DNA from: Rudanella lutea DSM 19387 | GTDB lineage: Bacteria; Bacteroidota; Bacteroidia; Cytophagales; Spirosomataceae | NCBI RefSeq assembly: GCF_000383955.1 | Contig: NZ_KB913013.1 | Span: 4,917,694 to 4,981,693 of the forward strand | Direction of reading: 5' to 3' | DNA: 64,000 nucleotides | Shown here: positions 1 to 64,000 of the stretch, piece after piece | How positions within the stretch are numbered: the stretch's first letter is position 1 | How the letters are laid out: every line of letters begins with the position of its first letter | Program-made: the position numbers and the translations under genes | Notes under the pieces: model-generated | What the model was told of the DNA's origin: nothing | What the model saw: only the letters and a program-made list of their open reading frames with translations | Databases searched by the model: none

Positions 1-1
1 G

Positions 2-709
2 CTGAGCGTGCTGATTGTGATTCTGGAGAGTGTGCCCGCATTGGCCAGTCAGTTCGGCGCTTTCTTTGAAAAGGTCGAATGGATATTTACCATTCTGTTT
101 ACGATCGAGTTCGTACTGCGGCTGATCAGCGTCCGCCGGCCGTTAGGGTATCTATTCAGCTTTTTCGGGCTGGTCGATCTGCTGTCTATTTTACCGGGTT
201 ACGTGGGGCTGTTTATGGTGGGCGGCAACGAGCTGATGGCCGTTCGGATTCTGCGACTCATCCGGATTTTTCGGATTTTGAAGCTGGGCGAGTACACCGC
301 TGCGGCCCGCTTGCTGGCGTATTCGTTGCGGGAGAGCCGGGCCAAAATCGCCGTATTTTTCGTCACCATTCTGTCGCTTGTGGTGGTGCTGGGGGCCATG
401 ATGTACGTGGTCGAAGGGCGTACCAACGGGTTCGAGAGTATTCCGCTGAGTATTTACTGGGCTGTGATCACGATCACGACGGTTGGGTACGGCGACATTG
501 TACCCGCTACGGCGGCTGGTAAGTTTATTGCGACCCTCATTATGATGCTCGGCTACGTGATTATTGCTGTGCCTACCGGCATTGTGGCCGTGAGTATCAG
601 TGCCGCCAGTAGTCGGTTGGCTGTCTCGACCCAATCGTGCCCCAACTGTAGCCGACAGGGCCACGATCCCGATGCCGTGCACTGCAAATACTGCGGGGCT
701 AAGCTCTGA
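2..709 (+). CDS. Voltage-gated potassium channel (ion transporter), 5' end cut by window
   Basis: This is an inner-membrane K+ channel of the six-TM Kv-like family. The reading frame is open to the window edge; a GTG at 8 is in frame, but the S1 helix appears only as its last part (VILESVPAL), so the true start lies upstream. Visible parts are S2/S3, an S4 voltage-sensor helix with regularly spaced arginines (VRILRLIRIFRILKL, about residues 79-93), the pore loop with the selectivity filter TTVGYGD (about residues 157-163), and S6. The C-terminus is not a large cytoplasmic domain but a short zinc-ribbon-like tail with two CxxC pairs (CPNC and CKYC). Family assignment is firm. The role of the zinc ribbon is unknown. 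Confidence 0.88.
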   Translation: MSVLIVILESVPALASQFGAFFEKVEWIFTILFTIEFVLRLISVRRPLGYLFSFFGLVDLLSILPGYVGLFMVGGNELMAVRILRLIRIFRILKLGEYTAAARLLAYSLRESRAKIAVFFVTILSLVVVLGAMMYVVEGRTNGFESIPLSIYWAVITITTVGYGDIVPATAAGKFIATLIMMLGYVIIAVPTGIVAVSISAASSRLAVSTQSCPNCSRQGHDPDAVHCKYCGAKL

Positions 710-850
710 AAACACCTCCTCCCGGTTTTGAGCCGTTCGGCCATCTGTAGGGCCATCAGTACCGGGTACTGGGGATTTTGGGACAAACCGGCCTACTTTT
801 TTGTTATACTTGCGATGGGCTTACAACCCTGAACCTAACTTATTCTGAAA

Positions 851-1537
851 ATGGCAGGTGCTTATTTAATTGGTATCATCGTTTTCGCAGTCAGTGCTTT
901 CGTAAGCTGGCGACTGCGGAGCAAGTTCAACGAGTATTCACAGATTGGCCTGAGCAACGGCCTTAGCGGGGCTGAGATTGCCCAACGGATGCTCAACGAA
1001 AATGGGATTTATGACGTGCGGGTACTCTCGGTGGAGGGTATGCTCACCGACCACTATAACCCGCAGGACAAAACCGTAAACCTTAGTGCCGACGTGTATT
1101 ACGGCCGTAGCGTAGCCGCTGCCGCCGTAGCCGCGCACGAGTGTGGACACGCTGTACAACACAAGGTGGCTTACGGGCCGCTGAAGTTCCGGTCGGCCAT
1201 TGTGCCGTTTGTGTCGGTAGCGTCGCAGTATATGCAGTGGGTGATTTTGGCAGGTATTCTGCTCATTAACACCTCGCTTATTCCGCTTACCATCGGGGTA
1301 GCTCTGTTTGCGGCTACTACCTTGTTCAGCTTTATTACCTTGCCCGTTGAGTTCGACGCGAGCAAGCGGGCGCTGGCGTGGGTGCAAACCCGGGGTATTG
1401 TGACCCAGCGCGAGTACGACTACGCTAAAGACGCCCTGTGGTGGGCGGCAATGACCTATGTGGTGGCGGCCATTGGCTCGCTGGCAACGTTGCTCTACTA
1501 CGTGAGTATCCTGATGGGCGCTCGCCGAAACGATTAA
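851..1537 (+). CDS. YugP-type neutral zinc metallopeptidase (Zn_peptidase_2 family), membrane protein
   Basis: This 228-aa membrane-bound metallopeptidase has the HECGH zinc-binding motif in AAHECGHAVQH (about residues 96-106). It has an N-terminal TM helix and three further hydrophobic segments in the C-terminal half, as is typical of the YugP family. The conserved stretch YDVRVLSVEGMLTDHYNP and the later EFDASKRAL stretch, which supplies a candidate third zinc ligand (Glu), also match the family. Its substrate is unknown. The ATG at 851 directly precedes the first TM segment. A TAnnTTGC-like box (TATACTTGC, 805-813) lies upstream and may be a -7 element, but no well-spaced -33 TTTG is present. 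A strong terminator follows the gene. Confidence 0.88.
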   Translation: MAGAYLIGIIVFAVSAFVSWRLRSKFNEYSQIGLSNGLSGAEIAQRMLNENGIYDVRVLSVEGMLTDHYNPQDKTVNLSADVYYGRSVAAAAVAAHECGHAVQHKVAYGPLKFRSAIVPFVSVASQYMQWVILAGILLINTSLIPLTIGVALFAATTLFSFITLPVEFDASKRALAWVQTRGIVTQREYDYAKDALWWAAMTYVVAAIGSLATLLYYVSILMGARRND

Positions 1538-1575
1538 GAAGCTATTTAAATCGCGCGTGGCGCGTACCGTTACCG

Positions 1576-1606
1576 AAGTGGCCTGCTATTAGCAGGCCAC
1601 TTTTTT
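1576..1606 (+). terminator. Rho-independent terminator after the zinc peptidase gene
   Basis: A perfect 12-bp stem (AAGTGGCCTGCT pairing with AGCAGGCCACTT) with a 3-nt loop is followed by a run of T. It sits 39 nt after the peptidase stop codon and 70 nt before the DUF1800 start. Confidence 0.9.
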
Positions 1607-1675
1607 CATATATTGCCTTGCTCTTTTCCCGGCGCAGGTAGTTTGCCGGGCCATCGTACTTGATTTCAATTTTTC

Positions 1676-3349
1676 ATGGCCTACCTTTCTCCGTACAGTG
1701 CGGTACTGACCGCCAAAACGGCGGCCCATCTGCTCCGGCGGGCAACGTTTGGCCCCACCCCCGCCGAGATTACGCAGTTTACGGGTAAAACGGCCGCCGA
1801 GGCTGTGCAGCTACTCATCGGTAATGCAAATTACAACCCGCCCGCGCCCGTCGACCTGGATAGCACGCAGCCCACCGCCGGTCAAGCGTACATGGGGTTT
1901 GCGTTTAATGGTGATCGGAACTTCGATTTTGGGCATTACATCCGGTACTGGTGGCTGGGGCTCATGCTCGGGCAGAATCAGCCGATAAGCCTGCTCGACA
2001 AGCTGACGTTATTCTGGCAGAATCACTTTGTGACAACCCGCGAGGTGGTTGACGATTACCGGTTTGTGTGGCGGTATATGCAATTACTTCGCAATGGTGC
2101 CTTGGGGAATTTTCGGACGCTGGTGACCGAAATCAGCAAAGACCCGGCCATGCTCAAATACCTCAACGGCAACGAAAACGAGGTGGGAAAGCCCAACGAA
2201 AACTACGCCCGCGAGTTGCAGGAGCTGTTTACGGTCGGGGCGGTCGACTACGACGGGAACAAAAATTACACCGAAGACGACGTGAAGGCAGCCGCGCGGG
2301 TGCTCACGGGCTGGAAGTTTACCAACTACTGGGTCAACGGGTCTACCAGCATTAGCACTACGTTCAATGCGGCCAAACACGACACAACAAACAAAACGTT
2401 TTCGGCCAGCTACAACAATGCCGTGATTACGGGCCGTACCGGCACTACAGCGGGCGATACCGAGCTGAACGATCTGGTAACGATGCTGTTGAACCACCCG
2501 CAAACCGCCCGGTATATCTGCCGCAAGCTCTACCGCTGGTTTGTAAACCCCATTGTGACGCCCGACATTGAGACAAACGTGATTATTCCGCTGGCCCAGT
2601 TTTTTGCGTCGGCGGGGAATAACTGGGCTATCCGGCCGGTGATTGAGAAGCTCCTGACGAGCGATATTTTCTTCGACCCGGCCAATATCGGGGCCATGAT
2701 CAAGTCGCCGGCGGAGTTTCAGATTGGGGCGTTACGATTTTTTGGGCAGATGCCGCCCGATATGCGGACGAAGATCACCCCATTCAAAAAGTATATGGAC
2801 TTTGTGTTCTGGCGGATGCGCGATTTGCAGGAGCCGCTACTCGATCAGCCGAGTGTGTTTGGATACGAGCCGTATTACCAGACGGGGTTCTCTAAAATCT
2901 GGATCAACACCACCACCGTAGCCCTGCGTAACGACTATACCGACGCCTTCATCTGGCGTTGGCTGGAGGTAGAGCCCGGATATAAACTCGGTATCGATTT
3001 GATTGCCTGGGTAACGAGCCTGCAACCCAACTTTAGCGATATTCCGGCTTCGGGTACGGGCGGCACCGGGCCAGTTACCTGCGTGCAGGTACTCGACGCC
3101 TTTACCCAGAATCTGTTCGCCACCGATCTGTTTGGGAGTCAGAAAGACTTTCTGATCGATCAGATCATGATGATGAACTCGTCGCCCCGTACCAGCTGGG
3201 AGTTTGAGTGGAACACCTACCGCCGAACCATCACGTACCCGGCCAACTACACCACCACCCAAATCACCAACGCCCGCAATACGATCAACTGGCGGCTCCA
3301 GACCCTGATGAAGTACATTTTGCGCATGGCCGAATACCACGTATTATGA
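1676..3349 (+). CDS. DUF1800 domain-containing protein (copy 1)
   Basis: This 557-aa protein belongs to the DUF1800 family, whose biochemical function is unknown. Family features seen are the N-terminal AAHLLRRATFGPT, the WLGLMLGQNQPISLLDKLTLFWQNHF core, the ARELQELFTVG motif, and the C-terminal region ending RMAEYHVL. No signal peptide is obvious at this start. In Bacteroidota and Planctomycetes these genes are commonly paired with DUF1501, as here: the stop codon overlaps the DUF1501 start in an ATGA (3346-3349), implying translational coupling. A close paralogue lies at 7233-8888, with tracts of identical nucleotides. The ATG at 1676 aligns with the N-terminus of that paralogue. Confidence 0.88.
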   Translation: MAYLSPYSAVLTAKTAAHLLRRATFGPTPAEITQFTGKTAAEAVQLLIGNANYNPPAPVDLDSTQPTAGQAYMGFAFNGDRNFDFGHYIRYWWLGLMLGQNQPISLLDKLTLFWQNHFVTTREVVDDYRFVWRYMQLLRNGALGNFRTLVTEISKDPAMLKYLNGNENEVGKPNENYARELQELFTVGAVDYDGNKNYTEDDVKAAARVLTGWKFTNYWVNGSTSISTTFNAAKHDTTNKTFSASYNNAVITGRTGTTAGDTELNDLVTMLLNHPQTARYICRKLYRWFVNPIVTPDIETNVIIPLAQFFASAGNNWAIRPVIEKLLTSDIFFDPANIGAMIKSPAEFQIGALRFFGQMPPDMRTKITPFKKYMDFVFWRMRDLQEPLLDQPSVFGYEPYYQTGFSKIWINTTTVALRNDYTDAFIWRWLEVEPGYKLGIDLIAWVTSLQPNFSDIPASGTGGTGPVTCVQVLDAFTQNLFATDLFGSQKDFLIDQIMMMNSSPRTSWEFEWNTYRRTITYPANYTTTQITNARNTINWRLQTLMKYILRMAEYHVL

Positions 3350-4872
3350 AACGAAGAGATTTTATGCGGGCGGCCTCGTCGGCCCTGCTCCCGGTTATGG
3401 TCGATGGGTTTGGGGTGAAGGCCATGGCCAAAAGCTCGGCCCTGGTGCAGTCGCTGATGCAGACTGGCGCGGCTTACGGCGACCGGGTGCTGGTGATTAT
3501 TTACCTCAACGGCGGCAATGACGGCCTCAATACCGTGATTCCGCTCGATCAGCTGAGTGCCTACAACACCCTGCGTGGCTACGGTACAGCGGCCAACGTG
3601 GCCATTCCGCAAAACAAAGTCCTGACACTGTCGGGCAATGATAAAACCGGGTTGCACCCCTCGATGACCGGGTTGCGCAACCTGTACAACGACGGTAAGC
3701 TGACGATTGTCCACTCGGTATCGTACCCCAATCCCGATCAGTCGCATTACCGCTCGACAGACATCTGGATGACGGCCGTCGACGCCGAGCAGACAAGCGA
3801 AACCGGCTGGGCCGGGCGTTACCTGAACACGCAGTTTCCGGGCTATCCGGTGGGCTACCCCAACCCACAAATGGAAGACCCGCTGGCTATCCAGATCGGC
3901 TACCTGACCTCTACGGCCCTGCTCGGCCCCACACAGTCGATGGGGATTGCCATCAACGACCCGGATAGTTTTTACCAGCTTGTAGGGGCTGCTACCTCCA
4001 CCTCGCCAGCCGATTTGCCTTGTTGTGATGCGGGCGACCTGATTGCGTACATCCGCAAGCAGCAGGCGCTTTCGGTAGGGTATGCGGGCGAAATTAAACG
4101 GGCGGCCGATGCCGGTCGCAACCTCGCTACCTACCCGGCGTCGACCGAGAAAAATTACCTGGCCGATCAGCTCAAAATTGTGGCCCGGCTTATTCACGGC
4201 GGCCTCAAAACCAAAATCTACTTTGTGTCGCTTGGGGGCTTTGATACCCACTCGACCCAGGTCGATAGTGCCGACCCGACCCTGGGCGAACACGCCAGCT
4301 TGCTCGGGAAACTGTCGGCAGGGATTGCGGCTTTCCAGCAGGACCTGGCTTTGCAGGGTACCGAAGACCGGGTGGTGGGCATGACGTTTTCGGAGTTTGG
4401 GCGTCGGGCCAATTCCAATAACTCGCGCGGTACCGACCACGGGGTAGCTGCCCCGATGTTTGTGTTTGGCAAGGCCGTAAAACACCCCACCATTGGCACC
4501 AATCCCGACCTGAACGACCTGATTCCGAGTTATGGCGGCAACAAAGACATCAAAATGCAGATTGACTTCCGGCGAGTGTACGGCGATCTGCTGACCGATT
4601 GGTTTGGCGCAGCGCCCGCCACCACGGGGCAGGTGCTGTTTAGAAACTTCCCGACGGTTTCGCTCTTTTCCGACGTGGTTGAAACTGTAGCCTCGGGCGA
4701 CTGGACCAACCGGGCTGTCTGGACGGTGGGCCGACAGCCGATGCCGGGCGAATTTGTGCGGGTCAATGCCGGGCACACGGTTACCATTGGGCAAAACGTG
4801 TCAGTTCGGAACGTGAAGCTGGACGGCAAATTACAGTTTACCGGACCCTACAAACTGAGTATTACCGGGTAG
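3346..4872 (+). CDS. DUF1501 domain-containing protein, Tat-type export signal
   Basis: This 508-aa protein is in the DUF1501 family, a relative of the alkaline phosphatase/sulfatase superfamily whose precise reaction is unknown. The start is set by the ATGA overlap with the upstream DUF1800 gene; it begins MKRRDFMRAASSALLP, a twin-arginine-like signal, so export is likely. Conserved stretches include LVIIYLNGGNDGLNTVIP near the N-terminus, HYRSTDIW, SLGGFDTHSTQ, and TFSEFGRRANSN with a following TDHG. The last 60 or so residues (from about WTNRAVWTVG, with GHTVTIGQNVSVRNVKLDG) look like an added G8-type beta-strand extension. A longer reading frame runs upstream of 3346 but is only the other frame of the DUF1800 gene. 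Confidence 0.88.
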   Translation: MKRRDFMRAASSALLPVMVDGFGVKAMAKSSALVQSLMQTGAAYGDRVLVIIYLNGGNDGLNTVIPLDQLSAYNTLRGYGTAANVAIPQNKVLTLSGNDKTGLHPSMTGLRNLYNDGKLTIVHSVSYPNPDQSHYRSTDIWMTAVDAEQTSETGWAGRYLNTQFPGYPVGYPNPQMEDPLAIQIGYLTSTALLGPTQSMGIAINDPDSFYQLVGAATSTSPADLPCCDAGDLIAYIRKQQALSVGYAGEIKRAADAGRNLATYPASTEKNYLADQLKIVARLIHGGLKTKIYFVSLGGFDTHSTQVDSADPTLGEHASLLGKLSAGIAAFQQDLALQGTEDRVVGMTFSEFGRRANSNNSRGTDHGVAAPMFVFGKAVKHPTIGTNPDLNDLIPSYGGNKDIKMQIDFRRVYGDLLTDWFGAAPATTGQVLFRNFPTVSLFSDVVETVASGDWTNRAVWTVGRQPMPGEFVRVNAGHTVTIGQNVSVRNVKLDGKLQFTGPYKLSITG

Positions 4873-4920
4873 GGGCCATCCCGGCCTATGCGGGTCCCGG
4901 TTGTTTTGTATCTTGCCAGC

Positions 4921-7107
4921 ATGATCCGGGTATTGCTGTACATGATGAGTTTCTGGCTGGCGTTGGGGCCGGTGCTGGGACAAAAGCGGGAACGCACGCG
5001 CTGGGTAGATGCCGAAGATGACCTGCGGGGGGTGTCGTGGCGGTTCAAAGCGGGTGATAGCCTGCGCTGGGCCGACCCGACCTATGAGCCCCTCAACTGG
5101 GAGCACCAATCGCCCGACAACTCGTTGCAGAATAATGAGGCACTCTGGAAAGCTGGCAAAGGCTGGTTTCGGATGGCCTTTCGAATGCGGCCTTCGGCTG
5201 TCGGCAAAGACATACAGCTGGTGGTACAGCAGTTTGGAGCATCTGAAATCTTTCTCGACGGTCGTCTTCTGGCAAAGGTCAAGCCCACCCGCTTCGATTC
5301 GGGCGGTTCGCAGCGTGTGATCCAGTTTGTCTCAATCAGCGTTGCCGATACAAGTAGGCATGTGCTGGCCATTCGCTATCAATTTCGGCGCGATCCGGTT
5401 CTGTTTGGTGCGGTCGACATTGACCCCCTCTATGTAAGTTTCAGACCGGTTAGCGAAGCCGCGCTTTCAGTGGTATGGGGGCGCTGGCTGACACTCGGTA
5501 ATATTTTCTTCGCCAGTGTTTTTGCTATTCTGGCCTTTCTGCATGTGTTGTTTTATCGGGTCAATCGTAGTCAGCGAATCCATTATACGCTGGCCTGGAT
5601 GATGATATTCTTTACGTTGGCATTCGGTATAGGTGAGCTGGATAACCATACAGCAACACTGACACAGCAGGCGGTGGTTGATCCAACGGAAGATGTGCTT
5701 ATCTGCTTTGGGTTTATCCTACTCCTTACGACCGCCTATCAGTACCTGCATCTCCGGCGGGGCTGGGCCTATTATGTTTTGATAGGGATAGCCGTGGCCA
5801 ATTTGGTCTACGAAATTAGTACTAACAAACGCTACGAAAGTCTGGGGGTAATTCCGTTGTTGCTCATTCTGATCGACTACGTGCGTCTCAGCTGGATTGG
5901 CCGCCGACGGGGCGATGCCGACTCCCGCTTGCCGTGGAATTCTATCAAAATGGCCCTGTATTGTCTGGGGCTGATTTTTGTTTACAGCGTGGGGTTGGCC
6001 ATTCTAGAGATCACGGCCCAAAATGATTTCGATAGCTCGATCCTGATTCCGATCTTACTGCTTTTTGGCGTTATTCTGTTCAGCATCCCGGTGGGGCTGT
6101 CGCTCTCGCTTGTGCGCGATTACGCCCGTACGTATCAGGCTCTGTCCGACAATCTTCGTGAGGTGCAGCAACTCTCGGCCCGCACATTGGCGCAGGAGCA
6201 GGAAAAACAGCAGATTCTGGCTACGCAAAACGACCGGCTGGAGCAGCAGGTTCGGGAGCGAACGGCCGAGCTACACCAGTCGCTCGAAGAGCTTAGGGCC
6301 ACGCAGGAACAACTGGTTCAGCGCGAAAAACTGGCGTCGTTGGGGGAACTGACGGCTGGTATCGCCCACGAGATTCAGAACCCGCTCAACTTCGTGAATA
6401 ACTTTGCCGAGGTGAGTGTGGAGCTGCTCGGTGAGCTGCACGAAGAACGAACCCGACCCACCGGCCGCGACGAAGACCTGGAAACCGAATTACTGGAGGA
6501 TCTGAAGCAGAATGTTCAAAAAATAAACGAGCACGGCAAACGGGCTTCCAGTATTGTGCGGGGTATGTTGCAGCACAGCCGCGCCAACGGAGGGCAAAAA
6601 GAACCCACCGACCTGAACGCGCTGGTCGACGAGTACCAGCGGCTGGCTTACCACGGTATGCGGGCCAAAGATAAAGGGGGGCCAACGGGGCGTTTCAACG
6701 TGCATCTGGAAACCGCGCTGACCCCCGACTTGCCTTCTATTAAACTGGTGAAGGAAGACATAGGCCGGGTGCTGGTCAACCTGTTCAACAATGCGTTTTA
6801 CGCCGTAGAGCAACAGTCAAAAACTACCGATCAGCCCAACTACCGGCCTACGGTTTGGGTGTCTACAGCCGCCCAGGCCGATGCCCTTGTGATTCGGATT
6901 CGCGACAATGGTACGGGGATTCCGGCCGAGGTGGCCCGGAAAGTTTTTCAGCCTTTTTTCACGACAAAGCCCACGGGGCAGGGCACCGGCCTGGGGCTAT
7001 CGCTCAGTTACGACATTGTGACCAAAGGACATGGCGGCACCATGATCCTAACCTCAGAGCCGGGTTTGTTTACCGAGTTTGTGATTACGTTGCCGGTGGC
7101 GTCGTAA
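4921..7107 (+). CDS. Membrane sensor histidine kinase with 7TM (DISM-like) input region
   Basis: This protein of about 728 aa starts at an ATG that gives a clean signal peptide (MIRVLLYMMSFWLALGPVLG); an in-frame ATG at 4888 is less likely. An extracytoplasmic beta-rich domain (about 25-175, LLAKVKPTRFDSGG-like) is followed by about seven TM helices (about 185-405), a coiled coil with repeated Gln/Glu (about 415-470), a HisKA-like region with H-box LTAGIAHEIQNPLNF, and an ATPase domain with N-box NLFNNAFYAV, G1 DNGTGI, F-box FQPFFTTK and G2 GTGLGLSL. It lacks a receiver domain, and no response regulator is adjacent. It lies between the DUF1800/DUF1501 pair and the second DUF1800 gene. The ligand is unknown. 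Architecture resembles the 7TMR-DISM kinases common in Cytophagales. Confidence 0.88.
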   Translation: MIRVLLYMMSFWLALGPVLGQKRERTRWVDAEDDLRGVSWRFKAGDSLRWADPTYEPLNWEHQSPDNSLQNNEALWKAGKGWFRMAFRMRPSAVGKDIQLVVQQFGASEIFLDGRLLAKVKPTRFDSGGSQRVIQFVSISVADTSRHVLAIRYQFRRDPVLFGAVDIDPLYVSFRPVSEAALSVVWGRWLTLGNIFFASVFAILAFLHVLFYRVNRSQRIHYTLAWMMIFFTLAFGIGELDNHTATLTQQAVVDPTEDVLICFGFILLLTTAYQYLHLRRGWAYYVLIGIAVANLVYEISTNKRYESLGVIPLLLILIDYVRLSWIGRRRGDADSRLPWNSIKMALYCLGLIFVYSVGLAILEITAQNDFDSSILIPILLLFGVILFSIPVGLSLSLVRDYARTYQALSDNLREVQQLSARTLAQEQEKQQILATQNDRLEQQVRERTAELHQSLEELRATQEQLVQREKLASLGELTAGIAHEIQNPLNFVNNFAEVSVELLGELHEERTRPTGRDEDLETELLEDLKQNVQKINEHGKRASSIVRGMLQHSRANGGQKEPTDLNALVDEYQRLAYHGMRAKDKGGPTGRFNVHLETALTPDLPSIKLVKEDIGRVLVNLFNNAFYAVEQQSKTTDQPNYRPTVWVSTAAQADALVIRIRDNGTGIPAEVARKVFQPFFTTKPTGQGTGLGLSLSYDIVTKGHGGTMILTSEPGLFTEFVITLPVAS

Positions 7108-7191
7108 AGACGCAATATTTTGCATCTCCTCCTGCGTCAGCCTTGCGTTTCCTTCCTCGTCAGTCTTGTGTTTTCTCCCACGCAACCCCCC

Positions 7192-7218
7192 AAAACGATA
7201 AACCAAAAACGATAAACC
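7192..7218. repeat. Tandem AAAACGATAAACC short intergenic repeat
   Basis: Two direct copies of AAAACGATAAACC lie in the short spacer before the second DUF1800 gene. The same 13-mer recurs in the inverted repeat at 58789-58845, and a related TTTTTGGTTTATTGTT occurs near 52828. It looks like a dispersed short intergenic repeat of this genome. Confidence 0.55.
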
Positions 7219-7232
7219 CCGCCCCCTGGCCT

Positions 7233-8888
7233 GTGTCCTCTCTCAACCCACATACCGCTGTTCTGACCCCCCAAACAGCGGCCCATTTGCTCCGGCGGGC
7301 GTCGTTTGGGGCGACATCGGCCGAGGTAGCCGAGTTTGTGGGGCTTACAGCGGGTCAGGCGGTGGAGCGGCTGGTGAATAATGCAAACTATGCTCTGCCG
7401 CCCCCCATCGACCTCAACGATGCCAGGTCCACCGTGGGGCAGCCCATTCGTACTATTCCGTACGATGGCGACCGCAATTCGGAGTTGGGCTATTTTGTGT
7501 CGTACTGGTGGCTGGGCGTGATGCTGGGTCAAAACCAGCCGATTGGTCTGCTCGATAAACTGACCTTGTTCTGGCAAAATCACTTCGTAACTACCCGCGA
7601 GGGCGTCGACGATTATCGGTTCATCTGGCGGTATCTGCACCTGCTGCGTACGCATGCGCTGGGCAACTTCCGAACGTTCCTGATTGAGGTGACCAAAGAC
7701 CCGGCCATGCTCAAATATCTCAACGGCAACGAAAACGAGGCTGGTTCGCCCAATGAGAACTTCGGCCGGGAGTTGCAGGAGTTGTTTACGGTCGGGATTC
7801 TCGACCCCGCCGGGCAGTACAACTACACCGAAGACGACGTGAAAGCGGCCGCGCGGGTGCTTACCGGCTGGAAGTTCAGCAACTATTGGGTGAGTGGCTC
7901 CACCACCATCGGCACCACCTTCGACCCTGCCAAACACGACACCACCGACAAGGTATTTTCGGCCAGTTATAATCATGCCGTGATCCGGGGGCGGAGTGGC
8001 CCCACGGCGGGCGACGATGAGCTGAACGACCTGGTGGCCATGCTGCTGACCCACCCGCAAACGGCCCGGTTTATCTGCCGTAAGCTTTACCGTTGGTTCG
8101 TTAATCCGAATGTAACCCCCGAGGTCGAAACGGCCGTGATTGAGCCGTTGGCCCAATTTTTTGCCTCGCCGGGTAACGATTGGGCCATTCGGCCGGTGCT
8201 GGAAAAACTGCTCACAAGCGACGTGTTTTTTAGCCCCCAAAATCGGGGAGCCATGATCAAATCGCCCGTGGAGCTGGTGGTGGGCACGTTGCGCCAGTTA
8301 CAGCTACCCCCGCCCGACATGGTCACCCGCCCGGCCTCGTACCGGAAGTACATGGATATTTTTTACTGGCGGCTTCGCGACCTTGGGCAGCCGCTGCTCG
8401 ATCAGCCAACGGTGTTTGGGTACGAGCCGTATTACCAGACGGGGTTCTCTAAAATCTGGATCAACACCACCACCATTGCTCTGCGCGGGGCCCTGATCGA
8501 TTATCTGGTGCAGGGCTATTTTGAGGTCGAACCGGGGTACCGGCTCAAGCCCGACTGGGTGGCCCGGATCGAGGCCATTCAGCCTAATTTTTCGGATGTG
8601 CCCCCGCTAATTCCCACCAACCCGCCTACGGGCACGCGGGCCGTAACCTGCGAAGAAGTAGTGGCGGCCCTGCTCGACGGTGTGTTTGCTACCGACCTGT
8701 TTGCGAGTCAGACGGATTTTCTGATCGATAAAATCATGATGCAGGAGATTCCCCGGCTGTCGTGGGAGTTTGAGTGGAATGCGTACCGACGGGACCCTGC
8801 CGATTCGTACCGCCGAAATACGGTGCTCTGGCGGCTCGAAAACCTCATGAAATTCGCCCTCCGCATGGCTGAGTACCATGTCGTATGA
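7233..8888 (+). CDS. DUF1800 domain-containing protein (copy 2), no DUF1501 partner
   Basis: This 551-aa paralogue of the 1676-3349 gene shares its whole layout (AAHLLRRASFGA, GLLDKLTLFWQNHF, GRELQELFTVG, C-terminal RMAEYHVV). I chose the GTG at 7233 because it aligns with the N-terminus of copy 1 and no in-frame ATG lies nearby; longer frames upstream overlap the kinase. Some nucleotide tracts are identical to copy 1, for example about 54 nt around 2866-2919 and 8416-8469. The stop sits in an ATGA like copy 1, but no DUF1501 gene follows. Instead the last codons form the left arm of a perfect 27-bp inverted repeat. Function unknown. Confidence 0.85.
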   Translation: MSSLNPHTAVLTPQTAAHLLRRASFGATSAEVAEFVGLTAGQAVERLVNNANYALPPPIDLNDARSTVGQPIRTIPYDGDRNSELGYFVSYWWLGVMLGQNQPIGLLDKLTLFWQNHFVTTREGVDDYRFIWRYLHLLRTHALGNFRTFLIEVTKDPAMLKYLNGNENEAGSPNENFGRELQELFTVGILDPAGQYNYTEDDVKAAARVLTGWKFSNYWVSGSTTIGTTFDPAKHDTTDKVFSASYNHAVIRGRSGPTAGDDELNDLVAMLLTHPQTARFICRKLYRWFVNPNVTPEVETAVIEPLAQFFASPGNDWAIRPVLEKLLTSDVFFSPQNRGAMIKSPVELVVGTLRQLQLPPPDMVTRPASYRKYMDIFYWRLRDLGQPLLDQPTVFGYEPYYQTGFSKIWINTTTIALRGALIDYLVQGYFEVEPGYRLKPDWVARIEAIQPNFSDVPPLIPTNPPTGTRAVTCEEVVAALLDGVFATDLFASQTDFLIDKIMMQEIPRLSWEFEWNAYRRDPADSYRRNTVLWRLENLMKFALRMAEYHVV

Positions 8889-8933
8889 GCTGTCATCTTT
8901 CTAAACAAGATGACAGCTCATACGACATGGTAC
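8873..8933. repeat. Perfect 27-bp inverted repeat (7-nt loop) spanning the DUF1800 stop codon
   Basis: The left arm (8873-8899) contains the last codons and stop of the DUF1800 gene. The right arm (8907-8933) is its exact reverse complement, and the loop is TCTAAAC. No poly-T follows directly; an A-rich stretch and a second hairpin do. It may be a terminator part or the scar of a template-switch event at the place where a DUF1501 gene would be expected. Confidence 0.9.
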
Positions 8934-8940
8934 AACGAAA

Positions 8941-8972
8941 AAAAGCACCCTATCTTTCGACAAGGTGCTTTT
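8941..8972. terminator. Bidirectional terminator between convergent genes
   Basis: Arms AAAAGCACC and GGTGCTTTT are separated by a 14-nt loop, with A-rich sequence on the left and T-rich on the right. It can serve both the DUF1800 gene and the convergent holin-like gene. Confidence 0.75.
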
Positions 8973-8996
8973 CTGGAAGATCAAAACGGGGCTTGC

Positions 8997-9386
8997 TTAC
9001 CGACCGGGAGCCAGTACGGCTACGTGCCCGGCTTCGCGCATAGGCTCACTCGGGGCCGACCGGTCGATCAGGGTACCGGCAACCGCAACGGCCAGGGCAA
9101 TAACGAGGGCAGGCCAGAAACCATGAATCGTGAAGCTATCCATAAACTTGTCGATCAGCTTGAGCAGCAGGGCTGTAACCACAAGCCGGACCAGCCCCGT
9201 CAGTAAAAAGAACGTGACTAAGTTGAGCGGAAAGGCCAGCAGCCAGCCCACCAGAAAGTTGAGGATGCCGAGAATCAGTGCGATGAGTACGGCCGTACCG
9301 AAGCTCTTTACTTCGATTTGGGGCATGACGTAAGCAAGGCCGAAAATGACGGCGGCATCGAGCAGGAGATGTAGGATGAAATTCAT
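8997..9386 (-). CDS. Phage-holin-4-superfamily-like small membrane protein (PF04020 type)
   Basis: This protein of about 129 aa begins MNFILHLLLDAAVIFGLAYV and has four hydrophobic helices, with IALILGILNFLVGWLLAFPLNLVTFF in the middle. This matches the small chromosomal family annotated as phage holin family 4 / YvlD-like. The ATG at 9386 starts the first TM helix; the frame stays open upstream to 9548, but that extension has no family similarity. There are no phage genes around it, so it is probably a normal inner-membrane protein of unknown role. The C-terminal tail (after LIDRSAPSEP) is hydrophilic. Confidence 0.75.
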   Translation of the reverse strand: MNFILHLLLDAAVIFGLAYVMPQIEVKSFGTAVLIALILGILNFLVGWLLAFPLNLVTFFLLTGLVRLVVTALLLKLIDKFMDSFTIHGFWPALVIALAVAVAGTLIDRSAPSEPMREAGHVAVLAPGR

Positions 9387-9535
9387 ACAATGAACAGAAG
9401 GATTGTTTGCCGTTAGAAGAACGCAATATGCAGTTTTGTTTCGAAAACTACACTGACGGCCCGGCAACAGACTAACTGACCCTAAACACATTGAGGTAGG
9501 ACGGGTTAATGGAACATCTACCCATTTAATAGCGC

Positions 9536-10252
9536 ATGTCTGATTCAACCGAACACGATTTTCATAAACTGATTCAATACCTCCCCCTCATTCTGACGGT
9601 GCTGCTCGTGGGTGGCCTTGGGGTTGCTTACGTAACGGTACCGGCGTTTAGTCAATTTATCCGCGAAGCGTTCGAGGTGCTGTCGAGCGACGACCGACCC
9701 CGTATTTCGGAGTGGGTGAGCCAGTTTGGCTGGCGTGGCCCGCTCATTATAGTGGCCGCAATGGTGGCCCAGATTTTTATGGTGGTGGTGCCTTCGTTTG
9801 TGCTCATTGCGGTGTCCATGCTGGCGTATGGTCCGGTCAACGGCACCCTGATCTCGCTGGTGGCATCGGGCGTGGCAGCTACGGTCGGTTATGGCGTGGG
9901 CAGTGGCGTGGGTGAGGCAATGGTCCGCCGACTTGTAGGCGACAAAACCGAACGCAAAGCCGGGGCCTGGGTTAGGGAAAATGGATTTTGGTCAATTGTT
10001 TTTGCCCGCATGACCCCGTTCATTTCAGGCGACGCTATCAGTCTGGTCGGTGGTTTGTCGGGCTTATCGTACCCCAAATTCATCACGGCCACCCTGCTGG
10101 GCGTAACCCCGCTAACGTTGCTTATTGCGTACTTTAGCCGGAGTCAGGACCTGATGCGCAAAGGCTTTATCGGCCTGACGATCGTGAGCGGCCTGTTGCT
10201 GCTCGGCTACTGGTTCGGTCGAAGAATTAAGAAAGCTGCCATGCAGGACTAG
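9536..10252 (+). CDS. TVP38/TMEM64 (VTT/DedA-like) family membrane protein
   Basis: This 238-aa inner-membrane protein has an N-terminal TM helix (about 18-38), a VTT domain with the typical FVLIAVSMLAYGPVNGTLISLVASGVAATVGY segment and the later FARMTPFISGDAISLVGGLSGLSYPKF motif, plus C-terminal TM helices. VTT/DedA proteins act in lipid or membrane homeostasis, with some members being lipid scramblases or transporters; the exact substrate cannot be inferred. It is divergent from the holin-like gene, with a 149-nt spacer. The ATG at 9536 is the first start in the frame. Confidence 0.85.
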   Translation: MSDSTEHDFHKLIQYLPLILTVLLVGGLGVAYVTVPAFSQFIREAFEVLSSDDRPRISEWVSQFGWRGPLIIVAAMVAQIFMVVVPSFVLIAVSMLAYGPVNGTLISLVASGVAATVGYGVGSGVGEAMVRRLVGDKTERKAGAWVRENGFWSIVFARMTPFISGDAISLVGGLSGLSYPKFITATLLGVTPLTLLIAYFSRSQDLMRKGFIGLTIVSGLLLLGYWFGRRIKKAAMQD

Positions 10253-10285
10253 GTGGCCTGGTTAAGTGAATATAAAATACTCAGT

Positions 10286-10341
10286 ACTGGACATTAGACG
10301 TTAGACCTCCATCTATAAAGGTAGTAAGTCTAATGTCCAGT
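10286..10341. repeat. Inverted repeat in intergenic spacer
   Basis: A 14-bp perfect stem (ACTGGACATTAGAC / GTCTAATGTCCAGT) encloses about 28 nt. An outer pair, CAGTACTGG and CCAGTACTG, lies around it. Related ACGTTAGA and GTCTAAT words occur near 13490 and 13604, so this may be a dispersed repeat that also acts as a terminator for the VTT gene. Confidence 0.6.
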
Positions 10342-10417
10342 GTCTAAAGTCCGAATGGCCAGTACTGAAACTGTGCACTGTTCATTATACATTGATTAGT
10401 ACTTCCCCTCAATCTGT

Positions 10418-11155
10418 ATGATCCGTTACGTATTTCTTTTGTTGCTCACCACGGTAGCCTGTCGGCAGGGTGCTTCACAGCAGTCGCCCACCACGACCCG
10501 TACCCCCGATACCGCCGGATATTACCAAACAAAGGCCCCGGCTTACGATGGCATTGGGCGGGTGTACATGGGCCGCGAAATTTCGGAAGTGATGGGCCAC
10601 CTCGGTGCGGGTTGGCTCGAACGCTCGGAGCGGCAGCAGGAAGAGCGCACCGATTTGCTGGCGGCTGCGCTGGCCCTCAAACCGACTGATGTGGTGGCTG
10701 ATATTGGGGCCGGAACAGGCTATTTCAGTTTTCGGCTCGCGCGGCTGGTGCCGCAGGGAAAGGTGTTGGCGGTAGACATTCAGCCCGAGATGATCGAGTA
10801 TCTGGAAGCGGGCAAACGTAAAAATAAGGCTCCCAACGTGGAGCCGGTGCTGGGCACCATTACCAACCCGAAGTTACCCGCTAATAGCGTTGATCTGGTG
10901 CTGATGGTCGATGCTTACCACGAGTTTTCGAATCCGCGCGAGATGATGGACAATATTGTGCAGTCGTTGCGGCCGGGCGGTCGGGTTGTGCTGGTGGAGT
11001 ACCGGGCCGAAGACCCCAACGTGCCGATCAAGGAGCACCACAAAATGTCGGAAGCGCAGGCAACCAAAGAAATGAAGGCTGTGGGGCTGCGTTTGCTTAA
11101 AAACGACAAACGCCTGCCACAGCAGCATATTCTGATCTACGGAAAGGGAGAGTGA
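10418..11155 (+). CDS. Lipoprotein-anchored class I SAM-dependent methyltransferase
   Basis: This 245-aa protein has a lipoprotein-type signal (MIRYVFLLLLTTVAC, Cys15) and then a Rossmann methyltransferase domain. Motif I is VADIGAGTGYFSF (about 90-102), followed by VLAVDIQPEMIEYL, the post-motif segment DLVLMVDAYHEF and RPGGRVVLVEY. It is similar to UbiE/Methyltransf_11 proteins. Exported or membrane-attached methyltransferases of this sort are known in Bacteroidota, but the substrate is not. It runs convergently into the toxin gene, with only 9 nt between them. Confidence 0.82.
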   Translation: MIRYVFLLLLTTVACRQGASQQSPTTTRTPDTAGYYQTKAPAYDGIGRVYMGREISEVMGHLGAGWLERSERQQEERTDLLAAALALKPTDVVADIGAGTGYFSFRLARLVPQGKVLAVDIQPEMIEYLEAGKRKNKAPNVEPVLGTITNPKLPANSVDLVLMVDAYHEFSNPREMMDNIVQSLRPGGRVVLVEYRAEDPNVPIKEHHKMSEAQATKEMKAVGLRLLKNDKRLPQQHILIYGKGE

Positions 11156-11164
11156 GACCTGTAG

Positions 11165-11518
11165 TTATTCGAAATGAATAGCTTGTTTAGTTAGGCGAAT
11201 AGCTTGTTCAGTAACAGCATTTTCGAGCTTTCCAATTTTTTCAAGCAAGAGTGTATTACGAACTGTAAATGGCTTGTTGCAACGAATCTCGCCTTCAATT
11301 TTTAGGCCCTCGAGTATATCAGTTGGCTGAATTAGTACTGAGAAGGAATCGCTCCTGACTGTTCGGGTAATCGGGAGAACAATGTAGTCATCGTCCAACT
11401 TATTAGACTCCTGAGCGCTGATAATTACAACAGGCCGCTTTTTAGACTTATCAATTTTGTCAGAGAGCGGGAATTGACACCAGTAAAGCTCGCCCGCTGA
11501 TTTGAATTCACTTTGCAT
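11165..11518 (-). CDS. MazF/PemK-like type II toxin (endoribonuclease)
   Basis: This 117-aa protein has the PemK/MazF fold signature: GELYWCQFPLSDKIDKSKKR followed by PVVIIS near the N-terminus, DYIVLPITRTVRS in the middle, and GEIRCNKPFTVRNTLLLEKIG. The last segment corresponds to the strand with the conserved basic and hydroxyl residues of MazF toxins. Toxins of this family cleave mRNA. It overlaps the upstream small gene by 11 nt, the usual order of antitoxin then toxin. Spectrum and sequence specificity cannot be told from here. Confidence 0.78.
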   Translation of the reverse strand: MQSEFKSAGELYWCQFPLSDKIDKSKKRPVVIISAQESNKLDDDYIVLPITRTVRSDSFSVLIQPTDILEGLKIEGEIRCNKPFTVRNTLLLEKIGKLENAVTEQAIRLTKQAIHFE

Positions 11519-11726
11519 GGAGCTTCGTGTATAACTCGTCCCAATAATCTTCGTCTGGTGACTCCCAGATGCCTTTTAGAGAGGGGTCAGAAAGTGGTGT
11601 CCATTGCTCATTCACGTACGAATCTCCCTCGTCAATCATTCGTTTGAAGGCCTGCTGAACGTCAGTCGGCATATGGCGATAGATGACCCAGAGCGAACGG
11701 GCGGCTTCGTTGATTTTAGCTTCCAT
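11508..11726 (-). CDS. Putative antitoxin of the MazF-like toxin
   Basis: This 72-aa acidic protein, beginning MEAKINEAARSLWVIYRHMP, overlaps the toxin start by 11 nt. Its C-terminal part (LKGIWESPDEDYWDELY) is acidic and aromatic, as expected for a toxin-wrapping antitoxin tail. The N-terminal half is helical; no clear AbrB or RHH DNA-binding domain is visible. The role is inferred mainly from position, size and overlap. Confidence 0.65.
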   Translation of the reverse strand: MEAKINEAARSLWVIYRHMPTDVQQAFKRMIDEGDSYVNEQWTPLSDPSLKGIWESPDEDYWDELYTKLHAK

Positions 11727-11745
11727 ATCCGTTTTTCTTCCAAAA

Positions 11746-11753
11746 CAAATTTA
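11746..11753 (-). promoter_or_regulatory. Candidate Bacteroidota -7 box for the toxin-antitoxin operon
   Basis: On the minus strand the sequence is TAAATTTG, a perfect TAnnTTTG -7 element, 20 nt before the antitoxin ATG. No clear TTTG -33 box is seen at the usual spacing, so support is partial. Confidence 0.35.
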
Positions 11754-13418
11754 GGAAATAATTGTCCCCGACTTCGCGAGTTTACTCTTCCGGTAGCCAT
11801 ATGAAAAATAGAGCACCAGCCCGATTACGAGCCAAACCACAAAAATGAGCCAGTTGCTCAGGCCCAGCTCGGTCATGAGGTACAGGTTGGTCAGGATGCC
11901 CAGCACCGGCAACAGGGAGAAGCTGCGTTGGAAGGCCAGTACCGACAGCACCGTCCAGGTCAGGTAAAATACGTACAGGAGGGGCTTCTCGGCCATTGAA
12001 CTGAACAGCCATCCGCCCGACAACCCCCAGGCTACTACCCCAATCAGACCCAGGCCAATGAGGTATTTGCCGTTAACATACGGCACTTTAAACTTCGATT
12101 GGGCCGAAATGCCCTTGGCGTCGAGGTACAGAATACCTCCGCACACCATAATGAACGCAAAAAACGTCCCGACGCTCGTGAGGTCGATAAAAAACTGCAT
12201 GTCGAGAAACAGCGAGGGCAGCGCTACCAGCAAACCCGTAACGATGGTTGAGAACCAGGGCGTCCGGTATTTGGGGTGAATACTCGAAAAAATGGGCCAC
12301 AGCAACCCGTCGCGGCTCATGGTCATCCAGATGCGGGGTTGCCCCAGCTGGTACGCAAGCAGGGCACTGGTGATGGCTACCACGGCGCTTACCGAGATAA
12401 TCCCGGCCATTGCATCCACGCCTACTTTCTGAAACACATACGCGAGCGGATCGTCGACCCCCAACTCTTTATAATTGACCATGCCCGTGAGTACCAACGT
12501 AATCAGTACGTACAGCACCGTACAGATCACAAGACAGTAAATCATGGCGCGGGGCAGGTCACGCTGTGGGTTGCGGCACTCCTCGGCCGTGGTCGAAATG
12601 GAGTCGAAACCGATAAACGCAAAGAACACCGAGGCCACGCCACTCAGTACCCCGCCCACCCCGTTGGGGGCGAAGGGCGTCCAGTTGGCAGGTTTGATAT
12701 AGAACACACCGGCGCCAATCACCAGCGCAATCACGGCCAGTTTGAGCACCACCAAAGCGTTGCTCGCATTACGTGATTCCTTGATGCCAATGTACACCAG
12801 AGCGGTAATCAGGGCGGTAATCAGCCCGGCGGGTAAGTCCATAATCACCTTGAGGCTGCCTAAGCTGGGAGCGGCCTCATAAGCCGCGGCCAGGGTGCGC
12901 TGGGCATCGGTAGCCGACGCGGCCGACTGCTGCACGGCTTCGTAGGCGCGGGCCGCCGACCCGTAGTCAGTAGAGAGCCATCCGGGAAAACTGACCCCAA
13001 AGCCAGCGAGCATCCCCGTAAAATATTCGGACCACGAAATGGCTACTACCATGTTCGAAACGGCGTATTCGAGAATGAGCGACCACCCGATGATCCAGGC
13101 AAAAATTTCGCCGAAAGCCACGTAGGCGTAGGTGTAAGCGCTCCCGCTCACGGGTACCGTGCTGGCAAACTGAGCGTAACTAAGCGCTGTAAACACGCAG
13201 GCAATGGCCGTAAAAACAAACAGCAGCGAAACGGCCGGCCCGCCGTTGAACGAAGCCCGGCCAATTGTACTGAAAATACCTGCTCCAATGATGGCCGCAA
13301 TACCCAGTGAGGTAAGGTCGCGGACACCCAGAATTTTCATCATTTGACCGGAGGCACTATGTTCGGCTTCGGTAAGAACCGAGTTTACCGTTTTTTTGCG
13401 AAAAAGAGAGTTGCTCAT
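11751..13418 (-). CDS. APC-superfamily amino acid permease
   Basis: This protein of about 555 aa starts at the ATG at 13418 (MSNSLFRKKTVNSVLTEAEH); the frame is open further upstream, but only this start fits the family. The diagnostic N-terminal motif DLTSLGIAAIIGAGIFSTIG marks TM1, and FAFIGFDSISTTAEECRNPQRDLP matches the cationic amino acid transporter (CAT/YfnA-like) branch. About 12-14 TM helices are visible. An extra soluble loop rich in Ala (about 150-180, with AVQQSAASATDAQRT) lies between early TM segments. The substrate is probably an amino acid but is not specified by sequence. The stop is 25 nt from the antitoxin start. Confidence 0.88.
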   Translation of the reverse strand: MSNSLFRKKTVNSVLTEAEHSASGQMMKILGVRDLTSLGIAAIIGAGIFSTIGRASFNGGPAVSLLFVFTAIACVFTALSYAQFASTVPVSGSAYTYAYVAFGEIFAWIIGWSLILEYAVSNMVVAISWSEYFTGMLAGFGVSFPGWLSTDYGSAARAYEAVQQSAASATDAQRTLAAAYEAAPSLGSLKVIMDLPAGLITALITALVYIGIKESRNASNALVVLKLAVIALVIGAGVFYIKPANWTPFAPNGVGGVLSGVASVFFAFIGFDSISTTAEECRNPQRDLPRAMIYCLVICTVLYVLITLVLTGMVNYKELGVDDPLAYVFQKVGVDAMAGIISVSAVVAITSALLAYQLGQPRIWMTMSRDGLLWPIFSSIHPKYRTPWFSTIVTGLLVALPSLFLDMQFFIDLTSVGTFFAFIMVCGGILYLDAKGISAQSKFKVPYVNGKYLIGLGLIGVVAWGLSGGWLFSSMAEKPLLYVFYLTWTVLSVLAFQRSFSLLPVLGILTNLYLMTELGLSNWLIFVVWLVIGLVLYFSYGYRKSKLAKSGTIIS

Positions 13419-13633
13419 AAAGGCAGAGACAGCAACGGAAGGGAGATTTTCTCGTTTAAACGCTAAAAATAGAAATACTTTTTGGATGTCAGACGTTAGA
13501 AGCTGGATATTGGCCTCTGTATGCCCAACTTGGGGTGCCGTCGGTTCGTAACCGTCTGGAAGCATACCCATTCGGCTGATTTTCGGTGATTATAGACGGT
13601 TGTCTAATAGCCAGTGTTTTAGCTTTTCAATTC

Positions 13634-14554
13634 ATGTCAATACGCGTTCAGCAGTTAACCAAGCAGTACGATTCGGGGCAGCGCGCCGTCAACGATATTT
13701 CGTTTTCGGTGGAGCCGGGCCAGATTGTTGGCTTTCTGGGGCCCAACGGAGCCGGTAAATCAACAACCATGAAAGTGGCAACGGGCTACCTGCCGCCCAC
13801 CGAAGGCACCGTGCTGGTCAACGGCTTTGACGTGCGTACAGCCCCGATGGACGTGCGCCGGAGTGTTGGCTATCTGCCCGAACACAACCCGCTATATCTG
13901 GATTTGTACGTGAAAGAATACCTGCGGTTTACGGGCGAGCTGCACGGCCTCCGGGGCGAACGGCTTTCCCGTGAGATAAGTCAGGTGATCGAGCGGGTAG
14001 GGCTTGCGCAGGAGCAGCATAAACGCATCGGGCAGTTGTCGAAAGGCTACCGGCAGCGGGTGGGACTGGCGCAGGCCCTGCTGCATAACCCGCCGGTGCT
14101 GATCCTCGACGAACCCACTACGGGCCTCGACCCAAATCAGCTTTCCGAAATCCGGCATGTGATCCGGGAGGTCGGGCGCGATAAAACCGTTTTGTTTTCG
14201 ACCCACATTATGCAGGAGGTTGAGGCCCTCTGCGACCGGGTGGTGATTATCAGCGGGGGGCAACTCGTAGCCGACAGCCCCCTGACCGAACTACGGGCGC
14301 AGGCCGAGGGTGGCCTCACCGTGGTGGCCGAGTTTGAAACCGACCTTGCCGATGCCGAAGGGTTGCAACAGCTCCCCGGTGTGCAGACCGTGGAGCGCAT
14401 TGCGCCGGGGCAGTATCGCATAACGGCTGAGACCGGCACCGACTTGCGGGCGTCGGTGTTTCGGCTCGCGGCCGACCGTGGTCTCACACTCGTTGGGCTT
14501 CGGCAGCAGGCGGGTAATCTGGAGGGAATCTTCCGCGAACTCACGCAGAAGTAA
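13634..14554 (+). CDS. gldA: ABC transporter ATP-binding protein, gliding-motility GldA type
   Basis: This 306-aa ATPase starts at the ATG at 13634 (MSIRVQQLTKQY). It has Walker A GPNGAGKST, signature LSKGYRQRVGLAQ, Walker B VLILDEPTTGLDP and the switch His in FSTHIMQEVEALC. The segment VGYLPEHNPLYLDLYVKEYL is characteristic of GldA, the ATPase that partners the GldFG membrane proteins in gliding Bacteroidota. No gldF or gldG is adjacent, which is also the case in some genomes. A general ABC-2 export ATPase remains possible. The C-terminal 80 residues form the substrate-regulatory extension seen in this group. Confidence 0.78.
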   Translation: MSIRVQQLTKQYDSGQRAVNDISFSVEPGQIVGFLGPNGAGKSTTMKVATGYLPPTEGTVLVNGFDVRTAPMDVRRSVGYLPEHNPLYLDLYVKEYLRFTGELHGLRGERLSREISQVIERVGLAQEQHKRIGQLSKGYRQRVGLAQALLHNPPVLILDEPTTGLDPNQLSEIRHVIREVGRDKTVLFSTHIMQEVEALCDRVVIISGGQLVADSPLTELRAQAEGGLTVVAEFETDLADAEGLQQLPGVQTVERIAPGQYRITAETGTDLRASVFRLAADRGLTLVGLRQQAGNLEGIFRELTQK

Positions 14555-14649
14555 AGCGGGGGTTAAAGTTTCTTTTTTTTGACCACCCGGCTGTAATCCT
14601 GTCTAAAACTTTTTTCGCAAGCCTGGCGTATGAACTTATCCTGCACTCG

Positions 14650-15570
14650 TTACAACTGCGCCAGCAGGTACAGAACCGCCATCCGAACGGCTACCCCGTT
14701 TTCGACCTGATCGAGAATGATGCTGTGGTGCGAGTCGGCAGCGTCGGAGGTGAGTTCAACCCCCCGGTTTATCGGGCCGGGGTGCATCAGCACAATCGGG
14801 CGGTCAAGCTCGTCGAGCATCTGTTTAGAAATACCGTAGTACAGCGAATATTCCCGCAACGATGGGAAGTACTTGATCTGTTGCCGTTCGAGCTGAATGC
14901 GCAGCACATTGGCCACATCGCACCAGTTGAGGGCCTCCCGTACATCATGACTGACCCGCACACCCAGGGCGCTGATGTGTTTGGGTATCAAGGTCGCCGG
15001 GCCGCAAACCATCACCTCGGCTCCTTGCTTCTGCAAACAGAAAATATTCGACAGGGCTACCCGCGAGTGGGTAATGTCGCCGATGATGGCCACGCGCTTA
15101 CCGGCCACGTCGCCCAATTTCTGCTGAATCGAAAAGGAGTCGAGCAAGGCCTGAGTCGGGTGCTCGTGGGTGCCGTCGCCCGCGTTGACTACGTTGGCCG
15201 GAATGTGTTTGGCTAAGTAGTGGGGCGCACCGGGGCTGCTATGCCGCATCACAATCATGTCGACCTTCATGGCCAGAATGTTGTTGACTGTATCGAGCAG
15301 GGTTTCGCCTTTTTTGACCGACGAGCCCGAAGCCGAAAAGTTTACGACATCGGCCGAGAGCCGTTTTTCGGCCAGTTCAAACGAGAGCCGGGTGCGGGTC
15401 GAGTTCTCGAAGAAAACGTTGGCAATCGTAATGTCGCGCAGCGAAGGGACTTTTTTGATCGGGCGATTGATGACATCCTTAAATTCCCTGGCGGTCTCCA
15501 GAATAAGCTGAATGTCGGATTCGGTCAGGTCTTTGATTCCCAGCAGGTGACGCGTACTGAGCGATTGCAT
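14650..15570 (-). CDS. pyrB: Aspartate carbamoyltransferase catalytic subunit
   Basis: This 306-aa cytosolic enzyme joins carbamoyl phosphate and L-aspartate, the first committed step of pyrimidine synthesis. The carbamoyl-phosphate motif FFENSTRTRLSFELAEKRL is present, as are the catalytic region HPTQALLDSFSI, the IIGDITHSRVALSN segment and the aspartate-domain MHPGPINRGVEL. The ATG at 15570 (MQSLSTRHLLGIKDL) is the family start; the open frame upstream to 15762 is spurious and built from intergenic repeats. No pyrI or pyrR is adjacent. Confidence 0.93.
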   Translation of the reverse strand: MQSLSTRHLLGIKDLTESDIQLILETAREFKDVINRPIKKVPSLRDITIANVFFENSTRTRLSFELAEKRLSADVVNFSASGSSVKKGETLLDTVNNILAMKVDMIVMRHSSPGAPHYLAKHIPANVVNAGDGTHEHPTQALLDSFSIQQKLGDVAGKRVAIIGDITHSRVALSNIFCLQKQGAEVMVCGPATLIPKHISALGVRVSHDVREALNWCDVANVLRIQLERQQIKYFPSLREYSLYYGISKQMLDELDRPIVLMHPGPINRGVELTSDAADSHHSIILDQVENGVAVRMAVLYLLAQL

Positions 15571-15633
15571 AATAATAGAGGGGCGGCAAACGGTTTGGCA
15601 AAGATAGCCCGAGGGGCGGGTTAATCCTAAATG

Positions 15634-15856
15634 CGAAAGAGTGAAAGAGCGAAAGAGTGGGAGCTGCGGGGCGGTGAAAGAGCGAAAGACCGGGCTGCCG
15701 GGCGGTGACAGAGTGCAGGCCACGTTTGGCCGGGCCACGTTGGGCCGAACGCTTCCCGGCAAAGCCAGAATGGTGCCTACCGCAAAAACGGCGAAAGCGT
15801 GAAGGACCCTCCCTCACGCTTTCGCCGTTCACTCTTTCACTCTTTCACTCTTTCGC
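15634..15856. repeat. GAAAGAGTG / CACTCTTTC short tandem repeat region
   Basis: The spacer between pyrB and gene A carries direct copies of GAAAGAGTG or GAAAGAGCG at 15634-15660 and again near 15676, and inverted copies (CACTCTTTC) in tandem at 15829-15856. The same words form the 20-bp inverted repeat at 28146-28230, next to the end of gene C. Confidence 0.7.
15789..15827 (-). terminator. Terminator of giant gene A
   Basis: On the minus strand a 14-bp stem (CGGCGAAAGCGTGA / TCACGCTTTCGCCG) with an 11-nt loop is followed by TTTTTG. It lies about 30 nt downstream of the gene A stop codon. Confidence 0.82.
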
Positions 15857-18800
15857 TTAAGGCGTCACTACTTTGCCCTGCGATTTGGTTTTCTTGATGG
15901 TCACCGGTACGCAAATCTCTTCGGGGCAGGCACAGTTGGCCGTGAGGGCTACTGTCACATCGCGGAAGCATCCTGTCTGCCGGTCAATCACCCGAACCGT
16001 GTAGTTGCCTACCGCCAGGTTGCTGGCGATAATGCCATTGGTCGGAATTGAAGCGGCCACCGTAGCCGAAGCGGCATCGAAGCTCGTACCCGATGAGAGC
16101 TGGAACTGGTACCGGCGTACATCGGTGAAGCCCGTAATCTGCAACTGACCATTCGCCTGTGGGTTTGAGCCTACACAGGTCGGATTCTGGGTCAGTACCG
16201 TGTACAGCGGCACTTCGGTTTCTTCGATCACCACAGGGCAGCAACCCGTTTGCGGACACTGACCTACTACGCCTTCGTTGATCACAACGCGGTACTCACC
16301 GGGCAGGGTAGCCGTGAATGAGTTAAGCGAACTATCAGACACAAGCGTAGCGGTGGTAGCACCGGGGGCCGTCAGGTACCACTGGTAGCGGCTGTAACCG
16401 GCCGGGGCCGACAGCTCGAAGGCGAACGGCTGACCCTTACAAACCTTGTACGGAATGGTGGTGCAAACCTGCGTATCGTTGTCTTTACCGGGGATAAACG
16501 CCGTGTTGAACGCAACCCCTTCGGCCGTCATGCTCACACTATAAACAAGCGTAGCCGTAGTGCCGGCTGGCAGGCTCGGTACCACCCAGTCGCCACCGTT
16601 GAGGGTCTGGGTAAACGTACCAAGCGAAGCCGTGGCTGAGCCCGGAATCACGACAATTCCTGCCGTTGCTGTATCGCTCACGACCACATTGGTAGCGGCC
16701 ACCGTGCTGGTATTGGTCAGAATCAGGGTGTACGATACTACATCGCCCAACTGCACTTTCGTGCTGCTTACCCGCTTCTGGAGATCAAAAGTAGGTGTAG
16801 CCGTGCACGACTGGGGTGCGGTGTACGTCGCTGAGGTCGATGCGCAACCCGGCAGCGTAGCCGTTACGGTGCGGGTTGAGCCGTCGCTGGGCAGGTTGGT
16901 AAATACCGCCGTGCCGGTGTAGCTGTTCAGCCCGCCCGCTACGGCCAGTGTGAAGCTCTGGCTACCGTCGCTGATGGTCAGGGTGCCACCCGTGCCGGTT
17001 GAGCCCGTTACCACAGCCACCGTCGAGCTGAAGGTGTTGGTGGCCGTCTGGCACAGACCCGCCGTTGGGGTCACCATGAGCGTACAGCTGGTGCAGGTCA
17101 TGGGCGCGGTAAACGTAGCACTTACCGAAGCGCAGGCCGTACCTGAGAAGGTCGCCGTGGCTACCTTGGTCAAACCATCTGATTGCAGACCGATCGTGGT
17201 CAGGCTGATCTCATTCCGACCCGCTGACAGTGATACCGGGACACTGCTTACTCCACCAACCGTCAGCGTAACGGTTTGCGGTACAGTTACGTTTTCAACA
17301 ATCAACAGCGAGGTTGCCGAATATGTGTTGGTCGCTGTTTGGCACAGGCCGGGCGTTACCGTGAGCGTTGCCGAGCAAACTGGTGCAATAGAGCAGGATG
17401 CCGGAGCGGTGTACGTTGTCGAGGTCGATGTGCAACCCGGCAGCGTAGCCGTTACCGTGTGCGTAGTGCCATCGCTTACCAGGCCGTTGAATACCGCCGT
17501 GCCCGTAAAGCTGCTCAGGCCACTGGCTACGGCCAGGGTGACGCTGCGGGTGCCGTCGGTAACGGTGAGTACCCCACCGGCTCCGGTCAGACCGGTTACA
17601 ACTACCACGGTTGAACTGTATGTGTTGGTTGCGGTCTGGCACAGGCCCGCTGTTGGGATGGCCATAAGCGCGCAGCTTGTACAGGTCATTGGGGCCGTAA
17701 AGGTGGCCGACGTGTTGGCGCAGGTGGTACCTGAGAACGTCGCGGTGGCGGTTTTGAGTGCACCTTCTGATGGCAGGTTCGTGGCTACATACACGACTGT
17801 GTTGGTGCCCGTAGCCGTCAGGCTGAATACCTGCGTCTGACCGGCTACGTTGATCGTTACCGAACGGGGGGCGTCGATGTTCACCGCCGTCAGAACGGCC
17901 GTTGCCGAGTAGGCATTGGTGAGCGTGTTACACTCGCCCGGCGTTACGGCAAGCGTTACCGAGCAGGGGGGCGCTACCGAACACGAAGCCGGGGCCGTGT
18001 ACGTATTGCTTACCGACGCACAAGCCGTACCTGAGAAGGTAGCCGTGGCAATTTTCACCAGACCATCCGAAGGCAGGTTGCTTACATCGAAGCTCACCTG
18101 GTTGGTACCGGCCTGCAAGGTAATAGCCTGGCTGCTGACACCGGCAATCGTGATGGTTACGGTTTGTGGAGTGGTCACGTTCACTACCGTCAGGGTCGCC
18201 GTAGCGGAGTAGGCATTGGTCGCCGACTGGCACAGACCCGCTGTTACGGCCAGTGTGGCTGAGCAGGGGGGCGCTACCGAGCACGAAGCCGGGGCCGTAT
18301 AGGTCGCCGTTGATGTGCCGCAGTTGGGCAGGCTGGCCGATACCTGATGCAGGGTACCGTCAGAAATCAGTCCGTTGAAAATACCCACCGCACTCGTGGT
18401 GCTGCCGGTGATCGTAACGGTCTGGCTCAGGACGCCATCGGTGAGGGTGAGCACACCCGCTACCGGATTGGTCAGGCCTACCGAAACGGTCGATGAATAG
18501 GTGTTTGTGGCGGGGTCGCACACGCTGACGCGGGAGTTAACCGTGAGCGAGCAGGGGGGCGCAACCGAGCATGAAGCCGGGGCCGTGTAGGTTTCGCTAA
18601 CGGGGGCGCAGGCCGTGTTGGAGAATGACGCTGTCACTGTGAAGGTGCTGCCGTTACTTACCAGACCACTAAAACTTAAAGTACCTGTGCTGCTACCCGC
18701 CGGAATCGTCTGGACGAATGGGGGCGAGAAGGCTCCTGAACTGACGGTCAGGGTTCCGCTTGCCGGTACGTTGACCGCCCCAACCCGGCTCGTGAGCGTG

Positions 18801-21799
18801 TAGGTATTAGTAGCCGACTGGCAAAGGCCCGGTGTTACGGTCAGGCTAAGCCCACATACAGGAGCCGGTACAACCGTCAGGCTGAGCGGTACCACGGCCG
18901 AACAGTTGAGGGCGTCCGTCACCCGAACACTGAATGACGTAGTTACGCTGGCTGTTGGGGTGCCACTGATTACACCGGTTGGTGATAGACTCAGGCCCGC
19001 AGGCAGGCTTCCGCCCACCACCGCGTAGGTGTACGAACTGACACCGCCCGTAGTGGTCAGGGTTTGACTGTAGCCAACCCCAACCGTACCCGACAAGAGC
19101 GTAGTGGGGGTAACCGTAAGCGTGGGGCAAACGGTGCAGGTGGCCGGTACGGTGTACGTAGCTGAAGCCGTTCCGCACGACGATGCCGACGACACAATGG
19201 TCAGGGTCCGGCTGGCAGGTCCGTTGCTGATGAGGCTGGTGCCCGACAGGGTAAACGTAAGCGAAGGCTGACCGGCTGTGACGCTCACGACCGTGGTGGC
19301 TCCCGCTGCCGAAATGGTCAGGTTGGTAGCCGGGGTGTTCGTGAAGCTGATGGTACCCGTCAGGGTGTATTGGTTAGTCAGCGTGTTACAGGTTGGTGTT
19401 ACAGGACCTACCGTCAGGGCGCAGTCTGTATAAGCCGCATCGTAGCTGAAGTTGTTTTCTCCCGCCTGACCGAGCGTAAACGTGATAATACCCGCCGTGT
19501 TGGGGTCGGTATCAATTACGTCGGCGTTGGTGCCGGTAGCTGTGTTGGGTTTTGTGCTCAGGTATAGCGTATTGGCCGAGGCCGAAAGCGGGAACGTGAG
19601 TGTATAGCTGCCGCCCGAGGTGAGCGTCGTCAGACCGTAGACAAACCCGGTGGTATTGCTGCCGCCCCCGTTCGAGAAGTAGTACTCACCCGTGGCACTG
19701 GTGGTTACCGACACCCCCGCTGTGGGCAGGCCGGGACCTTTCAGGTTTACGACCACACCTCCCAGGGCGGGTTCGTTGGCATCCTGTACGCCGTCGTTGT
19801 CGAGGTCGTTCCAGACGCGGTTACCAATCTGAATCGGAGGAATTTCGCAGAATACCTCCAAATCGCCGAGGCTGGCGGCTTTCCCAAACGTAGCGACTTG
19901 CTGGGTCTGTGAGGTAAACCCACCATCCTGCGAGATAACCTCATACACGTAGTTAGCGCCCCCGGTTGTGTTGTTGTAGTAACGTGCACCTGCCGCCCGG
20001 AAATCACTGAATGGGTCGAAGGCGGTACTGACTACTTCGCCCGTACCCGGCAACAGCGTGATACCACCCACCAGAATCTCCTGGTGACCACCATCGGCCG
20101 TCGATGAGTTCGGGCTGGCTACCTGTGGGTACATATCCTGCCAGTAAAATTCAGCGCCACCGGGGCCCTGATCGGGGGTCTGGTTGGTCCCCTGCGACGT
20201 AACCGTGATCGGCGTCAGGCTGTTGGCCGGAATATTCGTCACGATGGCGTTGCTTTCGAGCTGATAAGTACCATCGGCCCGACGACCAGCCCGGAGCATA
20301 TCGCCCGCTGCGGTGGCTTCATAAACCGCCGTTGTTGAAGAAATGGTCGAGTAGTTGAGGTTACCCGCCTGATGCCCAAAGCGGTCCATCATGGCGATAA
20401 CCATTTCACCGTTCACGTCGAACTCAATGTCAGAAAGCATCGGTTGTGGGCAAACCGTCTGGTCGTAAGCACCCAACAAGAGCGAGCTCGGAATATCGGT
20501 CCACTGATCAATCCACGGCCGCCAGGTGCCAGGCAGTACGGCAAGGCCGGTGCCGGGGTTGGTTCCCCGCGACGACGCAAAGCCCCGGGTGTAAGTAAGC
20601 GGGAACGAGAGCACCTGCGTGAAGTTGCCATCGGCCCCGGCGGGGTCGTGAGCGTACACCAGCGCTGTGAGGTTGCTTGCCGTGCCGCCAGCGTTTTCGG
20701 CCGAACAAACGGCGCCTACATACACCTTACCCCGGTAATACTTGGTTGCAAACGGCCGAAGCGTTCCATTGACACAGCCCCCTGTTGGTAAGAGGTGCTT
20801 CGTAAACGTAGTGGGCTTGGTGGCCGGTAGACCAATGGGTAGCTCGTACAAAGCCTTGTCGAAGAGGTTCATCACCCAGAGGGTGCGCTCATCGTCCGAA
20901 ATATCAATATCTCCCAACGACATTTTACCCACCAGATCAAAGGCGGCTGCGTCGTAGTTGGGTGTAAATTTATTCACGGGCAGGGCTGTCAGGGCGCGTG
21001 GATCTGTACCAACCGGAATCCCCAGGTCGGTAGTCAGGTTCACAAACGGAACAACCGTGCCTGTCGCACTCAATGGGTTGGTCACATCAATTTTGTAGAT
21101 CTGACCGGGGCCACCCGTACCGAAACCCGAGTGGCGCTTCATGAAGGCAGCGGCAAACAGCGAGTTGGTGGTACGTTGATAGGCCAGACCCCAGGTAGAA
21201 CCAATACTCCCTTTCGAAAGATAGGTATTCCGTCCCGTGTTAGTACCATCATACTGCCAGCCTACCATCCAGTTGTCGTTAGCCGGGTTGTTGGTCAGGT
21301 TGCTGGGTTTGGTTGGGTCACCATTGGTGTAACATGAGGTAGCGAGATAGGGATTCAACACCCCGCAGTAGTTAGGCGGGTAGTTAACCCCGAGGTTAAC
21401 ACTCGAAGCTCCGCCGGTTACGAACCGAACCGAGGTCTGGCTGTTGGTGCCTCGGAAACTCTCGTAATCGCCCGTGACTAAATTGGTAAACTCAACCCGG
21501 TAAGGGTTGCCGTTACCAACGTTAATCGTGTACGAGCCAACCGAGTTTGTGGTTGCCGAGATGGGGGTGCCTGTACTGGGGTATGCCGTGACAACGACAC
21601 CCGGTACGCCCGGCTCTCCGTACGCGTAGGTACCCGAAGTAGGAATAGCCGCGTAAATCCCGTTCGAATCAAAATCTCTATAAACCGTTCCGGTAATTGT
21701 TTGGGCTTGCGCCCCACTAACAATCAGAAGAATCAGCACTGTAGAGAAAAAGAATCGATGGGCTGGTAACTGAGAAAATAGTACGTATAATTTTTTCAT
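15857..21799 (-). CDS. Giant A: secreted SdrD-B/DUF11 modular surface protein, 1980 aa
   Basis: A signal peptide (MKKLYVLF to about residue 33, GAQA-Q) leads into an SdrB-like domain (GTVYRDFDSNGIY), then a putative beta-propeller of about 500 residues with GSTWGLAYQRTTNSLFAAAF, LGDIDISDDERTLWVMN and PMLSDIEFDVNGEMVIAMMD. A second SdrD-B domain with the Ca-binding loop DLDNDGVQDANE starts near 663. From about 793 to 1670 there are eight four-Cys modules (C..L.VTPGLCQ.ATN.Y ... TYTAPASC) and one He_PIG/Ig-like domain (GLSLSPTGVISGTP). A DUF11 domain (about 1672-1775) precedes a Cys-rich C-terminal region ending VTIKKTKSQGKVVTP. A surface adhesin or matrix role is inferred. No typical T9SS sorting domain is recognised. 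A sigma-54 promoter lies upstream. Confidence 0.88.
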   Translation of the reverse strand: MKKLYVLFSQLPAHRFFFSTVLILLIVSGAQAQTITGTVYRDFDSNGIYAAIPTSGTYAYGEPGVPGVVVTAYPSTGTPISATTNSVGSYTINVGNGNPYRVEFTNLVTGDYESFRGTNSQTSVRFVTGGASSVNLGVNYPPNYCGVLNPYLATSCYTNGDPTKPSNLTNNPANDNWMVGWQYDGTNTGRNTYLSKGSIGSTWGLAYQRTTNSLFAAAFMKRHSGFGTGGPGQIYKIDVTNPLSATGTVVPFVNLTTDLGIPVGTDPRALTALPVNKFTPNYDAAAFDLVGKMSLGDIDISDDERTLWVMNLFDKALYELPIGLPATKPTTFTKHLLPTGGCVNGTLRPFATKYYRGKVYVGAVCSAENAGGTASNLTALVYAHDPAGADGNFTQVLSFPLTYTRGFASSRGTNPGTGLAVLPGTWRPWIDQWTDIPSSLLLGAYDQTVCPQPMLSDIEFDVNGEMVIAMMDRFGHQAGNLNYSTISSTTAVYEATAAGDMLRAGRRADGTYQLESNAIVTNIPANSLTPITVTSQGTNQTPDQGPGGAEFYWQDMYPQVASPNSSTADGGHQEILVGGITLLPGTGEVVSTAFDPFSDFRAAGARYYNNTTGGANYVYEVISQDGGFTSQTQQVATFGKAASLGDLEVFCEIPPIQIGNRVWNDLDNDGVQDANEPALGGVVVNLKGPGLPTAGVSVTTSATGEYYFSNGGGSNTTGFVYGLTTLTSGGSYTLTFPLSASANTLYLSTKPNTATGTNADVIDTDPNTAGIITFTLGQAGENNFSYDAAYTDCALTVGPVTPTCNTLTNQYTLTGTISFTNTPATNLTISAAGATTVVSVTAGQPSLTFTLSGTSLISNGPASRTLTIVSSASSCGTASATYTVPATCTVCPTLTVTPTTLLSGTVGVGYSQTLTTTGGVSSYTYAVVGGSLPAGLSLSPTGVISGTPTASVTTSFSVRVTDALNCSAVVPLSLTVVPAPVCGLSLTVTPGLCQSATNTYTLTSRVGAVNVPASGTLTVSSGAFSPPFVQTIPAGSSTGTLSFSGLVSNGSTFTVTASFSNTACAPVSETYTAPASCSVAPPCSLTVNSRVSVCDPATNTYSSTVSVGLTNPVAGVLTLTDGVLSQTVTITGSTTSAVGIFNGLISDGTLHQVSASLPNCGTSTATYTAPASCSVAPPCSATLAVTAGLCQSATNAYSATATLTVVNVTTPQTVTITIAGVSSQAITLQAGTNQVSFDVSNLPSDGLVKIATATFSGTACASVSNTYTAPASCSVAPPCSVTLAVTPGECNTLTNAYSATAVLTAVNIDAPRSVTINVAGQTQVFSLTATGTNTVVYVATNLPSEGALKTATATFSGTTCANTSATFTAPMTCTSCALMAIPTAGLCQTATNTYSSTVVVVTGLTGAGGVLTVTDGTRSVTLAVASGLSSFTGTAVFNGLVSDGTTHTVTATLPGCTSTSTTYTAPASCSIAPVCSATLTVTPGLCQTATNTYSATSLLIVENVTVPQTVTLTVGGVSSVPVSLSAGRNEISLTTIGLQSDGLTKVATATFSGTACASVSATFTAPMTCTSCTLMVTPTAGLCQTATNTFSSTVAVVTGSTGTGGTLTISDGSQSFTLAVAGGLNSYTGTAVFTNLPSDGSTRTVTATLPGCASTSATYTAPQSCTATPTFDLQKRVSSTKVQLGDVVSYTLILTNTSTVAATNVVVSDTATAGIVVIPGSATASLGTFTQTLNGGDWVVPSLPAGTTATLVYSVSMTAEGVAFNTAFIPGKDNDTQVCTTIPYKVCKGQPFAFELSAPAGYSRYQWYLTAPGATTATLVSDSSLNSFTATLPGEYRVVINEGVVGQCPQTGCCPVVIEETEVPLYTVLTQNPTCVGSNPQANGQLQITGFTDVRRYQFQLSSGTSFDAASATVAASIPTNGIIASNLAVGNYTVRVIDRQTGCFRDVTVALTANCACPEEICVPVTIKKTKSQGKVVTP

Positions 21800-21854
21800 G
21801 ACCCATTAATTGAGATGCAGTTTGATCAGCAACTCTGCCAATAGATCACAGATC

Positions 21855-21870
21855 AGCAACTATAAGACCA
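21855..21870 (-). promoter_or_regulatory. Sigma-54 (RpoN) promoter of giant A
   Basis: On the minus strand TGGTCTTATAGTTGCT has GG and GC separated by exactly 10 nt, as required for -24/-12 promoters, with TTGC at the -12 box. The GC lies 57 nt before the start codon, predicting a leader of about 45 nt. Confidence 0.75.
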
Positions 21871-22085
21871 TGAAAAAAATGAATAAATATAGATGTTTTT
21901 ATTTAAGTATTTATCTGCTATTTTTATAGGGCATATAAACTGTTTGTAAGTGGTTGTTTATGAGTGGTATATATTGGTTTTGAGTAGAAAGTAAAGTGTT
22001 TGAGTATTCAAAAAATAGTGAAGTATAAATACATAAGAACTCTCCGGTTGGCAGAAAATAAATCGCAAAAAAAGTTACAGTCTGT

Positions 22086-22103
22086 GCTCCAAAAACTATG
22101 CCA
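22086..22103. promoter_or_regulatory. 18-nt conserved upstream element, copy 1
   Basis: GCTCCAAAAACTATGCCA is identical to 42056-42073. It lies 216 nt above the gene A sigma-54 -24 box; the other copy lies 215 nt above that of gene C. Flanking sequences are not obviously alike. It may be an enhancer-binding-protein site or a degenerate extra sigma-54 site (TGGCATAGTTTTTGGA on the minus strand). Confidence 0.6.
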
Positions 22104-22297
22104 CCGTCAGGTGTTACATACAAGAAAAAGCGAAAGTGGACGACAAAGCAGGTTCTTAAGAAAAGGTGAAAAGGTTACTTGTTGTCATATTTTGTTATTT
22201 AAGGAAACGAGTTTTTGGTTTTAAATACTAAAGTGAATTTGATAGATCGGAGACCTGCGTGGTATAAATTCAACCAAAATGAACCTGAAAGGAAGTA

Positions 22298-22313
22298 AGT
22301 AAAAACTGTGCCA
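22298..22313 (-). promoter_or_regulatory. Variant of the upstream TGGCAY element
   Basis: The minus strand reads TTGGCACAGTTTTTAC, matching the 18-nt elements in TGGCAYAGTTTTT. It has a good -24-like box but lacks GC at -12. Confidence 0.4.
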
Positions 22314-22399
22314 ATAGCAGGCTATCTAGAGCAAGGCTTACCGGGCTAGAAGCGCCAACCGTTGATGCCGTACACGTTACACAAATGAGTAGATACAAT

Positions 22400-22445
22400 C
22401 AACGGCTCCGGCCCTCATAATAAATGAGTAGTACCAAAGCCGTTG
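22400..22445 (-). terminator. Probable terminator of giant B
   Basis: An outer 8-bp stem (CAACGGCT / AGCCGTTG) encloses an inner CTCAT-AATAA-ATGAG hairpin, about 40 nt downstream of the gene B stop. No long poly-T tail follows, so the call is moderate. Confidence 0.5.
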
Positions 22446-22484
22446 GGTAATCGAGATAAGGCTTAATAATTTACAATCAGGGAC

Positions 22485-25400
22485 TTATTTGTCCACGACC
22501 AGACGTTCGGCCGTGATGGACAGGCACTGAGTTGGTGGACAGGTACAGGTGTCGACAAGAGACACGGTTATATCGCGAAAGCAGCCCAACGCCCGATTGG
22601 TAATACGGACTGTGTAAGTACCAACCACCAAATTCGTAGCTAATACCCCGTTGGCGGGTACGGCCGCCACGGGTGTTGCTGAAGCGCCATTGAAACTACT
22701 TGCGGCTACATATTGATAATCGTAACGGGTGTCCGCATTAGAGCCCAGACCAGCTACCTGGAGTTGCCCATTGGCCTGCGGTGTAGCCCCGGTGCAGGTT
22801 GGGTTTTGGGCCTGAACGGTAAAGAGCGGTACCTGCGTTTCTTCGATCACAAAGGGGCAGCAGGGCAATTGGCCGCAGGGGTTCACCAGGCCATTGTCGA
22901 TCACGACGCGGTATTCTCCGGGTAGGGTAGCCGTAAATGAGCTAAGTGTCCCGTCGGCTACGAGCGTAGCCGTGCTGGAGCCGGGGGCAGTTCGGTACCA
23001 TTGGTAACGGGTAAAACCGCCCGCAGCATTGAGTGGAATCGCCACTGATTGACCGCTGCATACCCGGTAAGGCACTGTGGTGCAGACCTGCACTTCTTCG
23101 TCGGGTACAGAAGCCATGTTGACCAGCACCCCGGCGGCCGTCAGGCTCGCGCTGTACACGAGGGTGGCGGTTGCACCTGCGGGCAGACTCGTGAGCGTCC
23201 AGTTGCCCCCGCTGAAACTGGGGGCAAAACTGCCGGCCGAAACCACGAACGAGCCGGGTACGGGGCTAATACCGGTGCCTAAAACATCATTCACAACTAC
23301 CCCCGTAGCCGCTACCGGGCCCGTGTTGGTTACGGTCACCGTGTACGAGACAACATCGCCCAGTTGCGCGCGGCTCGCGCTGACGGTTTTGGCCAGCGAC
23401 AGGCTGGGACCAGCCAGACAGGCCGCCGGGGCTGTGTACATGGCTGCGGTACTCCCGCAGTCGGCCACGGTAACCGTGATTGTGTGTGAACTGGTGCCTG
23501 CAACGAGGCCCGTGAGCGCATACGCTACCGAAGTGGCTCCGGCCGGAATGGTGAGGGTTGTCGATACGAGCCCGTCGGTGAGGGTGGCCACCCCGGCTAC
23601 GGCGTTGGTGAAGCTGAGGGTGCCGCTCACGGCGTACTCGTTCGTTTGCGGGTTGCATTGGCCTGCCGTTGCGGTGAGGGTCAGGGCGCAGGGAACGGCG
23701 CTGTACCCGACATCGAACGAGTGGTTAGCCTGTCCGTAATCAGTTGTTGAGAACGAAAGGACCCCACTCACCGGGGCGTCCGAATCAATATGGTCGGCAC
23801 CGGCATTGGCAGGTACAAGGGCTTTGCCTGCGGTGTACGTTGGATACTTAAGCTGGTACCCGGTTTGGGCGGTCAGGGCGGTTAAATCATAAACAGCACT
23901 GAGGGTAGAGGTACCGCTACCTGAGGAGAAATAGTAAGAACCGTTGGCGTCGGTGGTAGCTGTGGCAATGGGTGTTCCTGAGCCGGTGCTGAGCGTAACA
24001 CTCACCCCGGCAAAACCGGCTTCGCCTGCATCCTGAATGCCGTCTTTGTCGGTATCGTCCCAAATCCGGTTGCCAATCTCGATCGGGGCCAACTCGGTTT
24101 GCACTTCCACATCGCCCAGACTGATTCCCTTCGAAAACGTACCGGTGTTGGGCGTAGTGCCCGAGTTCCCTGTCCAGAACACTTCAAATGCTTTGTCGCG
24201 CTGACCAGTGGTATTGTCGAACCAGGCCAGCCCGAACGAATCGAAGCCGAAGGGATCGTACACGGTTGAGACCACATCGCCACTGCCCCACAACATACCG
24301 AGGCCGCCCAGCGCGGTTTCGCGGTGCGAGGTGCCCAGCTTTTCTTCGTGGTAAAATTCGCCCCCGCCGGGCCCTTCGCCGTTAAAAGCCCCCCCCGTAG
24401 CGGCCTTGGCACTGCTGGGGCCTTCTTTACCGCCCGATTCGAGTTCCCAATTGCAGTCGTTGCGTTTGTACGCCCGCAAAATATCACCCCCGGTAATGGT
24501 CATGTAAAGTTGGCTGTCGTTTGCAATTGGGCTGAAATTCCACCATCCGCCCTGCAAACCCGCCCGGTCGATGAAGCCGAGAACAATGGAGCCATCGGTA
24601 TCAAACTCAAGGTCCGACAGGATGGGCTGTGGCCAGTTGACCACATCGGTACCCTGCACCAGTTTGCTCCAGTCGTTGGTCCAGCCAAACCAGCCGGTAC
24701 GGGCGCTGCCGTTGGCCCGAAAGCCGTCGGAAACACCCCGACCAAAGTCGAGAGAATGGCTCAGTTTAGCCGAGAAAACACCTGCCGTACGGTCCAGTTC
24801 GTAAATAGTAAAGCTCAGATCGCTCGAATTCTGCGAAATCGAAGCATCGCACACGACCCCAATGTAGGCCTTACCCCGGTAGTAATCGATACCCCACGAC
24901 CGAGGGGCGCCGGTGGCCGCATTGCAGGGTTTCGGAATGGCCCACGACCTGATTTTGGTGGCCCGGTTGGCAGCCGTTGGGGCTACCGGATTGGCCGGGT
25001 CGGTCAGGTCGATCTCGTACAAACGGCTATCGTATAAGTTCATGACATACAGGTACCGGCCGTCGTCGGAGATGTCCAGATCGCCAAAGGATACCCGGCC
25101 TACCTGCGCCAGCGCCTGCGCGTCTTTCTCGCCGGAGTCGAGGTTGGTGCCCAGCCCCCGCTCGGTGTTTGACCCCACCACGGGGCTGAACGGAACCACC
25201 GGCCCAGCTACCGTTGCGCCTGCGTAGGTGCCCGACCCCCGCGTGGCAATGCCGATTGCGTCGAAATCAAGGAAGTTGATTACGCCATTGGTAGCGGGTA
25301 ACTGCACCGAGGGGTCGATCAGATAAATACCACCCGACCCCAGCGGCCCCAGTCCTGTATGCCGTTTCAGTACGGCCGAGGTAAACACTCGCTTTGCCTG

Positions 25401-26084
25401 TTTGGAGTAGGCAATGCCCCAGGTAGCGCCGATTTGCCGGGTGTTGGCATAATGAGCCGGGGCGGGGGCGTTGTTGCTCACGGGGTTGTAATCGACGCCC
25501 ACAAAGGCGTCGGCATCGCCCACGTTACCAGAGCCGGTGTTGTTGCCGCTCACGTAACAGGACGTAAACAGTTTGGGGTTGGCCAGCTTCGGAGATGCGT
25601 ACTCGTGCGGGGAGGCAATGGCGAAATGGGCCACACCCGGTGCCGATGTAAACTGTACGGCCGAGCCATAGTTTGCCCCGCCACCACCCGGAAAATCGAG
25701 CTGATTGTTCAGGCCGCATACCTGCGCTACCGGCCCCGGAATCGAGAATTCGACCCGTACCGGCCCTGTGCACCCGGAAAGGGCGTAGTTTTGCCCATTG
25801 CCATCGGCCGTTGAGCCCGTCGTTACCGATGCACAGAGCACATTGGTGGTGTTGTAGGCCTGTACCACGACGCCCCCGACGAGTGGTTCGGTCGGTTGCC
25901 GAATGCCGTCGCCGTTGTAATCGCGAAACACCTGCCCTGTCACCTGCCCCTGCGCCGAGAAGGCACTCAGGCCGAAGCTAAGCAGAAGCCCAACGAAACG
26001 GACGAAGTAAGGCCGTTGGGGGACCTCGTCGCGTGGCTCAATCGGCCACTTCAAAGGCATCCATGAGATTGTAAAAAGACGCAT
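22485..26084 (-). CDS. Giant B: secreted SdrD-B/DUF11 modular surface protein, about 1199 aa
   Basis: The ATG at 26084 is preferred. The frame is open to a TTG at 26117, and an ATG at 26060 would shorten the unusually long pre-signal region before VRFVGLLLSFGLSAFSAQG. The order is SdrB-like domain (GQVFRDYNGDGIRQPTEP), propeller-like region with GATWGIAYSKQAKRVFTSA, FGDLDISDDGRYLYVMNLYD and PILSDLEFDTDGSIVLGFID, SdrD-B domain (DDTDKDGIQDAGE) near 673, one four-Cys module (about 796-895), DUF11 (about 895-990), and the family Cys-rich C-terminal region (from VCTTVPYRVCSGQSV). The very end (CPPTQCLSITAERLVVDK) departs from the KK-tail of A, C and D. It is the shortest of the four proteins with a full C-terminal region. 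A surface role is inferred from signal and domains. Confidence 0.86.
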   Translation of the reverse strand: MRLFTISWMPLKWPIEPRDEVPQRPYFVRFVGLLLSFGLSAFSAQGQVTGQVFRDYNGDGIRQPTEPLVGGVVVQAYNTTNVLCASVTTGSTADGNGQNYALSGCTGPVRVEFSIPGPVAQVCGLNNQLDFPGGGGANYGSAVQFTSAPGVAHFAIASPHEYASPKLANPKLFTSCYVSGNNTGSGNVGDADAFVGVDYNPVSNNAPAPAHYANTRQIGATWGIAYSKQAKRVFTSAVLKRHTGLGPLGSGGIYLIDPSVQLPATNGVINFLDFDAIGIATRGSGTYAGATVAGPVVPFSPVVGSNTERGLGTNLDSGEKDAQALAQVGRVSFGDLDISDDGRYLYVMNLYDSRLYEIDLTDPANPVAPTAANRATKIRSWAIPKPCNAATGAPRSWGIDYYRGKAYIGVVCDASISQNSSDLSFTIYELDRTAGVFSAKLSHSLDFGRGVSDGFRANGSARTGWFGWTNDWSKLVQGTDVVNWPQPILSDLEFDTDGSIVLGFIDRAGLQGGWWNFSPIANDSQLYMTITGGDILRAYKRNDCNWELESGGKEGPSSAKAATGGAFNGEGPGGGEFYHEEKLGTSHRETALGGLGMLWGSGDVVSTVYDPFGFDSFGLAWFDNTTGQRDKAFEVFWTGNSGTTPNTGTFSKGISLGDVEVQTELAPIEIGNRIWDDTDKDGIQDAGEAGFAGVSVTLSTGSGTPIATATTDANGSYYFSSGSGTSTLSAVYDLTALTAQTGYQLKYPTYTAGKALVPANAGADHIDSDAPVSGVLSFSTTDYGQANHSFDVGYSAVPCALTLTATAGQCNPQTNEYAVSGTLSFTNAVAGVATLTDGLVSTTLTIPAGATSVAYALTGLVAGTSSHTITVTVADCGSTAAMYTAPAACLAGPSLSLAKTVSASRAQLGDVVSYTVTVTNTGPVAATGVVVNDVLGTGISPVPGSFVVSAGSFAPSFSGGNWTLTSLPAGATATLVYSASLTAAGVLVNMASVPDEEVQVCTTVPYRVCSGQSVAIPLNAAGGFTRYQWYRTAPGSSTATLVADGTLSSFTATLPGEYRVVIDNGLVNPCGQLPCCPFVIEETQVPLFTVQAQNPTCTGATPQANGQLQVAGLGSNADTRYDYQYVAASSFNGASATPVAAVPANGVLATNLVVGTYTVRITNRALGCFRDITVSLVDTCTCPPTQCLSITAERLVVDK

Positions 26085-26523
26085 ATTACGGTAGCGTTCG
26101 AAAGCTGGCAAAGCCAACTGCCGGGTATAAGACTATGATGGAATCAAGAGCTATTGGATTGACCCGGCGAGAGCAATAAGTGCGCCAGTATGAGGCAGTT
26201 AGCCTATCAATGACTTGTTGGATTTAGATTTATAGAGAAAATATATAAAGTGTTCTATGTTGATTATCAATGTATTGTATTTGTGACTATACGGTAAGAT
26301 ATGGAATCTTTCGGCGGGTGGTTACGAGCCTGAAGCGATAGCACAGGTGGGGCAAAGGGGCTCTGTAGGAGGGGTACCCAGGAGTAGGGAGAGGGTACGC
26401 GAAGGGGCGTTCTGAAATAAGCCCTAATACAGTACAAACTTAGTGCCGAAGTATGCTCAAATTCGCGTAATTGAAAATCCGTGCCCTTTAGCACATCAAA
26501 ACCCACTTCACATTCTTTACAGA
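26085..26523. other. Divergent spacer between giant B and the amidase gene
   Basis: The spacer contains the sigma-54 promoter of gene B (26172-26187), an AT-rich stretch (about 26220-26300) and a G-rich plus-strand stretch (about 26340-26410) with GGGTACC and GGGTACG words. I see no gene and no convincing amidase promoter. Confidence 0.6.
26172..26187 (-). promoter_or_regulatory. Sigma-54 (RpoN) promoter of giant B
   Basis: The minus strand reads TGGCGCACTTATTGCT: GG-N10-GC with a TTGC -12 box. GC lies 89 nt before the ATG at 26084 and 56 nt before the TTG at 26117. The latter spacing equals that of genes A and C, a weak argument for the TTG start. Confidence 0.75.
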
Positions 26524-28140
26524 ATGAACAGACGACATTTTATCAAAAGCTCATCGGCCGTTAGTCTGGGAGCTACCTCGCTGGCGATGGCTGCCTGCGG
26601 TGCCGACAAACCGGCCAAAACCGAAACCAAAACCGCTTCGTTTACCGACGACTTTGTACTGAACGAGGTGACTGTTAGTGAACTACAGAAAAAGATGCAG
26701 GCTGGCGAGTACACTGCTGCCGACATCACGAAACTGTATCTGGACCGGATCGAGGCCATTGACCAAAATGGGCCGGGCCTGAAGTCGGTGATCGAAGTAA
26801 ACCCGGATGCCCTGACGATGGCCTCCGCTCTGGACGAAGAGCGCAAGGCCGGCAAAGTGCGGGGCCCGCTGCACGGCATCCCGATTTTGCTCAAAGATAA
26901 TATCGACACCGGCGATCAGATGAGCACAACGGCGGGCTCGCTGGCGCTGAACGGGCACAAAGCGGCTAAGGATGCGTTTGTGGCCGCCAAACTCCGCGCA
27001 GCCGGAGCCGTAATTCTGGGCAAAACCAACCTGAGCGAGTGGGCCAACTTCCGCTCAACCCGGTCGAGTAGTGGCTGGAGCAGCCGGGGTGGCCAAACCC
27101 GCAATCCGTATGTGCTCGACCGGAGCCCGTGCGGGTCGAGTTCGGGCTCGGGGGCAGCCGTGGCCGCCAACCTGTGCGCCGTGGCCGTGGGGACCGAAAC
27201 CGACGGGTCGATTATTGCGCCCTCCTCGTTTTGCGGCCTGGTGGGCCTCAAACCGACCATTGGTCTGGTGAGCCGCACGGGTATTATTCCGATCTCCAAA
27301 ACGCAGGATACCGCCGGGCCCATGACCCGTACCGTAACCGACGCGGCCATATTGCTGGGGGCCATGGTCGGCACCGACCCGGCCGATACTGTTACGGCCC
27401 AAAGCGCCGGAAAAACCGAATCGGACTATACCCGGTTTCTGGATGCGGGCGGGTTGGCCGGTAAGCGCATCGGGGTCGAAAAGTCGTTTCTGACGGGGCA
27501 CGAAGGGGTGGTCGGGCTGTACAAAGAAGCCATTGAGGTGCTTAAAAAACAGGGCGCTACCGTGGTGGAAGTCGATTTGCTCAAACTGACCCGCGAGATC
27601 GGCGGGGCCGAGTACACGGTGCTGCAATACGAGTTCAAAGACGGCCTGAACCGATACCTGGCTACGGCCGGGGCGGGCGTGAAATCGCTGGCTGACGTGA
27701 TTGCGTTCAACAAAAAAAATGAAGCTGAGGCAATGCCGTTTTTCAAGCAGGAGATTCTCGAAAGCAGCGAAGCCAAAGGCGACCTCAGCCGTAAAGAGTA
27801 CACCGATGCTTTGGCCAAAACGCTCGGTACCCGGCAGATCATCGATAAACTCATGGCCGATGCGAAGCTGGATGCCATTTGCGGCACGAGCATCGGCTAC
27901 GCGGGTTGCATTGATCTGGTCAACGGCGACTACGACACGGGCTTTTACTTCTGCCCACCGGCGGCTATGGCTGGCTACCCGCACATTACGGTGCCCATGG
28001 GTACGGTGCACGGCCTGCCGGTTGGGTTTTCACTTATTTCGGGTGCCTATCAGGAGGGAACTCTGTTGCGATTAGCCTACGCCTACGAACAGGCCTCCAA
28101 AAAACGCACCCGACCCGGGTTTAAGCCGTCACTGATTTAA
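26524..28140 (+). CDS. Amidase-signature-family protein (GatA/amidase type), exported
   Basis: This 538-aa protein starts at the ATG at 26524 (MNRRHFIKSSSAVSLGATSL), giving a Tat-like RR signal that ends in a possible lipobox (LAMAAC). The amidase signature is complete: catalytic Lys in GIPILLKDNI, cis-Ser in RSPCGSSSGSGAAVAANL, and nucleophilic Ser in GTETDGSIIAPSSFCG. These enzymes hydrolyse amide bonds; similar proteins are annotated as amidase, peptide amidase or GatA-like. An N-terminal export signal argues against a tRNA-amidotransferase role. It is the only plus-strand gene inside the giant-gene region and ends convergently with gene C. Confidence 0.88.
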   Translation: MNRRHFIKSSSAVSLGATSLAMAACGADKPAKTETKTASFTDDFVLNEVTVSELQKKMQAGEYTAADITKLYLDRIEAIDQNGPGLKSVIEVNPDALTMASALDEERKAGKVRGPLHGIPILLKDNIDTGDQMSTTAGSLALNGHKAAKDAFVAAKLRAAGAVILGKTNLSEWANFRSTRSSSGWSSRGGQTRNPYVLDRSPCGSSSGSGAAVAANLCAVAVGTETDGSIIAPSSFCGLVGLKPTIGLVSRTGIIPISKTQDTAGPMTRTVTDAAILLGAMVGTDPADTVTAQSAGKTESDYTRFLDAGGLAGKRIGVEKSFLTGHEGVVGLYKEAIEVLKKQGATVVEVDLLKLTREIGGAEYTVLQYEFKDGLNRYLATAGAGVKSLADVIAFNKKNEAEAMPFFKQEILESSEAKGDLSRKEYTDALAKTLGTRQIIDKLMADAKLDAICGTSIGYAGCIDLVNGDYDTGFYFCPPAAMAGYPHITVPMGTVHGLPVGFSLISGAYQEGTLLRLAYAYEQASKKRTRPGFKPSLI

Positions 28141-28145
28141 AGGTG

Positions 28146-28230
28146 AAAGAGCGAAAGAGTGAAAGGTGAAAGAATGCGGGTGTTCATCAGCGCTCTTTCA
28201 CTCTTTCACTCTTTCACTCTTTCGCTCTTT
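28146..28230. terminator. Bidirectional hairpin between the amidase gene and giant C
   Basis: The arms 28146-28165 and 28211-28230 are perfect 20-bp inverted copies made of GAAAGAG(T/C)G words, enclosing about 45 nt. The hairpin lies between two convergent stop codons (28140 and 28236). Confidence 0.75.
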
Positions 28231-28235
28231 GTAAA

Positions 28236-31200
28236 TTACTGCGTTACCGCCTTACCAAGCGACTTGATTTTCTTGATCGTTACGGGCACACAGATGTCTT
28301 CGGGGCAGGTGCAGTTGGCCGTGAGGGCAACGGTTACGTCGCGGAAGCACCCCGTTTGTACGTCGGTGATCCGAACGGTATAGTTGCCTTCGGGCAGGTT
28401 GCTTGCCAGAATACCATCGGCGGGCAGGGCCGTTGCCGAAGCCGGTACCGCCAAAGCCCCGTCGAAGCTGGTGCTTGCCGAATACTGGTAGCTGTAACGA
28501 GCCCCTGCATCGGTGCCCAGGCCCGTAACCTGCAACTGACCGTTTGTTTGTGGGGCTGAGCCCACGCAGGTTGGGTTGCGGGTAAGTACGGTGAACACCG
28601 GCACCTGCGTTTCCTCGATCACAAACGGGCAGCAGGTCGACTGCTGGCATCCGCCCGAAATCCCTTCATCAATGACTACCTGATACTCGCCGGGCAAGGT
28701 AGCCGTAAACGAGTTGAGCGTTCCGTCCGACACAAGCGTGGCGGTGGTAGCCCCCGGTGCCGTGAGGAACCACTGATAGCGACTGAAACCAGCCGGAGCC
28801 CCTAACCGAATGCCAAAGGGCTGCCCGGCACATACCCGATACGGTACCGTGGTACATACCGATGCGTCCTGACCCGGAATGGAGGCCGTATTGGTCGATA
28901 TACCCTCGGTGGTGAGGCTGGCGCTGTACACGAGCGTAGCCGTAGCGCCTGCGGGCAGGCTGGCAATTGCCCAGGTGCCTCCACCCATGCCGGGCATAAA
29001 GCTACCCACCGAAACCGATACCGAACCCGGCACAATCAGTACCCCGGCCGAGGCCGTGTCGCTCACGACGATACTCGTGGCCGAAACCGGCCCTGTGTTG
29101 GTTAGCGTGACGGTGTACGAGACCACGGCCCCCAGCGTTGTGCGGTTGGTATTTACCTGCTTAGCCAGCAACAATGCGGGCTGTAGCGGTGCAAACCCGG
29201 CATCGACGGTGGTGTTGGCCTCGCCCGCTGTCAGCGTCACGGGTGCCGAAACCCCGGTGGGGTAGGTAGTTGCTGTGAAGCCCTCAGGCGCGGTAAAGCT
29301 CACTGAGTACGGCACGCCGGGCGTCAGACCCGTAAAGCTGTAGGTACCGTCGGGGTTCGTGACGGTGCTGGCCACCACGGTACCGTTGCTGATAAGGGTG
29401 ACCGTTACACCACCCAGAGCGGGTTCGTTGTTGTTCTGAATTCCGTCGGCATTAGTGTCGACAAACGTCTGATCGCCAAGGCTTGCCAACTGCCCAATCG
29501 GCACGGCTACTTCATCCCGGTTGTCGGTTCGGTCGGCATCAATCAGCAAGGGGCCGTTGAGGTCTTCGGTCGGGGTGAAGGCCTCCACAACGGCAATGTT
29601 ATTGAGCGACGTTCCGGTGAAATCGGGGCTCAGCATGGCCGTGAGTGTGAGGCTTGTAGTACCACCCGAGGCCGAAAGTGGCCCCGCAACCAGCGCACTT
29701 ACGCTATTGGCCGAAGTACTGCTGAAGCCTGTTCCGCTCACAAACAGGAGTCCGGCGGGCAACTGATCGGTAATCCTGAGGTTATACACCGGCCGGTTCG
29801 AGTTGTTAGTCACCGTTATCTCGTACGTGATGGGGCTACCGGGGTAGTACGGCCCCGTGCTCACAACAGTTTTGGTCAGGTTCAGATCGTACACCGGGAT
29901 GCTGTTGAACCCGGCATCGAGCGTGTTATTCGACTCACCCGATACGAGCGTCACCGACTCCGAAACTCCGGTGGGGTAGGTGGTAGCCGTGAAGCCCTCC
30001 GGCGCGGTAAAGCTCACTGAGTACGGCACACCGGGCGTCAGACCCGTAAAGCTGTAGGTACCGTCGGGATTCGTAACGGTGCTGGCTACCACGGTACCGT
30101 TGCTGACAAGCGTGACCGTAACCCCCCCCAGAGCAGGCTCGTCGGTGTCCTGTGTTCCATTTTCGTTCCGGTCAACAAACACCTGATCGCCGAGGCTGGC
30201 GGGCCGGTAGAAGCCCGCATCCAGGGTGTTGTTTGTTTCGCCACCGATCATGGTTACGGTCTGGCTCAGGCCCGTGATTGGGTCGCGGTCCGAGTCAGTC
30301 AGGTCGTTACCAGAGTTGGCAACCGTGCTGGTGAAGCCAACTGGCGCATCGAACCGCACCTGATAGGCAACGCCCGGCGTCAGGCCCGTGAAGCTGTACA
30401 GCCCTCCGGCGTTGGTCGTTGTGGTGGTCAGCACCACGCCATTCTGGAGCAGGCTCACCAGTACATTCGGGATGCCCGGCTCGCCTGAATCCTGCTGTCC
30501 GTTGGCGTTTAGGTCTTCCCAGACAAAATTACCCAGTGCGGCAAACTGCACCGGCTGAATGGTGGCAATGGCCGTGTCATCTTCATCGGGGGCAACGGCC
30601 CGGTTACCCGGTGTTGAATCCACATCATCGTCGCTCGTCGAGGTAATTTCCGCCTGATTTGTCAAGGCTGTCGACGTGCTCGTGGCCAGGGTGTAGGCCA
30701 CCGTCAGCGTGACGCTCTGCCCCGGTGCAAGTGCCACTACCGTAGCCGATGCTACCCCGCCCGTACTGGTGAAGTCGGGTGAGTTGGCCGCCGAGAAGCT
30801 CAGTTCGGCGGGTGGCGTGTCGGTAATGAGCGTGTTGAAGGCCGTCAGTTCGCCTTCGTTCGTCAGCGTGATTCGGTACGTGATGAGGCTGCCCGGCAAT
30901 AGCGGGTTGGGTGCATTCACCACGGCTTTGCTCAGCGCCAGGTCGAAACGAAGCGGGTAGAATCCGGCGTCCAGCGTCGGGTTGTTTTCGCCGGGGCTGA
31001 GCGTCAGTGAGCTGGTAACCCCGTTGATGGCGTCGCTATCCGTCGTGTCGTCGCCCCCCTGATTAGCGGGCGATGCCGAGAAATTGGCCGGAGCGGCAAA
31101 GCTCACCGAATACGGTACGCCCGGTATCAGACCTGCGAAGGTATAAAGCCCGTTATCGTCTGTGGTAGTGGTGGCTACGGCGGTGCCGTTGCGGATGAGG

Positions 31201-34200
31201 GTTACCGTTACGTTCGGAATACCCGGCTCGTCGGTATCCTGCACACCATCCCGATCGGTATCACTCCAGACGAAGTTACCCAGCGAGGCCGGGCTGAAGA
31301 AGCCCGCATCAATCGTACTGTTGTTTTCGCCCGAGGTCAGCGTGATCGGATTCGTGATGCCTGTGGGGTAGGTGGTTGCCGTAAAGCCGTCGGGAGCCGT
31401 GAAGCTCACCGAGTACGGTACACCCGGAGTTAGCCCCGTAAAGCTGTAGCTGCCGTCGGGATTTGTAACGGTGCTGGCCACCACGGTGCCGTTGTTAATC
31501 AGGGTGACGGTTACCCCACCCCGTGGCAGGTCGCCCGGCGACGAAACGCCGTTCTGATCGTTGTCGGCAAATACATAATCGCCGAGGCTGGCGGGCCGGT
31601 AGAAGCCGGCGTCGATAGTCGGGTTCACCTCGCCGGGGGCCAGCGTCACACTCGCCGTCCGGCCCGTGAGCGGATCGGCGTTGCTGTCGCGGCCCGTATC
31701 GCTGCTGGCATTGGCTACGGTAGTGGTAAAGCCCGTTGGTGCGCCAAACTCAACCACGTAGCCGACGCCCGGCGTCAGGCCCGTGAAACTATACAATCCG
31801 TTGGCGTTCGTCTGCGTGGTAGCCACCGCGCTGCCGTTGGTGTAGAGGGTCACGGTAACGCCACTGATGGGTGGTTCGCCCGCATCCTGCACGCCATTGG
31901 CATTGAGATCTTCCCAAACAAAGTCGCCGAGTGAGGCCGCATTGACGCGACAGTCGAGCGTAGCCGATGCCGTTGCCGTGCAGCTGTTCAGCGCAGCTGT
32001 GAGCAAGACCGTCTGACCGCTCGGGATGCCCGTTACCTGATTCCCCGTAACCGTACCAACATTGGCTGTCACCAGCGCTCCGGCTGTTGCCGTGAAGCTC
32101 ACGGTATAGGTCGAGAGGCCGTTGCAGGTGAGGGTAGTAATGGCTACTGAGGGCAGGTCCTGCACCGTCACTACGGCATTCGACACGGCCGAGCACCCGT
32201 TGGCGTCCGTTACCGTCACCGAATACGGATACGTACCGGCCACCGGTGGTTCTACCACAATCTGGTTGTTTGTAACGGTCAGGATGTCGTTTCCACTGAA
32301 GCTGTAGAGGGCGTTGGCTGGTGCCCCGGTGGCCACGAGTGTGGCCGAGGTACCCGCACAAATTGAGGCTGACGATAGGCTGACCTGCGGGCTGCTGTAT
32401 TTGAATACGCGACCCTGTGCGGTAGCCGTACACCCAACGGCGTCGGTAACCCGAATGGTGTACAAAAATTCACCGGTTCCCGCTGGTGTCACCACAAACA
32501 CGTTGTCGGTGGTTGAGTTGGGGCTCGTGATACCGGGGCCGCTCAGGAGGTAGCTTTCCCCGCCACTGTTCGAGGCTGTGAGCGTAGCCGAAGCCCCGTC
32601 GCAGATGGAGGCCGACGAGAGCGTGGCCGTAACAGGTGGGTAGAACGTGACCGTGGCCGTGGTGATGGCCGTACAGCCGTTGGCATCGGTTACCCGAACA
32701 TCGTACAGATACGTACCCGGCACCGTGGCCGCTACCACGGCGGTGTTGCCCGATGTGCTCACAATGCCCGAGCCACTGAAGGCATACGAGGTGCCGCCCG
32801 TCGCGACGAGCGTAACCGACTGACCAAAACACACATTGGCCGAATTGACCGTAGCCGTTACTGCCGGGTTTACCGTGACCGTTGCGTTGCTGATGGCCGT
32901 ACATCCGTTGGTGTCGGTCACTGTCACCGAGTACGGATACGTGCCCGGCTGGTTAGTTGCTACCGCGAAGGTGTTGGCTGTTTGGCTCAACGCACCCGTG
33001 ATTCCCGATCCGCCGAAGAGATACGTGCCCCCGATCCCCGCGCCCGTCGCTGTGAGGGTGGCTGGTTCGTTCAGGCAGGTAACGAGCGATGAGAGCGTTG
33101 GCGCTGGAGCCGCCCGTTCGACAATCGTCGCGGTGGCTACGGCCTGACAGCCGTTGGCGTCTGTGACGGTCACCGAGTACGGGAACGTGCCGGAGCCGGT
33201 AGGTACATTCACCGCCATCACATTGGCCGTTGTGCTGCTAGTGTTGGTGATGCCGGGACCGCTGAACTGGTACAGAACGCCACCGGTCGCGGTCAGGCTC
33301 ACGGGGGCACCGTCGCAGATCGAAAGCGAAGAAAGCGTGGCTATCACGGCAGGGTTTACCGTGAGTGTAGCCGTGGTTACGCTGCTGCAACCCGTGCTGC
33401 CGTCGGTCACCGTCACCGAGTACACAAAGCTACCCGCGCTGGTGGAGGGTACGCTGAGCGTGTTGGTCTGCGTGATTCCTCCGGCGATACCCGGTCCGGC
33501 AAAGGCATAGGTGCTACCCGGTTTGCCGCCCGTGACTGTGAGGGTAGCCGGTTGGTTGAGGCAGACCGTCAGCGATGAAAGGTCTACTGTCGGCAGGCTG
33601 TTTACGGTGAGTACCCCATTGGCAACGGCCTGACAACCGGCCCCGTTACTCACCGTGACGGAGTAGGGGAAGGTGCCTGCCGTTGTGGCCGCTACCGTGA
33701 GTGTATTGGTGTCGGAGCCTGTAATGTTTGGGCCGTTGAAGGCGTAGCTGCTGCCGCCCGACGCAATCAGTTGGGCCGATTCGCCGACGCAGACCGTGGC
33801 CGACGAGAGCGTAGCAAGCGGGGCCAATTGCTCTACAATCGTACCGGTAGCTACTGCCGAGCAGTTAAAGCTGTTGGTAGCGGTTACAGAGTACAGGAAC
33901 GTACCCGACCCTGCCGGTAGCTGTACCGTAACGGTGTTGGCCGTTGTGCTGCCCGTGCCCGTAATGCCCGGTCCGCTGAAGGCGTAGGTACCACCAACGC
34001 CCGCGCCGGTGGCTGTCAGCAAGGCTGGTTGGCCTTCGCAGATTGAGACCGAAGAGAGCGTTGCCGTTACGGCGGGGTTCACCGTGAGCGTAGCCGTGGT
34101 CACGCTGCTGCAACCCGTGTTGCCGTCGGTCACCGTCACCGAGTACACAAAGCTACCCGCGCTGGCGGTGGGTGCGCTGAGTGTGTTGAGAGACGAAGTG

Positions 34201-37200
34201 CCCGCCGTAATATCCGGCCCGCTGAAGGCGTAGGTGCTACCGCCGGTCGCCGTGAGGGTTGCGGGAGCGCCCTGACATACGGTGAGCGACGAAAGCGTAG
34301 CCACGGGCAGGGGGTTCACCGTCAGCAGGGTCGATGCTGTGCTGCTGCACCCGGTGGCCCCGTTGCTTACCGTTACCGAGTACGGATAGGTACCCGGTGC
34401 AGTGGGCGTTTCGATAATGAAACTGGCCGTTTGGTTGCCCCCGCCGAAGTTGAAGAGGGTGCCGCCTGTAGCCGTCAACGTGGCCGATTCGCCAATACAG
34501 ATGCTCGCGCTCGAAGCTGTCAGCCCGGCGTTGATCGACGCATTTACCGTGATCGTCGTGGTAGCAATCGCCGAACAACCCGCTGCCGTTGTGACCGTGA
34601 CCGAGTAGGGGAAGGTGCCCACGCTGCCCGGTGTTACCACAAGCGTGTTATTGGCTGTAGTGCCTGTGCCGAAGTTGTACCCACTACCGCCCGTAGCCGT
34701 CAGGGTCACCGATCCGCCGGGGCATATCGACGTGCTGGATGGGGTGAGCGTGGCCGCAGGTAGGGCGTTGACCGTAACGTTGGTGGTGGCTACGGCCGAA
34801 CAACCTGTCGCATTGGTCACCGTAACGGAGTAGGGGAAGGTGCCCACGTTACCCGGCGTTACCGTAAGTGTGTTGCTCGCTGTTGTTCCGGTGCCGAAGT
34901 TGTACCCGGTACCGCCCGTCGCGGTCAACGTCACCGACTCACCGAGGCAGATAGCGGTATTCGAAGCTGTCAATGTGGGGCTGGGGACTGGGTTAACGGT
35001 CAGCGTGGTTGTAGCCAGGGCGGTACAGCCCGACGAGTTGGTCACCACTACTGAGTACGGATAGCTGCCTGCCGTAGCTGGACTGGCTACCAGCGTGTTG
35101 CCCGTTGTGAGCCCCCCGCCGAAGTTGTAAAGCGTACCGCCCGTAGCCGTTAGCGTCGCCGACTGCCCGGCGCAGATGCTCGTGCTCGACAGGGTGAGTG
35201 TGGCCGTAGGCAGGGCATTGACCGTCACCGTGGTTGAAGCAATGGACGAACAGCCCAACGCGTTGGTCACCGTAACCGAGTAGGCAAACGTGCCCGTACT
35301 GGCCGGTGTTACGACTAATGTATTGCTCGCCGTATTTCCGGTGCCGAAGTTGTACGGCGTGCTGCCCGAACCTCCGCTGGCGGTCAGCGTAGCCGACTCG
35401 CCGAGGCAGAGGGTAGCCGGTGCCGCCAGTAGGTTGGCAACGGGGAGTGCATTGACCGTCAGCACATCGGTGGCTACTGCCGTGCAACCCTGCGCGTTGG
35501 TGACCGTAACCGAGTACGGGAAGGTACCGGCTGTCGGAGTCGGCACCACCAGGCTATTGGCGGTTGTGGCTCCCGAACCAAAGTTGTAAAGCGTGCCGCC
35601 CCCGGCAACTAACGTGGCCGACCCACCCACGCAAACGGTAGGAGCGCTCAAGGTGGCCGTTGGGGGCTGGTTTACCGTTACGGTACCCGTTGCCAAAGCC
35701 GTGCAACCAGCCGCATTGCTAACCGTGACGGAGTAGGTGGTTGTAACGTTGGGGCTGACGTTGAGGGTGTTGCTGGCCGATTCGATGCCGTTTGAGAAGA
35801 TGTAAAACGTACCGCCCGTAGCCGTGAGGGTTGCTGTGCCTTCGGGGCAGATCGTGGCCGACGAAAGGGTGGCAACGGGTAACGCGTTCACCGATACGCT
35901 CACACTCGCAACCCCGTCGCAGGTGCCGCCAGTGAGCGTTACACTATACAGGCCCGCGTTGGCGGTCGTTGCGTTCGGAATGGTCACCGTAGCGGTGTTG
36001 GCCGTGAAATTATTCGGGCCGCTCCATACGTACTGGCTGCCGCCACTCGTAGCCCGTAGCTCAAGGGGCTGCCCCGCGCAAACCGGCGAGTTGCTAACGG
36101 CCGCGATGGCGTCGGGGGGCGAAATGGTGACCACCGCCGAGGCTGATGCGGCACAGCCTGTCGATGCCGTACAGGTTACTGTGTACGACTGAACCTGCAA
36201 GGTCGATACACTCGCTGGCGCTTGTACCAGAATCGAACTGGCCGTTGAGCCCGTCGACCACAGGAGTGTGCCTGTACAGCCTACTGCCGTGAGGGTAGCG
36301 CTGCCGTTCTGGCAAATGGCTATGCTCGACGGGGTGATGCTGACTACCGGGGTTGGGTTCACGGTAACGGTAGTCCCGGCAATGCCGAAGCAGCCCGTTA
36401 TGCCGTTGGTGGCCGTCACGGTGTAAACGGTCGTTTGGTTGGGGCTTACCTCAAACTGGCCAGTCGTGGATACCTGCCCGTCGCTTAGTTCGTACGAAGT
36501 CGCACCGGGCGCGTTGGCCGTCAAGGTGACCGATGTGGGGCCTGAGCATTTGTCCGGGCTACTGGGAATGAGCGTGACCACTACGGCCGGGCTTACCGTG
36601 ACGGTGGCGTTGGCAACGGCCGTACAGCCAAAGCCATTGGTGACCACTACCGAATACGGGTACGTGCCTGCCGTACTGAGTGTAGCAACGGCTTCATTGC
36701 CAAAAATAGCCAGACCAGAGCCACTGAAGCTGTAGTTGACCCCTCCGCCGGCTGTGAGGGTTGCCGAGCTGCCCGGACAGATGGTTTGTGACGAGGGCGT
36801 CAGGGTCGCGGTGGGTTGCGGGTTTACCGTGAACGTTGTTGTAGTCAGGGCGGTACAGCCCGCGCTGTTGGTGACCACTACCGAGTAGGCATAGGTGCCG
36901 GGTGTACTGGTAGGCACTACGGCGGTATTGCCAGTGGCCGTCAGGCCGGGGCCACTAAACGTGTAGGTGCCGCCCGTGCCTGCTCCTCCAGCCGTGAGAG
37001 TCACTGAGCCCCCCGCGCAGATAGCTGACGCTGATGCCGTCAGGGTGGGCGTGGGTACCGGATTCACCGTGACGGTAGTCGCGGCTACAGCGGTGCAGCT
37101 GGTAGCCCCGTTGCGTACCGTCACGGAGTAGGTTGTGGTGGTGCTGGGCGACACTACCCGGTTGGGATCGGCGCCAAACGCACCAATAAAGCTGTATTCG

Positions 37201-40200
37201 GTACCGCCCGATGCCGTCAGCGTGACCGACGCACCCGCGCAGATGCTCGCGCTCGAAGCTGTCAGCCCGGCGTTGATCGACGCATTCACCGTAACCGTTG
37301 TGGTAGCTACGGCCGTGCAACCCTGGGCATTGGTGACCGTAACCGAGTACGGGAAGGCACCGGCTGTGGTAGGGCTCACGACCAGCGTGTTTGTTGCGGT
37401 GGCTCCTGTGCCAAAGCTATAAAGCGTACCGCCCCCGGCCGTCAGCGTGACCGAACTGCCCAGACAGATCGATGCGCTGGATGGCGTGAGCGTGGCCGTA
37501 GGTAGGGCGTTGACGGTAACCGTTGTGGTGGCTACGGCCGAACAACCCGACGCATTGGTGACCGTGACGGAATAGGGGAAGGTACCCACGCTACCCGGCG
37601 TTACAGTAAGCGTATTGCTCGCTGTTGTGCCCGAACCAAAGTTGTACCCGCTGCCACCCGTAGCAGTCAGCGTGACCGACCCGCCGAGACAGATCGACGT
37701 GCTGGAAGGAGTCAGCGTGGGCGTGGGTACGGGGTTCACGGTCAGGGTTGTGGCTGCCCCGGCCGTACAGCCTGATGCATTGGTCACCACCACCGAATAG
37801 GAATAACTACCCGCCGTGGCCGGTGATACAATAAGCGTGTTGCCGGCCGTCGCTCCCGTGCCGAAGTTGTAGAGCGTACCACCTGTGGCTGTCAACGTTG
37901 CTGACTGTCCGACGCAGATGCTCGCGCTCGACAGGGTGAGTGTGGCCGTGGGTAGAGCGTTGACCGTAACCGTTGTGGTAGCTACGGCCGTGCAACCCTG
38001 TGCATTAGTCACCGTAACCGAGTAGGCAAACGTGCCCGTAGTAGCCGGGCTGACCACCAGCGTATTCGTCGCGGTAGCGCCCGAACCAAAGTTGTAAAGC
38101 GTACCGCCCCCGGCCGTCAGCGTAGCCGAACTGCCCAGACAGATTTGGGCGCTAGATGGCGTGAGCGTGGCCGTAGGCAGGGCGTTGACCGTAACCGTTG
38201 TGGTGGCTACGGCTGTACAACCCGATGCGTTGGTGACCGTGACCGAGTACGGGAAAGTACCCACACTCCCCGGCGTAACGGCCAATGTGCTGTTAGCGGT
38301 GGCTCCCGTGCCGAAGTTGTACAAGGTACCACCCGTGGCATTGAGGGTCACTGATCCGCCGAGGCAGACCGACGTGCTCGATGGTGTGAGCGTGGGCGTA
38401 GGTAGTGCATTTACGGTCAGGGTGGCGTTGGCAACCGCTGTGCAGCCCGTGGCGCTGCTCACCGTGACGGAGTAGGGGTACGAACCTGCCGTGGCCTGAC
38501 TTACGGTCAGCGTATTGTTGGTACTGCTGCCGGTGCCGAAGTTGTAGAGTGTACCGCCTGTGGCCGTCAACGATGTCGTTTGCCCGGCGCAGATGGTCGC
38601 CGACGAGAGGGTAGCCGTGGGTAGCGGATTCACCGTAACCGTTACGGCGACGGTACTGCTGCAAAGACTGGTGCTGGTTGGCGTGCAGGTAGCGGTGTAG
38701 GTGGTTGTGGTGCTGGGGTTGACCAGAATAGAGGCTCCACTTTGCCCGCCCGACCAACTGATGGCTCCGTTGGTGCAGCCACTAACAGTCAGGTTTTGCG
38801 ACTGCCCGGCGCAGAGCGTAGGGCTGGAGGGCGTTACGCTCAGGGTTTGTTGGGTACCGTTCTGCACAATAAACGGGGGGCAGCCGCCCGCTCCGCAGTT
38901 CGTATTCAGGGCCGTATAGCTGTACGTGCCTGCCTGTGATATGAGTAACGAGTTGCCCGTGCTGGCCACCGGAACCCCGTTCTGGAAAAACTGAACACTG
39001 CTGAACGCGGCCGGTAAAGTGGCCGTGTACGTTCCGCCCGCGCAGAGGTAAACGGGAACGGCAAAGCCGGCGCGGGCGGTGTTGTTGTTGGCCAGTGTGC
39101 CCGCTTCGGGCTCGGTTGCTGTCACCGAAGCTACGTTGAACAACACGCCTGTGCTGGCGGCCGTCACCGTTACCGTGATGGTGCTGGTGGCCCCTACAGC
39201 AAGTGAGGTGCCCAAGGCAAACGTCAGCGTACCACCCGATACAGTACCTGCTGTCGGGCTGGAGGCTACGTACGTCAGGCCTGCGTCGAGCACATCACGT
39301 ACCACCGGGTTGGTGGCTACACCCGTACCAATATTCTGGACTGTGAGCGTAAATACGTTGTTGGCCCCTTGTGCGACAAGCGTGTTAGCTACGGTTTTGG
39401 TAATACGCAGATCGGGCTCGCCGGGTGCAATACCAATATCGAGGGTGTGGTTGTTCTGTCCCGAAAAGCCCGTGGTGTAAAATACCGAGCCGTAATTGCT
39501 CACGAGCGTTGCGTCGGAGTCGATCAGGTCGCTGACCGATGCGTTATTGGCGGGCGAGAGTACCGAGCCTGAGAACGTGGCTGAGCTGATGGGTAGCCGT
39601 ACCTCGTAGGTTGTTTGCGGGATGAGGCCACCCGGAACGTTGGAGTCGTTAAAGAAAAACTCCCCCGTGGCGCTGGTGACCGTGGTCGAAACGAGCGTGC
39701 TGCCCTGGTATAGCTGCACCGTAACCCCCGCCAGGCCAGATTCGCCCGCATCCTGCACGCCGTCTCGGTCGGTATCGCGCCAGATTCGGTTCCCGATTTC
39801 GAGGGGAGACGGGTCGCAGATGGCACTAATGGCCCCCAACCCGTTGGCTTTGCCGAGTGTGACGGGGTTGGGGTCGCTGCCGCCCACGCTTTGGTAAATC
39901 TGTGCCCGCCGGTTGTCGACGCCAGTCTGGTTGTTGAACCAGGTGTAGCCCCCCGACCACACGTTCAGTGGGTCCATGGTGATGGCTACCGTCTGATTGA
40001 GGCCGGGTAGTACCAACGAACTACCCATGTACGTTTCCTGGTGGATCTCGACCGGTGGTTGCCCCACCGTCAGCACGCCCACGTAATTTTCCGTCGCGAA
40101 AAACTCGCCCGACGTGCCTGTGTACCCGGTAGGAGTGGCTATGCCGGGACCTTGTGAGGTACCTACGCCCGAAGCACTGGTTAAGCCACTCACCGACCCG

Positions 40201-41771
40201 TTGGCTTCGAGTGTCCAGCCTGACCCGTTGAAGGATGCCCGGAGCAGATCGCCCCCAATGTAGCCATTGACGAGCGTGGCAGAGGTGGTATTGGTCGTGT
40301 TGCGCTGCCGATACCCCAACTGATGCCCGCCCCGGTCCATAAGGCCGATAATCATGTCGCCGTTGTTGGCAAAGCTGATGTCGGAGAACATCGGTTGTGG
40401 CCGGGCATGACGCTGCTGAAATGGACTGTCGACGGTACCTGACCCGATTGTTATACCTGCATTGATACCGGCAAATGTGTTTGTCCAGGTTTCCCATTGA
40501 TCGCCCAGAGCGGGATCCTGGGTATGCACCCGGCCTTTGGTATAATTGAGCCGGAACGTAAACGCGGCTGTGCTGCTGAGCGACGTGGCCCCCTCGGCCA
40601 TGGCGTACACCGAAGCCGTCAGGTTGGCGTCGGTGCCGCTATTTTCACCGGTACATACCACGCCCACGTACACCCGACCCTGATACACTTTAACGGCAAA
40701 TGGGCGGGCCACGCCGTTGGTGCAGGAGGCAGATGCAGGCAGGGAAATAGTTGTCAGATCGGAAGCCGTAAAGGTCGACTTGGCGGGGTTACCTATATTC
40801 AGAGCCAGCAATTGCCGGTTAAACAGGTCGACAATGTACAGGATGTTGCCATTGGTGGAAAGGGCCATACCGCCCAACCCGACTTTACCCACCGCATCGA
40901 AGGCGAGCGGGTCGGTGCTGGCGGTGGTACCATTGCCCGGCAGCACTCGGCCCGAAATAACTGACTGCCCCAGATTGAGGCTGAATGGCGCATTTTCAAG
41001 GTCAACGTAGGTAGTAGTCGTGGTTGATGCGCTACTCGGGTTGGTTAGGGTATTGACATAAATACCGCCCAGCCCGGCCGACCCGAGGCCCACGTGTCGT
41101 TTCAGAAAAGCGGCCGAAAAGAGTTTCTGGGTTTCGCGTTGATACGCCAGACCAAACACGCTGCCCACCTGCCGGGCGGTAGCTATGTAAGTACCTGAGA
41201 TAGCCGTACCCGACGAATTGTACGGCACACTGACAATGGCTACCTCGCCCCCAACGGTAGTGGTTGCTGATAGCGGGTCGCCACTGACAAAGCAGGGGAC
41301 AACCAACGGGGGGGCAACAGTTTGGCAATATTCACTCGGGTTACTAATGCCAAAGTTAGCCGTAGCAGGTGATGATGGAACAAACTGAATGGAGGTTCGC
41401 GAATCGCTTCCGTTGGCACTGGTGTAGTAAGCCGTGCTGAGACTGGTTGGTAGGGTAAACTCCAGCCGAAAGGGTCCGCTTGTGGTCGGGCTGATTGAAT
41501 ACGCCCCGGCTGAATTGGTAATCTGCACAGAACCGTTGGTGACGTTGGTGCCCGCTGAGTTAAAAGCCCGGACCTCCACACCGGCTACACCTGCTTCGGT
41601 GAAGCTGGCCGATGTTTCGTAAAGGCCATTATTGTTATAGTCCCGAAACACGGTGCCCGTGATCTGGGCCTGTGCCCCGGTAGCGAGCAAAAAGGTCGTG
41701 GTCACCAGCAAAAAAAGCCGGCACATACGCTCTTTGCAACCGATGAGGTAAAGGGGGTAAAAATTTTTCAT
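28236..41771 (-). CDS. Giant C: secreted 4511-aa SdrD-B / Ig-like repeat surface protein
   Basis: A signal peptide (ending LLATGAQA-Q, about 36) is followed by an SdrB-like domain (GTVFRDYNNNGLYE), the propeller-like region (GSVFGLAYQRETQKLFSAAF, PMFSDISFANNGDMIIGLMD), SdrD-B (DTDRDGVQDAGE) near 660 and DUF11 near 780-900. About 30 Ig-like repeats of around 76 residues (about 975-3275) share the pattern ATLTPSSxSICxGxSxTLTA ... GTFPYSVTVTNAxGCTAVATTTVTVN. Six SdrD-B domains interleaved with three DUF11 domains occupy about 3275-4300, and the family Cys-rich region ends VTIKKIKSLGKAVTQ. Ca-binding DxDxDG loops suggest a rigid Ca-stabilised stalk. An adhesin or gliding-related role is inference only. 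No typical T9SS sorting domain is recognised. Confidence 0.88.
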   Translation of the reverse strand: MKNFYPLYLIGCKERMCRLFLLVTTTFLLATGAQAQITGTVFRDYNNNGLYETSASFTEAGVAGVEVRAFNSAGTNVTNGSVQITNSAGAYSISPTTSGPFRLEFTLPTSLSTAYYTSANGSDSRTSIQFVPSSPATANFGISNPSEYCQTVAPPLVVPCFVSGDPLSATTTVGGEVAIVSVPYNSSGTAISGTYIATARQVGSVFGLAYQRETQKLFSAAFLKRHVGLGSAGLGGIYVNTLTNPSSASTTTTTYVDLENAPFSLNLGQSVISGRVLPGNGTTASTDPLAFDAVGKVGLGGMALSTNGNILYIVDLFNRQLLALNIGNPAKSTFTASDLTTISLPASASCTNGVARPFAVKVYQGRVYVGVVCTGENSGTDANLTASVYAMAEGATSLSSTAAFTFRLNYTKGRVHTQDPALGDQWETWTNTFAGINAGITIGSGTVDSPFQQRHARPQPMFSDISFANNGDMIIGLMDRGGHQLGYRQRNTTNTTSATLVNGYIGGDLLRASFNGSGWTLEANGSVSGLTSASGVGTSQGPGIATPTGYTGTSGEFFATENYVGVLTVGQPPVEIHQETYMGSSLVLPGLNQTVAITMDPLNVWSGGYTWFNNQTGVDNRRAQIYQSVGGSDPNPVTLGKANGLGAISAICDPSPLEIGNRIWRDTDRDGVQDAGESGLAGVTVQLYQGSTLVSTTVTSATGEFFFNDSNVPGGLIPQTTYEVRLPISSATFSGSVLSPANNASVSDLIDSDATLVSNYGSVFYTTGFSGQNNHTLDIGIAPGEPDLRITKTVANTLVAQGANNVFTLTVQNIGTGVATNPVVRDVLDAGLTYVASSPTAGTVSGGTLTFALGTSLAVGATSTITVTVTAASTGVLFNVASVTATEPEAGTLANNNTARAGFAVPVYLCAGGTYTATLPAAFSSVQFFQNGVPVASTGNSLLISQAGTYSYTALNTNCGAGGCPPFIVQNGTQQTLSVTPSSPTLCAGQSQNLTVSGCTNGAISWSGGQSGASILVNPSTTTTYTATCTPTSTSLCSSTVAVTVTVNPLPTATLSSATICAGQTTSLTATGGTLYNFGTGSSTNNTLTVSQATAGSYPYSVTVSSATGCTAVANATLTVNALPTPTLTPSSTSVCLGGSVTLNATGGTLYNFGTGATANSTLAVTPGSVGTFPYSVTVTNASGCTAVATTTVTVNALPTATLTPSSAQICLGSSATLTAGGGTLYNFGSGATATNTLVVSPATTGTFAYSVTVTNAQGCTAVATTTVTVNALPTATLTLSSASICVGQSATLTATGGTLYNFGTGATAGNTLIVSPATAGSYSYSVVVTNASGCTAGAATTLTVNPVPTPTLTPSSTSICLGGSVTLTATGGSGYNFGSGTTASNTLTVTPGSVGTFPYSVTVTNASGCSAVATTTVTVNALPTATLTPSSASICLGSSVTLTAGGGTLYSFGTGATATNTLVVSPTTAGAFPYSVTVTNAQGCTAVATTTVTVNASINAGLTASSASICAGASVTLTASGGTEYSFIGAFGADPNRVVSPSTTTTYSVTVRNGATSCTAVAATTVTVNPVPTPTLTASASAICAGGSVTLTAGGAGTGGTYTFSGPGLTATGNTAVVPTSTPGTYAYSVVVTNSAGCTALTTTTFTVNPQPTATLTPSSQTICPGSSATLTAGGGVNYSFSGSGLAIFGNEAVATLSTAGTYPYSVVVTNGFGCTAVANATVTVSPAVVVTLIPSSPDKCSGPTSVTLTANAPGATSYELSDGQVSTTGQFEVSPNQTTVYTVTATNGITGCFGIAGTTVTVNPTPVVSITPSSIAICQNGSATLTAVGCTGTLLWSTGSTASSILVQAPASVSTLQVQSYTVTCTASTGCAASASAVVTISPPDAIAAVSNSPVCAGQPLELRATSGGSQYVWSGPNNFTANTATVTIPNATTANAGLYSVTLTGGTCDGVASVSVSVNALPVATLSSATICPEGTATLTATGGTFYIFSNGIESASNTLNVSPNVTTTYSVTVSNAAGCTALATGTVTVNQPPTATLSAPTVCVGGSATLVAGGGTLYNFGSGATTANSLVVPTPTAGTFPYSVTVTNAQGCTAVATDVLTVNALPVANLLAAPATLCLGESATLTASGGSGSTPYNFGTGNTASNTLVVTPASTGTFAYSVTVTNALGCSSIASTTVTVNALPTATLTLSSTSICAGQSATLTATGGTLYNFGGGLTTGNTLVASPATAGSYPYSVVVTNSSGCTALATTTLTVNPVPSPTLTASNTAICLGESVTLTATGGTGYNFGTGTTASNTLTVTPGNVGTFPYSVTVTNATGCSAVATTNVTVNALPAATLTPSSTSICPGGSVTLTATGGSGYNFGTGTTANNTLVVTPGSVGTFPYSVTVTTAAGCSAIATTTITVNASINAGLTASSASICIGESATLTATGGTLFNFGGGNQTASFIIETPTAPGTYPYSVTVSNGATGCSSTASTLLTVNPLPVATLSSLTVCQGAPATLTATGGSTYAFSGPDITAGTSSLNTLSAPTASAGSFVYSVTVTDGNTGCSSVTTATLTVNPAVTATLSSVSICEGQPALLTATGAGVGGTYAFSGPGITGTGSTTANTVTVQLPAGSGTFLYSVTATNSFNCSAVATGTIVEQLAPLATLSSATVCVGESAQLIASGGSSYAFNGPNITGSDTNTLTVAATTAGTFPYSVTVSNGAGCQAVANGVLTVNSLPTVDLSSLTVCLNQPATLTVTGGKPGSTYAFAGPGIAGGITQTNTLSVPSTSAGSFVYSVTVTDGSTGCSSVTTATLTVNPAVIATLSSLSICDGAPVSLTATGGVLYQFSGPGITNTSSTTANVMAVNVPTGSGTFPYSVTVTDANGCQAVATATIVERAAPAPTLSSLVTCLNEPATLTATGAGIGGTYLFGGSGITGALSQTANTFAVATNQPGTYPYSVTVTDTNGCTAISNATVTVNPAVTATVNSANVCFGQSVTLVATGGTSYAFSGSGIVSTSGNTAVVAATVPGTYLYDVRVTDANGCTAITTATVTFYPPVTATLSSASICDGASATLTASNSGGESYLLSGPGITSPNSTTDNVFVVTPAGTGEFLYTIRVTDAVGCTATAQGRVFKYSSPQVSLSSASICAGTSATLVATGAPANALYSFSGNDILTVTNNQIVVEPPVAGTYPYSVTVTDANGCSAVSNAVVTVQDLPSVAITTLTCNGLSTYTVSFTATAGALVTANVGTVTGNQVTGIPSGQTVLLTAALNSCTATASATLDCRVNAASLGDFVWEDLNANGVQDAGEPPISGVTVTLYTNGSAVATTQTNANGLYSFTGLTPGVGYVVEFGAPTGFTTTVANASSDTGRDSNADPLTGRTASVTLAPGEVNPTIDAGFYRPASLGDYVFADNDQNGVSSPGDLPRGGVTVTLINNGTVVASTVTNPDGSYSFTGLTPGVPYSVSFTAPDGFTATTYPTGITNPITLTSGENNSTIDAGFFSPASLGNFVWSDTDRDGVQDTDEPGIPNVTVTLIRNGTAVATTTTDDNGLYTFAGLIPGVPYSVSFAAPANFSASPANQGGDDTTDSDAINGVTSSLTLSPGENNPTLDAGFYPLRFDLALSKAVVNAPNPLLPGSLITYRITLTNEGELTAFNTLITDTPPAELSFSAANSPDFTSTGGVASATVVALAPGQSVTLTVAYTLATSTSTALTNQAEITSTSDDDVDSTPGNRAVAPDEDDTAIATIQPVQFAALGNFVWEDLNANGQQDSGEPGIPNVLVSLLQNGVVLTTTTTNAGGLYSFTGLTPGVAYQVRFDAPVGFTSTVANSGNDLTDSDRDPITGLSQTVTMIGGETNNTLDAGFYRPASLGDQVFVDRNENGTQDTDEPALGGVTVTLVSNGTVVASTVTNPDGTYSFTGLTPGVPYSVSFTAPEGFTATTYPTGVSESVTLVSGESNNTLDAGFNSIPVYDLNLTKTVVSTGPYYPGSPITYEITVTNNSNRPVYNLRITDQLPAGLLFVSGTGFSSTSANSVSALVAGPLSASGGTTSLTLTAMLSPDFTGTSLNNIAVVEAFTPTEDLNGPLLIDADRTDNRDEVAVPIGQLASLGDQTFVDTNADGIQNNNEPALGGVTVTLISNGTVVASTVTNPDGTYSFTGLTPGVPYSVSFTAPEGFTATTYPTGVSAPVTLTAGEANTTVDAGFAPLQPALLLAKQVNTNRTTLGAVVSYTVTLTNTGPVSATSIVVSDTASAGVLIVPGSVSVSVGSFMPGMGGGTWAIASLPAGATATLVYSASLTTEGISTNTASIPGQDASVCTTVPYRVCAGQPFGIRLGAPAGFSRYQWFLTAPGATTATLVSDGTLNSFTATLPGEYQVVIDEGISGGCQQSTCCPFVIEETQVPVFTVLTRNPTCVGSAPQTNGQLQVTGLGTDAGARYSYQYSASTSFDGALAVPASATALPADGILASNLPEGNYTVRITDVQTGCFRDVTVALTANCTCPEDICVPVTIKKIKSLGKAVTQ
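29272..30120 (-). repeat. Near-identical SdrD-B coding segments in giant C
   Basis: Two roughly 130-nt tracts (about 29272-29405 and 29987-30120) differ at only a few positions and encode the same SYSFTGLTPGVPYSVSFTAP-type strand set. A more diverged copy lies near 31370-31500. This points to recent duplication or gene conversion among the SdrD-B domains. Confidence 0.7.
31945..38850 (-). repeat. Array of about 30 Ig-like coding repeats (about 225 nt each) in giant C
   Basis: By reading the translation I count 29 clear units and one diverged terminal unit. Two higher-order duplications are visible: units 4-8 resemble units 16-20 in order, each block ending with a unit starting SINAGLTASSASIC, and units 21-23 resemble 24-26. 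The SINAG units share about 47 identical nucleotides around 37240 and 34500. Confidence 0.75.
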
Positions 41772-41825
41772 AACCCTGAATTTGGAAGTCGGAGAAGACC
41801 AAACGAGTTGGCATTCATGCCGTAA

Positions 41826-41841
41826 GGCAACTATAGGGCCA
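41826..41841 (-). promoter_or_regulatory. Sigma-54 (RpoN) promoter of giant C
   Basis: The minus strand reads TGGCCCTATAGTTGCC: GG-N10-GC. The CTATAGTTGC core resembles the gene A promoter (TTATAGTTGC). GC lies 56 nt before the start codon. Confidence 0.77.
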
Positions 41842-42055
41842 TGTTTGAAAACGTAAACTTTTATGATCTATAGAATGGGTAAGTTAAGATTATATATACA
41901 TGATGATTTATCGTATTTTGTTTGATTTTCAAGCCTTCCTGCCCCGTATAGGCCCTTTACTCTGGCTCAATTTACTCGGCAAAATGTCTCTAATTTTTAA
42001 CCTAATGTGTCAACACTTTCCAGAATAAAGAACGCATAAACAAGAATTTTCGGGG

Positions 42056-42073
42056 GCTCCAAAAACTATGCCA
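42056..42073. promoter_or_regulatory. 18-nt conserved upstream element, copy 2
   Basis: Identical to 22086-22103. It lies 215 nt above the gene C -24 box, a spacing within 1 nt of that in gene A. Confidence 0.6.
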
Positions 42074-42104
42074 TATAGATAGGACAGATTGAGTGACAAA
42101 AAGA

Positions 42105-42138
42105 AGGGTACCCTCCGAATGCATCCGAAGGGTACCCT
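42105..42138 (-). terminator. Terminator of giant D
   Basis: AGGGTACCCT arms (each itself palindromic) are separated by 14 nt. On the minus strand they are followed by TCTTTTTGTC. The hairpin begins 23 nt after the gene D stop. Confidence 0.8.
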
Positions 42139-42160
42139 GATACGTGTTGGTTAATGCCGG

Positions 42161-45100
42161 TTAAGGCGTCACAGGTTTGCCCAGTGAGCGGGTCTTTTTA
42201 ATGGCTAAAGGTGTGCAAATGTCCGTTTTACAGTCGCAGTTGGCTGTAAGGGTAACGGTAGCATCCTGGAAGCAACCTGCCGAGTTGAAGACCCGGATGG
42301 TGTAAATACCTGCCGATAGCGTACTCGAGATAATTCCGTTGACGGGTACCGTTTGGGCAACTGTGGCGGTAGCCGCATTGAATGTACTTCCCGACGAGTA
42401 CTGGTAGGTAAACTGACGGGTATCCCCATTGAGGGCCGTAAGCGACAGCTGACCGTTGGTCTGCGGAGTCGTGCTTATGCAGGTGGGGTTACGGGTAAGT
42501 GCGGTAAACTGGGGTACGGCGACTGCTTCGATAATAATCGGGCAGCACGATTGGTCGGGGCAGCTACCTACTACGCCCTCATCCACAATAACCCGGTACT
42601 CACCTGCCTGCGTTGCGGTGTAGCTGTTGGCCGTAGCCGCGTTGGCGGTAGTTGCTACCACGTCGGATACCAGTGTGGTGCCCGTTGGGGTGGTCAGATA
42701 CCATTGGTAGCGGCTATAACCGGCCGGGGCATCGAGCTGAATCGAAAATGGAGCACCCTGACAAACCTTGATCGGGACACTGGTACAAACCTTGGCGTCG
42801 AGGTCCAGATCAGGAATCCGCACCGTGTTGTACAGTACACCTTCGTTCAGTACGCTGCCGCTAAACGAGAGTGTTGCTGTAGCCCCCACGGGTAGGCTGG
42901 CAATAGTCCAGGTTCCTCCACCCGTTACCGAAGCGGAATAGGTGCCTGCCGAAGCCGTTGCCGAGCCAGGCACGTACTGAATGCCGCTGTCGAGAATATC
43001 GTCGACAACCACATTGGTGGCGGCTATGGGGCCGGTGTTGGCTACTTTGATCACGTAGGTTACTACATCACCCACTTGCGCCAGGCTCAGGCTTGCCTGT
43101 TTGGTCAGCGTCAGCTGGGGCTGGGCCACCGTACACGAGGCCGGGGCCGTGTACGTCTGGCTAACGGTACCACAGGCGGTATTGGATGAGAACACCGTAA
43201 TGGTATGCAAACCTCCGTCCGACATAAGACCGTTCAGCGTAAAGCTGGCAGGGCCGTTGTTGGTGAGGGTAACAACCGTCGACACATTTCCCTCCTGTAC
43301 GGTGAGCGACTGTGTACCGCTGGCATTAACGGCCGTGATAGTACCCGTCACGCTGTATTCATTGATGGCCGAGTTACAGTTGCCCGGCGTTACCACTAAA
43401 TCCAACGAGCATAGAGGGACAGCATCGACTGTCAGCGTAAAGGGAAGTACATCCGAGCAGCTCCGGCCATCGGTAACCCGAATGGTGGTCGAATACACGC
43501 CCGACGAAAGAGGGGTACCGCTGATGGTGCCGTCCGCCGACAGGCTCAACCCAACGGGCAGGCTTCCGCCAATGAGGGAGTAGCTGTAGGGCGTCTGACC
43601 TCCTGAGGTCGAGAGGGTAGCGCTGTATGCTACACCAACCGTGGTGGAGGTGAGACCGGTAGCGCTCAGGCTGAGCGTTGGGCAAACCGTACACGAGGCC
43701 GGGGCCGCGTAGGTGGTGGTAGCTGATCCGCAACCGGGCAGGCTGGCCGTGACCGTATGTGAACCTGATCCCGACACAAAGCCGCTCAGGGTGTACGATA
43801 CGGCTGTGGCCTGAGCCGGTACGGTAACGGTGGTGCTGACGATCCCATCCGTCACGGTGGCAATGCCGCCCGCCGTGTTGTTGGTTAGTAACAACGAACC
43901 CGTCAACGTGTATTGGTTTGTAGCGGTTTGGCAAGCGCCGGGGGTAGCCGTAACGTTCAGGGCGCAAACGGGTACCGGGGCAACCGTTACCGAATAACTG
44001 GCTACGGCCGAGCAGTTGGGTGCACTCGTCGCCGTTACGGTAAATGTACTGGTTCCGGTGGTGCTTGGGGTACCGCTGAGTATCCCTCCGGCGCTGAGGC
44101 TGAGCCCCGCTGGCAATGTACCTGCCGTTACGGAGTACGTGTAAGGACCACTGCCCCCGGTAGCGCTGATGGTTTGGCTGTAGGGGGTGCCTACAGTACC
44201 AGTAGCGAGGGTGGCCGCCACCAGTGAAACAGAGCATACCGAGCAACTGGCCGGTACGGCAAACGTAGTGGAGCTGAGGCCGCAGGTGCTTCCCGACGAC
44301 ACTACGGTGACCGTTTGGCTGGCGGGGCCGTTGCTCACCAGGCTGCTACCCGAAAGAGCAAAAGACACGCTGCTTTGCCCGGCCGACACGCTTACAACCG
44401 TACTGGCGCCCGCTGCCGAAACCGTCAGGCTGGTAGCTGGGGCGTTTGTCAGGCTGATGGTGCCTGTAAGGGTGTACAAATTGGTGGTTGGGTTGCAGAT
44501 GGCGGTTACCGATGTTATTTCCTGCGCGCAGGACGTGTAGCCCGCATCGAACGAGAAGTTGTTCTGCCCCGACTGACCGAGGCTGAAAACGATCAGACCT
44601 GTTGCGGCTACGTCGGTGTCGATCAGATCGGGGTTGGTGCCTGTGGCCGAATTAGGTTTGGTGCTGAGCAGCAACGCGCCCGCGCTGACGCTGGTTGGGA
44701 AGGTAAGCGAGTAGCTGCTGCCCGCGGTCAGGCCGGTGAGGCTGTACGCAAAACCGGTGGTATTGGTGCTGCTGGTTGCGTTAGAGAAATAGTACTCACC
44801 AGCGGCATTGGTCGTTACCGAAACACCACCCGTTGGTAAGCCCGGACCGCTGAGTCGGACGGTTACACCGGCCAAAGCAGGCTCACCTGGGTCCTGAATC
44901 CCATTGTCGTTGGTATCTTTCCAGACGCGGTTGCCAATCTGAATGGGAGCTGGGTCGCAGAGTGCAACCGGCAGACCAAGACCATTGGCTTTCCCGTAGG
45001 TCCCGTCTACCTGTACCCCGTTGTTATTGATGGTTCGGTAAATCTCGTACCGCCGAAGTTCAGCCCCGTTGGTATTGGAGTGCCAGATTGTCCCACCCGA

Positions 45101-46897
45101 CCAGGTGGTGAGGGGGTCCATGTTGATAGAAACCGTATTGTTGGTGCCCGGCACAATCACTGCGCCCCCCTGAGAGGTTTCCTGGTGAATTTCTTCGAGC
45201 GTGCCGTCGCCGTTGTTGTCGGTGATGAAGTTTTCGTGGTTAAAAAACTCGCCGTTACCGGGGCCCTGGCCGTTGTTGGCCCCTCCGCCGGTCGTGCTGC
45301 CGAGCGTAGCCGACGTTACAATGGCGTTGTTTTCGAGTACCCAGGTGCTGCCCTGAAGCCGGGCCCGGAGCATATCGCCACCGATATACCCGCTGTACAG
45401 AGTTGTACTGGCTACGGGTGATACCTGCCGGTAGCCAAGCTGGTGCCCTGACCGGTCCATCAATGACAGAACCATGTCGCCCCGATCAGTGAAATCAATG
45501 TCCGACAGCATGGGTTGTGGCCGGGCTGTGCGGTACACGTTTGTAGTACCCAACTGGGAGAAATGGAAGTTCGAAAAGTTGGAGATCCAGGGCTCCCAGG
45601 TGCTGCCCATAGCTGGAAACTGAGCGTGGACATCGCCCTTGGGGTAGGTGAGCGGGGTGTTGAATACAGCCGTAGTTGAGAAGGTCTGCGTGGCTTCGTC
45701 CATGGCGTAGACCGTAGCGGATAAGTTGGCCGACGTACTGCCGGGGCTTTCGGCGGTACAAACCGTACCCACATACACTTTGCCCCGGTACACAGCCACA
45801 GCAAACGGACGAGACAGCCCGTTGGTGCACGAGACCGTTGTTGGAATGGCTACCGTAGTGAGGTCGCTGGCGGTAAAACTACCGGCGGCTTTGGCCGGGT
45901 TGCCTACGTTCAGAATAAGCAGTTGGCGGTTGAACAGGTCGGTGATGTACAGGCGTGAGCCATCGTCAGAGATTGCCATGCTGCCCAGACCGGCTTTACC
46001 TACCAGCGTAAAGGCGTTGGGGTCGGTGCTGCTAACGGTGGTGCTGGTGGGTAAGCTACGGGTGCCCAACTGGGTTTGGCCCAGGTTCAGGTTGAACGGA
46101 GCCGCTTCGAGGTCAACGTATAGCGAACCGTTGGCGGCTGTGCCTGTTGGGGTGGTTACATAAATGCCACCGAGGCCACCTGAGCCGAGCCCTACGTGCC
46201 GTTTCAGAAAGGCCGCTGAAAACAGCTTCTGGGTTTCGCGTTGGTAGGCCATTCCCCATACACTACCCACCTGTCCGGCATCAGCACGGGGGGTAGGGTC
46301 AAAGTTACTGACGATATTGGGTGCACTGGCCGTACCGGTGTTGCTACTGCTGGATGAATAAGGGAAAGACACGATCACGTGTTCGGCGGCTACACCGGGC
46401 GCAAGGGCGTCGCCACTCACAAAGCAAGGAACAATCAACGGTGGGTTGCTCTGGCAGTAATCGGCCCGGGCCAAAACCCCAAAGTTGAGCGTACTGCTGC
46501 CCGGGCTCGTAAACTGTACAGAATTGGCGGCCGCAAGGCTGGTGCTGTTGACGGCCGTCTCGTTGACTGACGAGAGTGAACCGGGAATGCTGAACTCAAC
46601 CCGAAACGGACCGCTACCGGTAGTGCTAAACGAGTAGGTTCCGGTGGCGCCTGAGACACCACTGCCCGACAGTACGCCCGCCGTGTTGTACGCCCGAACA
46701 GCCACGCCCGATAGGCCCGGCTCCCCGTACGCATAGGTGCCCGAGGTAGGAATAGACTCGTAAATACCGTTACTGTTGAAGTCCTGAAAGACGGTTCCCG
46801 AGATGCTTTGGGCCGTGACGGATCCTACAGACCCCAGCAGGAGAACGAGAATCAGGCAGCGGAAGAACAGGTGAAGTGAATGGAAGTGGTTGCTCAT
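42161..46897 (-). CDS. Giant D: secreted SdrD-B/DUF11 modular surface protein, 1578 aa
   Basis: A signal peptide (MSNHFHSLHLFFRCLILVLL, cleavage near residue 30) is followed by an SdrB-like domain (GTVFQDFNSNGIYE), the propeller-like region with GSVWGMAYQRETQKLFSAAF, SLGDI-type ISDDGSRLYITDLFN and PMLSDIDFTDRGDMVLSLMD, and SdrD-B (DTNDNGIQDPGE) near 656. From about 787 to 1260 it has three four-Cys modules alternating with two He_PIG/Ig-like domains (GLSLSAGGILSGTP and GLSLSADGTISGTP). DUF11 (about 1262-1365) and the Cys-rich C-terminal region follow, ending LAIKKTRSLGKPVTP. Its N-terminal half is closest to gene C. Sigma-54 promoter upstream, hairpin terminator downstream. A surface role is inferred. 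Confidence 0.88.
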   Translation of the reverse strand: MSNHFHSLHLFFRCLILVLLLGSVGSVTAQSISGTVFQDFNSNGIYESIPTSGTYAYGEPGLSGVAVRAYNTAGVLSGSGVSGATGTYSFSTTGSGPFRVEFSIPGSLSSVNETAVNSTSLAAANSVQFTSPGSSTLNFGVLARADYCQSNPPLIVPCFVSGDALAPGVAAEHVIVSFPYSSSSSNTGTASAPNIVSNFDPTPRADAGQVGSVWGMAYQRETQKLFSAAFLKRHVGLGSGGLGGIYVTTPTGTAANGSLYVDLEAAPFNLNLGQTQLGTRSLPTSTTVSSTDPNAFTLVGKAGLGSMAISDDGSRLYITDLFNRQLLILNVGNPAKAAGSFTASDLTTVAIPTTVSCTNGLSRPFAVAVYRGKVYVGTVCTAESPGSTSANLSATVYAMDEATQTFSTTAVFNTPLTYPKGDVHAQFPAMGSTWEPWISNFSNFHFSQLGTTNVYRTARPQPMLSDIDFTDRGDMVLSLMDRSGHQLGYRQVSPVASTTLYSGYIGGDMLRARLQGSTWVLENNAIVTSATLGSTTGGGANNGQGPGNGEFFNHENFITDNNGDGTLEEIHQETSQGGAVIVPGTNNTVSINMDPLTTWSGGTIWHSNTNGAELRRYEIYRTINNNGVQVDGTYGKANGLGLPVALCDPAPIQIGNRVWKDTNDNGIQDPGEPALAGVTVRLSGPGLPTGGVSVTTNAAGEYYFSNATSSTNTTGFAYSLTGLTAGSSYSLTFPTSVSAGALLLSTKPNSATGTNPDLIDTDVAATGLIVFSLGQSGQNNFSFDAGYTSCAQEITSVTAICNPTTNLYTLTGTISLTNAPATSLTVSAAGASTVVSVSAGQSSVSFALSGSSLVSNGPASQTVTVVSSGSTCGLSSTTFAVPASCSVCSVSLVAATLATGTVGTPYSQTISATGGSGPYTYSVTAGTLPAGLSLSAGGILSGTPSTTGTSTFTVTATSAPNCSAVASYSVTVAPVPVCALNVTATPGACQTATNQYTLTGSLLLTNNTAGGIATVTDGIVSTTVTVPAQATAVSYTLSGFVSGSGSHTVTASLPGCGSATTTYAAPASCTVCPTLSLSATGLTSTTVGVAYSATLSTSGGQTPYSYSLIGGSLPVGLSLSADGTISGTPLSSGVYSTTIRVTDGRSCSDVLPFTLTVDAVPLCSLDLVVTPGNCNSAINEYSVTGTITAVNASGTQSLTVQEGNVSTVVTLTNNGPASFTLNGLMSDGGLHTITVFSSNTACGTVSQTYTAPASCTVAQPQLTLTKQASLSLAQVGDVVTYVIKVANTGPIAATNVVVDDILDSGIQYVPGSATASAGTYSASVTGGGTWTIASLPVGATATLSFSGSVLNEGVLYNTVRIPDLDLDAKVCTSVPIKVCQGAPFSIQLDAPAGYSRYQWYLTTPTGTTLVSDVVATTANAATANSYTATQAGEYRVIVDEGVVGSCPDQSCCPIIIEAVAVPQFTALTRNPTCISTTPQTNGQLSLTALNGDTRQFTYQYSSGSTFNAATATVAQTVPVNGIISSTLSAGIYTIRVFNSAGCFQDATVTLTANCDCKTDICTPLAIKKTRSLGKPVTP

Positions 46898-46942
46898 CTG
46901 CGATGACGGGTTAATTCAGATAACACCCGCATTTGCACTGAT

Positions 46943-46958
46943 AGCAACCATTGTGCCA
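46943..46958 (-). promoter_or_regulatory. Sigma-54 (RpoN) promoter of giant D
   Basis: The minus strand reads TGGCACAATGGTTGCT, a near-consensus TGGCAC-N5-TTGCT promoter. GC lies 47 nt before the start codon. A second TGGCACG box (46977-46971, TGGCACGATTTTTTC) lies just upstream and resembles the 18-nt elements of A and C. Confidence 0.82.
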
Positions 46959-47130
46959 ATCTGAAAAAATCGTGCCACCGACACGGCTTATTTAATATAT
47001 ACTTTGGTGGTTAGTATGTAAATGGTGAGATAAGTTTCAGAAAAAGAGCATATTGGATACAAATGATAAATGGCTGATTTGATGCACAATAGCACACAAT
47101 CAGCCATTTAAAGTACACAATCAGCACGGG

Positions 47131-49932
47131 TTATCGATTCAGTCGGAGCACCTGAATAGGGATACAGGAGCCGACCACACAATCAATTTCTGTGGTTACG
47201 GTAACAGTTTGGCTTCCCAAAGTTGCCGAGTTTCGGAGGGAGCCTACTTTGTTGGCCGTGGCCTGAATTACGAGCGAAACCGTTTCGCCGGGTGCCACTT
47301 GAGGTACCAGCCAGTTGCCGCCCTGGGTTGTCGGGGTAAACGTACCAACCGAAGGCGTTGCCGAAACGAAAAGTAAACCCTCGTCGAGGAGGTCTTGTAC
47401 CGTGAGAGCCGTGGCCGATGCCGTGCCGGTGTTTTGTACGGCAATTGTATAGCTAAGCAAACTGCCGAAGGCGGCCTGGGTTTGGCTGGCTACTTTGGAA
47501 AGGGCCAACAGGGGGGTACCCGGCTCAAAGCCAATGTCGAGTGTGTGGTTGTTGCTGCCCGACTCGCCCGTGGTGTAGCGAAAACCAACCCAATTGTCGT
47601 TCATGCCCGCGTTGTTGTCGCGGATGCGGTCGGTGGTGGTGCCCATCTCCTTAGGCGACGGAGCCAGATTGGCCAGCACACCCGTGCCCCAGTTGTCGAA
47701 CTGGGTTGTCGAAACCCGAACCGTGTAGGTGGTAAACACCTGCAAGCCGACCCGGTTCGGCTTATCGACGCCCACGGTGTCGACTACGTTGAGCTGGTTG
47801 AAAATATACCGCCCGCTGGCGTCCGATGTGGTAGTTCCTACCAGTTGGGAGCGGTTGTTGTATAATTCGAGCTTCACGCCGGCCAGGGGCGTTTCGCCCG
47901 CGTCCTGAATGCCGTCTTTGTCTACATCAAGCCAGACTAAATTACCAATTTCCAGACTCTTGGCCTGACACAGTACCTCAATGCCGCCCAGCCCCGAGGC
48001 CTTCCCGAAATAGTTGTTGCCGTTGTTCTGCGGAATGTCGTTCAGCAGCGAGAACGCCCGAATGTACTGCCCGGTCTGATTGTTCAGTACCTTAAATCCG
48101 TTGGTGTACACCAAACCCTGCTGCGATTCCTGAATGGGGTCAAAGGCCGAAACGATCAACTCGCCCGAGCCGGGTATAATGGCTACCGAGCCCATGGTGG
48201 TTTCGGTGTGGCTGTCGCGGTTAAAGTTGTCGCCGGTATAGTATTCAAATTCGCCCGGTGCGGGGTTCCCGTTCACGTCCACATAGATAGCGTCGGTAAA
48301 CTGACCACCGCCCAGTACCCCACAGCGGCCGTTTTGCTCCATCTGATATACCGGCTGATCGATACTACCTACGTTGCAAACCCGCAGAATGTCGCCCCCG
48401 GCGCGGCCATCGTACTCAATAAAAAAGCCTTCGGGCCGGCGGCTACCCTGAGGGTCGGGGCCGTGGAAAATTTCCATATGCCCAAACCGGTCGGTGAAGG
48501 CGAGCACGAGCGAACCATCGTCGTCGAACGCAATGTCGGTGAGCATCGGTTGGGGTGATGATACCTGCGGGCGGTCGGGATTTCCCAGCGAGAATACCTG
48601 CCCGGCGTCGGTGGTGGCATTGGTCCAGTCGGTATCGGCATTCCAGGGTTGCCAGTTGCCTTTCGGAATCGGGTATTCCCCCCCCGAAACCGTACCGCGG
48701 TAGTAGTTGAGCGGAAACGAGACCACCGTCGAGAACTGATCGGTGTCGGTATCAAGCCGGAACACGGTCGCTTTCAGGTCTTCGAACCGCACCGACTGCG
48801 CAGCGTCGCAAACCGTACCGATAAACACATACCGGCCCCGCACACCGAGGCCAAACGCCCGGGCCGTACCACCCACACAGCCGGGGTCGGGTAGGGGGTA
48901 GGCTATTACATCGCTCGCGGTTGGTAAGGTAGTGGGATTGTTATCGGCGTCGATAGTGATCCGGTACAGGTGATTCTGCACGGGGTTGACTACGTACAGG
49001 TAGCGTTGATCGCTGCTCATGTCCATGTCGCCCAGGCCGATTTTGCCGACTGCATCGGCCGGGTTGCCGTTGGGGTTGACCAGATCAGCAAAAAAGCGGT
49101 TGTCGGGGTCGCCCGGCCGCTTCACCGACTGGTAGTATGCCTCGGTCATGTGCGGGTCGTTGCCTGTATTGATCGTTACCGAACCGCCCGTAGGGGTGGA
49201 CACCGTGAGGCCGTGGAGGCTAATAAACAGCCTCGAACCACTCAGGCTCGGTTCGCGCGGATTCTCGGTCACGTACACGGCCCCGGTCCCGCCTATGCCA
49301 AAGGCAGTATGTCGGCGCATAAAAGCCGACGAGAAGAGCCGCCCGGTTTCGGGCTGCCAGGCGGTCCCCCAGATAGCCCCTACCAGACTCGGTGGGGTGC
49401 CAGGGTGCCCTACGTTGGCGGTGGTGCCGGTAGCGTTGGCCGGCATGGTAGCAATCAGGTTGTCGTCGCCGACTGTAATCCCGGCCCCGACAATGAAGCA
49501 AACGATGGAGAGAGGGGGCGTCGACTCGCAATAATCGCCCGGTAAGCTGACTCCGTAATTGATGTCTGTAGCCGGGCCGGTCACAAACTGAAGAGAGGTG
49601 CCGTTGCCGCCCGAAACCGACGTGAAAGCCGAGGGGTAATAATTGGACAAGGCGGGTGGGAGCACAAATTCGACCCGCACGGGTTCGCCCGGTGCTGCTC
49701 CCGGAGAGAGCGTGTATTGCCCGTCGGTGTTCGTCAGGGCTGTACCCGACAGGGTGCCGTCGGCCCGGTAACTCTGAACCTGAATGTCGGCCATGCCGAT
49801 GTCGTTCGGGTCCGCAATTCCATTGTTGTTGAAGTCTCTAAAAACGCGCCCACTTTGTCCGTAAACAGACTCAAGATTACTTAGAAAAAATAGGCTGACT
49901 AATAGAAAGAAAGTAAAGTTTCTCAAACCCAT
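47131..49932 (-). CDS. Giant E: short family member, 933 aa, without the Cys-rich C-terminal region
   Basis: A signal peptide (MGLRNFTFFLLVSLFFLSNLESVYG-Q) is followed by an SdrB-like domain (GRVFRDFNNNGIADPND), the propeller-like region with GAIWGTAWQPETGRLFSSAF, LGDMDMSSDQRYLYVVNP and PMLTDIAFDDDGSLVLAFTD, SdrD-B (DVDKDGIQDAGE) near 664 and one DUF11 (about 806-915). It then stops with the short tail CVVGSCIPIQVLRLNR. The four-Cys modules, Ig repeats and the VCTTVPYRVC region of A to D are absent. No frameshift or broken frame is visible, so it looks like a real shorter member, perhaps the simplest form of the architecture. It is the first gene of the minus-strand series and has its own sigma-54 promoter. 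Confidence 0.87.
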   Translation of the reverse strand: MGLRNFTFFLLVSLFFLSNLESVYGQSGRVFRDFNNNGIADPNDIGMADIQVQSYRADGTLSGTALTNTDGQYTLSPGAAPGEPVRVEFVLPPALSNYYPSAFTSVSGGNGTSLQFVTGPATDINYGVSLPGDYCESTPPLSIVCFIVGAGITVGDDNLIATMPANATGTTANVGHPGTPPSLVGAIWGTAWQPETGRLFSSAFMRRHTAFGIGGTGAVYVTENPREPSLSGSRLFISLHGLTVSTPTGGSVTINTGNDPHMTEAYYQSVKRPGDPDNRFFADLVNPNGNPADAVGKIGLGDMDMSSDQRYLYVVNPVQNHLYRITIDADNNPTTLPTASDVIAYPLPDPGCVGGTARAFGLGVRGRYVFIGTVCDAAQSVRFEDLKATVFRLDTDTDQFSTVVSFPLNYYRGTVSGGEYPIPKGNWQPWNADTDWTNATTDAGQVFSLGNPDRPQVSSPQPMLTDIAFDDDGSLVLAFTDRFGHMEIFHGPDPQGSRRPEGFFIEYDGRAGGDILRVCNVGSIDQPVYQMEQNGRCGVLGGGQFTDAIYVDVNGNPAPGEFEYYTGDNFNRDSHTETTMGSVAIIPGSGELIVSAFDPIQESQQGLVYTNGFKVLNNQTGQYIRAFSLLNDIPQNNGNNYFGKASGLGGIEVLCQAKSLEIGNLVWLDVDKDGIQDAGETPLAGVKLELYNNRSQLVGTTTSDASGRYIFNQLNVVDTVGVDKPNRVGLQVFTTYTVRVSTTQFDNWGTGVLANLAPSPKEMGTTTDRIRDNNAGMNDNWVGFRYTTGESGSNNHTLDIGFEPGTPLLALSKVASQTQAAFGSLLSYTIAVQNTGTASATALTVQDLLDEGLLFVSATPSVGTFTPTTQGGNWLVPQVAPGETVSLVIQATANKVGSLRNSATLGSQTVTVTTEIDCVVGSCIPIQVLRLNR

Positions 49933-50250
49933 ATGGTACGGTATTTAAACCCGTAACCAGAGCAATTTCGTGTCCAATGCGTAGAAGTACATTGGTGTAA
50001 GTAGGTAAAAGGGATAAATTAGGTGATTTTTGTTTAGTAATATTTTTGGGGGTATTAATTGCAAAAGACGTATTAGTGGCTTTGTAAACAGAGCAATAAT
50101 CAAGCCATATTTTTGCCTTTTGTTATGTTGTCTTCAGGCTCTTTGCAAGTCGTTGGGGGTTGGCCTGTTTGGCCGGGGTTTCCTTTTCCATTGCCAAAGC
50201 TGTACCTTGCAGTCGGTGGGTTTATCCGAAACACAAGCCCGCCGTTTGGC
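49933..50250. other. Divergent spacer between giant E and the arginine-deiminase-like gene
   Basis: The spacer contains the gene E sigma-54 promoter (49961-49976) and an AT-rich stretch to about 50110. A TACCTTGC box at 50204-50211 could be a -7 element for the plus-strand gene, but no spaced -33 box was found. No gene is seen. Confidence 0.55.
49961..49976 (-). promoter_or_regulatory. Sigma-54 (RpoN) promoter of giant E
   Basis: The minus strand reads TGGACACGAAATTGCT: GG-N10-GC with TTGC at -12. GC lies 30 nt before the start codon, the shortest leader of the five. Confidence 0.72.
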
Positions 50251-51744
50251 ATGAACACCGACCTAAACACTCCATCAACTCACCTTCACCATCAATCGGC
50301 CGAATCGGCCCCGTTTCTGCGGGTGACCTCCGAAATTGGCACCCTACGGCGTTTGCTTATTCATAGCCCCGACCGGGGACTGGGTAAAGTGGTCCCTTCC
50401 AAAGCGCAGGATTGGCTCTTCGAAGACATCGTAAACCTCTCTATGATGCGCCGGGATGAGTACGATTATTACGTCAAACTCCTGCTCTACTTTCTGGACC
50501 CCGACAAGGTGCGCGGGCGTATCGCCGAACTCGGCCCTACCCACAACCGGGACTTCTACAAGCCGGGGCATTCGGACTATTTCAAGTCCGATAAAGTGAT
50601 TGATATTCAGGTGCTATTGGCTGATATTCTGCACGATGAGGTGGTGCGTACCAAGCTGATTGCGTCGATTTGTGGTATTGAACGGACCTCGTTTCAGACA
50701 CAGCAGCGGCTTCATCAGTTTGATCCGGAGGAGCTGGCCAAGATCATGATTTCGGGATCATTGCCCGATCAGACGATGCTTTTTGCACCCCTGCCCAACT
50801 TTATTTTTACCCGCGACATCGGGATTGTGATCAACGACCATATCCTGCTCAACAAACCGGCCAAACTGGCCCGCACCCGCGAGGCCCTGCTGGCACAGTA
50901 CTTTTTCAATTATCATCCGCTGTTTGCCGATTACCGCGATAAACTAATCGAGATCCCGGACAATGAGCACGCGTTTTTGCTGCCCGATGCCGACGTAAAC
51001 CGCGACCTGACCCGTTCTACGCTCGAAGGGGGCGACGTGATGATGATTTCGCGTCGGCACCTTATGGTCGGTGTAAGCGAACGCACCACCCTTTACGCGG
51101 CTCAGCAGGTGATGCGGCTGGTGTTTGAGAAAGATCTGGTGGATACCGTCACGATTATCAAAATTCCGAAAAAGCGCGATTACATGCACATTGACACCAT
51201 TTTTACGCAGGTGAAGCGGAATATGTGGGTGCTGCTGGGGTCGCTGGCGCGGTTGGGCGATGAAGCCAACAAACGGGATGTGCTTCACTTTTTTGCTCAA
51301 AAAGACCTGTCTGAAGAACTGCGGATTCTGCAATTCCGGAAAGGGGAGGAGGATAAGCCAACCGAAATCAAAAACCTCGAAGACTTACTGGCCGACATCA
51401 GCCGAAACGAGCTGGGCGCTACCGAGCCGGTGCAGTTTATTTATTCGGGAAATAACGAGTTTCCGTTTGGGGCCCGGGAGCAGTGGACCGATTCGTGCAA
51501 CTTGCTCGCCCTGAAAGATGGGGTAGTAGTGGGGTACGACCGTAACGACCGCACCCTGGAGGCTTTCCGGCACGCGGGTTTCGATGTGGTGGGGGCCGCC
51601 CAGCTCCTCGACCGGTTTGAGCGGGGAGAGTCGTCGCCCGAAACCATTCAGAATACCTTTATCATGCTCCCTTCCGCTGAGTTGAGCCGGGCGCGCGGGG
51701 GCTCGCACTGCATGAGCCTACCCCTGCTCCGCGACGAGTTGTAA
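50251..51744 (+). CDS. Arginine deiminase-family (pentein-fold) protein
   Basis: This 497-aa protein starts at the ATG at 50251 (MNTDLNTPSTHLHH). Catalytic motifs of the guanidino-group-modifying superfamily are present: NFIFTRDIGIVI, TLEGGDVMMISRRHLMVGVSERT, MHIDTIFTQV (catalytic His) and RGGSHCMSLPL with the nucleophilic Cys near residue 487. It is longer than classical arginine deiminases (about 410 aa), with a long Asp/Tyr-rich N-terminal part. It most likely hydrolyses arginine or a related guanidine to citrulline and ammonia, but the substrate is not proven by sequence. The next gene downstream is CtlX, of the same fold, which supports a local arginine/citrulline function. Confidence 0.82.
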   Translation: MNTDLNTPSTHLHHQSAESAPFLRVTSEIGTLRRLLIHSPDRGLGKVVPSKAQDWLFEDIVNLSMMRRDEYDYYVKLLLYFLDPDKVRGRIAELGPTHNRDFYKPGHSDYFKSDKVIDIQVLLADILHDEVVRTKLIASICGIERTSFQTQQRLHQFDPEELAKIMISGSLPDQTMLFAPLPNFIFTRDIGIVINDHILLNKPAKLARTREALLAQYFFNYHPLFADYRDKLIEIPDNEHAFLLPDADVNRDLTRSTLEGGDVMMISRRHLMVGVSERTTLYAAQQVMRLVFEKDLVDTVTIIKIPKKRDYMHIDTIFTQVKRNMWVLLGSLARLGDEANKRDVLHFFAQKDLSEELRILQFRKGEEDKPTEIKNLEDLLADISRNELGATEPVQFIYSGNNEFPFGAREQWTDSCNLLALKDGVVVGYDRNDRTLEAFRHAGFDVVGAAQLLDRFERGESSPETIQNTFIMLPSAELSRARGGSHCMSLPLLRDEL

Positions 51745-51862
51745 TCTCCTGCCTACGCTCGCAAAAGTGGGTAAGGTAACCGGGAGTATCGCCTTTTTTG
51801 CTATTTTTAAGCCTGTTTTGTCTGTACAGGGTCGCCTGTTGGCGGCCCCCTTTCGTCACTTT

Positions 51863-52792
51863 ATGCAATCACAAACTACCTCAACCATCCTGATGATTCG
51901 ACCGGTGCGGTTCGGCTTTAATGAGCAGACCGCCGAGTCGAATACGTTCCAGAATGCAGCCGTGGCCGCCCAAACCCGCGATACCGCCCAGGCAAACGCC
52001 CTGCGCGAGTTCGACAATATGGTTCAGCAATTACGGTCGTACGGAGTTAATGTGATCGTGCACGAGGATACCGCAGAACCCCATACGCCCGACTCGATTT
52101 TCCCCAACAACTGGGTGTCGTTTCACTTCAGCGGTACGGTGGTGCTGTATCCGATGCAGGCCGAAAATCGCCGGGCCGAGCGCCGAATGGAGATCATCGA
52201 AGACCTCAAAAAAGAGTATCAGGTCGCCAAAGTGGTGGATCTGACGGCTTTCGAGCAGGAGGGGAAGTTTCTGGAAGGAACCGGCAGCATGGTACTCGAC
52301 CGGATGCACCGGGTGGCTTTCGCCTGTTTGTCGCCCCGTACCAATCCGGATGTGCTAAACGAGTACGAAAACCGTACCGGCTACCGGACTATTCTGTTTC
52401 ATGCCGTTGACGCCGACGGGAAAGAAGTGTACCATACCAACGTGGTCATGTGTATCGGTGATGTGTTTGCAGTGGTCTGTTTACAAGCCATCCCCGACCT
52501 CGACGAGCGGCTCCGAATTCGGCAGGAACTCGAAAACCTGGGTAAGCGCATCATCGAAATCTCGCTCGACCAAATGGCTGCCTTTGCCGGTAATATGTTA
52601 CAGGTGGTAAGCACGCGCGGACAGAAACTGATCGTGATGTCGACGCGGGCCTATGAATCGCTCACGCCCAAACAAATTGATACCATCGACGATTACGCCC
52701 GTCTGCTGGTTGTTGACCTCTCCACCATTGAGGCCAACGGGGGCGGCTCTGCCCGGTGCATGATGGCCGAGGTACACCTGCCTGCTAAGTAG
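51863..52792 (+). CDS. ctlX: Citrulline utilization hydrolase CtlX-type (arginine deiminase-related)
   Basis: This 309-aa protein starts at the ATG at 51863 (MQSQTTSTILMIRPVRFGFN). It has the CtlX-like TAESNTFQ stretch, SIFPNNWVSFH, LEGTGSMVLDR, YHTNVVMCIG with the catalytic His, and a C-terminal GGGSARCMMAE segment with the nucleophilic Cys. CtlX is associated with citrulline catabolism. It follows the arginine-deiminase-like gene by 118 nt on the same strand and may share its transcript. The frame is open upstream to 51767, but the family start is the chosen ATG. Confidence 0.82.
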   Translation: MQSQTTSTILMIRPVRFGFNEQTAESNTFQNAAVAAQTRDTAQANALREFDNMVQQLRSYGVNVIVHEDTAEPHTPDSIFPNNWVSFHFSGTVVLYPMQAENRRAERRMEIIEDLKKEYQVAKVVDLTAFEQEGKFLEGTGSMVLDRMHRVAFACLSPRTNPDVLNEYENRTGYRTILFHAVDADGKEVYHTNVVMCIGDVFAVVCLQAIPDLDERLRIRQELENLGKRIIEISLDQMAAFAGNMLQVVSTRGQKLIVMSTRAYESLTPKQIDTIDDYARLLVVDLSTIEANGGGSARCMMAEVHLPAK

Positions 52793-52901
52793 GTTTAGGG
52801 CGTCCGGCGTTCCGGTTTACAGTTTCTGGTTTTTGGTTTATTGTTCTTGGTTGTGTGTCTCAGGAGGTAATGCTGAGATTTACTAGCAGATCAGAAAAAG
52901 A

Positions 52902-52932
52902 AAAGAGGGCGGGCATTGGGTTCGCCCTTTTT
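52902..52932. terminator. Bidirectional terminator between ctlX and the metalloprotease-like gene
   Basis: A GGGCG / CGCCC stem extends through an A-rich left flank that pairs with a TTTTT right flank. It lies between two convergent genes. Confidence 0.75.
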
Positions 52933-52955
52933 GGTTAGGGTTGTTAGCACGTGTT

Positions 52956-54248
52956 TCAGTCTTTATCCAAGGTTAAGTTCTGTGACGTTTCGTCTACGTT
53001 TTTCGCTATCTCCGGAGCAGGCATCCAAATGTCTTTATTGAGTACAAACTTAAATTGTTGGGGCTTCGATAAATCTATTTTTGACGTTGGTACCGACAAT
53101 ATGTAAATGTTATTAGGGCGCTTAGTCATGAGGAATTCTGCATTATTGGGATTCCAATCGTTGAACGAACCAGCAACAGAAACAGAGCCAATATCTCCTT
53201 TATGTCTGTTTAGAAAGTCAATCGGGAGCTTGTATTCGAACAGGATATTGCTCTTTTTTATTCTGTAACCATACACAACCTTTTGTACTTTTTTGGCTAC
53301 ACGCTTATCCGTAAAGCCGGATGATTTAACAAATTCTAAATCATTGGGCGTAATGTAGCCTGATTGCAGTACGAATTGTCTTATTTTTTCGTTGGACGCG
53401 AGGTCTAACTCTAATAAATTTCTGATAGCCAGTTGTTTATCATCGGTTTTCTCGAAATAAGACTTGCAAATCGTATAACCAATGAAGTAGCCTAAATCTT
53501 GAATTTGTCTACCCGAAAAAGACTTTGATCCGTATAGCCAGCCCAGAAAACCGTTATTTATAACAAACATCTCTGTCTTAAATGCTTTCCAGACCTTATC
53601 CTCATTCTGGGATCCAAAGGTTAAGTGGGTAGAAAAGCCATTGACTGCGAGTTCTTTTTCAAAAAAGACTTCAGATAAAAACTCTGCAACACCTTCGTTG
53701 ATCGTTTGCGTCAATAATTGACCATTTCCATCTTTTTGTTGCAAATGAATAAACTCGTGAATCACTGCCGGGATAGCCCATTCCGAATTTGCTGATGCCA
53801 AAACTTCCGCACCAAGTAGTAAATTATTCGTTTGTTTGTTCGGACTACCTCCAACCGTGCCACAACCGATGATGAAATAAATACTTCCATCTTTACATGC
53901 AGGATACATTTGTTTGATCTTCGCCAGCTTCGCCTGAATGGTTGGTATTTGAGTTGAAACATTTTCTATAAACGGGCGCATCTTTGTAAGGTAGCCTCTA
54001 TTGTAGGTAATGTAATTCAACCATTTAGAGGGATTTCCGCCACCCAAAGCAATGAAGTCCTTTAAACCGTCGCTTGCCCTATCTATGTATAACTTTTGAA
54101 GGATAGTTAATTGTTTAGCCGTATCTGGTTGCTTATTGATACTGTCGAAAGCTGCAAAAAAATTAGTAACGTCTTGGGTATATACCTTCGTTTGCCCAAA
54201 TGATGAATTAGATAGAAGTAATGTCAAGCAGAGTATCAAACGTCTCAT
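52956..54248 (-). CDS. AT-rich secreted HEFIH metallopeptidase-like protein with CBM48-like C-terminus
   Basis: This 430-aa protein has a signal peptide (MRRLILCLTLLLSNSSFG-Q), an alpha-helical domain with HEFIHLQQ (zinc-ligand type HExxH, about 165-169) and a downstream NEGVAEFLSE Glu, as in DUF2268/GldB-like gluzincins. Its last 100 residues contain GSVSVAGSFNDWNPNNAEF and FVLNKDIWMP, resembling the AMPK glycogen-binding / CBM48 early-set domain. I do not recognise a named family for the combination. The gene is clearly more AT-rich than its neighbours, with many Lys, Asn and Ile codons, which suggests horizontal transfer. It is flanked by a terminator and by the MarR cluster. Confidence 0.72.
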   Translation of the reverse strand: MRRLILCLTLLLSNSSFGQTKVYTQDVTNFFAAFDSINKQPDTAKQLTILQKLYIDRASDGLKDFIALGGGNPSKWLNYITYNRGYLTKMRPFIENVSTQIPTIQAKLAKIKQMYPACKDGSIYFIIGCGTVGGSPNKQTNNLLLGAEVLASANSEWAIPAVIHEFIHLQQKDGNGQLLTQTINEGVAEFLSEVFFEKELAVNGFSTHLTFGSQNEDKVWKAFKTEMFVINNGFLGWLYGSKSFSGRQIQDLGYFIGYTICKSYFEKTDDKQLAIRNLLELDLASNEKIRQFVLQSGYITPNDLEFVKSSGFTDKRVAKKVQKVVYGYRIKKSNILFEYKLPIDFLNRHKGDIGSVSVAGSFNDWNPNNAEFLMTKRPNNIYILSVPTSKIDLSKPQQFKFVLNKDIWMPAPEIAKNVDETSQNLTLDKD

Positions 54249-54350
54249 AACTTCCCTAAGGTTGTTTCCTGAAATATGGCACTTAGCGCTTAAACATACC
54301 GAAATCCCTATTCACAAAAATCATTAAAAGAAAATTAACCAATCGGGAAC

Positions 54351-54366
54351 ATTTGTATGTACAAAT
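54351..54366. promoter_or_regulatory. Candidate MarR operator upstream of marR
   Basis: ATTTGTATGTACAAAT is a 7-2-7 palindrome, 42 nt before the marR start. A near-identical palindrome lies before the next gene (54882-54895). The shared block is TTTGTATRTACAAATAT. Confidence 0.65.
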
Positions 54367-54407
54367 ATGGTTGACCTTTTAACAGTGCTTTTGAAGCGCC
54401 CTGTTTC

Positions 54408-54866
54408 ATGAAAACCGAATCAACATTATCGACCGCCGAGTGTAAATCGACCCGCTATAGTGCCTGTCTGCTCTTTTCGGCGAACGCGCTTGCCCGGGCC
54501 ATTACGACCATCGGCGACGAAGAATTTGGTAAACTGGGTTTGACATACTCGCACGCTTATCTGCTACGGGAGGTGATCGACAACCCAGGGGTGACACCCA
54601 CGCATTTGAGCGAGACCCTGCGCCTGACTCCATCGACCATTACCCGGTTGATTGAGAAACTGGAGACCAAGGGATTGGTGACCCGTCGAAGCGAAGGAAA
54701 GAACACGTTTGTGGACCCTACCGACGGCGGAATCGGGATGAGCAACGCGATTATGGATGCCTGGCAACGAACCGGCGCCCGCTATGCCGAAGCCATTGGT
54801 GAAGAACAGGTGAAGACGCTTACCCAACAGGTTTTCGGGGCCGCAAGAGCACTGGGCGAAGTCTAA
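54408..54866 (+). CDS. MarR-family transcriptional regulator
   Basis: This 152-aa winged-helix regulator shows the usual helix layout: PTHLSETLRLTPSTITRLIE for the helix-turn-helix, followed by the wing KLETKGLVTRRSEGKNTF. MarR proteins bind palindromic operators as dimers and often release them on binding phenolics or oxidants. Flanking palindromes at 54351-54366 and 54882-54895 fit autoregulation plus control of the downstream genes. Cys residues near the N-terminus (TAECKSTRYSACLL) could be redox-sensitive, which is only a suggestion. Confidence 0.86.
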   Translation: MKTESTLSTAECKSTRYSACLLFSANALARAITTIGDEEFGKLGLTYSHAYLLREVIDNPGVTPTHLSETLRLTPSTITRLIEKLETKGLVTRRSEGKNTFVDPTDGGIGMSNAIMDAWQRTGARYAEAIGEEQVKTLTQQVFGAARALGEV

Positions 54867-54881
54867 TTTTTTACTCAAACG

Positions 54882-54895
54882 TTTGTATATACAAA
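54882..54895. promoter_or_regulatory. Second candidate MarR operator
   Basis: TTTGTATATACAAA is a perfect palindrome, 12 nt before the start codon of the 72-aa gene. It matches the upstream site except for one base in the centre; both are followed by ATAT and a TGACC. Confidence 0.65.
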
Positions 54896-54907
54896 TATCT
54901 GACCCCC

Positions 54908-55126
54908 ATGAAAGACAAAAAAGCAACTATCGGTCTTGTTTCTGCTCACTCTGCTCAGGTACAATCGGCCCGCGAACTGTGCAGCGAACTGGCGCAGCAG
55001 GGCATCTCAGCCATTGTGAAAACGAAAGGTGAAGTGCTGCCTCAGGACGACAACGAGCACGTCCGGCAGTTGACCGGGCAACCGGGGCAGGATCTGTTTT
55101 TCAATGGCTGGAAACTGCTCTTTTAA
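54908..55126 (+). CDS. Small hypothetical protein, 72 aa, under the MarR-site
   Basis: This 72-aa protein begins MKDKKATIGLVSAHSAQVQS. The first 45 residues have an alternating strand-helix pattern (IGLVSA, ISAIVKT) suggestive of a small alpha/beta domain; the end is FFNGWKLLF. I do not recognise the family. It has an operator-like palindrome immediately upstream and lies just before the NmrA-like gene on the same strand, so expression under MarR control is likely. It may be a truncated remnant of a longer oxidoreductase, but no frame continuation supports this. Confidence 0.6.
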   Translation: MKDKKATIGLVSAHSAQVQSARELCSELAQQGISAIVKTKGEVLPQDDNEHVRQLTGQPGQDLFFNGWKLLF

Positions 55127-55162
55127 GTAACACACATACCCCCTTTTATAACTCACTTTCCT

Positions 55163-56050
55163 ATGAACTACGTAATTACTGGCTCAATTGGCCACATCAG
55201 CAAACCCATTGTACAAGGCCTGACCAAACTGGGTCATGCCGTGACGGTAATCACCAGCAAAGCCGACAATACGGCTGCTATTGAAGCACTGGGGGCAACA
55301 GCCGCCGTTGGGAGTGTTGAAGATGCCGACTTTGTAAAGGCTACCTTTGCCGGGGCCGATGCCGTTTACCTGATGATTCCTCCTAAGTGGGGTGTTACGG
55401 GTTGGCGGGCGTTTCAAAACGGCATTGCCGACAATTACATTGAGGCCATTCGGGCCAACGACATTCAGTTTGTGGTGTTGCTGAGCAGCATTGGCGCGCA
55501 CAAAGGAGAGGGAACTGGCCCGGTAGATGGTCTCTACGATATGGAGCAAAAGCTCAAAACCGTGGAGGGCCTGAACGTGAAATCGTTGCGCCCGTCGTAC
55601 TTCATGTACAACCTCTTTGCCATGATTGGCCTGGTGAAGCAGGCCGGGATTATGGGTGCCAACTTTGGCGATGATAAACTGGTGTTGGTCCATACCGACG
55701 ATATTGCCGAAGCCGCTCTGCAAAACCTGCTCAATCTGGATTTTACGGGTTTTCAGGTGCAGTACGTGGCTGGCGATGAGCGCACCGGGGCCGAAATTGC
55801 GCAGATCCTGGGCGAAGCCATCGGCAAACCCCAAACACCCTGGGTGGTATTTAGCGATGAGCAAAACCGCGAAGGCATGATACAGGCGGGTCTGAACGAC
55901 GAGATGGCCGACAAATACACCGAAATGGGGGCGTCGCTGCGCGACGGTTCGATGCAGGCCGACTATTTCGCTAACCGACCCGCTAAACTCGGCAAAATCA
56001 AACTGGAAGATTTTGCCCGACAGGAGTTTGCCCCTGCTTTCAACGCCTAA
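55163..56050 (+). CDS. NmrA-like NAD(P)-binding protein (QorB/SDR-a family)
   Basis: This 295-aa protein has an N-terminal Rossmann fold (MNYVITGSIGHISKPIVQGL, with TGSIGHIS in place of TGATG) and the NmrA-like segments VYLMIPPKWG, FVVLLSSIGAH and LRPSYFMYNL. Proteins of this kind sense NAD(P) or act as quinone reductases. It follows the 72-aa gene by 36 nt, probably in one operon. The precise substrate is unknown. Confidence 0.8.
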   Translation: MNYVITGSIGHISKPIVQGLTKLGHAVTVITSKADNTAAIEALGATAAVGSVEDADFVKATFAGADAVYLMIPPKWGVTGWRAFQNGIADNYIEAIRANDIQFVVLLSSIGAHKGEGTGPVDGLYDMEQKLKTVEGLNVKSLRPSYFMYNLFAMIGLVKQAGIMGANFGDDKLVLVHTDDIAEAALQNLLNLDFTGFQVQYVAGDERTGAEIAQILGEAIGKPQTPWVVFSDEQNREGMIQAGLNDEMADKYTEMGASLRDGSMQADYFANRPAKLGKIKLEDFARQEFAPAFNA

Positions 56051-56206
56051 CAGTTACACCGATATAACCCTTACCGACCGAAGCCATTCCGAACTGGAGT
56101 GGCTTCGGTGTTTCTAACCTTTCGGTATTCTGATGGTTCAATAAGGGAATAGAGAAGAACACAAAACCGTAGGGTTTAAACTGGAGACAGAACCAATAGA
56201 ATAGGA

Positions 56207-57052
56207 ATGAAAAAACGAGCATTGATAACCGGAGCAAACTCCGGTATTGGGTTATCTACGGCCCGGGCGTTGGCCCACCGGGGCTTTGATTTGATCCTAC
56301 TGGTCCGCAACGAAACCAAAGGCCGCGAGGCACAGGCCGAAATTCAGAAAGCCAATCCGAATAGTCAGGTCGATCTGGTACAGGCAAGCCTCGACGACGC
56401 TGACTCGGTGCAGCGGGCCGCCGAACACATCAAAACCACATACGACCGAATTGATGTGCTGATCAACAATGCGGGCTACACCCCGGCCAAACTGGAGTTT
56501 ACCGACGAAAACATTGAGCGTTCATTCTACGCCAGTCACGTTGGTCATTTTGCTCTGACGTGGTACCTATCCGATATGCTGAAAAAAACGGCCGCTCAAA
56601 CCGGTGATGTGCGCATCATTACGCTATCGTCGGCGGCCCATATGGGTGGGCGGGTCGATCGGATGTTTCGCCGGATCGATACGCTTTCGCCCATGCTGGC
56701 GTATTGCGACGATAAACTGGCTAACCTGCTCTTTGCCAAAGGAGCGGCCAAACATTTTGAGGGTACGGGTATCCGCTCATTTTCGGTGCATCCGGGCGCG
56801 GTCAAAACCAACTTTGCCAGCGACACCAAAGGTATTGGCGGGGCTATCTGGAAACTGATGTCGCCGTTTTTGCGGACACCCGAGCGTGGGGCCGAAACGT
56901 CGATCTTTCTGGCGGCCGCCCCGCTCAAGTCGATTGGGGAGCGCAACAACGGGGCTTACTTTGTGGACATGGCTCCCAAAACGCCCCGCAACCGCGACGT
57001 GACCGACAAAAACGTGCAGTGGCTTTGGGAAAAGAGCCTGAAGTTTGTGTAA
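56207..57052 (+). CDS. SDR-family NAD(P)-dependent oxidoreductase (retinol-dehydrogenase-like)
   Basis: This 281-aa protein has the cofactor motif TGANSGIG, NNAG in the INNAGY segment, the catalytic Ser in ITLSSAAHMG and the YxxxK motif as YCDDK. The following HPGAVKTNF segment is also typical. Substrate unknown. It lies downstream of the NmrA-like gene with a 156-nt gap, on the same strand. Confidence 0.86.
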   Translation: MKKRALITGANSGIGLSTARALAHRGFDLILLVRNETKGREAQAEIQKANPNSQVDLVQASLDDADSVQRAAEHIKTTYDRIDVLINNAGYTPAKLEFTDENIERSFYASHVGHFALTWYLSDMLKKTAAQTGDVRIITLSSAAHMGGRVDRMFRRIDTLSPMLAYCDDKLANLLFAKGAAKHFEGTGIRSFSVHPGAVKTNFASDTKGIGGAIWKLMSPFLRTPERGAETSIFLAAAPLKSIGERNNGAYFVDMAPKTPRNRDVTDKNVQWLWEKSLKFV

Positions 57053-57058
57053 AAAAGA

Positions 57059-57087
57059 ACTGGTGGCCGCCAAAAGCAGCCACCAGT
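57059..57087 (-). terminator. Terminator between the SDR gene and the outer-membrane gene
   Basis: A perfect 9-bp ACTGGTGGC / GCCACCAGT stem encloses 11 nt. On the minus strand it is followed by TCTTTTTT. It serves the convergent outer-membrane gene and possibly the SDR gene. Confidence 0.82.
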
Positions 57088-57117
57088 CGTCATTATCAAT
57101 CGGATAAACACGTCGAC

Positions 57118-57933
57118 TTATCGGCCCCCGATAGGAATCAGGTAGCCAATGGAAGCCTGTAAGGTAAGATATTTAGTGTTCTGAACATCCGTATCGACCG
57201 GAATTGTAGGGTCAACGGTCATGTTTTTTGCGTTATCGCCCAACTCGTAAAGGCCCCGACCCTCGATAGTCAGGTGGCCCGGTCCGAGCGGAATGGCTAC
57301 ACCCAGTCCGCCAGCTAACCCGTACGAAATACGGCCTTCGGAGCCTTCAAACGTTACTTTCTCATCAATATCACCGAATGGCCCCAGCGAAGCTTTGAGA
57401 CGGCTACTTAAAATATAGGCCGCATAGGGGCCAGCGTTGACGAAGAATCGCGCCCGGTCAGGGTCGCCAAAGGAGGCTTTTACCAATAATGGCACTTCAA
57501 CCCGGTTGTTGATACCCTGAACCGAGAGGTTGAACCCCTGAATACTGGCCCCTGCTTTGACACTGATCTGGCTGTAGTTGACTTCGGGCTGAAACGTAAT
57601 CATACCCCGGCCTATATTGAATACCAGACCGCCGTGGTAGCCAAAGGTGTTTTGGTAGGTAGCTCCCTCAACGCTTTCGAGCGGGAGAACGTAGTTACCA
57701 CCACCCCGGAGTCCAATGCGGAACGCGGCCCCGTCGGTTTTTGGCGAAACGGGTCGGCTGGTTAGTCGGAAGGTGTTTTTAACCGGGGCAAATGTCCCTT
57801 TCGGAGTGTACCGCGACGCAGCCGAGGCATAGAATACAGGCGATGATGAAACTGAACGCTGCGGGAGAGCCGATTGCGCCATCAGACAGCCCGGAAGCAG
57901 GGCTAAAGCCAGGCCAGCAAGGTGAATAGTCAT
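57118..57933 (-). CDS. Outer-membrane beta-barrel protein
   Basis: This 271-aa protein has a signal peptide (MTIHLAGLALALLPGCLMA-Q), a Ser/Pro-rich linker and then alternating beta strands of a small barrel: GLRGGGNYVLPL, GLVFNIGRGMITFQPEVNY, and the final LQASIGYLIPIGGR ending in a C-terminal strand. It resembles the PorT/OMP_b-brl_2 family. Function unknown. It is divergent from the next SDR gene. Confidence 0.78.
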   Translation of the reverse strand: MTIHLAGLALALLPGCLMAQSALPQRSVSSSPVFYASAASRYTPKGTFAPVKNTFRLTSRPVSPKTDGAAFRIGLRGGGNYVLPLESVEGATYQNTFGYHGGLVFNIGRGMITFQPEVNYSQISVKAGASIQGFNLSVQGINNRVEVPLLVKASFGDPDRARFFVNAGPYAAYILSSRLKASLGPFGDIDEKVTFEGSEGRISYGLAGGLGVAIPLGPGHLTIEGRGLYELGDNAKNMTVDPTIPVDTDVQNTKYLTLQASIGYLIPIGGR

Positions 57934-58073
57934 GCGTTACGATTTGTGCTTGAATGTTGGGACTGAATTTGGGAAATATGCCGATTGGTTGTCGGAATAA
58001 CTGTACCAACGGCCGTACAATTGAGTGAACGTACAAATCCAAACAACTATTCTGGCAAATGGCTTATTTCTGT

Positions 58074-58787
58074 ATGAAAACAGAACATCAGCAGGTTGCT
58101 CTCATTACGGGCGCCAACAAAGGAATAGGAAAAGAAACGGCCCGCCAGCTGTGTAAACGTGGATTTGCGGTATTTATCGGGTCGCGGGATATGCACCGGG
58201 GCCGCGAAGCCTGCGAAGAACTCTGCGCCGAAGGGCATGAGGTCGTTTTGCTGCACCTCGACGTAACGGACCCTGTCAGCATCAAACAGGCGGTGGGTAC
58301 GTTTTCGCAAAAAGCCGACCATCTGGATGTCTTGATCAACAACGCGGCCATTCTGGAAGATCATGGCGAAGACATCACGAAGCTGAACACCGAAATGCTC
58401 GAACGGGCGATGAAAACGAATGTTGTCGGCCCTATTCTGGTGACTCAGGACTTTTTGCCGTACCTGCAAAAGGCCCGTGCGGGGGCGCGGGTCGTGAACG
58501 TATCGAGCGGGTCGGGGGCGTTGCACGACATGAGCACGTATGCACCGGGCTACAGTATTTCTAAAACGGCCCTCAATGCGGTTACCCGGCAGTTTGCGGG
58601 TGCCTTGAGCGGGCAAAACATCGCCGTAAATTCGGTAGACCCCGGTTGGGTACGTACTGAAATGGGCGGTCAACGAGCCTCTCGCCCGGTTGAACAGGGA
58701 GCCGAGACCATTGTGTGGCTTGCCACCGAGGCCCCCCTCCATGAGACTGGCAAGTTCTGGCACGACAAAGCCGAGGTGAACTGGTAA
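58074..58787 (+). CDS. SDR-family NAD(P)-dependent oxidoreductase
   Basis: This 237-aa protein starts at the ATG at 58074 (MKTEHQQVALITGANKGIG); the frame is open to an ATG at 58059 that would add five residues. It has the cofactor motif TGANKGIG, NNAAI, the catalytic Ser in VNVSSGSG and the YSISK YxxxK motif. It is similar to carbonyl-reductase-type SDRs. It belongs to the same redox gene neighbourhood as the MarR cluster but is separated from it by the minus-strand outer-membrane gene. Substrate unknown. Confidence 0.85.
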   Translation: MKTEHQQVALITGANKGIGKETARQLCKRGFAVFIGSRDMHRGREACEELCAEGHEVVLLHLDVTDPVSIKQAVGTFSQKADHLDVLINNAAILEDHGEDITKLNTEMLERAMKTNVVGPILVTQDFLPYLQKARAGARVVNVSSGSGALHDMSTYAPGYSISKTALNAVTRQFAGALSGQNIAVNSVDPGWVRTEMGGQRASRPVEQGAETIVWLATEAPLHETGKFWHDKAEVNW

Positions 58788-58788
58788 G

Positions 58789-58845
58789 TTTTTGGTTTAT
58801 CGTTTAGGGTTCATGGTGGAACAACCAAAAACGATAAACCAAAAA
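58789..58845. terminator. 17-bp inverted repeat with GATAAACC motif between convergent genes
   Basis: Arms TTTTTGGTTTATCGTTT and AAACGATAAACCAAAAA are perfect inverted copies separated by 23 nt, with T-rich and A-rich ends. They lie between the SDR and protease genes and use the same AACGATAAACC word found in tandem at 7192-7218. Confidence 0.75.
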
Positions 58846-58855
58846 CCATAAACCC

Positions 58856-60487
58856 TTATTTCCCCAGCGCCAGCTTCACGGCCTGTGCGGCATTGACAAT
58901 ACCCCCTGATACGCTCAGGCTGCTAAACGGCACCTGCTGCTTCGACGAGGGGCGCAGCACGTTCAGCTGAGGCTTGTACACGCTTTTCATCAGAATATCT
59001 TTCACCTGCACGGCCGTCAGGTTCGGGAAGTACGACCGCAACAGGGCGGCTACACCCGCTACGCAGGGCGCGGCCATGCTTGTTCCCGTAAAGGCCGCGT
59101 AGTTGTTACGCGGAATGGTCGACTCAATGTCGGAGCCCGGCGCAAACAGATCGACCGTGCGGCTACCGTAGTTCGACGACCGTGCGGGCAGGCTCTCGTT
59201 CAGGTACGCTGTTGAGTTGCCTACCGTCATGAAGTTGCGGGCGGTGGTGCCATCTTCGTATTCGGGGCGGGGGTAGGCCGGAATAGAGTCGTAGTTTTCG
59301 GCATTATTGCCCGACGCGTGCACAATCAGGACATCACGCTCTTCGGCGTACCGAATAGCGGCATCTACCTGCGGTTTAAACGGCGAAAACCGCTTGCCAA
59401 AGCTCATGTTAATTACCTTGGCCCCGTTGTCGACGGCGTACCGAATACCGTTGGCTACGTCTTTATCGCGCTCATCGCCGTTGGAGGGCACTACGGCCAC
59501 GGTCATAATCCTGACGTTGTCGGCAATCCCATCAACGCCGAGGTTGTTACCCCGCTTGGCGCCCACAATCCCCGCTACGTGGGTACCGTGCATGGCCAGT
59601 TCTTCCGATTCGCCAATAATCAGCTTTGGGCTGCCGTAGAACCGTTCGTTTGGGTCGGCGGGGTTATCGCCTACCATCTTACGGCCCTGAATGTCGGGGT
59701 TAAATGTCTTTTTAGTTTCGGCCAGCAGGGCATCTTTCAGGCGTGGATACGCCCGTTCGAGTAGCCGAAACATAATATCGAACGACCTGAACTGCTCGGT
59801 GAATACTTCGCCCAGTACCGATTTTACTGCTCCCGTGATGGGGTCGGCTCCTGCGTCGAGGGTGTTGATGCTACCTATTTCAAATGGTTTGCCCTGAAGC
59901 TGGGGTTTCAGGGTATTCAAAGCCGCGAAAAACTTAGCCGAGTCCGATACCGCCAACCGCTTGGCTTCGTTGGCTTTATAGCCTTTCTCAAACCGCTCCT
60001 TGGCCTTCTGGTACATGGCGTACTCTTCGAGGGCGCGGCCTTTTAGTTTTTTCGGGTCGGCTTTGTCGTACTTGTCTTTCCAAAGCACATAAATCTGGGT
60101 CACCTCTTCCTGATCGGTTTCGTAGGTGGTGCCGTCTTTCGCGCCCATGAAGTTCCAGCCGGTTACGTCGTCAATGTACCCGTTTTTGTCTTCATCAATG
60201 TTGTTATCGGGCGTTTCTTTGGGGTTTTTCCAGATCACATCTTTCAAATCCTCGTGCTCAATATCGACGCCCGAGTCGATAATACCCACCACAACCGGCT
60301 GCGAGGTGCGGCCCTTGAGCAGTTCGTAAGCCTCGCTGAGGCTGATACCGGCAATGGAGTCTTTGGCAGGGTCGAGGTGCGACCAGTTTTTGGGTAACGG
60401 CCGACGTGCGGGGCCGGGTTGGGCGTAGAGAACGGCACTCGCCGACAGGGCGAGGCCTGTCAGCAGTATGGTTTTGCGAATCGTCAT
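58856..60487 (-). CDS. Secreted subtilisin-like (S8) serine protease
   Basis: This 543-aa protein starts at the ATG at 60487 (MTIRKTILLTGLALSASAVLYA-Q); the longer upstream frame is not needed. The catalytic triad is visible: Asp71 in VVGIIDSGVDI, His near 300 in HGTHVAGIVG, and Ser near 470 in GTSMAAPCVAG, with the oxyanion Asn in HASGNN. About 200 residues, rich in charged residues, separate Asp and His, far more than in subtilisin itself; such insertions occur in Bacteroidota S8 proteins. No C-terminal T9SS sorting domain is seen. Exported by the signal peptide; substrate unknown. Confidence 0.87.
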   Translation of the reverse strand: MTIRKTILLTGLALSASAVLYAQPGPARRPLPKNWSHLDPAKDSIAGISLSEAYELLKGRTSQPVVVGIIDSGVDIEHEDLKDVIWKNPKETPDNNIDEDKNGYIDDVTGWNFMGAKDGTTYETDQEEVTQIYVLWKDKYDKADPKKLKGRALEEYAMYQKAKERFEKGYKANEAKRLAVSDSAKFFAALNTLKPQLQGKPFEIGSINTLDAGADPITGAVKSVLGEVFTEQFRSFDIMFRLLERAYPRLKDALLAETKKTFNPDIQGRKMVGDNPADPNERFYGSPKLIIGESEELAMHGTHVAGIVGAKRGNNLGVDGIADNVRIMTVAVVPSNGDERDKDVANGIRYAVDNGAKVINMSFGKRFSPFKPQVDAAIRYAEERDVLIVHASGNNAENYDSIPAYPRPEYEDGTTARNFMTVGNSTAYLNESLPARSSNYGSRTVDLFAPGSDIESTIPRNNYAAFTGTSMAAPCVAGVAALLRSYFPNLTAVQVKDILMKSVYKPQLNVLRPSSKQQVPFSSLSVSGGIVNAAQAVKLALGK

Positions 60488-60613
60488 GCGGTGTTTGTAG
60501 GATAAAAAGTGGCTAATGGCGAATACGAAACGGTATTCATTGTACATTATCCATTATTCTTCTAAGTTCGTTTTCCAAATGTAACGAAAAACGTCTCCTG
60601 ACTATTTGATTGA

Positions 60614-61342
60614 ATGGAAACCATTCCGTTTTTGCTCTGCCTGTTTGTTGTGGGGTTTCTGTACGCGTCGGTGGGGCATGGCGGTGCCAGTGGGTATCTG
60701 GCCACAATGGCCCTGTTTGGGGTGGCTCCGGTGCTGATGAAACCCTCGGCCTTATTGCTCAATCTATTTGTATCGACGGTTTCGTTTATCCAGTTTTACC
60801 GGGGTGGCCACTTTCGGTGGAGGTTGTTCTGGCCATTTGCGCTGGCGAGTGTGCCCTTGGCGTTTTTGGGGGCCAAACTTCCCCTGACCGATGCCCTATA
60901 TAAACAGCTTTTGGCCGTATGCCTGCTTTTGGCAGTATTGCGTTTGGTCTGGTCGTTCCGCGATGAGGAGGCCGAGCCGCGTCCGGTTCCGTTGGGGGCG
61001 GGTCTGGTTGCCGGGGCTGCAATTGGCTTGCTTTCGGGAATGCTGGGGATTGGGGGCGGGATTCTGTTAAGCCCGCTGATGCTCCTGTTCGGATGGGGGC
61101 GGCTCAAAGAGGTAGCCGCTACATCGGCCCTGTTTATCTTCGTTAACTCGCTTTCGGGCTTGTTTGGCCTGCTCACCAAAGGCTACTCGCCCGACCCGGC
61201 GGTCTGGACCTGGATCGCCGTTGCGTTTGCGGGCGGGTTGCTGGGTGGTCACTTCGGTAGCCAGCGTTTTTCGGTACCGGTGCTTCGGTACGTGCTGGCG
61301 CTGGGGCTACTCGTAGCCGGCGTGAAGCTGGTCATTACGTGA
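60614..61342 (+). CDS. TSUP family (TauE/SafE) permease
   Basis: This 242-aa membrane protein has the repeated TSUP motif: an N-terminal half with LYASVGHGGASGYLATMALFG and a C-terminal half with GLLSGMLGIGGGILLSPLMLL. About seven or eight TM helices are present. Members export or import organosulfur and related anions; the substrate here is unknown. The upstream spacer to the divergent S8 gene is 126 nt. Confidence 0.85.
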   Translation: METIPFLLCLFVVGFLYASVGHGGASGYLATMALFGVAPVLMKPSALLLNLFVSTVSFIQFYRGGHFRWRLFWPFALASVPLAFLGAKLPLTDALYKQLLAVCLLLAVLRLVWSFRDEEAEPRPVPLGAGLVAGAAIGLLSGMLGIGGGILLSPLMLLFGWGRLKEVAATSALFIFVNSLSGLFGLLTKGYSPDPAVWTWIAVAFAGGLLGGHFGSQRFSVPVLRYVLALGLLVAGVKLVIT

Positions 61343-61387
61343 GTTACTCAAATAGAGATGACATCTTTGTGGAGATAGTCAAAAAAC

Positions 61388-61422
61388 AGAGATGACATCT
61401 CTCCAAACGAGATGTCATCTCT
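61388..61422. terminator. Hairpin between the TSUP and RND genes
   Basis: A 14-bp perfect stem (AGAGATGACATCTC / GAGATGTCATCTCT) has a 7-nt loop, TCCAAAC. A third copy of AGAGATGACATCT lies at 61354-61366, so an alternative stem is possible. The hairpin lies between convergent stop codons. The loop resembles that of the 8873-8933 hairpin (TCTAAAC). Confidence 0.75.
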
Positions 61423-61435
61423 TGTGTAAGTAGCA

Positions 61436-64000
61436 TCAGGCAACCGCTTCTTCCAGCTCTTCGGCATGTTTGGTGACGGGGCGGCTCAGGTAGGTGTACA
61501 CGGCCGGAATCACGTATAGAGTAAGGGCGGTTGAGAAAATCAGACCTCCCACCACCACGATTCCCATGGATACCCGGCTTTCCGAACCAGCTCCCAGCGC
61601 CAGTGCCACGGGCAGCAGACCGAGGGCCGCGCAAAGGCTCGTCATCAGAATGGGCCGGAACCGGGCCACGGCTCCGTCGAGCACTGCCTGATGCTTGTTT
61701 ACTCCCTGTTCTTTCCGCTGATTGGCAAACTCAACAATCAGAATCCCGTTTTTGGTCACGAGCCCGACGAGCGTAATAATCCCGATCTGGCTGAATACGT
61801 TGAGTGTCTGGCTGAAGTCCCAAAGCGACAGGAGCGCCCCGCAAACGGCCAACGGTACGGTCAGCAGAATGATGATCGGGTCGACGAAGCTTTCGAACTG
61901 TGCAGCCAGAATCAGGTAGATCAGCAGCAGAGCCAGCGCGAAGGCAAAGTACAGACTCGATGAACTTTCGCGGAACTCCTTGCTGGTACCATCGAGGGCG
62001 GTTGTAAACGAAGGGTCCAGAATTTCGCCCGCAATACGCTCCATTTCGGTAATCCCTTCGCCGAGCGAAACCCCTTTGGCCAAACCGGCCGATACCGTGG
62101 CCGATGCGTACCGGTTGTAACGGTACAGCGTGGGTGGGGTGCTCTGCTCCGACACCCGCACGAGGTTGTCGAGCTGAATCAGTTCGCCCCGGTTATTCTT
62201 GACAAACAGGGATTTAAGGTCGGTAATATCGTTGCGGTCGGAGCGTTCAATCTGGCCAATTACCTGATATTGCTTGCCATCCATGATGAAATAACCAAAC
62301 CGCCGACCCGATAGGCCGAGTTGCAGCGTTTGGGCCACATCCTGCACCGATACGCCCAGGTTGAGGGCTTTGTCGCGGTCGATGTCGAGCCGGATTTCGG
62401 GCTTGGTGAATTTGAGGTTCACGTCGGAGGTCGCAAACTTTTCAGAAGCCTGCACCGCTTTCATGAACTCCGGCAGCTTGGCCCGAAGCTGCTCAAACTT
62501 GTTGGCCTGAATCACAAACTGGACCGGTAGGCCCCCACCCCCACGCTGTCCGGTCTGAATGGTTTGTTCCTGCGCCACAAACGTGCGCGCACCGGTGTAC
62601 TGCTTCACAACGGGCGTCATTTCGTCGACCACCTGTTGCTGGGTTTTGGTACGGGGGGGCTTTTCGCCGAGGTAAATCCGGATGTTGGCCGTGTTGGTGG
62701 CCCCGCTGCCAAAGCTGGGTGAGGTAACGGCAATGACGCCCGGCACCGTGGCCGTGTCGAACCGGGCGCGAAGGTCTTTGGCCAGCCGGTCGGTGAAGTT
62801 GAGCATGTACTCAAACGTAGCGCCTTCGGGCGCGGTGGCCTGAATTCGGAAGCCACCCCGGTCTTCGAGGGGGGCCAGCTCCGACGGAATGGCGTTGGTT
62901 TTGAACAGCACGTACACAATACCCACCATGCCGAGCATAATGACCCACGCCAGCCAGCGAAGGCGCAGAAAATGGGCCAGCGAGCGCTCGTATCCGCTAA
63001 TCATCCACTCGAAAAATGGCTCGGTAGTACGGTAGAGCCAGGGTTGCCGCTTCCGGTTTTTCAGAAGTTTGGATGAGAGCATGGGCGTGAGCGTGAGCGA
63101 CACAAAAGCCGAAATAAGCACCGAGCCCGCTACCACAATGCCAAACTCCCGGAACAAACGGCCCGTAATGCCCTGAAGGAAAATCACGGGCAGAAACACG
63201 GCCGCCAGCGTGACCGTAGTCGAGATAACGGCAAAGTAAATTTCGTTGGAACCACTCACGGCCGCCTTGTAGGGCGACATGCCCTCTTCAATTTTGGCGT
63301 AGATGTTTTCGAGTACCACAATGGCGTCGTCGACAACCAGACCGATGGCCAGTACGATTCCGAGCAGGGTGAGCACGTTGATCGAGAAGCCGCAGAGGTA
63401 CATGATGAAAAACGTACCAATGAGAGAAACCGGAATGGCCGTGAGCGGAATAATGGTACTCCGCCAGTCGCGCAGAAACAGGAAAATGATAATGGCAACC
63501 AGCACAAACGCAATCCCGATGGTTTCTTCTACCTCTGTAATAGACCGGCGTACGTACTGGGTATAGTCGAAGCCCAGCATCACCTTGAGGTCGGGGGGGA
63601 GGTCGCGCTTGATCTGATCGAGCTTGACGTACACATCGTTGGCAATCTCGATCTGGTTGGCGCCCGGCTGCGGAATCACGGCGACGGCCACCATCGGCAC
63701 CCCGTCGCGTTTAAACATGGTCCGCTCTACTTCGGGAGCCAGTTCGGCATAGCCCACATCCTGAAACTTCACAACCTGATCGGCGGTCTCTTTCAGAATC
63801 AGATTGTTGAAGTCGGAGGCCGTGCTCAGGCGACCCAGAGTCCGAACGGTCAACTCGGTAGTAGCTCCCTCCACCGAACCCGAAGGCAGTTCGACATTCT
63901 GGGTACGGAGGGCGTTGGCGATGTCGATGGCTGTGAGCCGGTACGAGGCCAGTTTGACGGGGTCGATACGGAGCCGCATGGCGTATTTCTTTTCGCCCCA
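61436..64000 (-). CDS. RND efflux transporter permease (HAE1/AcrB type), N-terminal part cut by window
   Basis: The visible part is about 855 aa, and the frame runs off the window end (the first codons in view encode WGEKKYAMRLRIDPVKL), so roughly 180 N-terminal residues are missing compared with a typical 1,040-aa family member. Hallmarks include the AcrB porter-domain stretch, the TM4-like GLVVDDAIVVLENIYAKIEEG region with the paired acidic residues, and the C-terminal GILIVEFANQ and SLCAALGLLPVAL segments. It is an inner-membrane proton-driven pump, normally acting with a periplasmic adaptor and an outer-membrane channel, neither of which is in view. The substrate is likely a drug or other hydrophobic compound. 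Confidence 0.9.
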   Translation of the reverse strand, partial: WGEKKYAMRLRIDPVKLASYRLTAIDIANALRTQNVELPSGSVEGATTELTVRTLGRLSTASDFNNLILKETADQVVKFQDVGYAELAPEVERTMFKRDGVPMVAVAVIPQPGANQIEIANDVYVKLDQIKRDLPPDLKVMLGFDYTQYVRRSITEVEETIGIAFVLVAIIIFLFLRDWRSTIIPLTAIPVSLIGTFFIMYLCGFSINVLTLLGIVLAIGLVVDDAIVVLENIYAKIEEGMSPYKAAVSGSNEIYFAVISTTVTLAAVFLPVIFLQGITGRLFREFGIVVAGSVLISAFVSLTLTPMLSSKLLKNRKRQPWLYRTTEPFFEWMISGYERSLAHFLRLRWLAWVIMLGMVGIVYVLFKTNAIPSELAPLEDRGGFRIQATAPEGATFEYMLNFTDRLAKDLRARFDTATVPGVIAVTSPSFGSGATNTANIRIYLGEKPPRTKTQQQVVDEMTPVVKQYTGARTFVAQEQTIQTGQRGGGGLPVQFVIQANKFEQLRAKLPEFMKAVQASEKFATSDVNLKFTKPEIRLDIDRDKALNLGVSVQDVAQTLQLGLSGRRFGYFIMDGKQYQVIGQIERSDRNDITDLKSLFVKNNRGELIQLDNLVRVSEQSTPPTLYRYNRYASATVSAGLAKGVSLGEGITEMERIAGEILDPSFTTALDGTSKEFRESSSSLYFAFALALLLIYLILAAQFESFVDPIIILLTVPLAVCGALLSLWDFSQTLNVFSQIGIITLVGLVTKNGILIVEFANQRKEQGVNKHQAVLDGAVARFRPILMTSLCAALGLLPVALALGAGSESRVSMGIVVVGGLIFSTALTLYVIPAVYTYLSRPVTKHAEELEEAVA

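Follow-up and report, generated by a model that had tools for sequence, protein, structure and literature searches.

A gene-end hairpin in Rudanella lutea: very probably a copy of a dispersed palindromic repeat remodelled by template switching

The window, a 64,000-nucleotide stretch of the Rudanella lutea DSM 19387 genome (hereafter G000; contig NZ_KB913013.1, positions 4,917,694 to 4,981,693), holds a DUF1800 gene and a convergent neighbour with two hairpins between their coding sequences, the first of which reaches into the end of the DUF1800 gene. In window coordinates, the features are as follows:

7236-8888, + strand: DUF1800 gene with a putative start (PF08811, E 1.9e-93), whose end forms part of the left arm
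8873-8899, + strand: left arm, made up of the DUF1800 coding end and stop (8873-8888) and then the rest of the core left arm
8887-8919, + strand: core of a dispersed repeat, 33 nt, with 13-bp arms and a 7-nt spacer, matched by covariance model R1
8900-8906, + strand: spacer TCTAAAC, inverted with respect to the orthologous GTTTAGA of R. paleaurantiibacter (G001)
8907-8933, + strand: right arm, in which the core right arm is followed by an inverted copy, lacking in G001, of the DUF1800 end
8941-8972, no strand assigned: separate short hairpin with A/T-rich ends and 14-nt arms that are 86% complementary, kept in G001
8997-9386, - strand: convergent neighbour, Phage_holin_4_2 (PF04020, E 2.2e-19)
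61388-61422, no strand assigned: the window's other copy of the repeat, which has the basic 35-nt form with 14-bp arms

An earlier note on this DNA had reported a perfect 27-bp inverted repeat with a 7-nt loop, and we find exactly this: two arms of 27 nt each, 100% complementary (27/27), around the spacer at 8900-8906, the longest of the 13 inverted repeats that the window yields with arms of 16 nt or more and a distance no greater than 60. The RNA of 8868-8985, which includes the next hairpin, is predicted to fold at -60.4 kcal/mol (z = -12.48), a value equalled by 0 of 200 shuffles, and no perfect arm of 14 or more arose when the bases of the first five sources in each genome were shuffled. 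The note's description of the left arm as the last codons and stop of the DUF1800 gene holds for 16 nt (8873-8888: the last base of a Glu codon, TAC CAT GTC GTA and the stop TGA) and fails for the remaining 11 nt, which lie downstream of the stop. A known RNA family was sought at the arms and set aside, as only two microRNA models matched, far below their gathering scores, which we read as typical of any long hairpin. The short hairpin at 8941-8972, which sits between the two convergent genes and is predicted to fold, is more likely than the 27-bp hairpin to be the transcription terminator, a role that is itself predicted; a simple terminator scan of the locus found none and left this hairpin unflagged, and no T tract directly follows the 27-bp stem. 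Elsewhere in the window, overlapping inverted repeats built from GTGAAAGAG-like units occupy 28143-28230, with similar units in two further fetched loci (L140, 4611-4676; L150, 4924-4970).

The inner part of the hairpin is a dispersed palindrome of about 35 nt. A search of relatives for the gene end gave many short extra matches to the hairpin middle; pattern searches of G000 with the inner stem gave 11 copies and a wider pattern 20, and covariance model R1, built from 11 copies, found 53 distinct places in G000 and 48 in G001 (E <= 0.01; 57 and 54 rows before both-strand duplicates were taken out). As summarised from the located copies, the basic unit has 14-bp arms and a 7-nt spacer, and reads AGAGATGWCATCTY, TCYRAAC, RAGATGWCATCTCT. 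A stricter pattern located 48 copies in G000, 41 in G001, 5 in the relative G002 and 13 in 'Flavobacterium sp. SUN052', within fetched loci that cover part of each genome. Arms of 13-14 bp are the most frequent; among copies with arms of at least 13 bp, however, arms of at least 20 bp occur in 18/44 in G000, 7/37 in G001 and 1/11 in SUN052, where chance would give about 0.01, 0.009 and 0.003. The long arms of G000 reach 20-35 bp through perfect locus-specific sequence, and this extra stem varies from locus to locus. Outside the genus, 5 of 117 sampled genomes of the family gave a single weak match each under strict filters of the covariance model, matches that we take as chance because their loci lack the core pattern. 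Transfer of the repeat to Flavobacterium was considered and dropped: at two loci (L106 and L093, NZ_JAPQNS records) the SUN052 flanks show 78-86% identity with Rudanella DNA across several hundred bases, so its genus label is probably wrong and we claim no distant transfer.

Copies of the repeat sometimes occur as doublets that resemble REP doublets, 51-89 nt apart (in one case 154 nt), with six pairs in G000, six in G001 and one in SUN052 (for example L150, 9969-10087; L126, 10043-10127; L157, 9938-10036). In three species the repeat lies just upstream of a gene that by eye is endonuclease III-like (L117, 9995-10061; L181, 9982-10052; L106, 1230-1310), with perfect arms of 30-37 bp and outer sequence that differs between species, widely so in SUN052; here a hairpin has persisted in a 5' region. 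Another dispersed palindrome, with arms around GAGCCCCGAAGGGGCGTAAC, is present in G000 and G001 (L122, 17456-17508; L165, 11432-11486; L167, 14321-14375; L178, 6091-6153).

Comparison of the DUF1800 locus among relatives separates the parts of the hairpin. In G001, the gene end is followed by the core with 9-bp arms, the spacer GTTTAGA and then the downstream hairpin, and the outer right arm is absent. The two spacers agree at 2/7 positions when read directly and at 7/7 when one is inverted. The left arm at 8873-8899, which is probably the source, or template, arm, aligns over its full length with the G001 gene end. The reverse complement of this arm together with the inverted spacer equals window 8900-8933 exactly (34/34), and the G001 homolog of that 34-nt source matches at 32/34; the copied arm carries both of the bases that separate the G000 from the G001 gene end, so it would have been made, or remade, after those changes. 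In the relative G003 and in SUN052, the DUF1800 end is followed by a convergent holin-type gene (by eye) and we found no hairpin with arms of at least 8; SUN052 retains a kinase coding sequence upstream (by eye). The comparison of this junction in close relatives, which the earlier note had proposed, thus came out differently by relative, with the core and an inverted spacer in G001 and the hairpin missing in G003 and SUN052. The same two genomes speak against the note's suggestion, which we have abandoned, that the hairpin arose at the deletion of a DUF1501 gene, as they have the same convergent neighbour without the hairpin, and the core is a repeat dispersed genome-wide.

We consider it very probable that the hairpin is a copy of the dispersed, REP-like palindrome of about 35 nt, lying between convergent genes and remodelled by replication template switching. 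A nascent strand arriving at the hairpin would move to the complementary strand at the matching arm, copy back through the spacer, the arm and the DUF1800 end (34 nt) and then return, leaving a flipped spacer and a new outer right arm, both of which are predicted by a single switch. In passages of PMC8604942, an inverted spacer combined with arm homogenization is the signature of a template switch between strands, and passages of PMC8794818 propose that template switches create and maintain perfect hairpins. Since spacer inversion implies a switch between strands in published models, the switch was probably of this kind; that one event, on this lineage, lies behind both changes is also our inference. 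The direction of change at the DUF1800 locus is likewise our reading: loss of the outer arm in G001 is possible, because its core is reduced to 9-bp arms, and G003 and SUN052, which lack the element, are unable to polarise the event. The earlier note's proposal that one arm was copied by template switching is supported by the exactly inverted G001 spacer and the absent outer right arm, and the outer arm is explicable without any benefit to the cell.

Template switching is well supported, and its signature, as read from the sequences, recurs at other copies of the repeat, whose two arms often change in step. Among 30 copies scored from the 48 located, 13 spacers are inverted between G000 and G001 and 17 are not (18 went unscored, 15 for want of a flank pair and 3 for want of a hairpin), although L126 was anchored on the wrong hairpin, so that the cautious count is 12/29; two other comparisons do show an inverted spacer at L126, and L134 has two G001 counterparts, both inverted. 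A second scoring of 33 copies gave 10 flipped, 12 the same, 2 multiple and 9 without a match, and a third, of 49 copies, gave 12 flipped, 14 the same, 1 tie, 4 diverged and 18 without an ortholog. From the reciprocal side, 31 G001 copies gave 15 flipped and 16 the same, with 15 extension positions changed in pairs, 2 one-sided and 9 with a gap on one side. Position by position, 360 core arm positions are identical in G000 and G001, 10 differ in both arms with pairing retained, 15 differ in one arm and 22 have a gap in one arm; for the extensions the corresponding figures are 108, 16, 33 and 39, and 2 further positions differ in both arms and do not pair. These totals include the 23 positions of L126 from the wrong hairpin. 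That many arm differences are one-sided rather than paired shows that homogenization is not continuous and that arms also decay between events. Individual loci illustrate the range of change: the 33-bp arms of L156 differ at one position, on one side, and its 7-nt spacer is inverted, whereas between L117 and L181 a number of substitutions are matched in both arms, and so is a length change of 2 nt. At two copies at L147, one flank is intact and the other overwritten (17/17 against 10/17 at one copy, 3/6 against 6/6 at the other).

Hairpins that do not fit the core pattern provide a comparison: 4 of 24 scored, from 72, are inverted, against 12/26 for the repeat (Fisher p = 0.035), in locus pairs that are not a random sample, since the loci were fetched around repeat matches; one of the four flips (L144, 2642) is doubtful, since other repeats overlap it, and the hairpins scored as 'same' include one core variant (L127, 1802). 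Short hairpins without the core whose loops are inverted in G001 are found at L118 (1329-1353 and 1420-1443) and L148 (8092-8123), the last of terminator type.

Frequent spacer inversion might also be produced by a dedicated site-specific recombinase that flips spacers at a lox-like site, in which inverted arms of 13 bp stand on either side of an asymmetric 7-nt spacer. The core sites of tyrosine recombinases have a geometry that resembles the repeat's arms and asymmetric spacer, and this likeness, together with inversion at 13 of 30 scored loci, is what such an enzyme would account for. It would leave unexplained the locus-specific extension of the arms and the matched changes outside the core, and hairpins outside the core pattern invert too, including the terminator-type one at L148, so we regard a recombinase as very improbable. 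We consider it more improbable still that an older, gene-specific hairpin received the repeat in its loop. Such an insertion would explain a common core within locus-specific stems, but it makes the outer arms older than the core, and at the DUF1800 locus the core occurs in G001 with no outer right arm, while both are missing from G003 and SUN052. The two copies at L147 tell the same way, as the core found there in G001 has one flank that does not match the arm in G000.

The placement of the copies raises a further alternative, in which the long stem is selected as an RNA hairpin, for termination or 3'-end protection, and its arms are kept matched by compensatory point mutations. By crude ORF calling, intergenic copies favour convergent gaps (23/41 against a background of 102/440 in G000; 22/40 against 71/334 in G001) and are rare in gaps between divergent genes (3/81 against 141/774). 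Copies with arms of at most 15 bp often have a one-sided T-rich tail (12/24 in G000, 13/32 in G001 and 4/12 in SUN052, against 14/384, 15/328 and 4/104 background sides), and among copies in tandem contexts, taken together, 12/15 have the tail 3' of the gene next to them. The stem at the DUF1800 end is very stable, and the DUF1800 ortholog of G002 has its stop codon within a perfect hairpin of 18 bp and a loop of 4 nt, unrelated to the Rudanella lutea one (L006, 1977-2016). The T tails on many short-arm copies indicate that some may serve as terminators; tails are rare, however, with longer arms (2/24 in G000 and 2/9 in G001), the DUF1800 copy has none and is followed by a terminator-like hairpin of its own, and G003 and SUN052 manage without a hairpin at this gene end. 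Compensating changes, which the earlier note had named as evidence against a template-switch origin, are indeed present at other copies, but often together with inverted spacers and once with a paired length change, and template switching yields such changes too. Because stepwise compensation predicts neither inverted 7-nt spacers nor paired length changes, these features favour switching, and selection of the long stem by such mutations seems to us unlikely.

Beyond the DUF1800 locus, remodelling by template switching invites a broader interpretation, on which we are evenly divided: that the repeat is a nursery of gene-specific hairpins, where switching is so frequent that loop orientation has been nearly randomised between sister species and the opposite arm has time and again acquired the end of a neighbouring gene. 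If this is true, neither perfect stems nor 'compensatory' changes require selection on RNA, and covariation would be an unreliable sign that an RNA is functional in genomes of this kind. Matched changes in two arms, which are usually taken as proof of a selected RNA, can stem from a mutation process. The process has been described in laboratory reporters, in yeast and in rRNA, and is met here in dozens of natural copies within one bacterial genus. The stages are visible side by side, from the basic stem through the flipped loop, one-sided overwriting and the extended perfect stem to extension into a coding end, and copies at different stages would allow the rate of template switching, its polarity and its dependence on enzymes to be measured in wild bacteria. 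Although the mechanism is already known, the repeat family and its activity appear to be new: the matches listed in one literature library, including passages of PMC12306157 and PMC3733652, describe neither this repeat nor Rudanella repeats.

Among known systems, REP elements (PMC3733652) and REPINs (PMC3116915) resemble the Rudanella repeat, which is likewise a short palindrome with tens of copies, most of them intergenic and some in close pairs. REP elements are recognised as 20-40-nt palindromes in many extragenic copies, and this is what we find at 53 places, with 41 of the 48 located G000 copies in intergenic gaps by crude ORF calling. In PMC3733652, REPs carry a GTAG or CGTC tag, whereas the Rudanella repeat has neither at a fixed place (GTAG lies near a core end in 9/107 copies, CGTC in 0/107), and it differs from the REPs so described in its longer perfect stems and its locus-specific outer stems. 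Y1 transposase (PF01797) has 18 matches across four genomes. We found no copy of the repeat near Y1-transposase genes in the eight loci examined, up to 1.5 kb on each side, and, judged by its coordinates, none of the R1 places comes within 4 kb of any of the four PF01797 matches of G000; mobilisation by a RAYT was accordingly rejected, with zero copies at those eight transposase loci.

Intrinsic terminators offer a second comparison, resembling the repeat in their position after genes and in a one-sided T-rich tail, which 12/24 short-arm G000 copies have; unlike them, 34/48 G000 copies, the DUF1800 copy included, lack such a tail. There is a likeness in process to template-switch mutation at inverted repeats, for which passages of PMC8604942 report perfect arms made from imperfect ones and inverted spacers, both in one event at yeast REG2, as we propose here, and to the loop inversions of bacterial rRNA hairpins reported in passages of PMC8794818, which parallel the Rudanella spacers. 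In contrast to the cases in those passages, the Rudanella hairpins belong to a dispersed bacterial repeat, with arms that grow by up to about 20 bp, a captured gene end and, at 13 of the 30 loci scored, spacers in opposite orientation in the two species.
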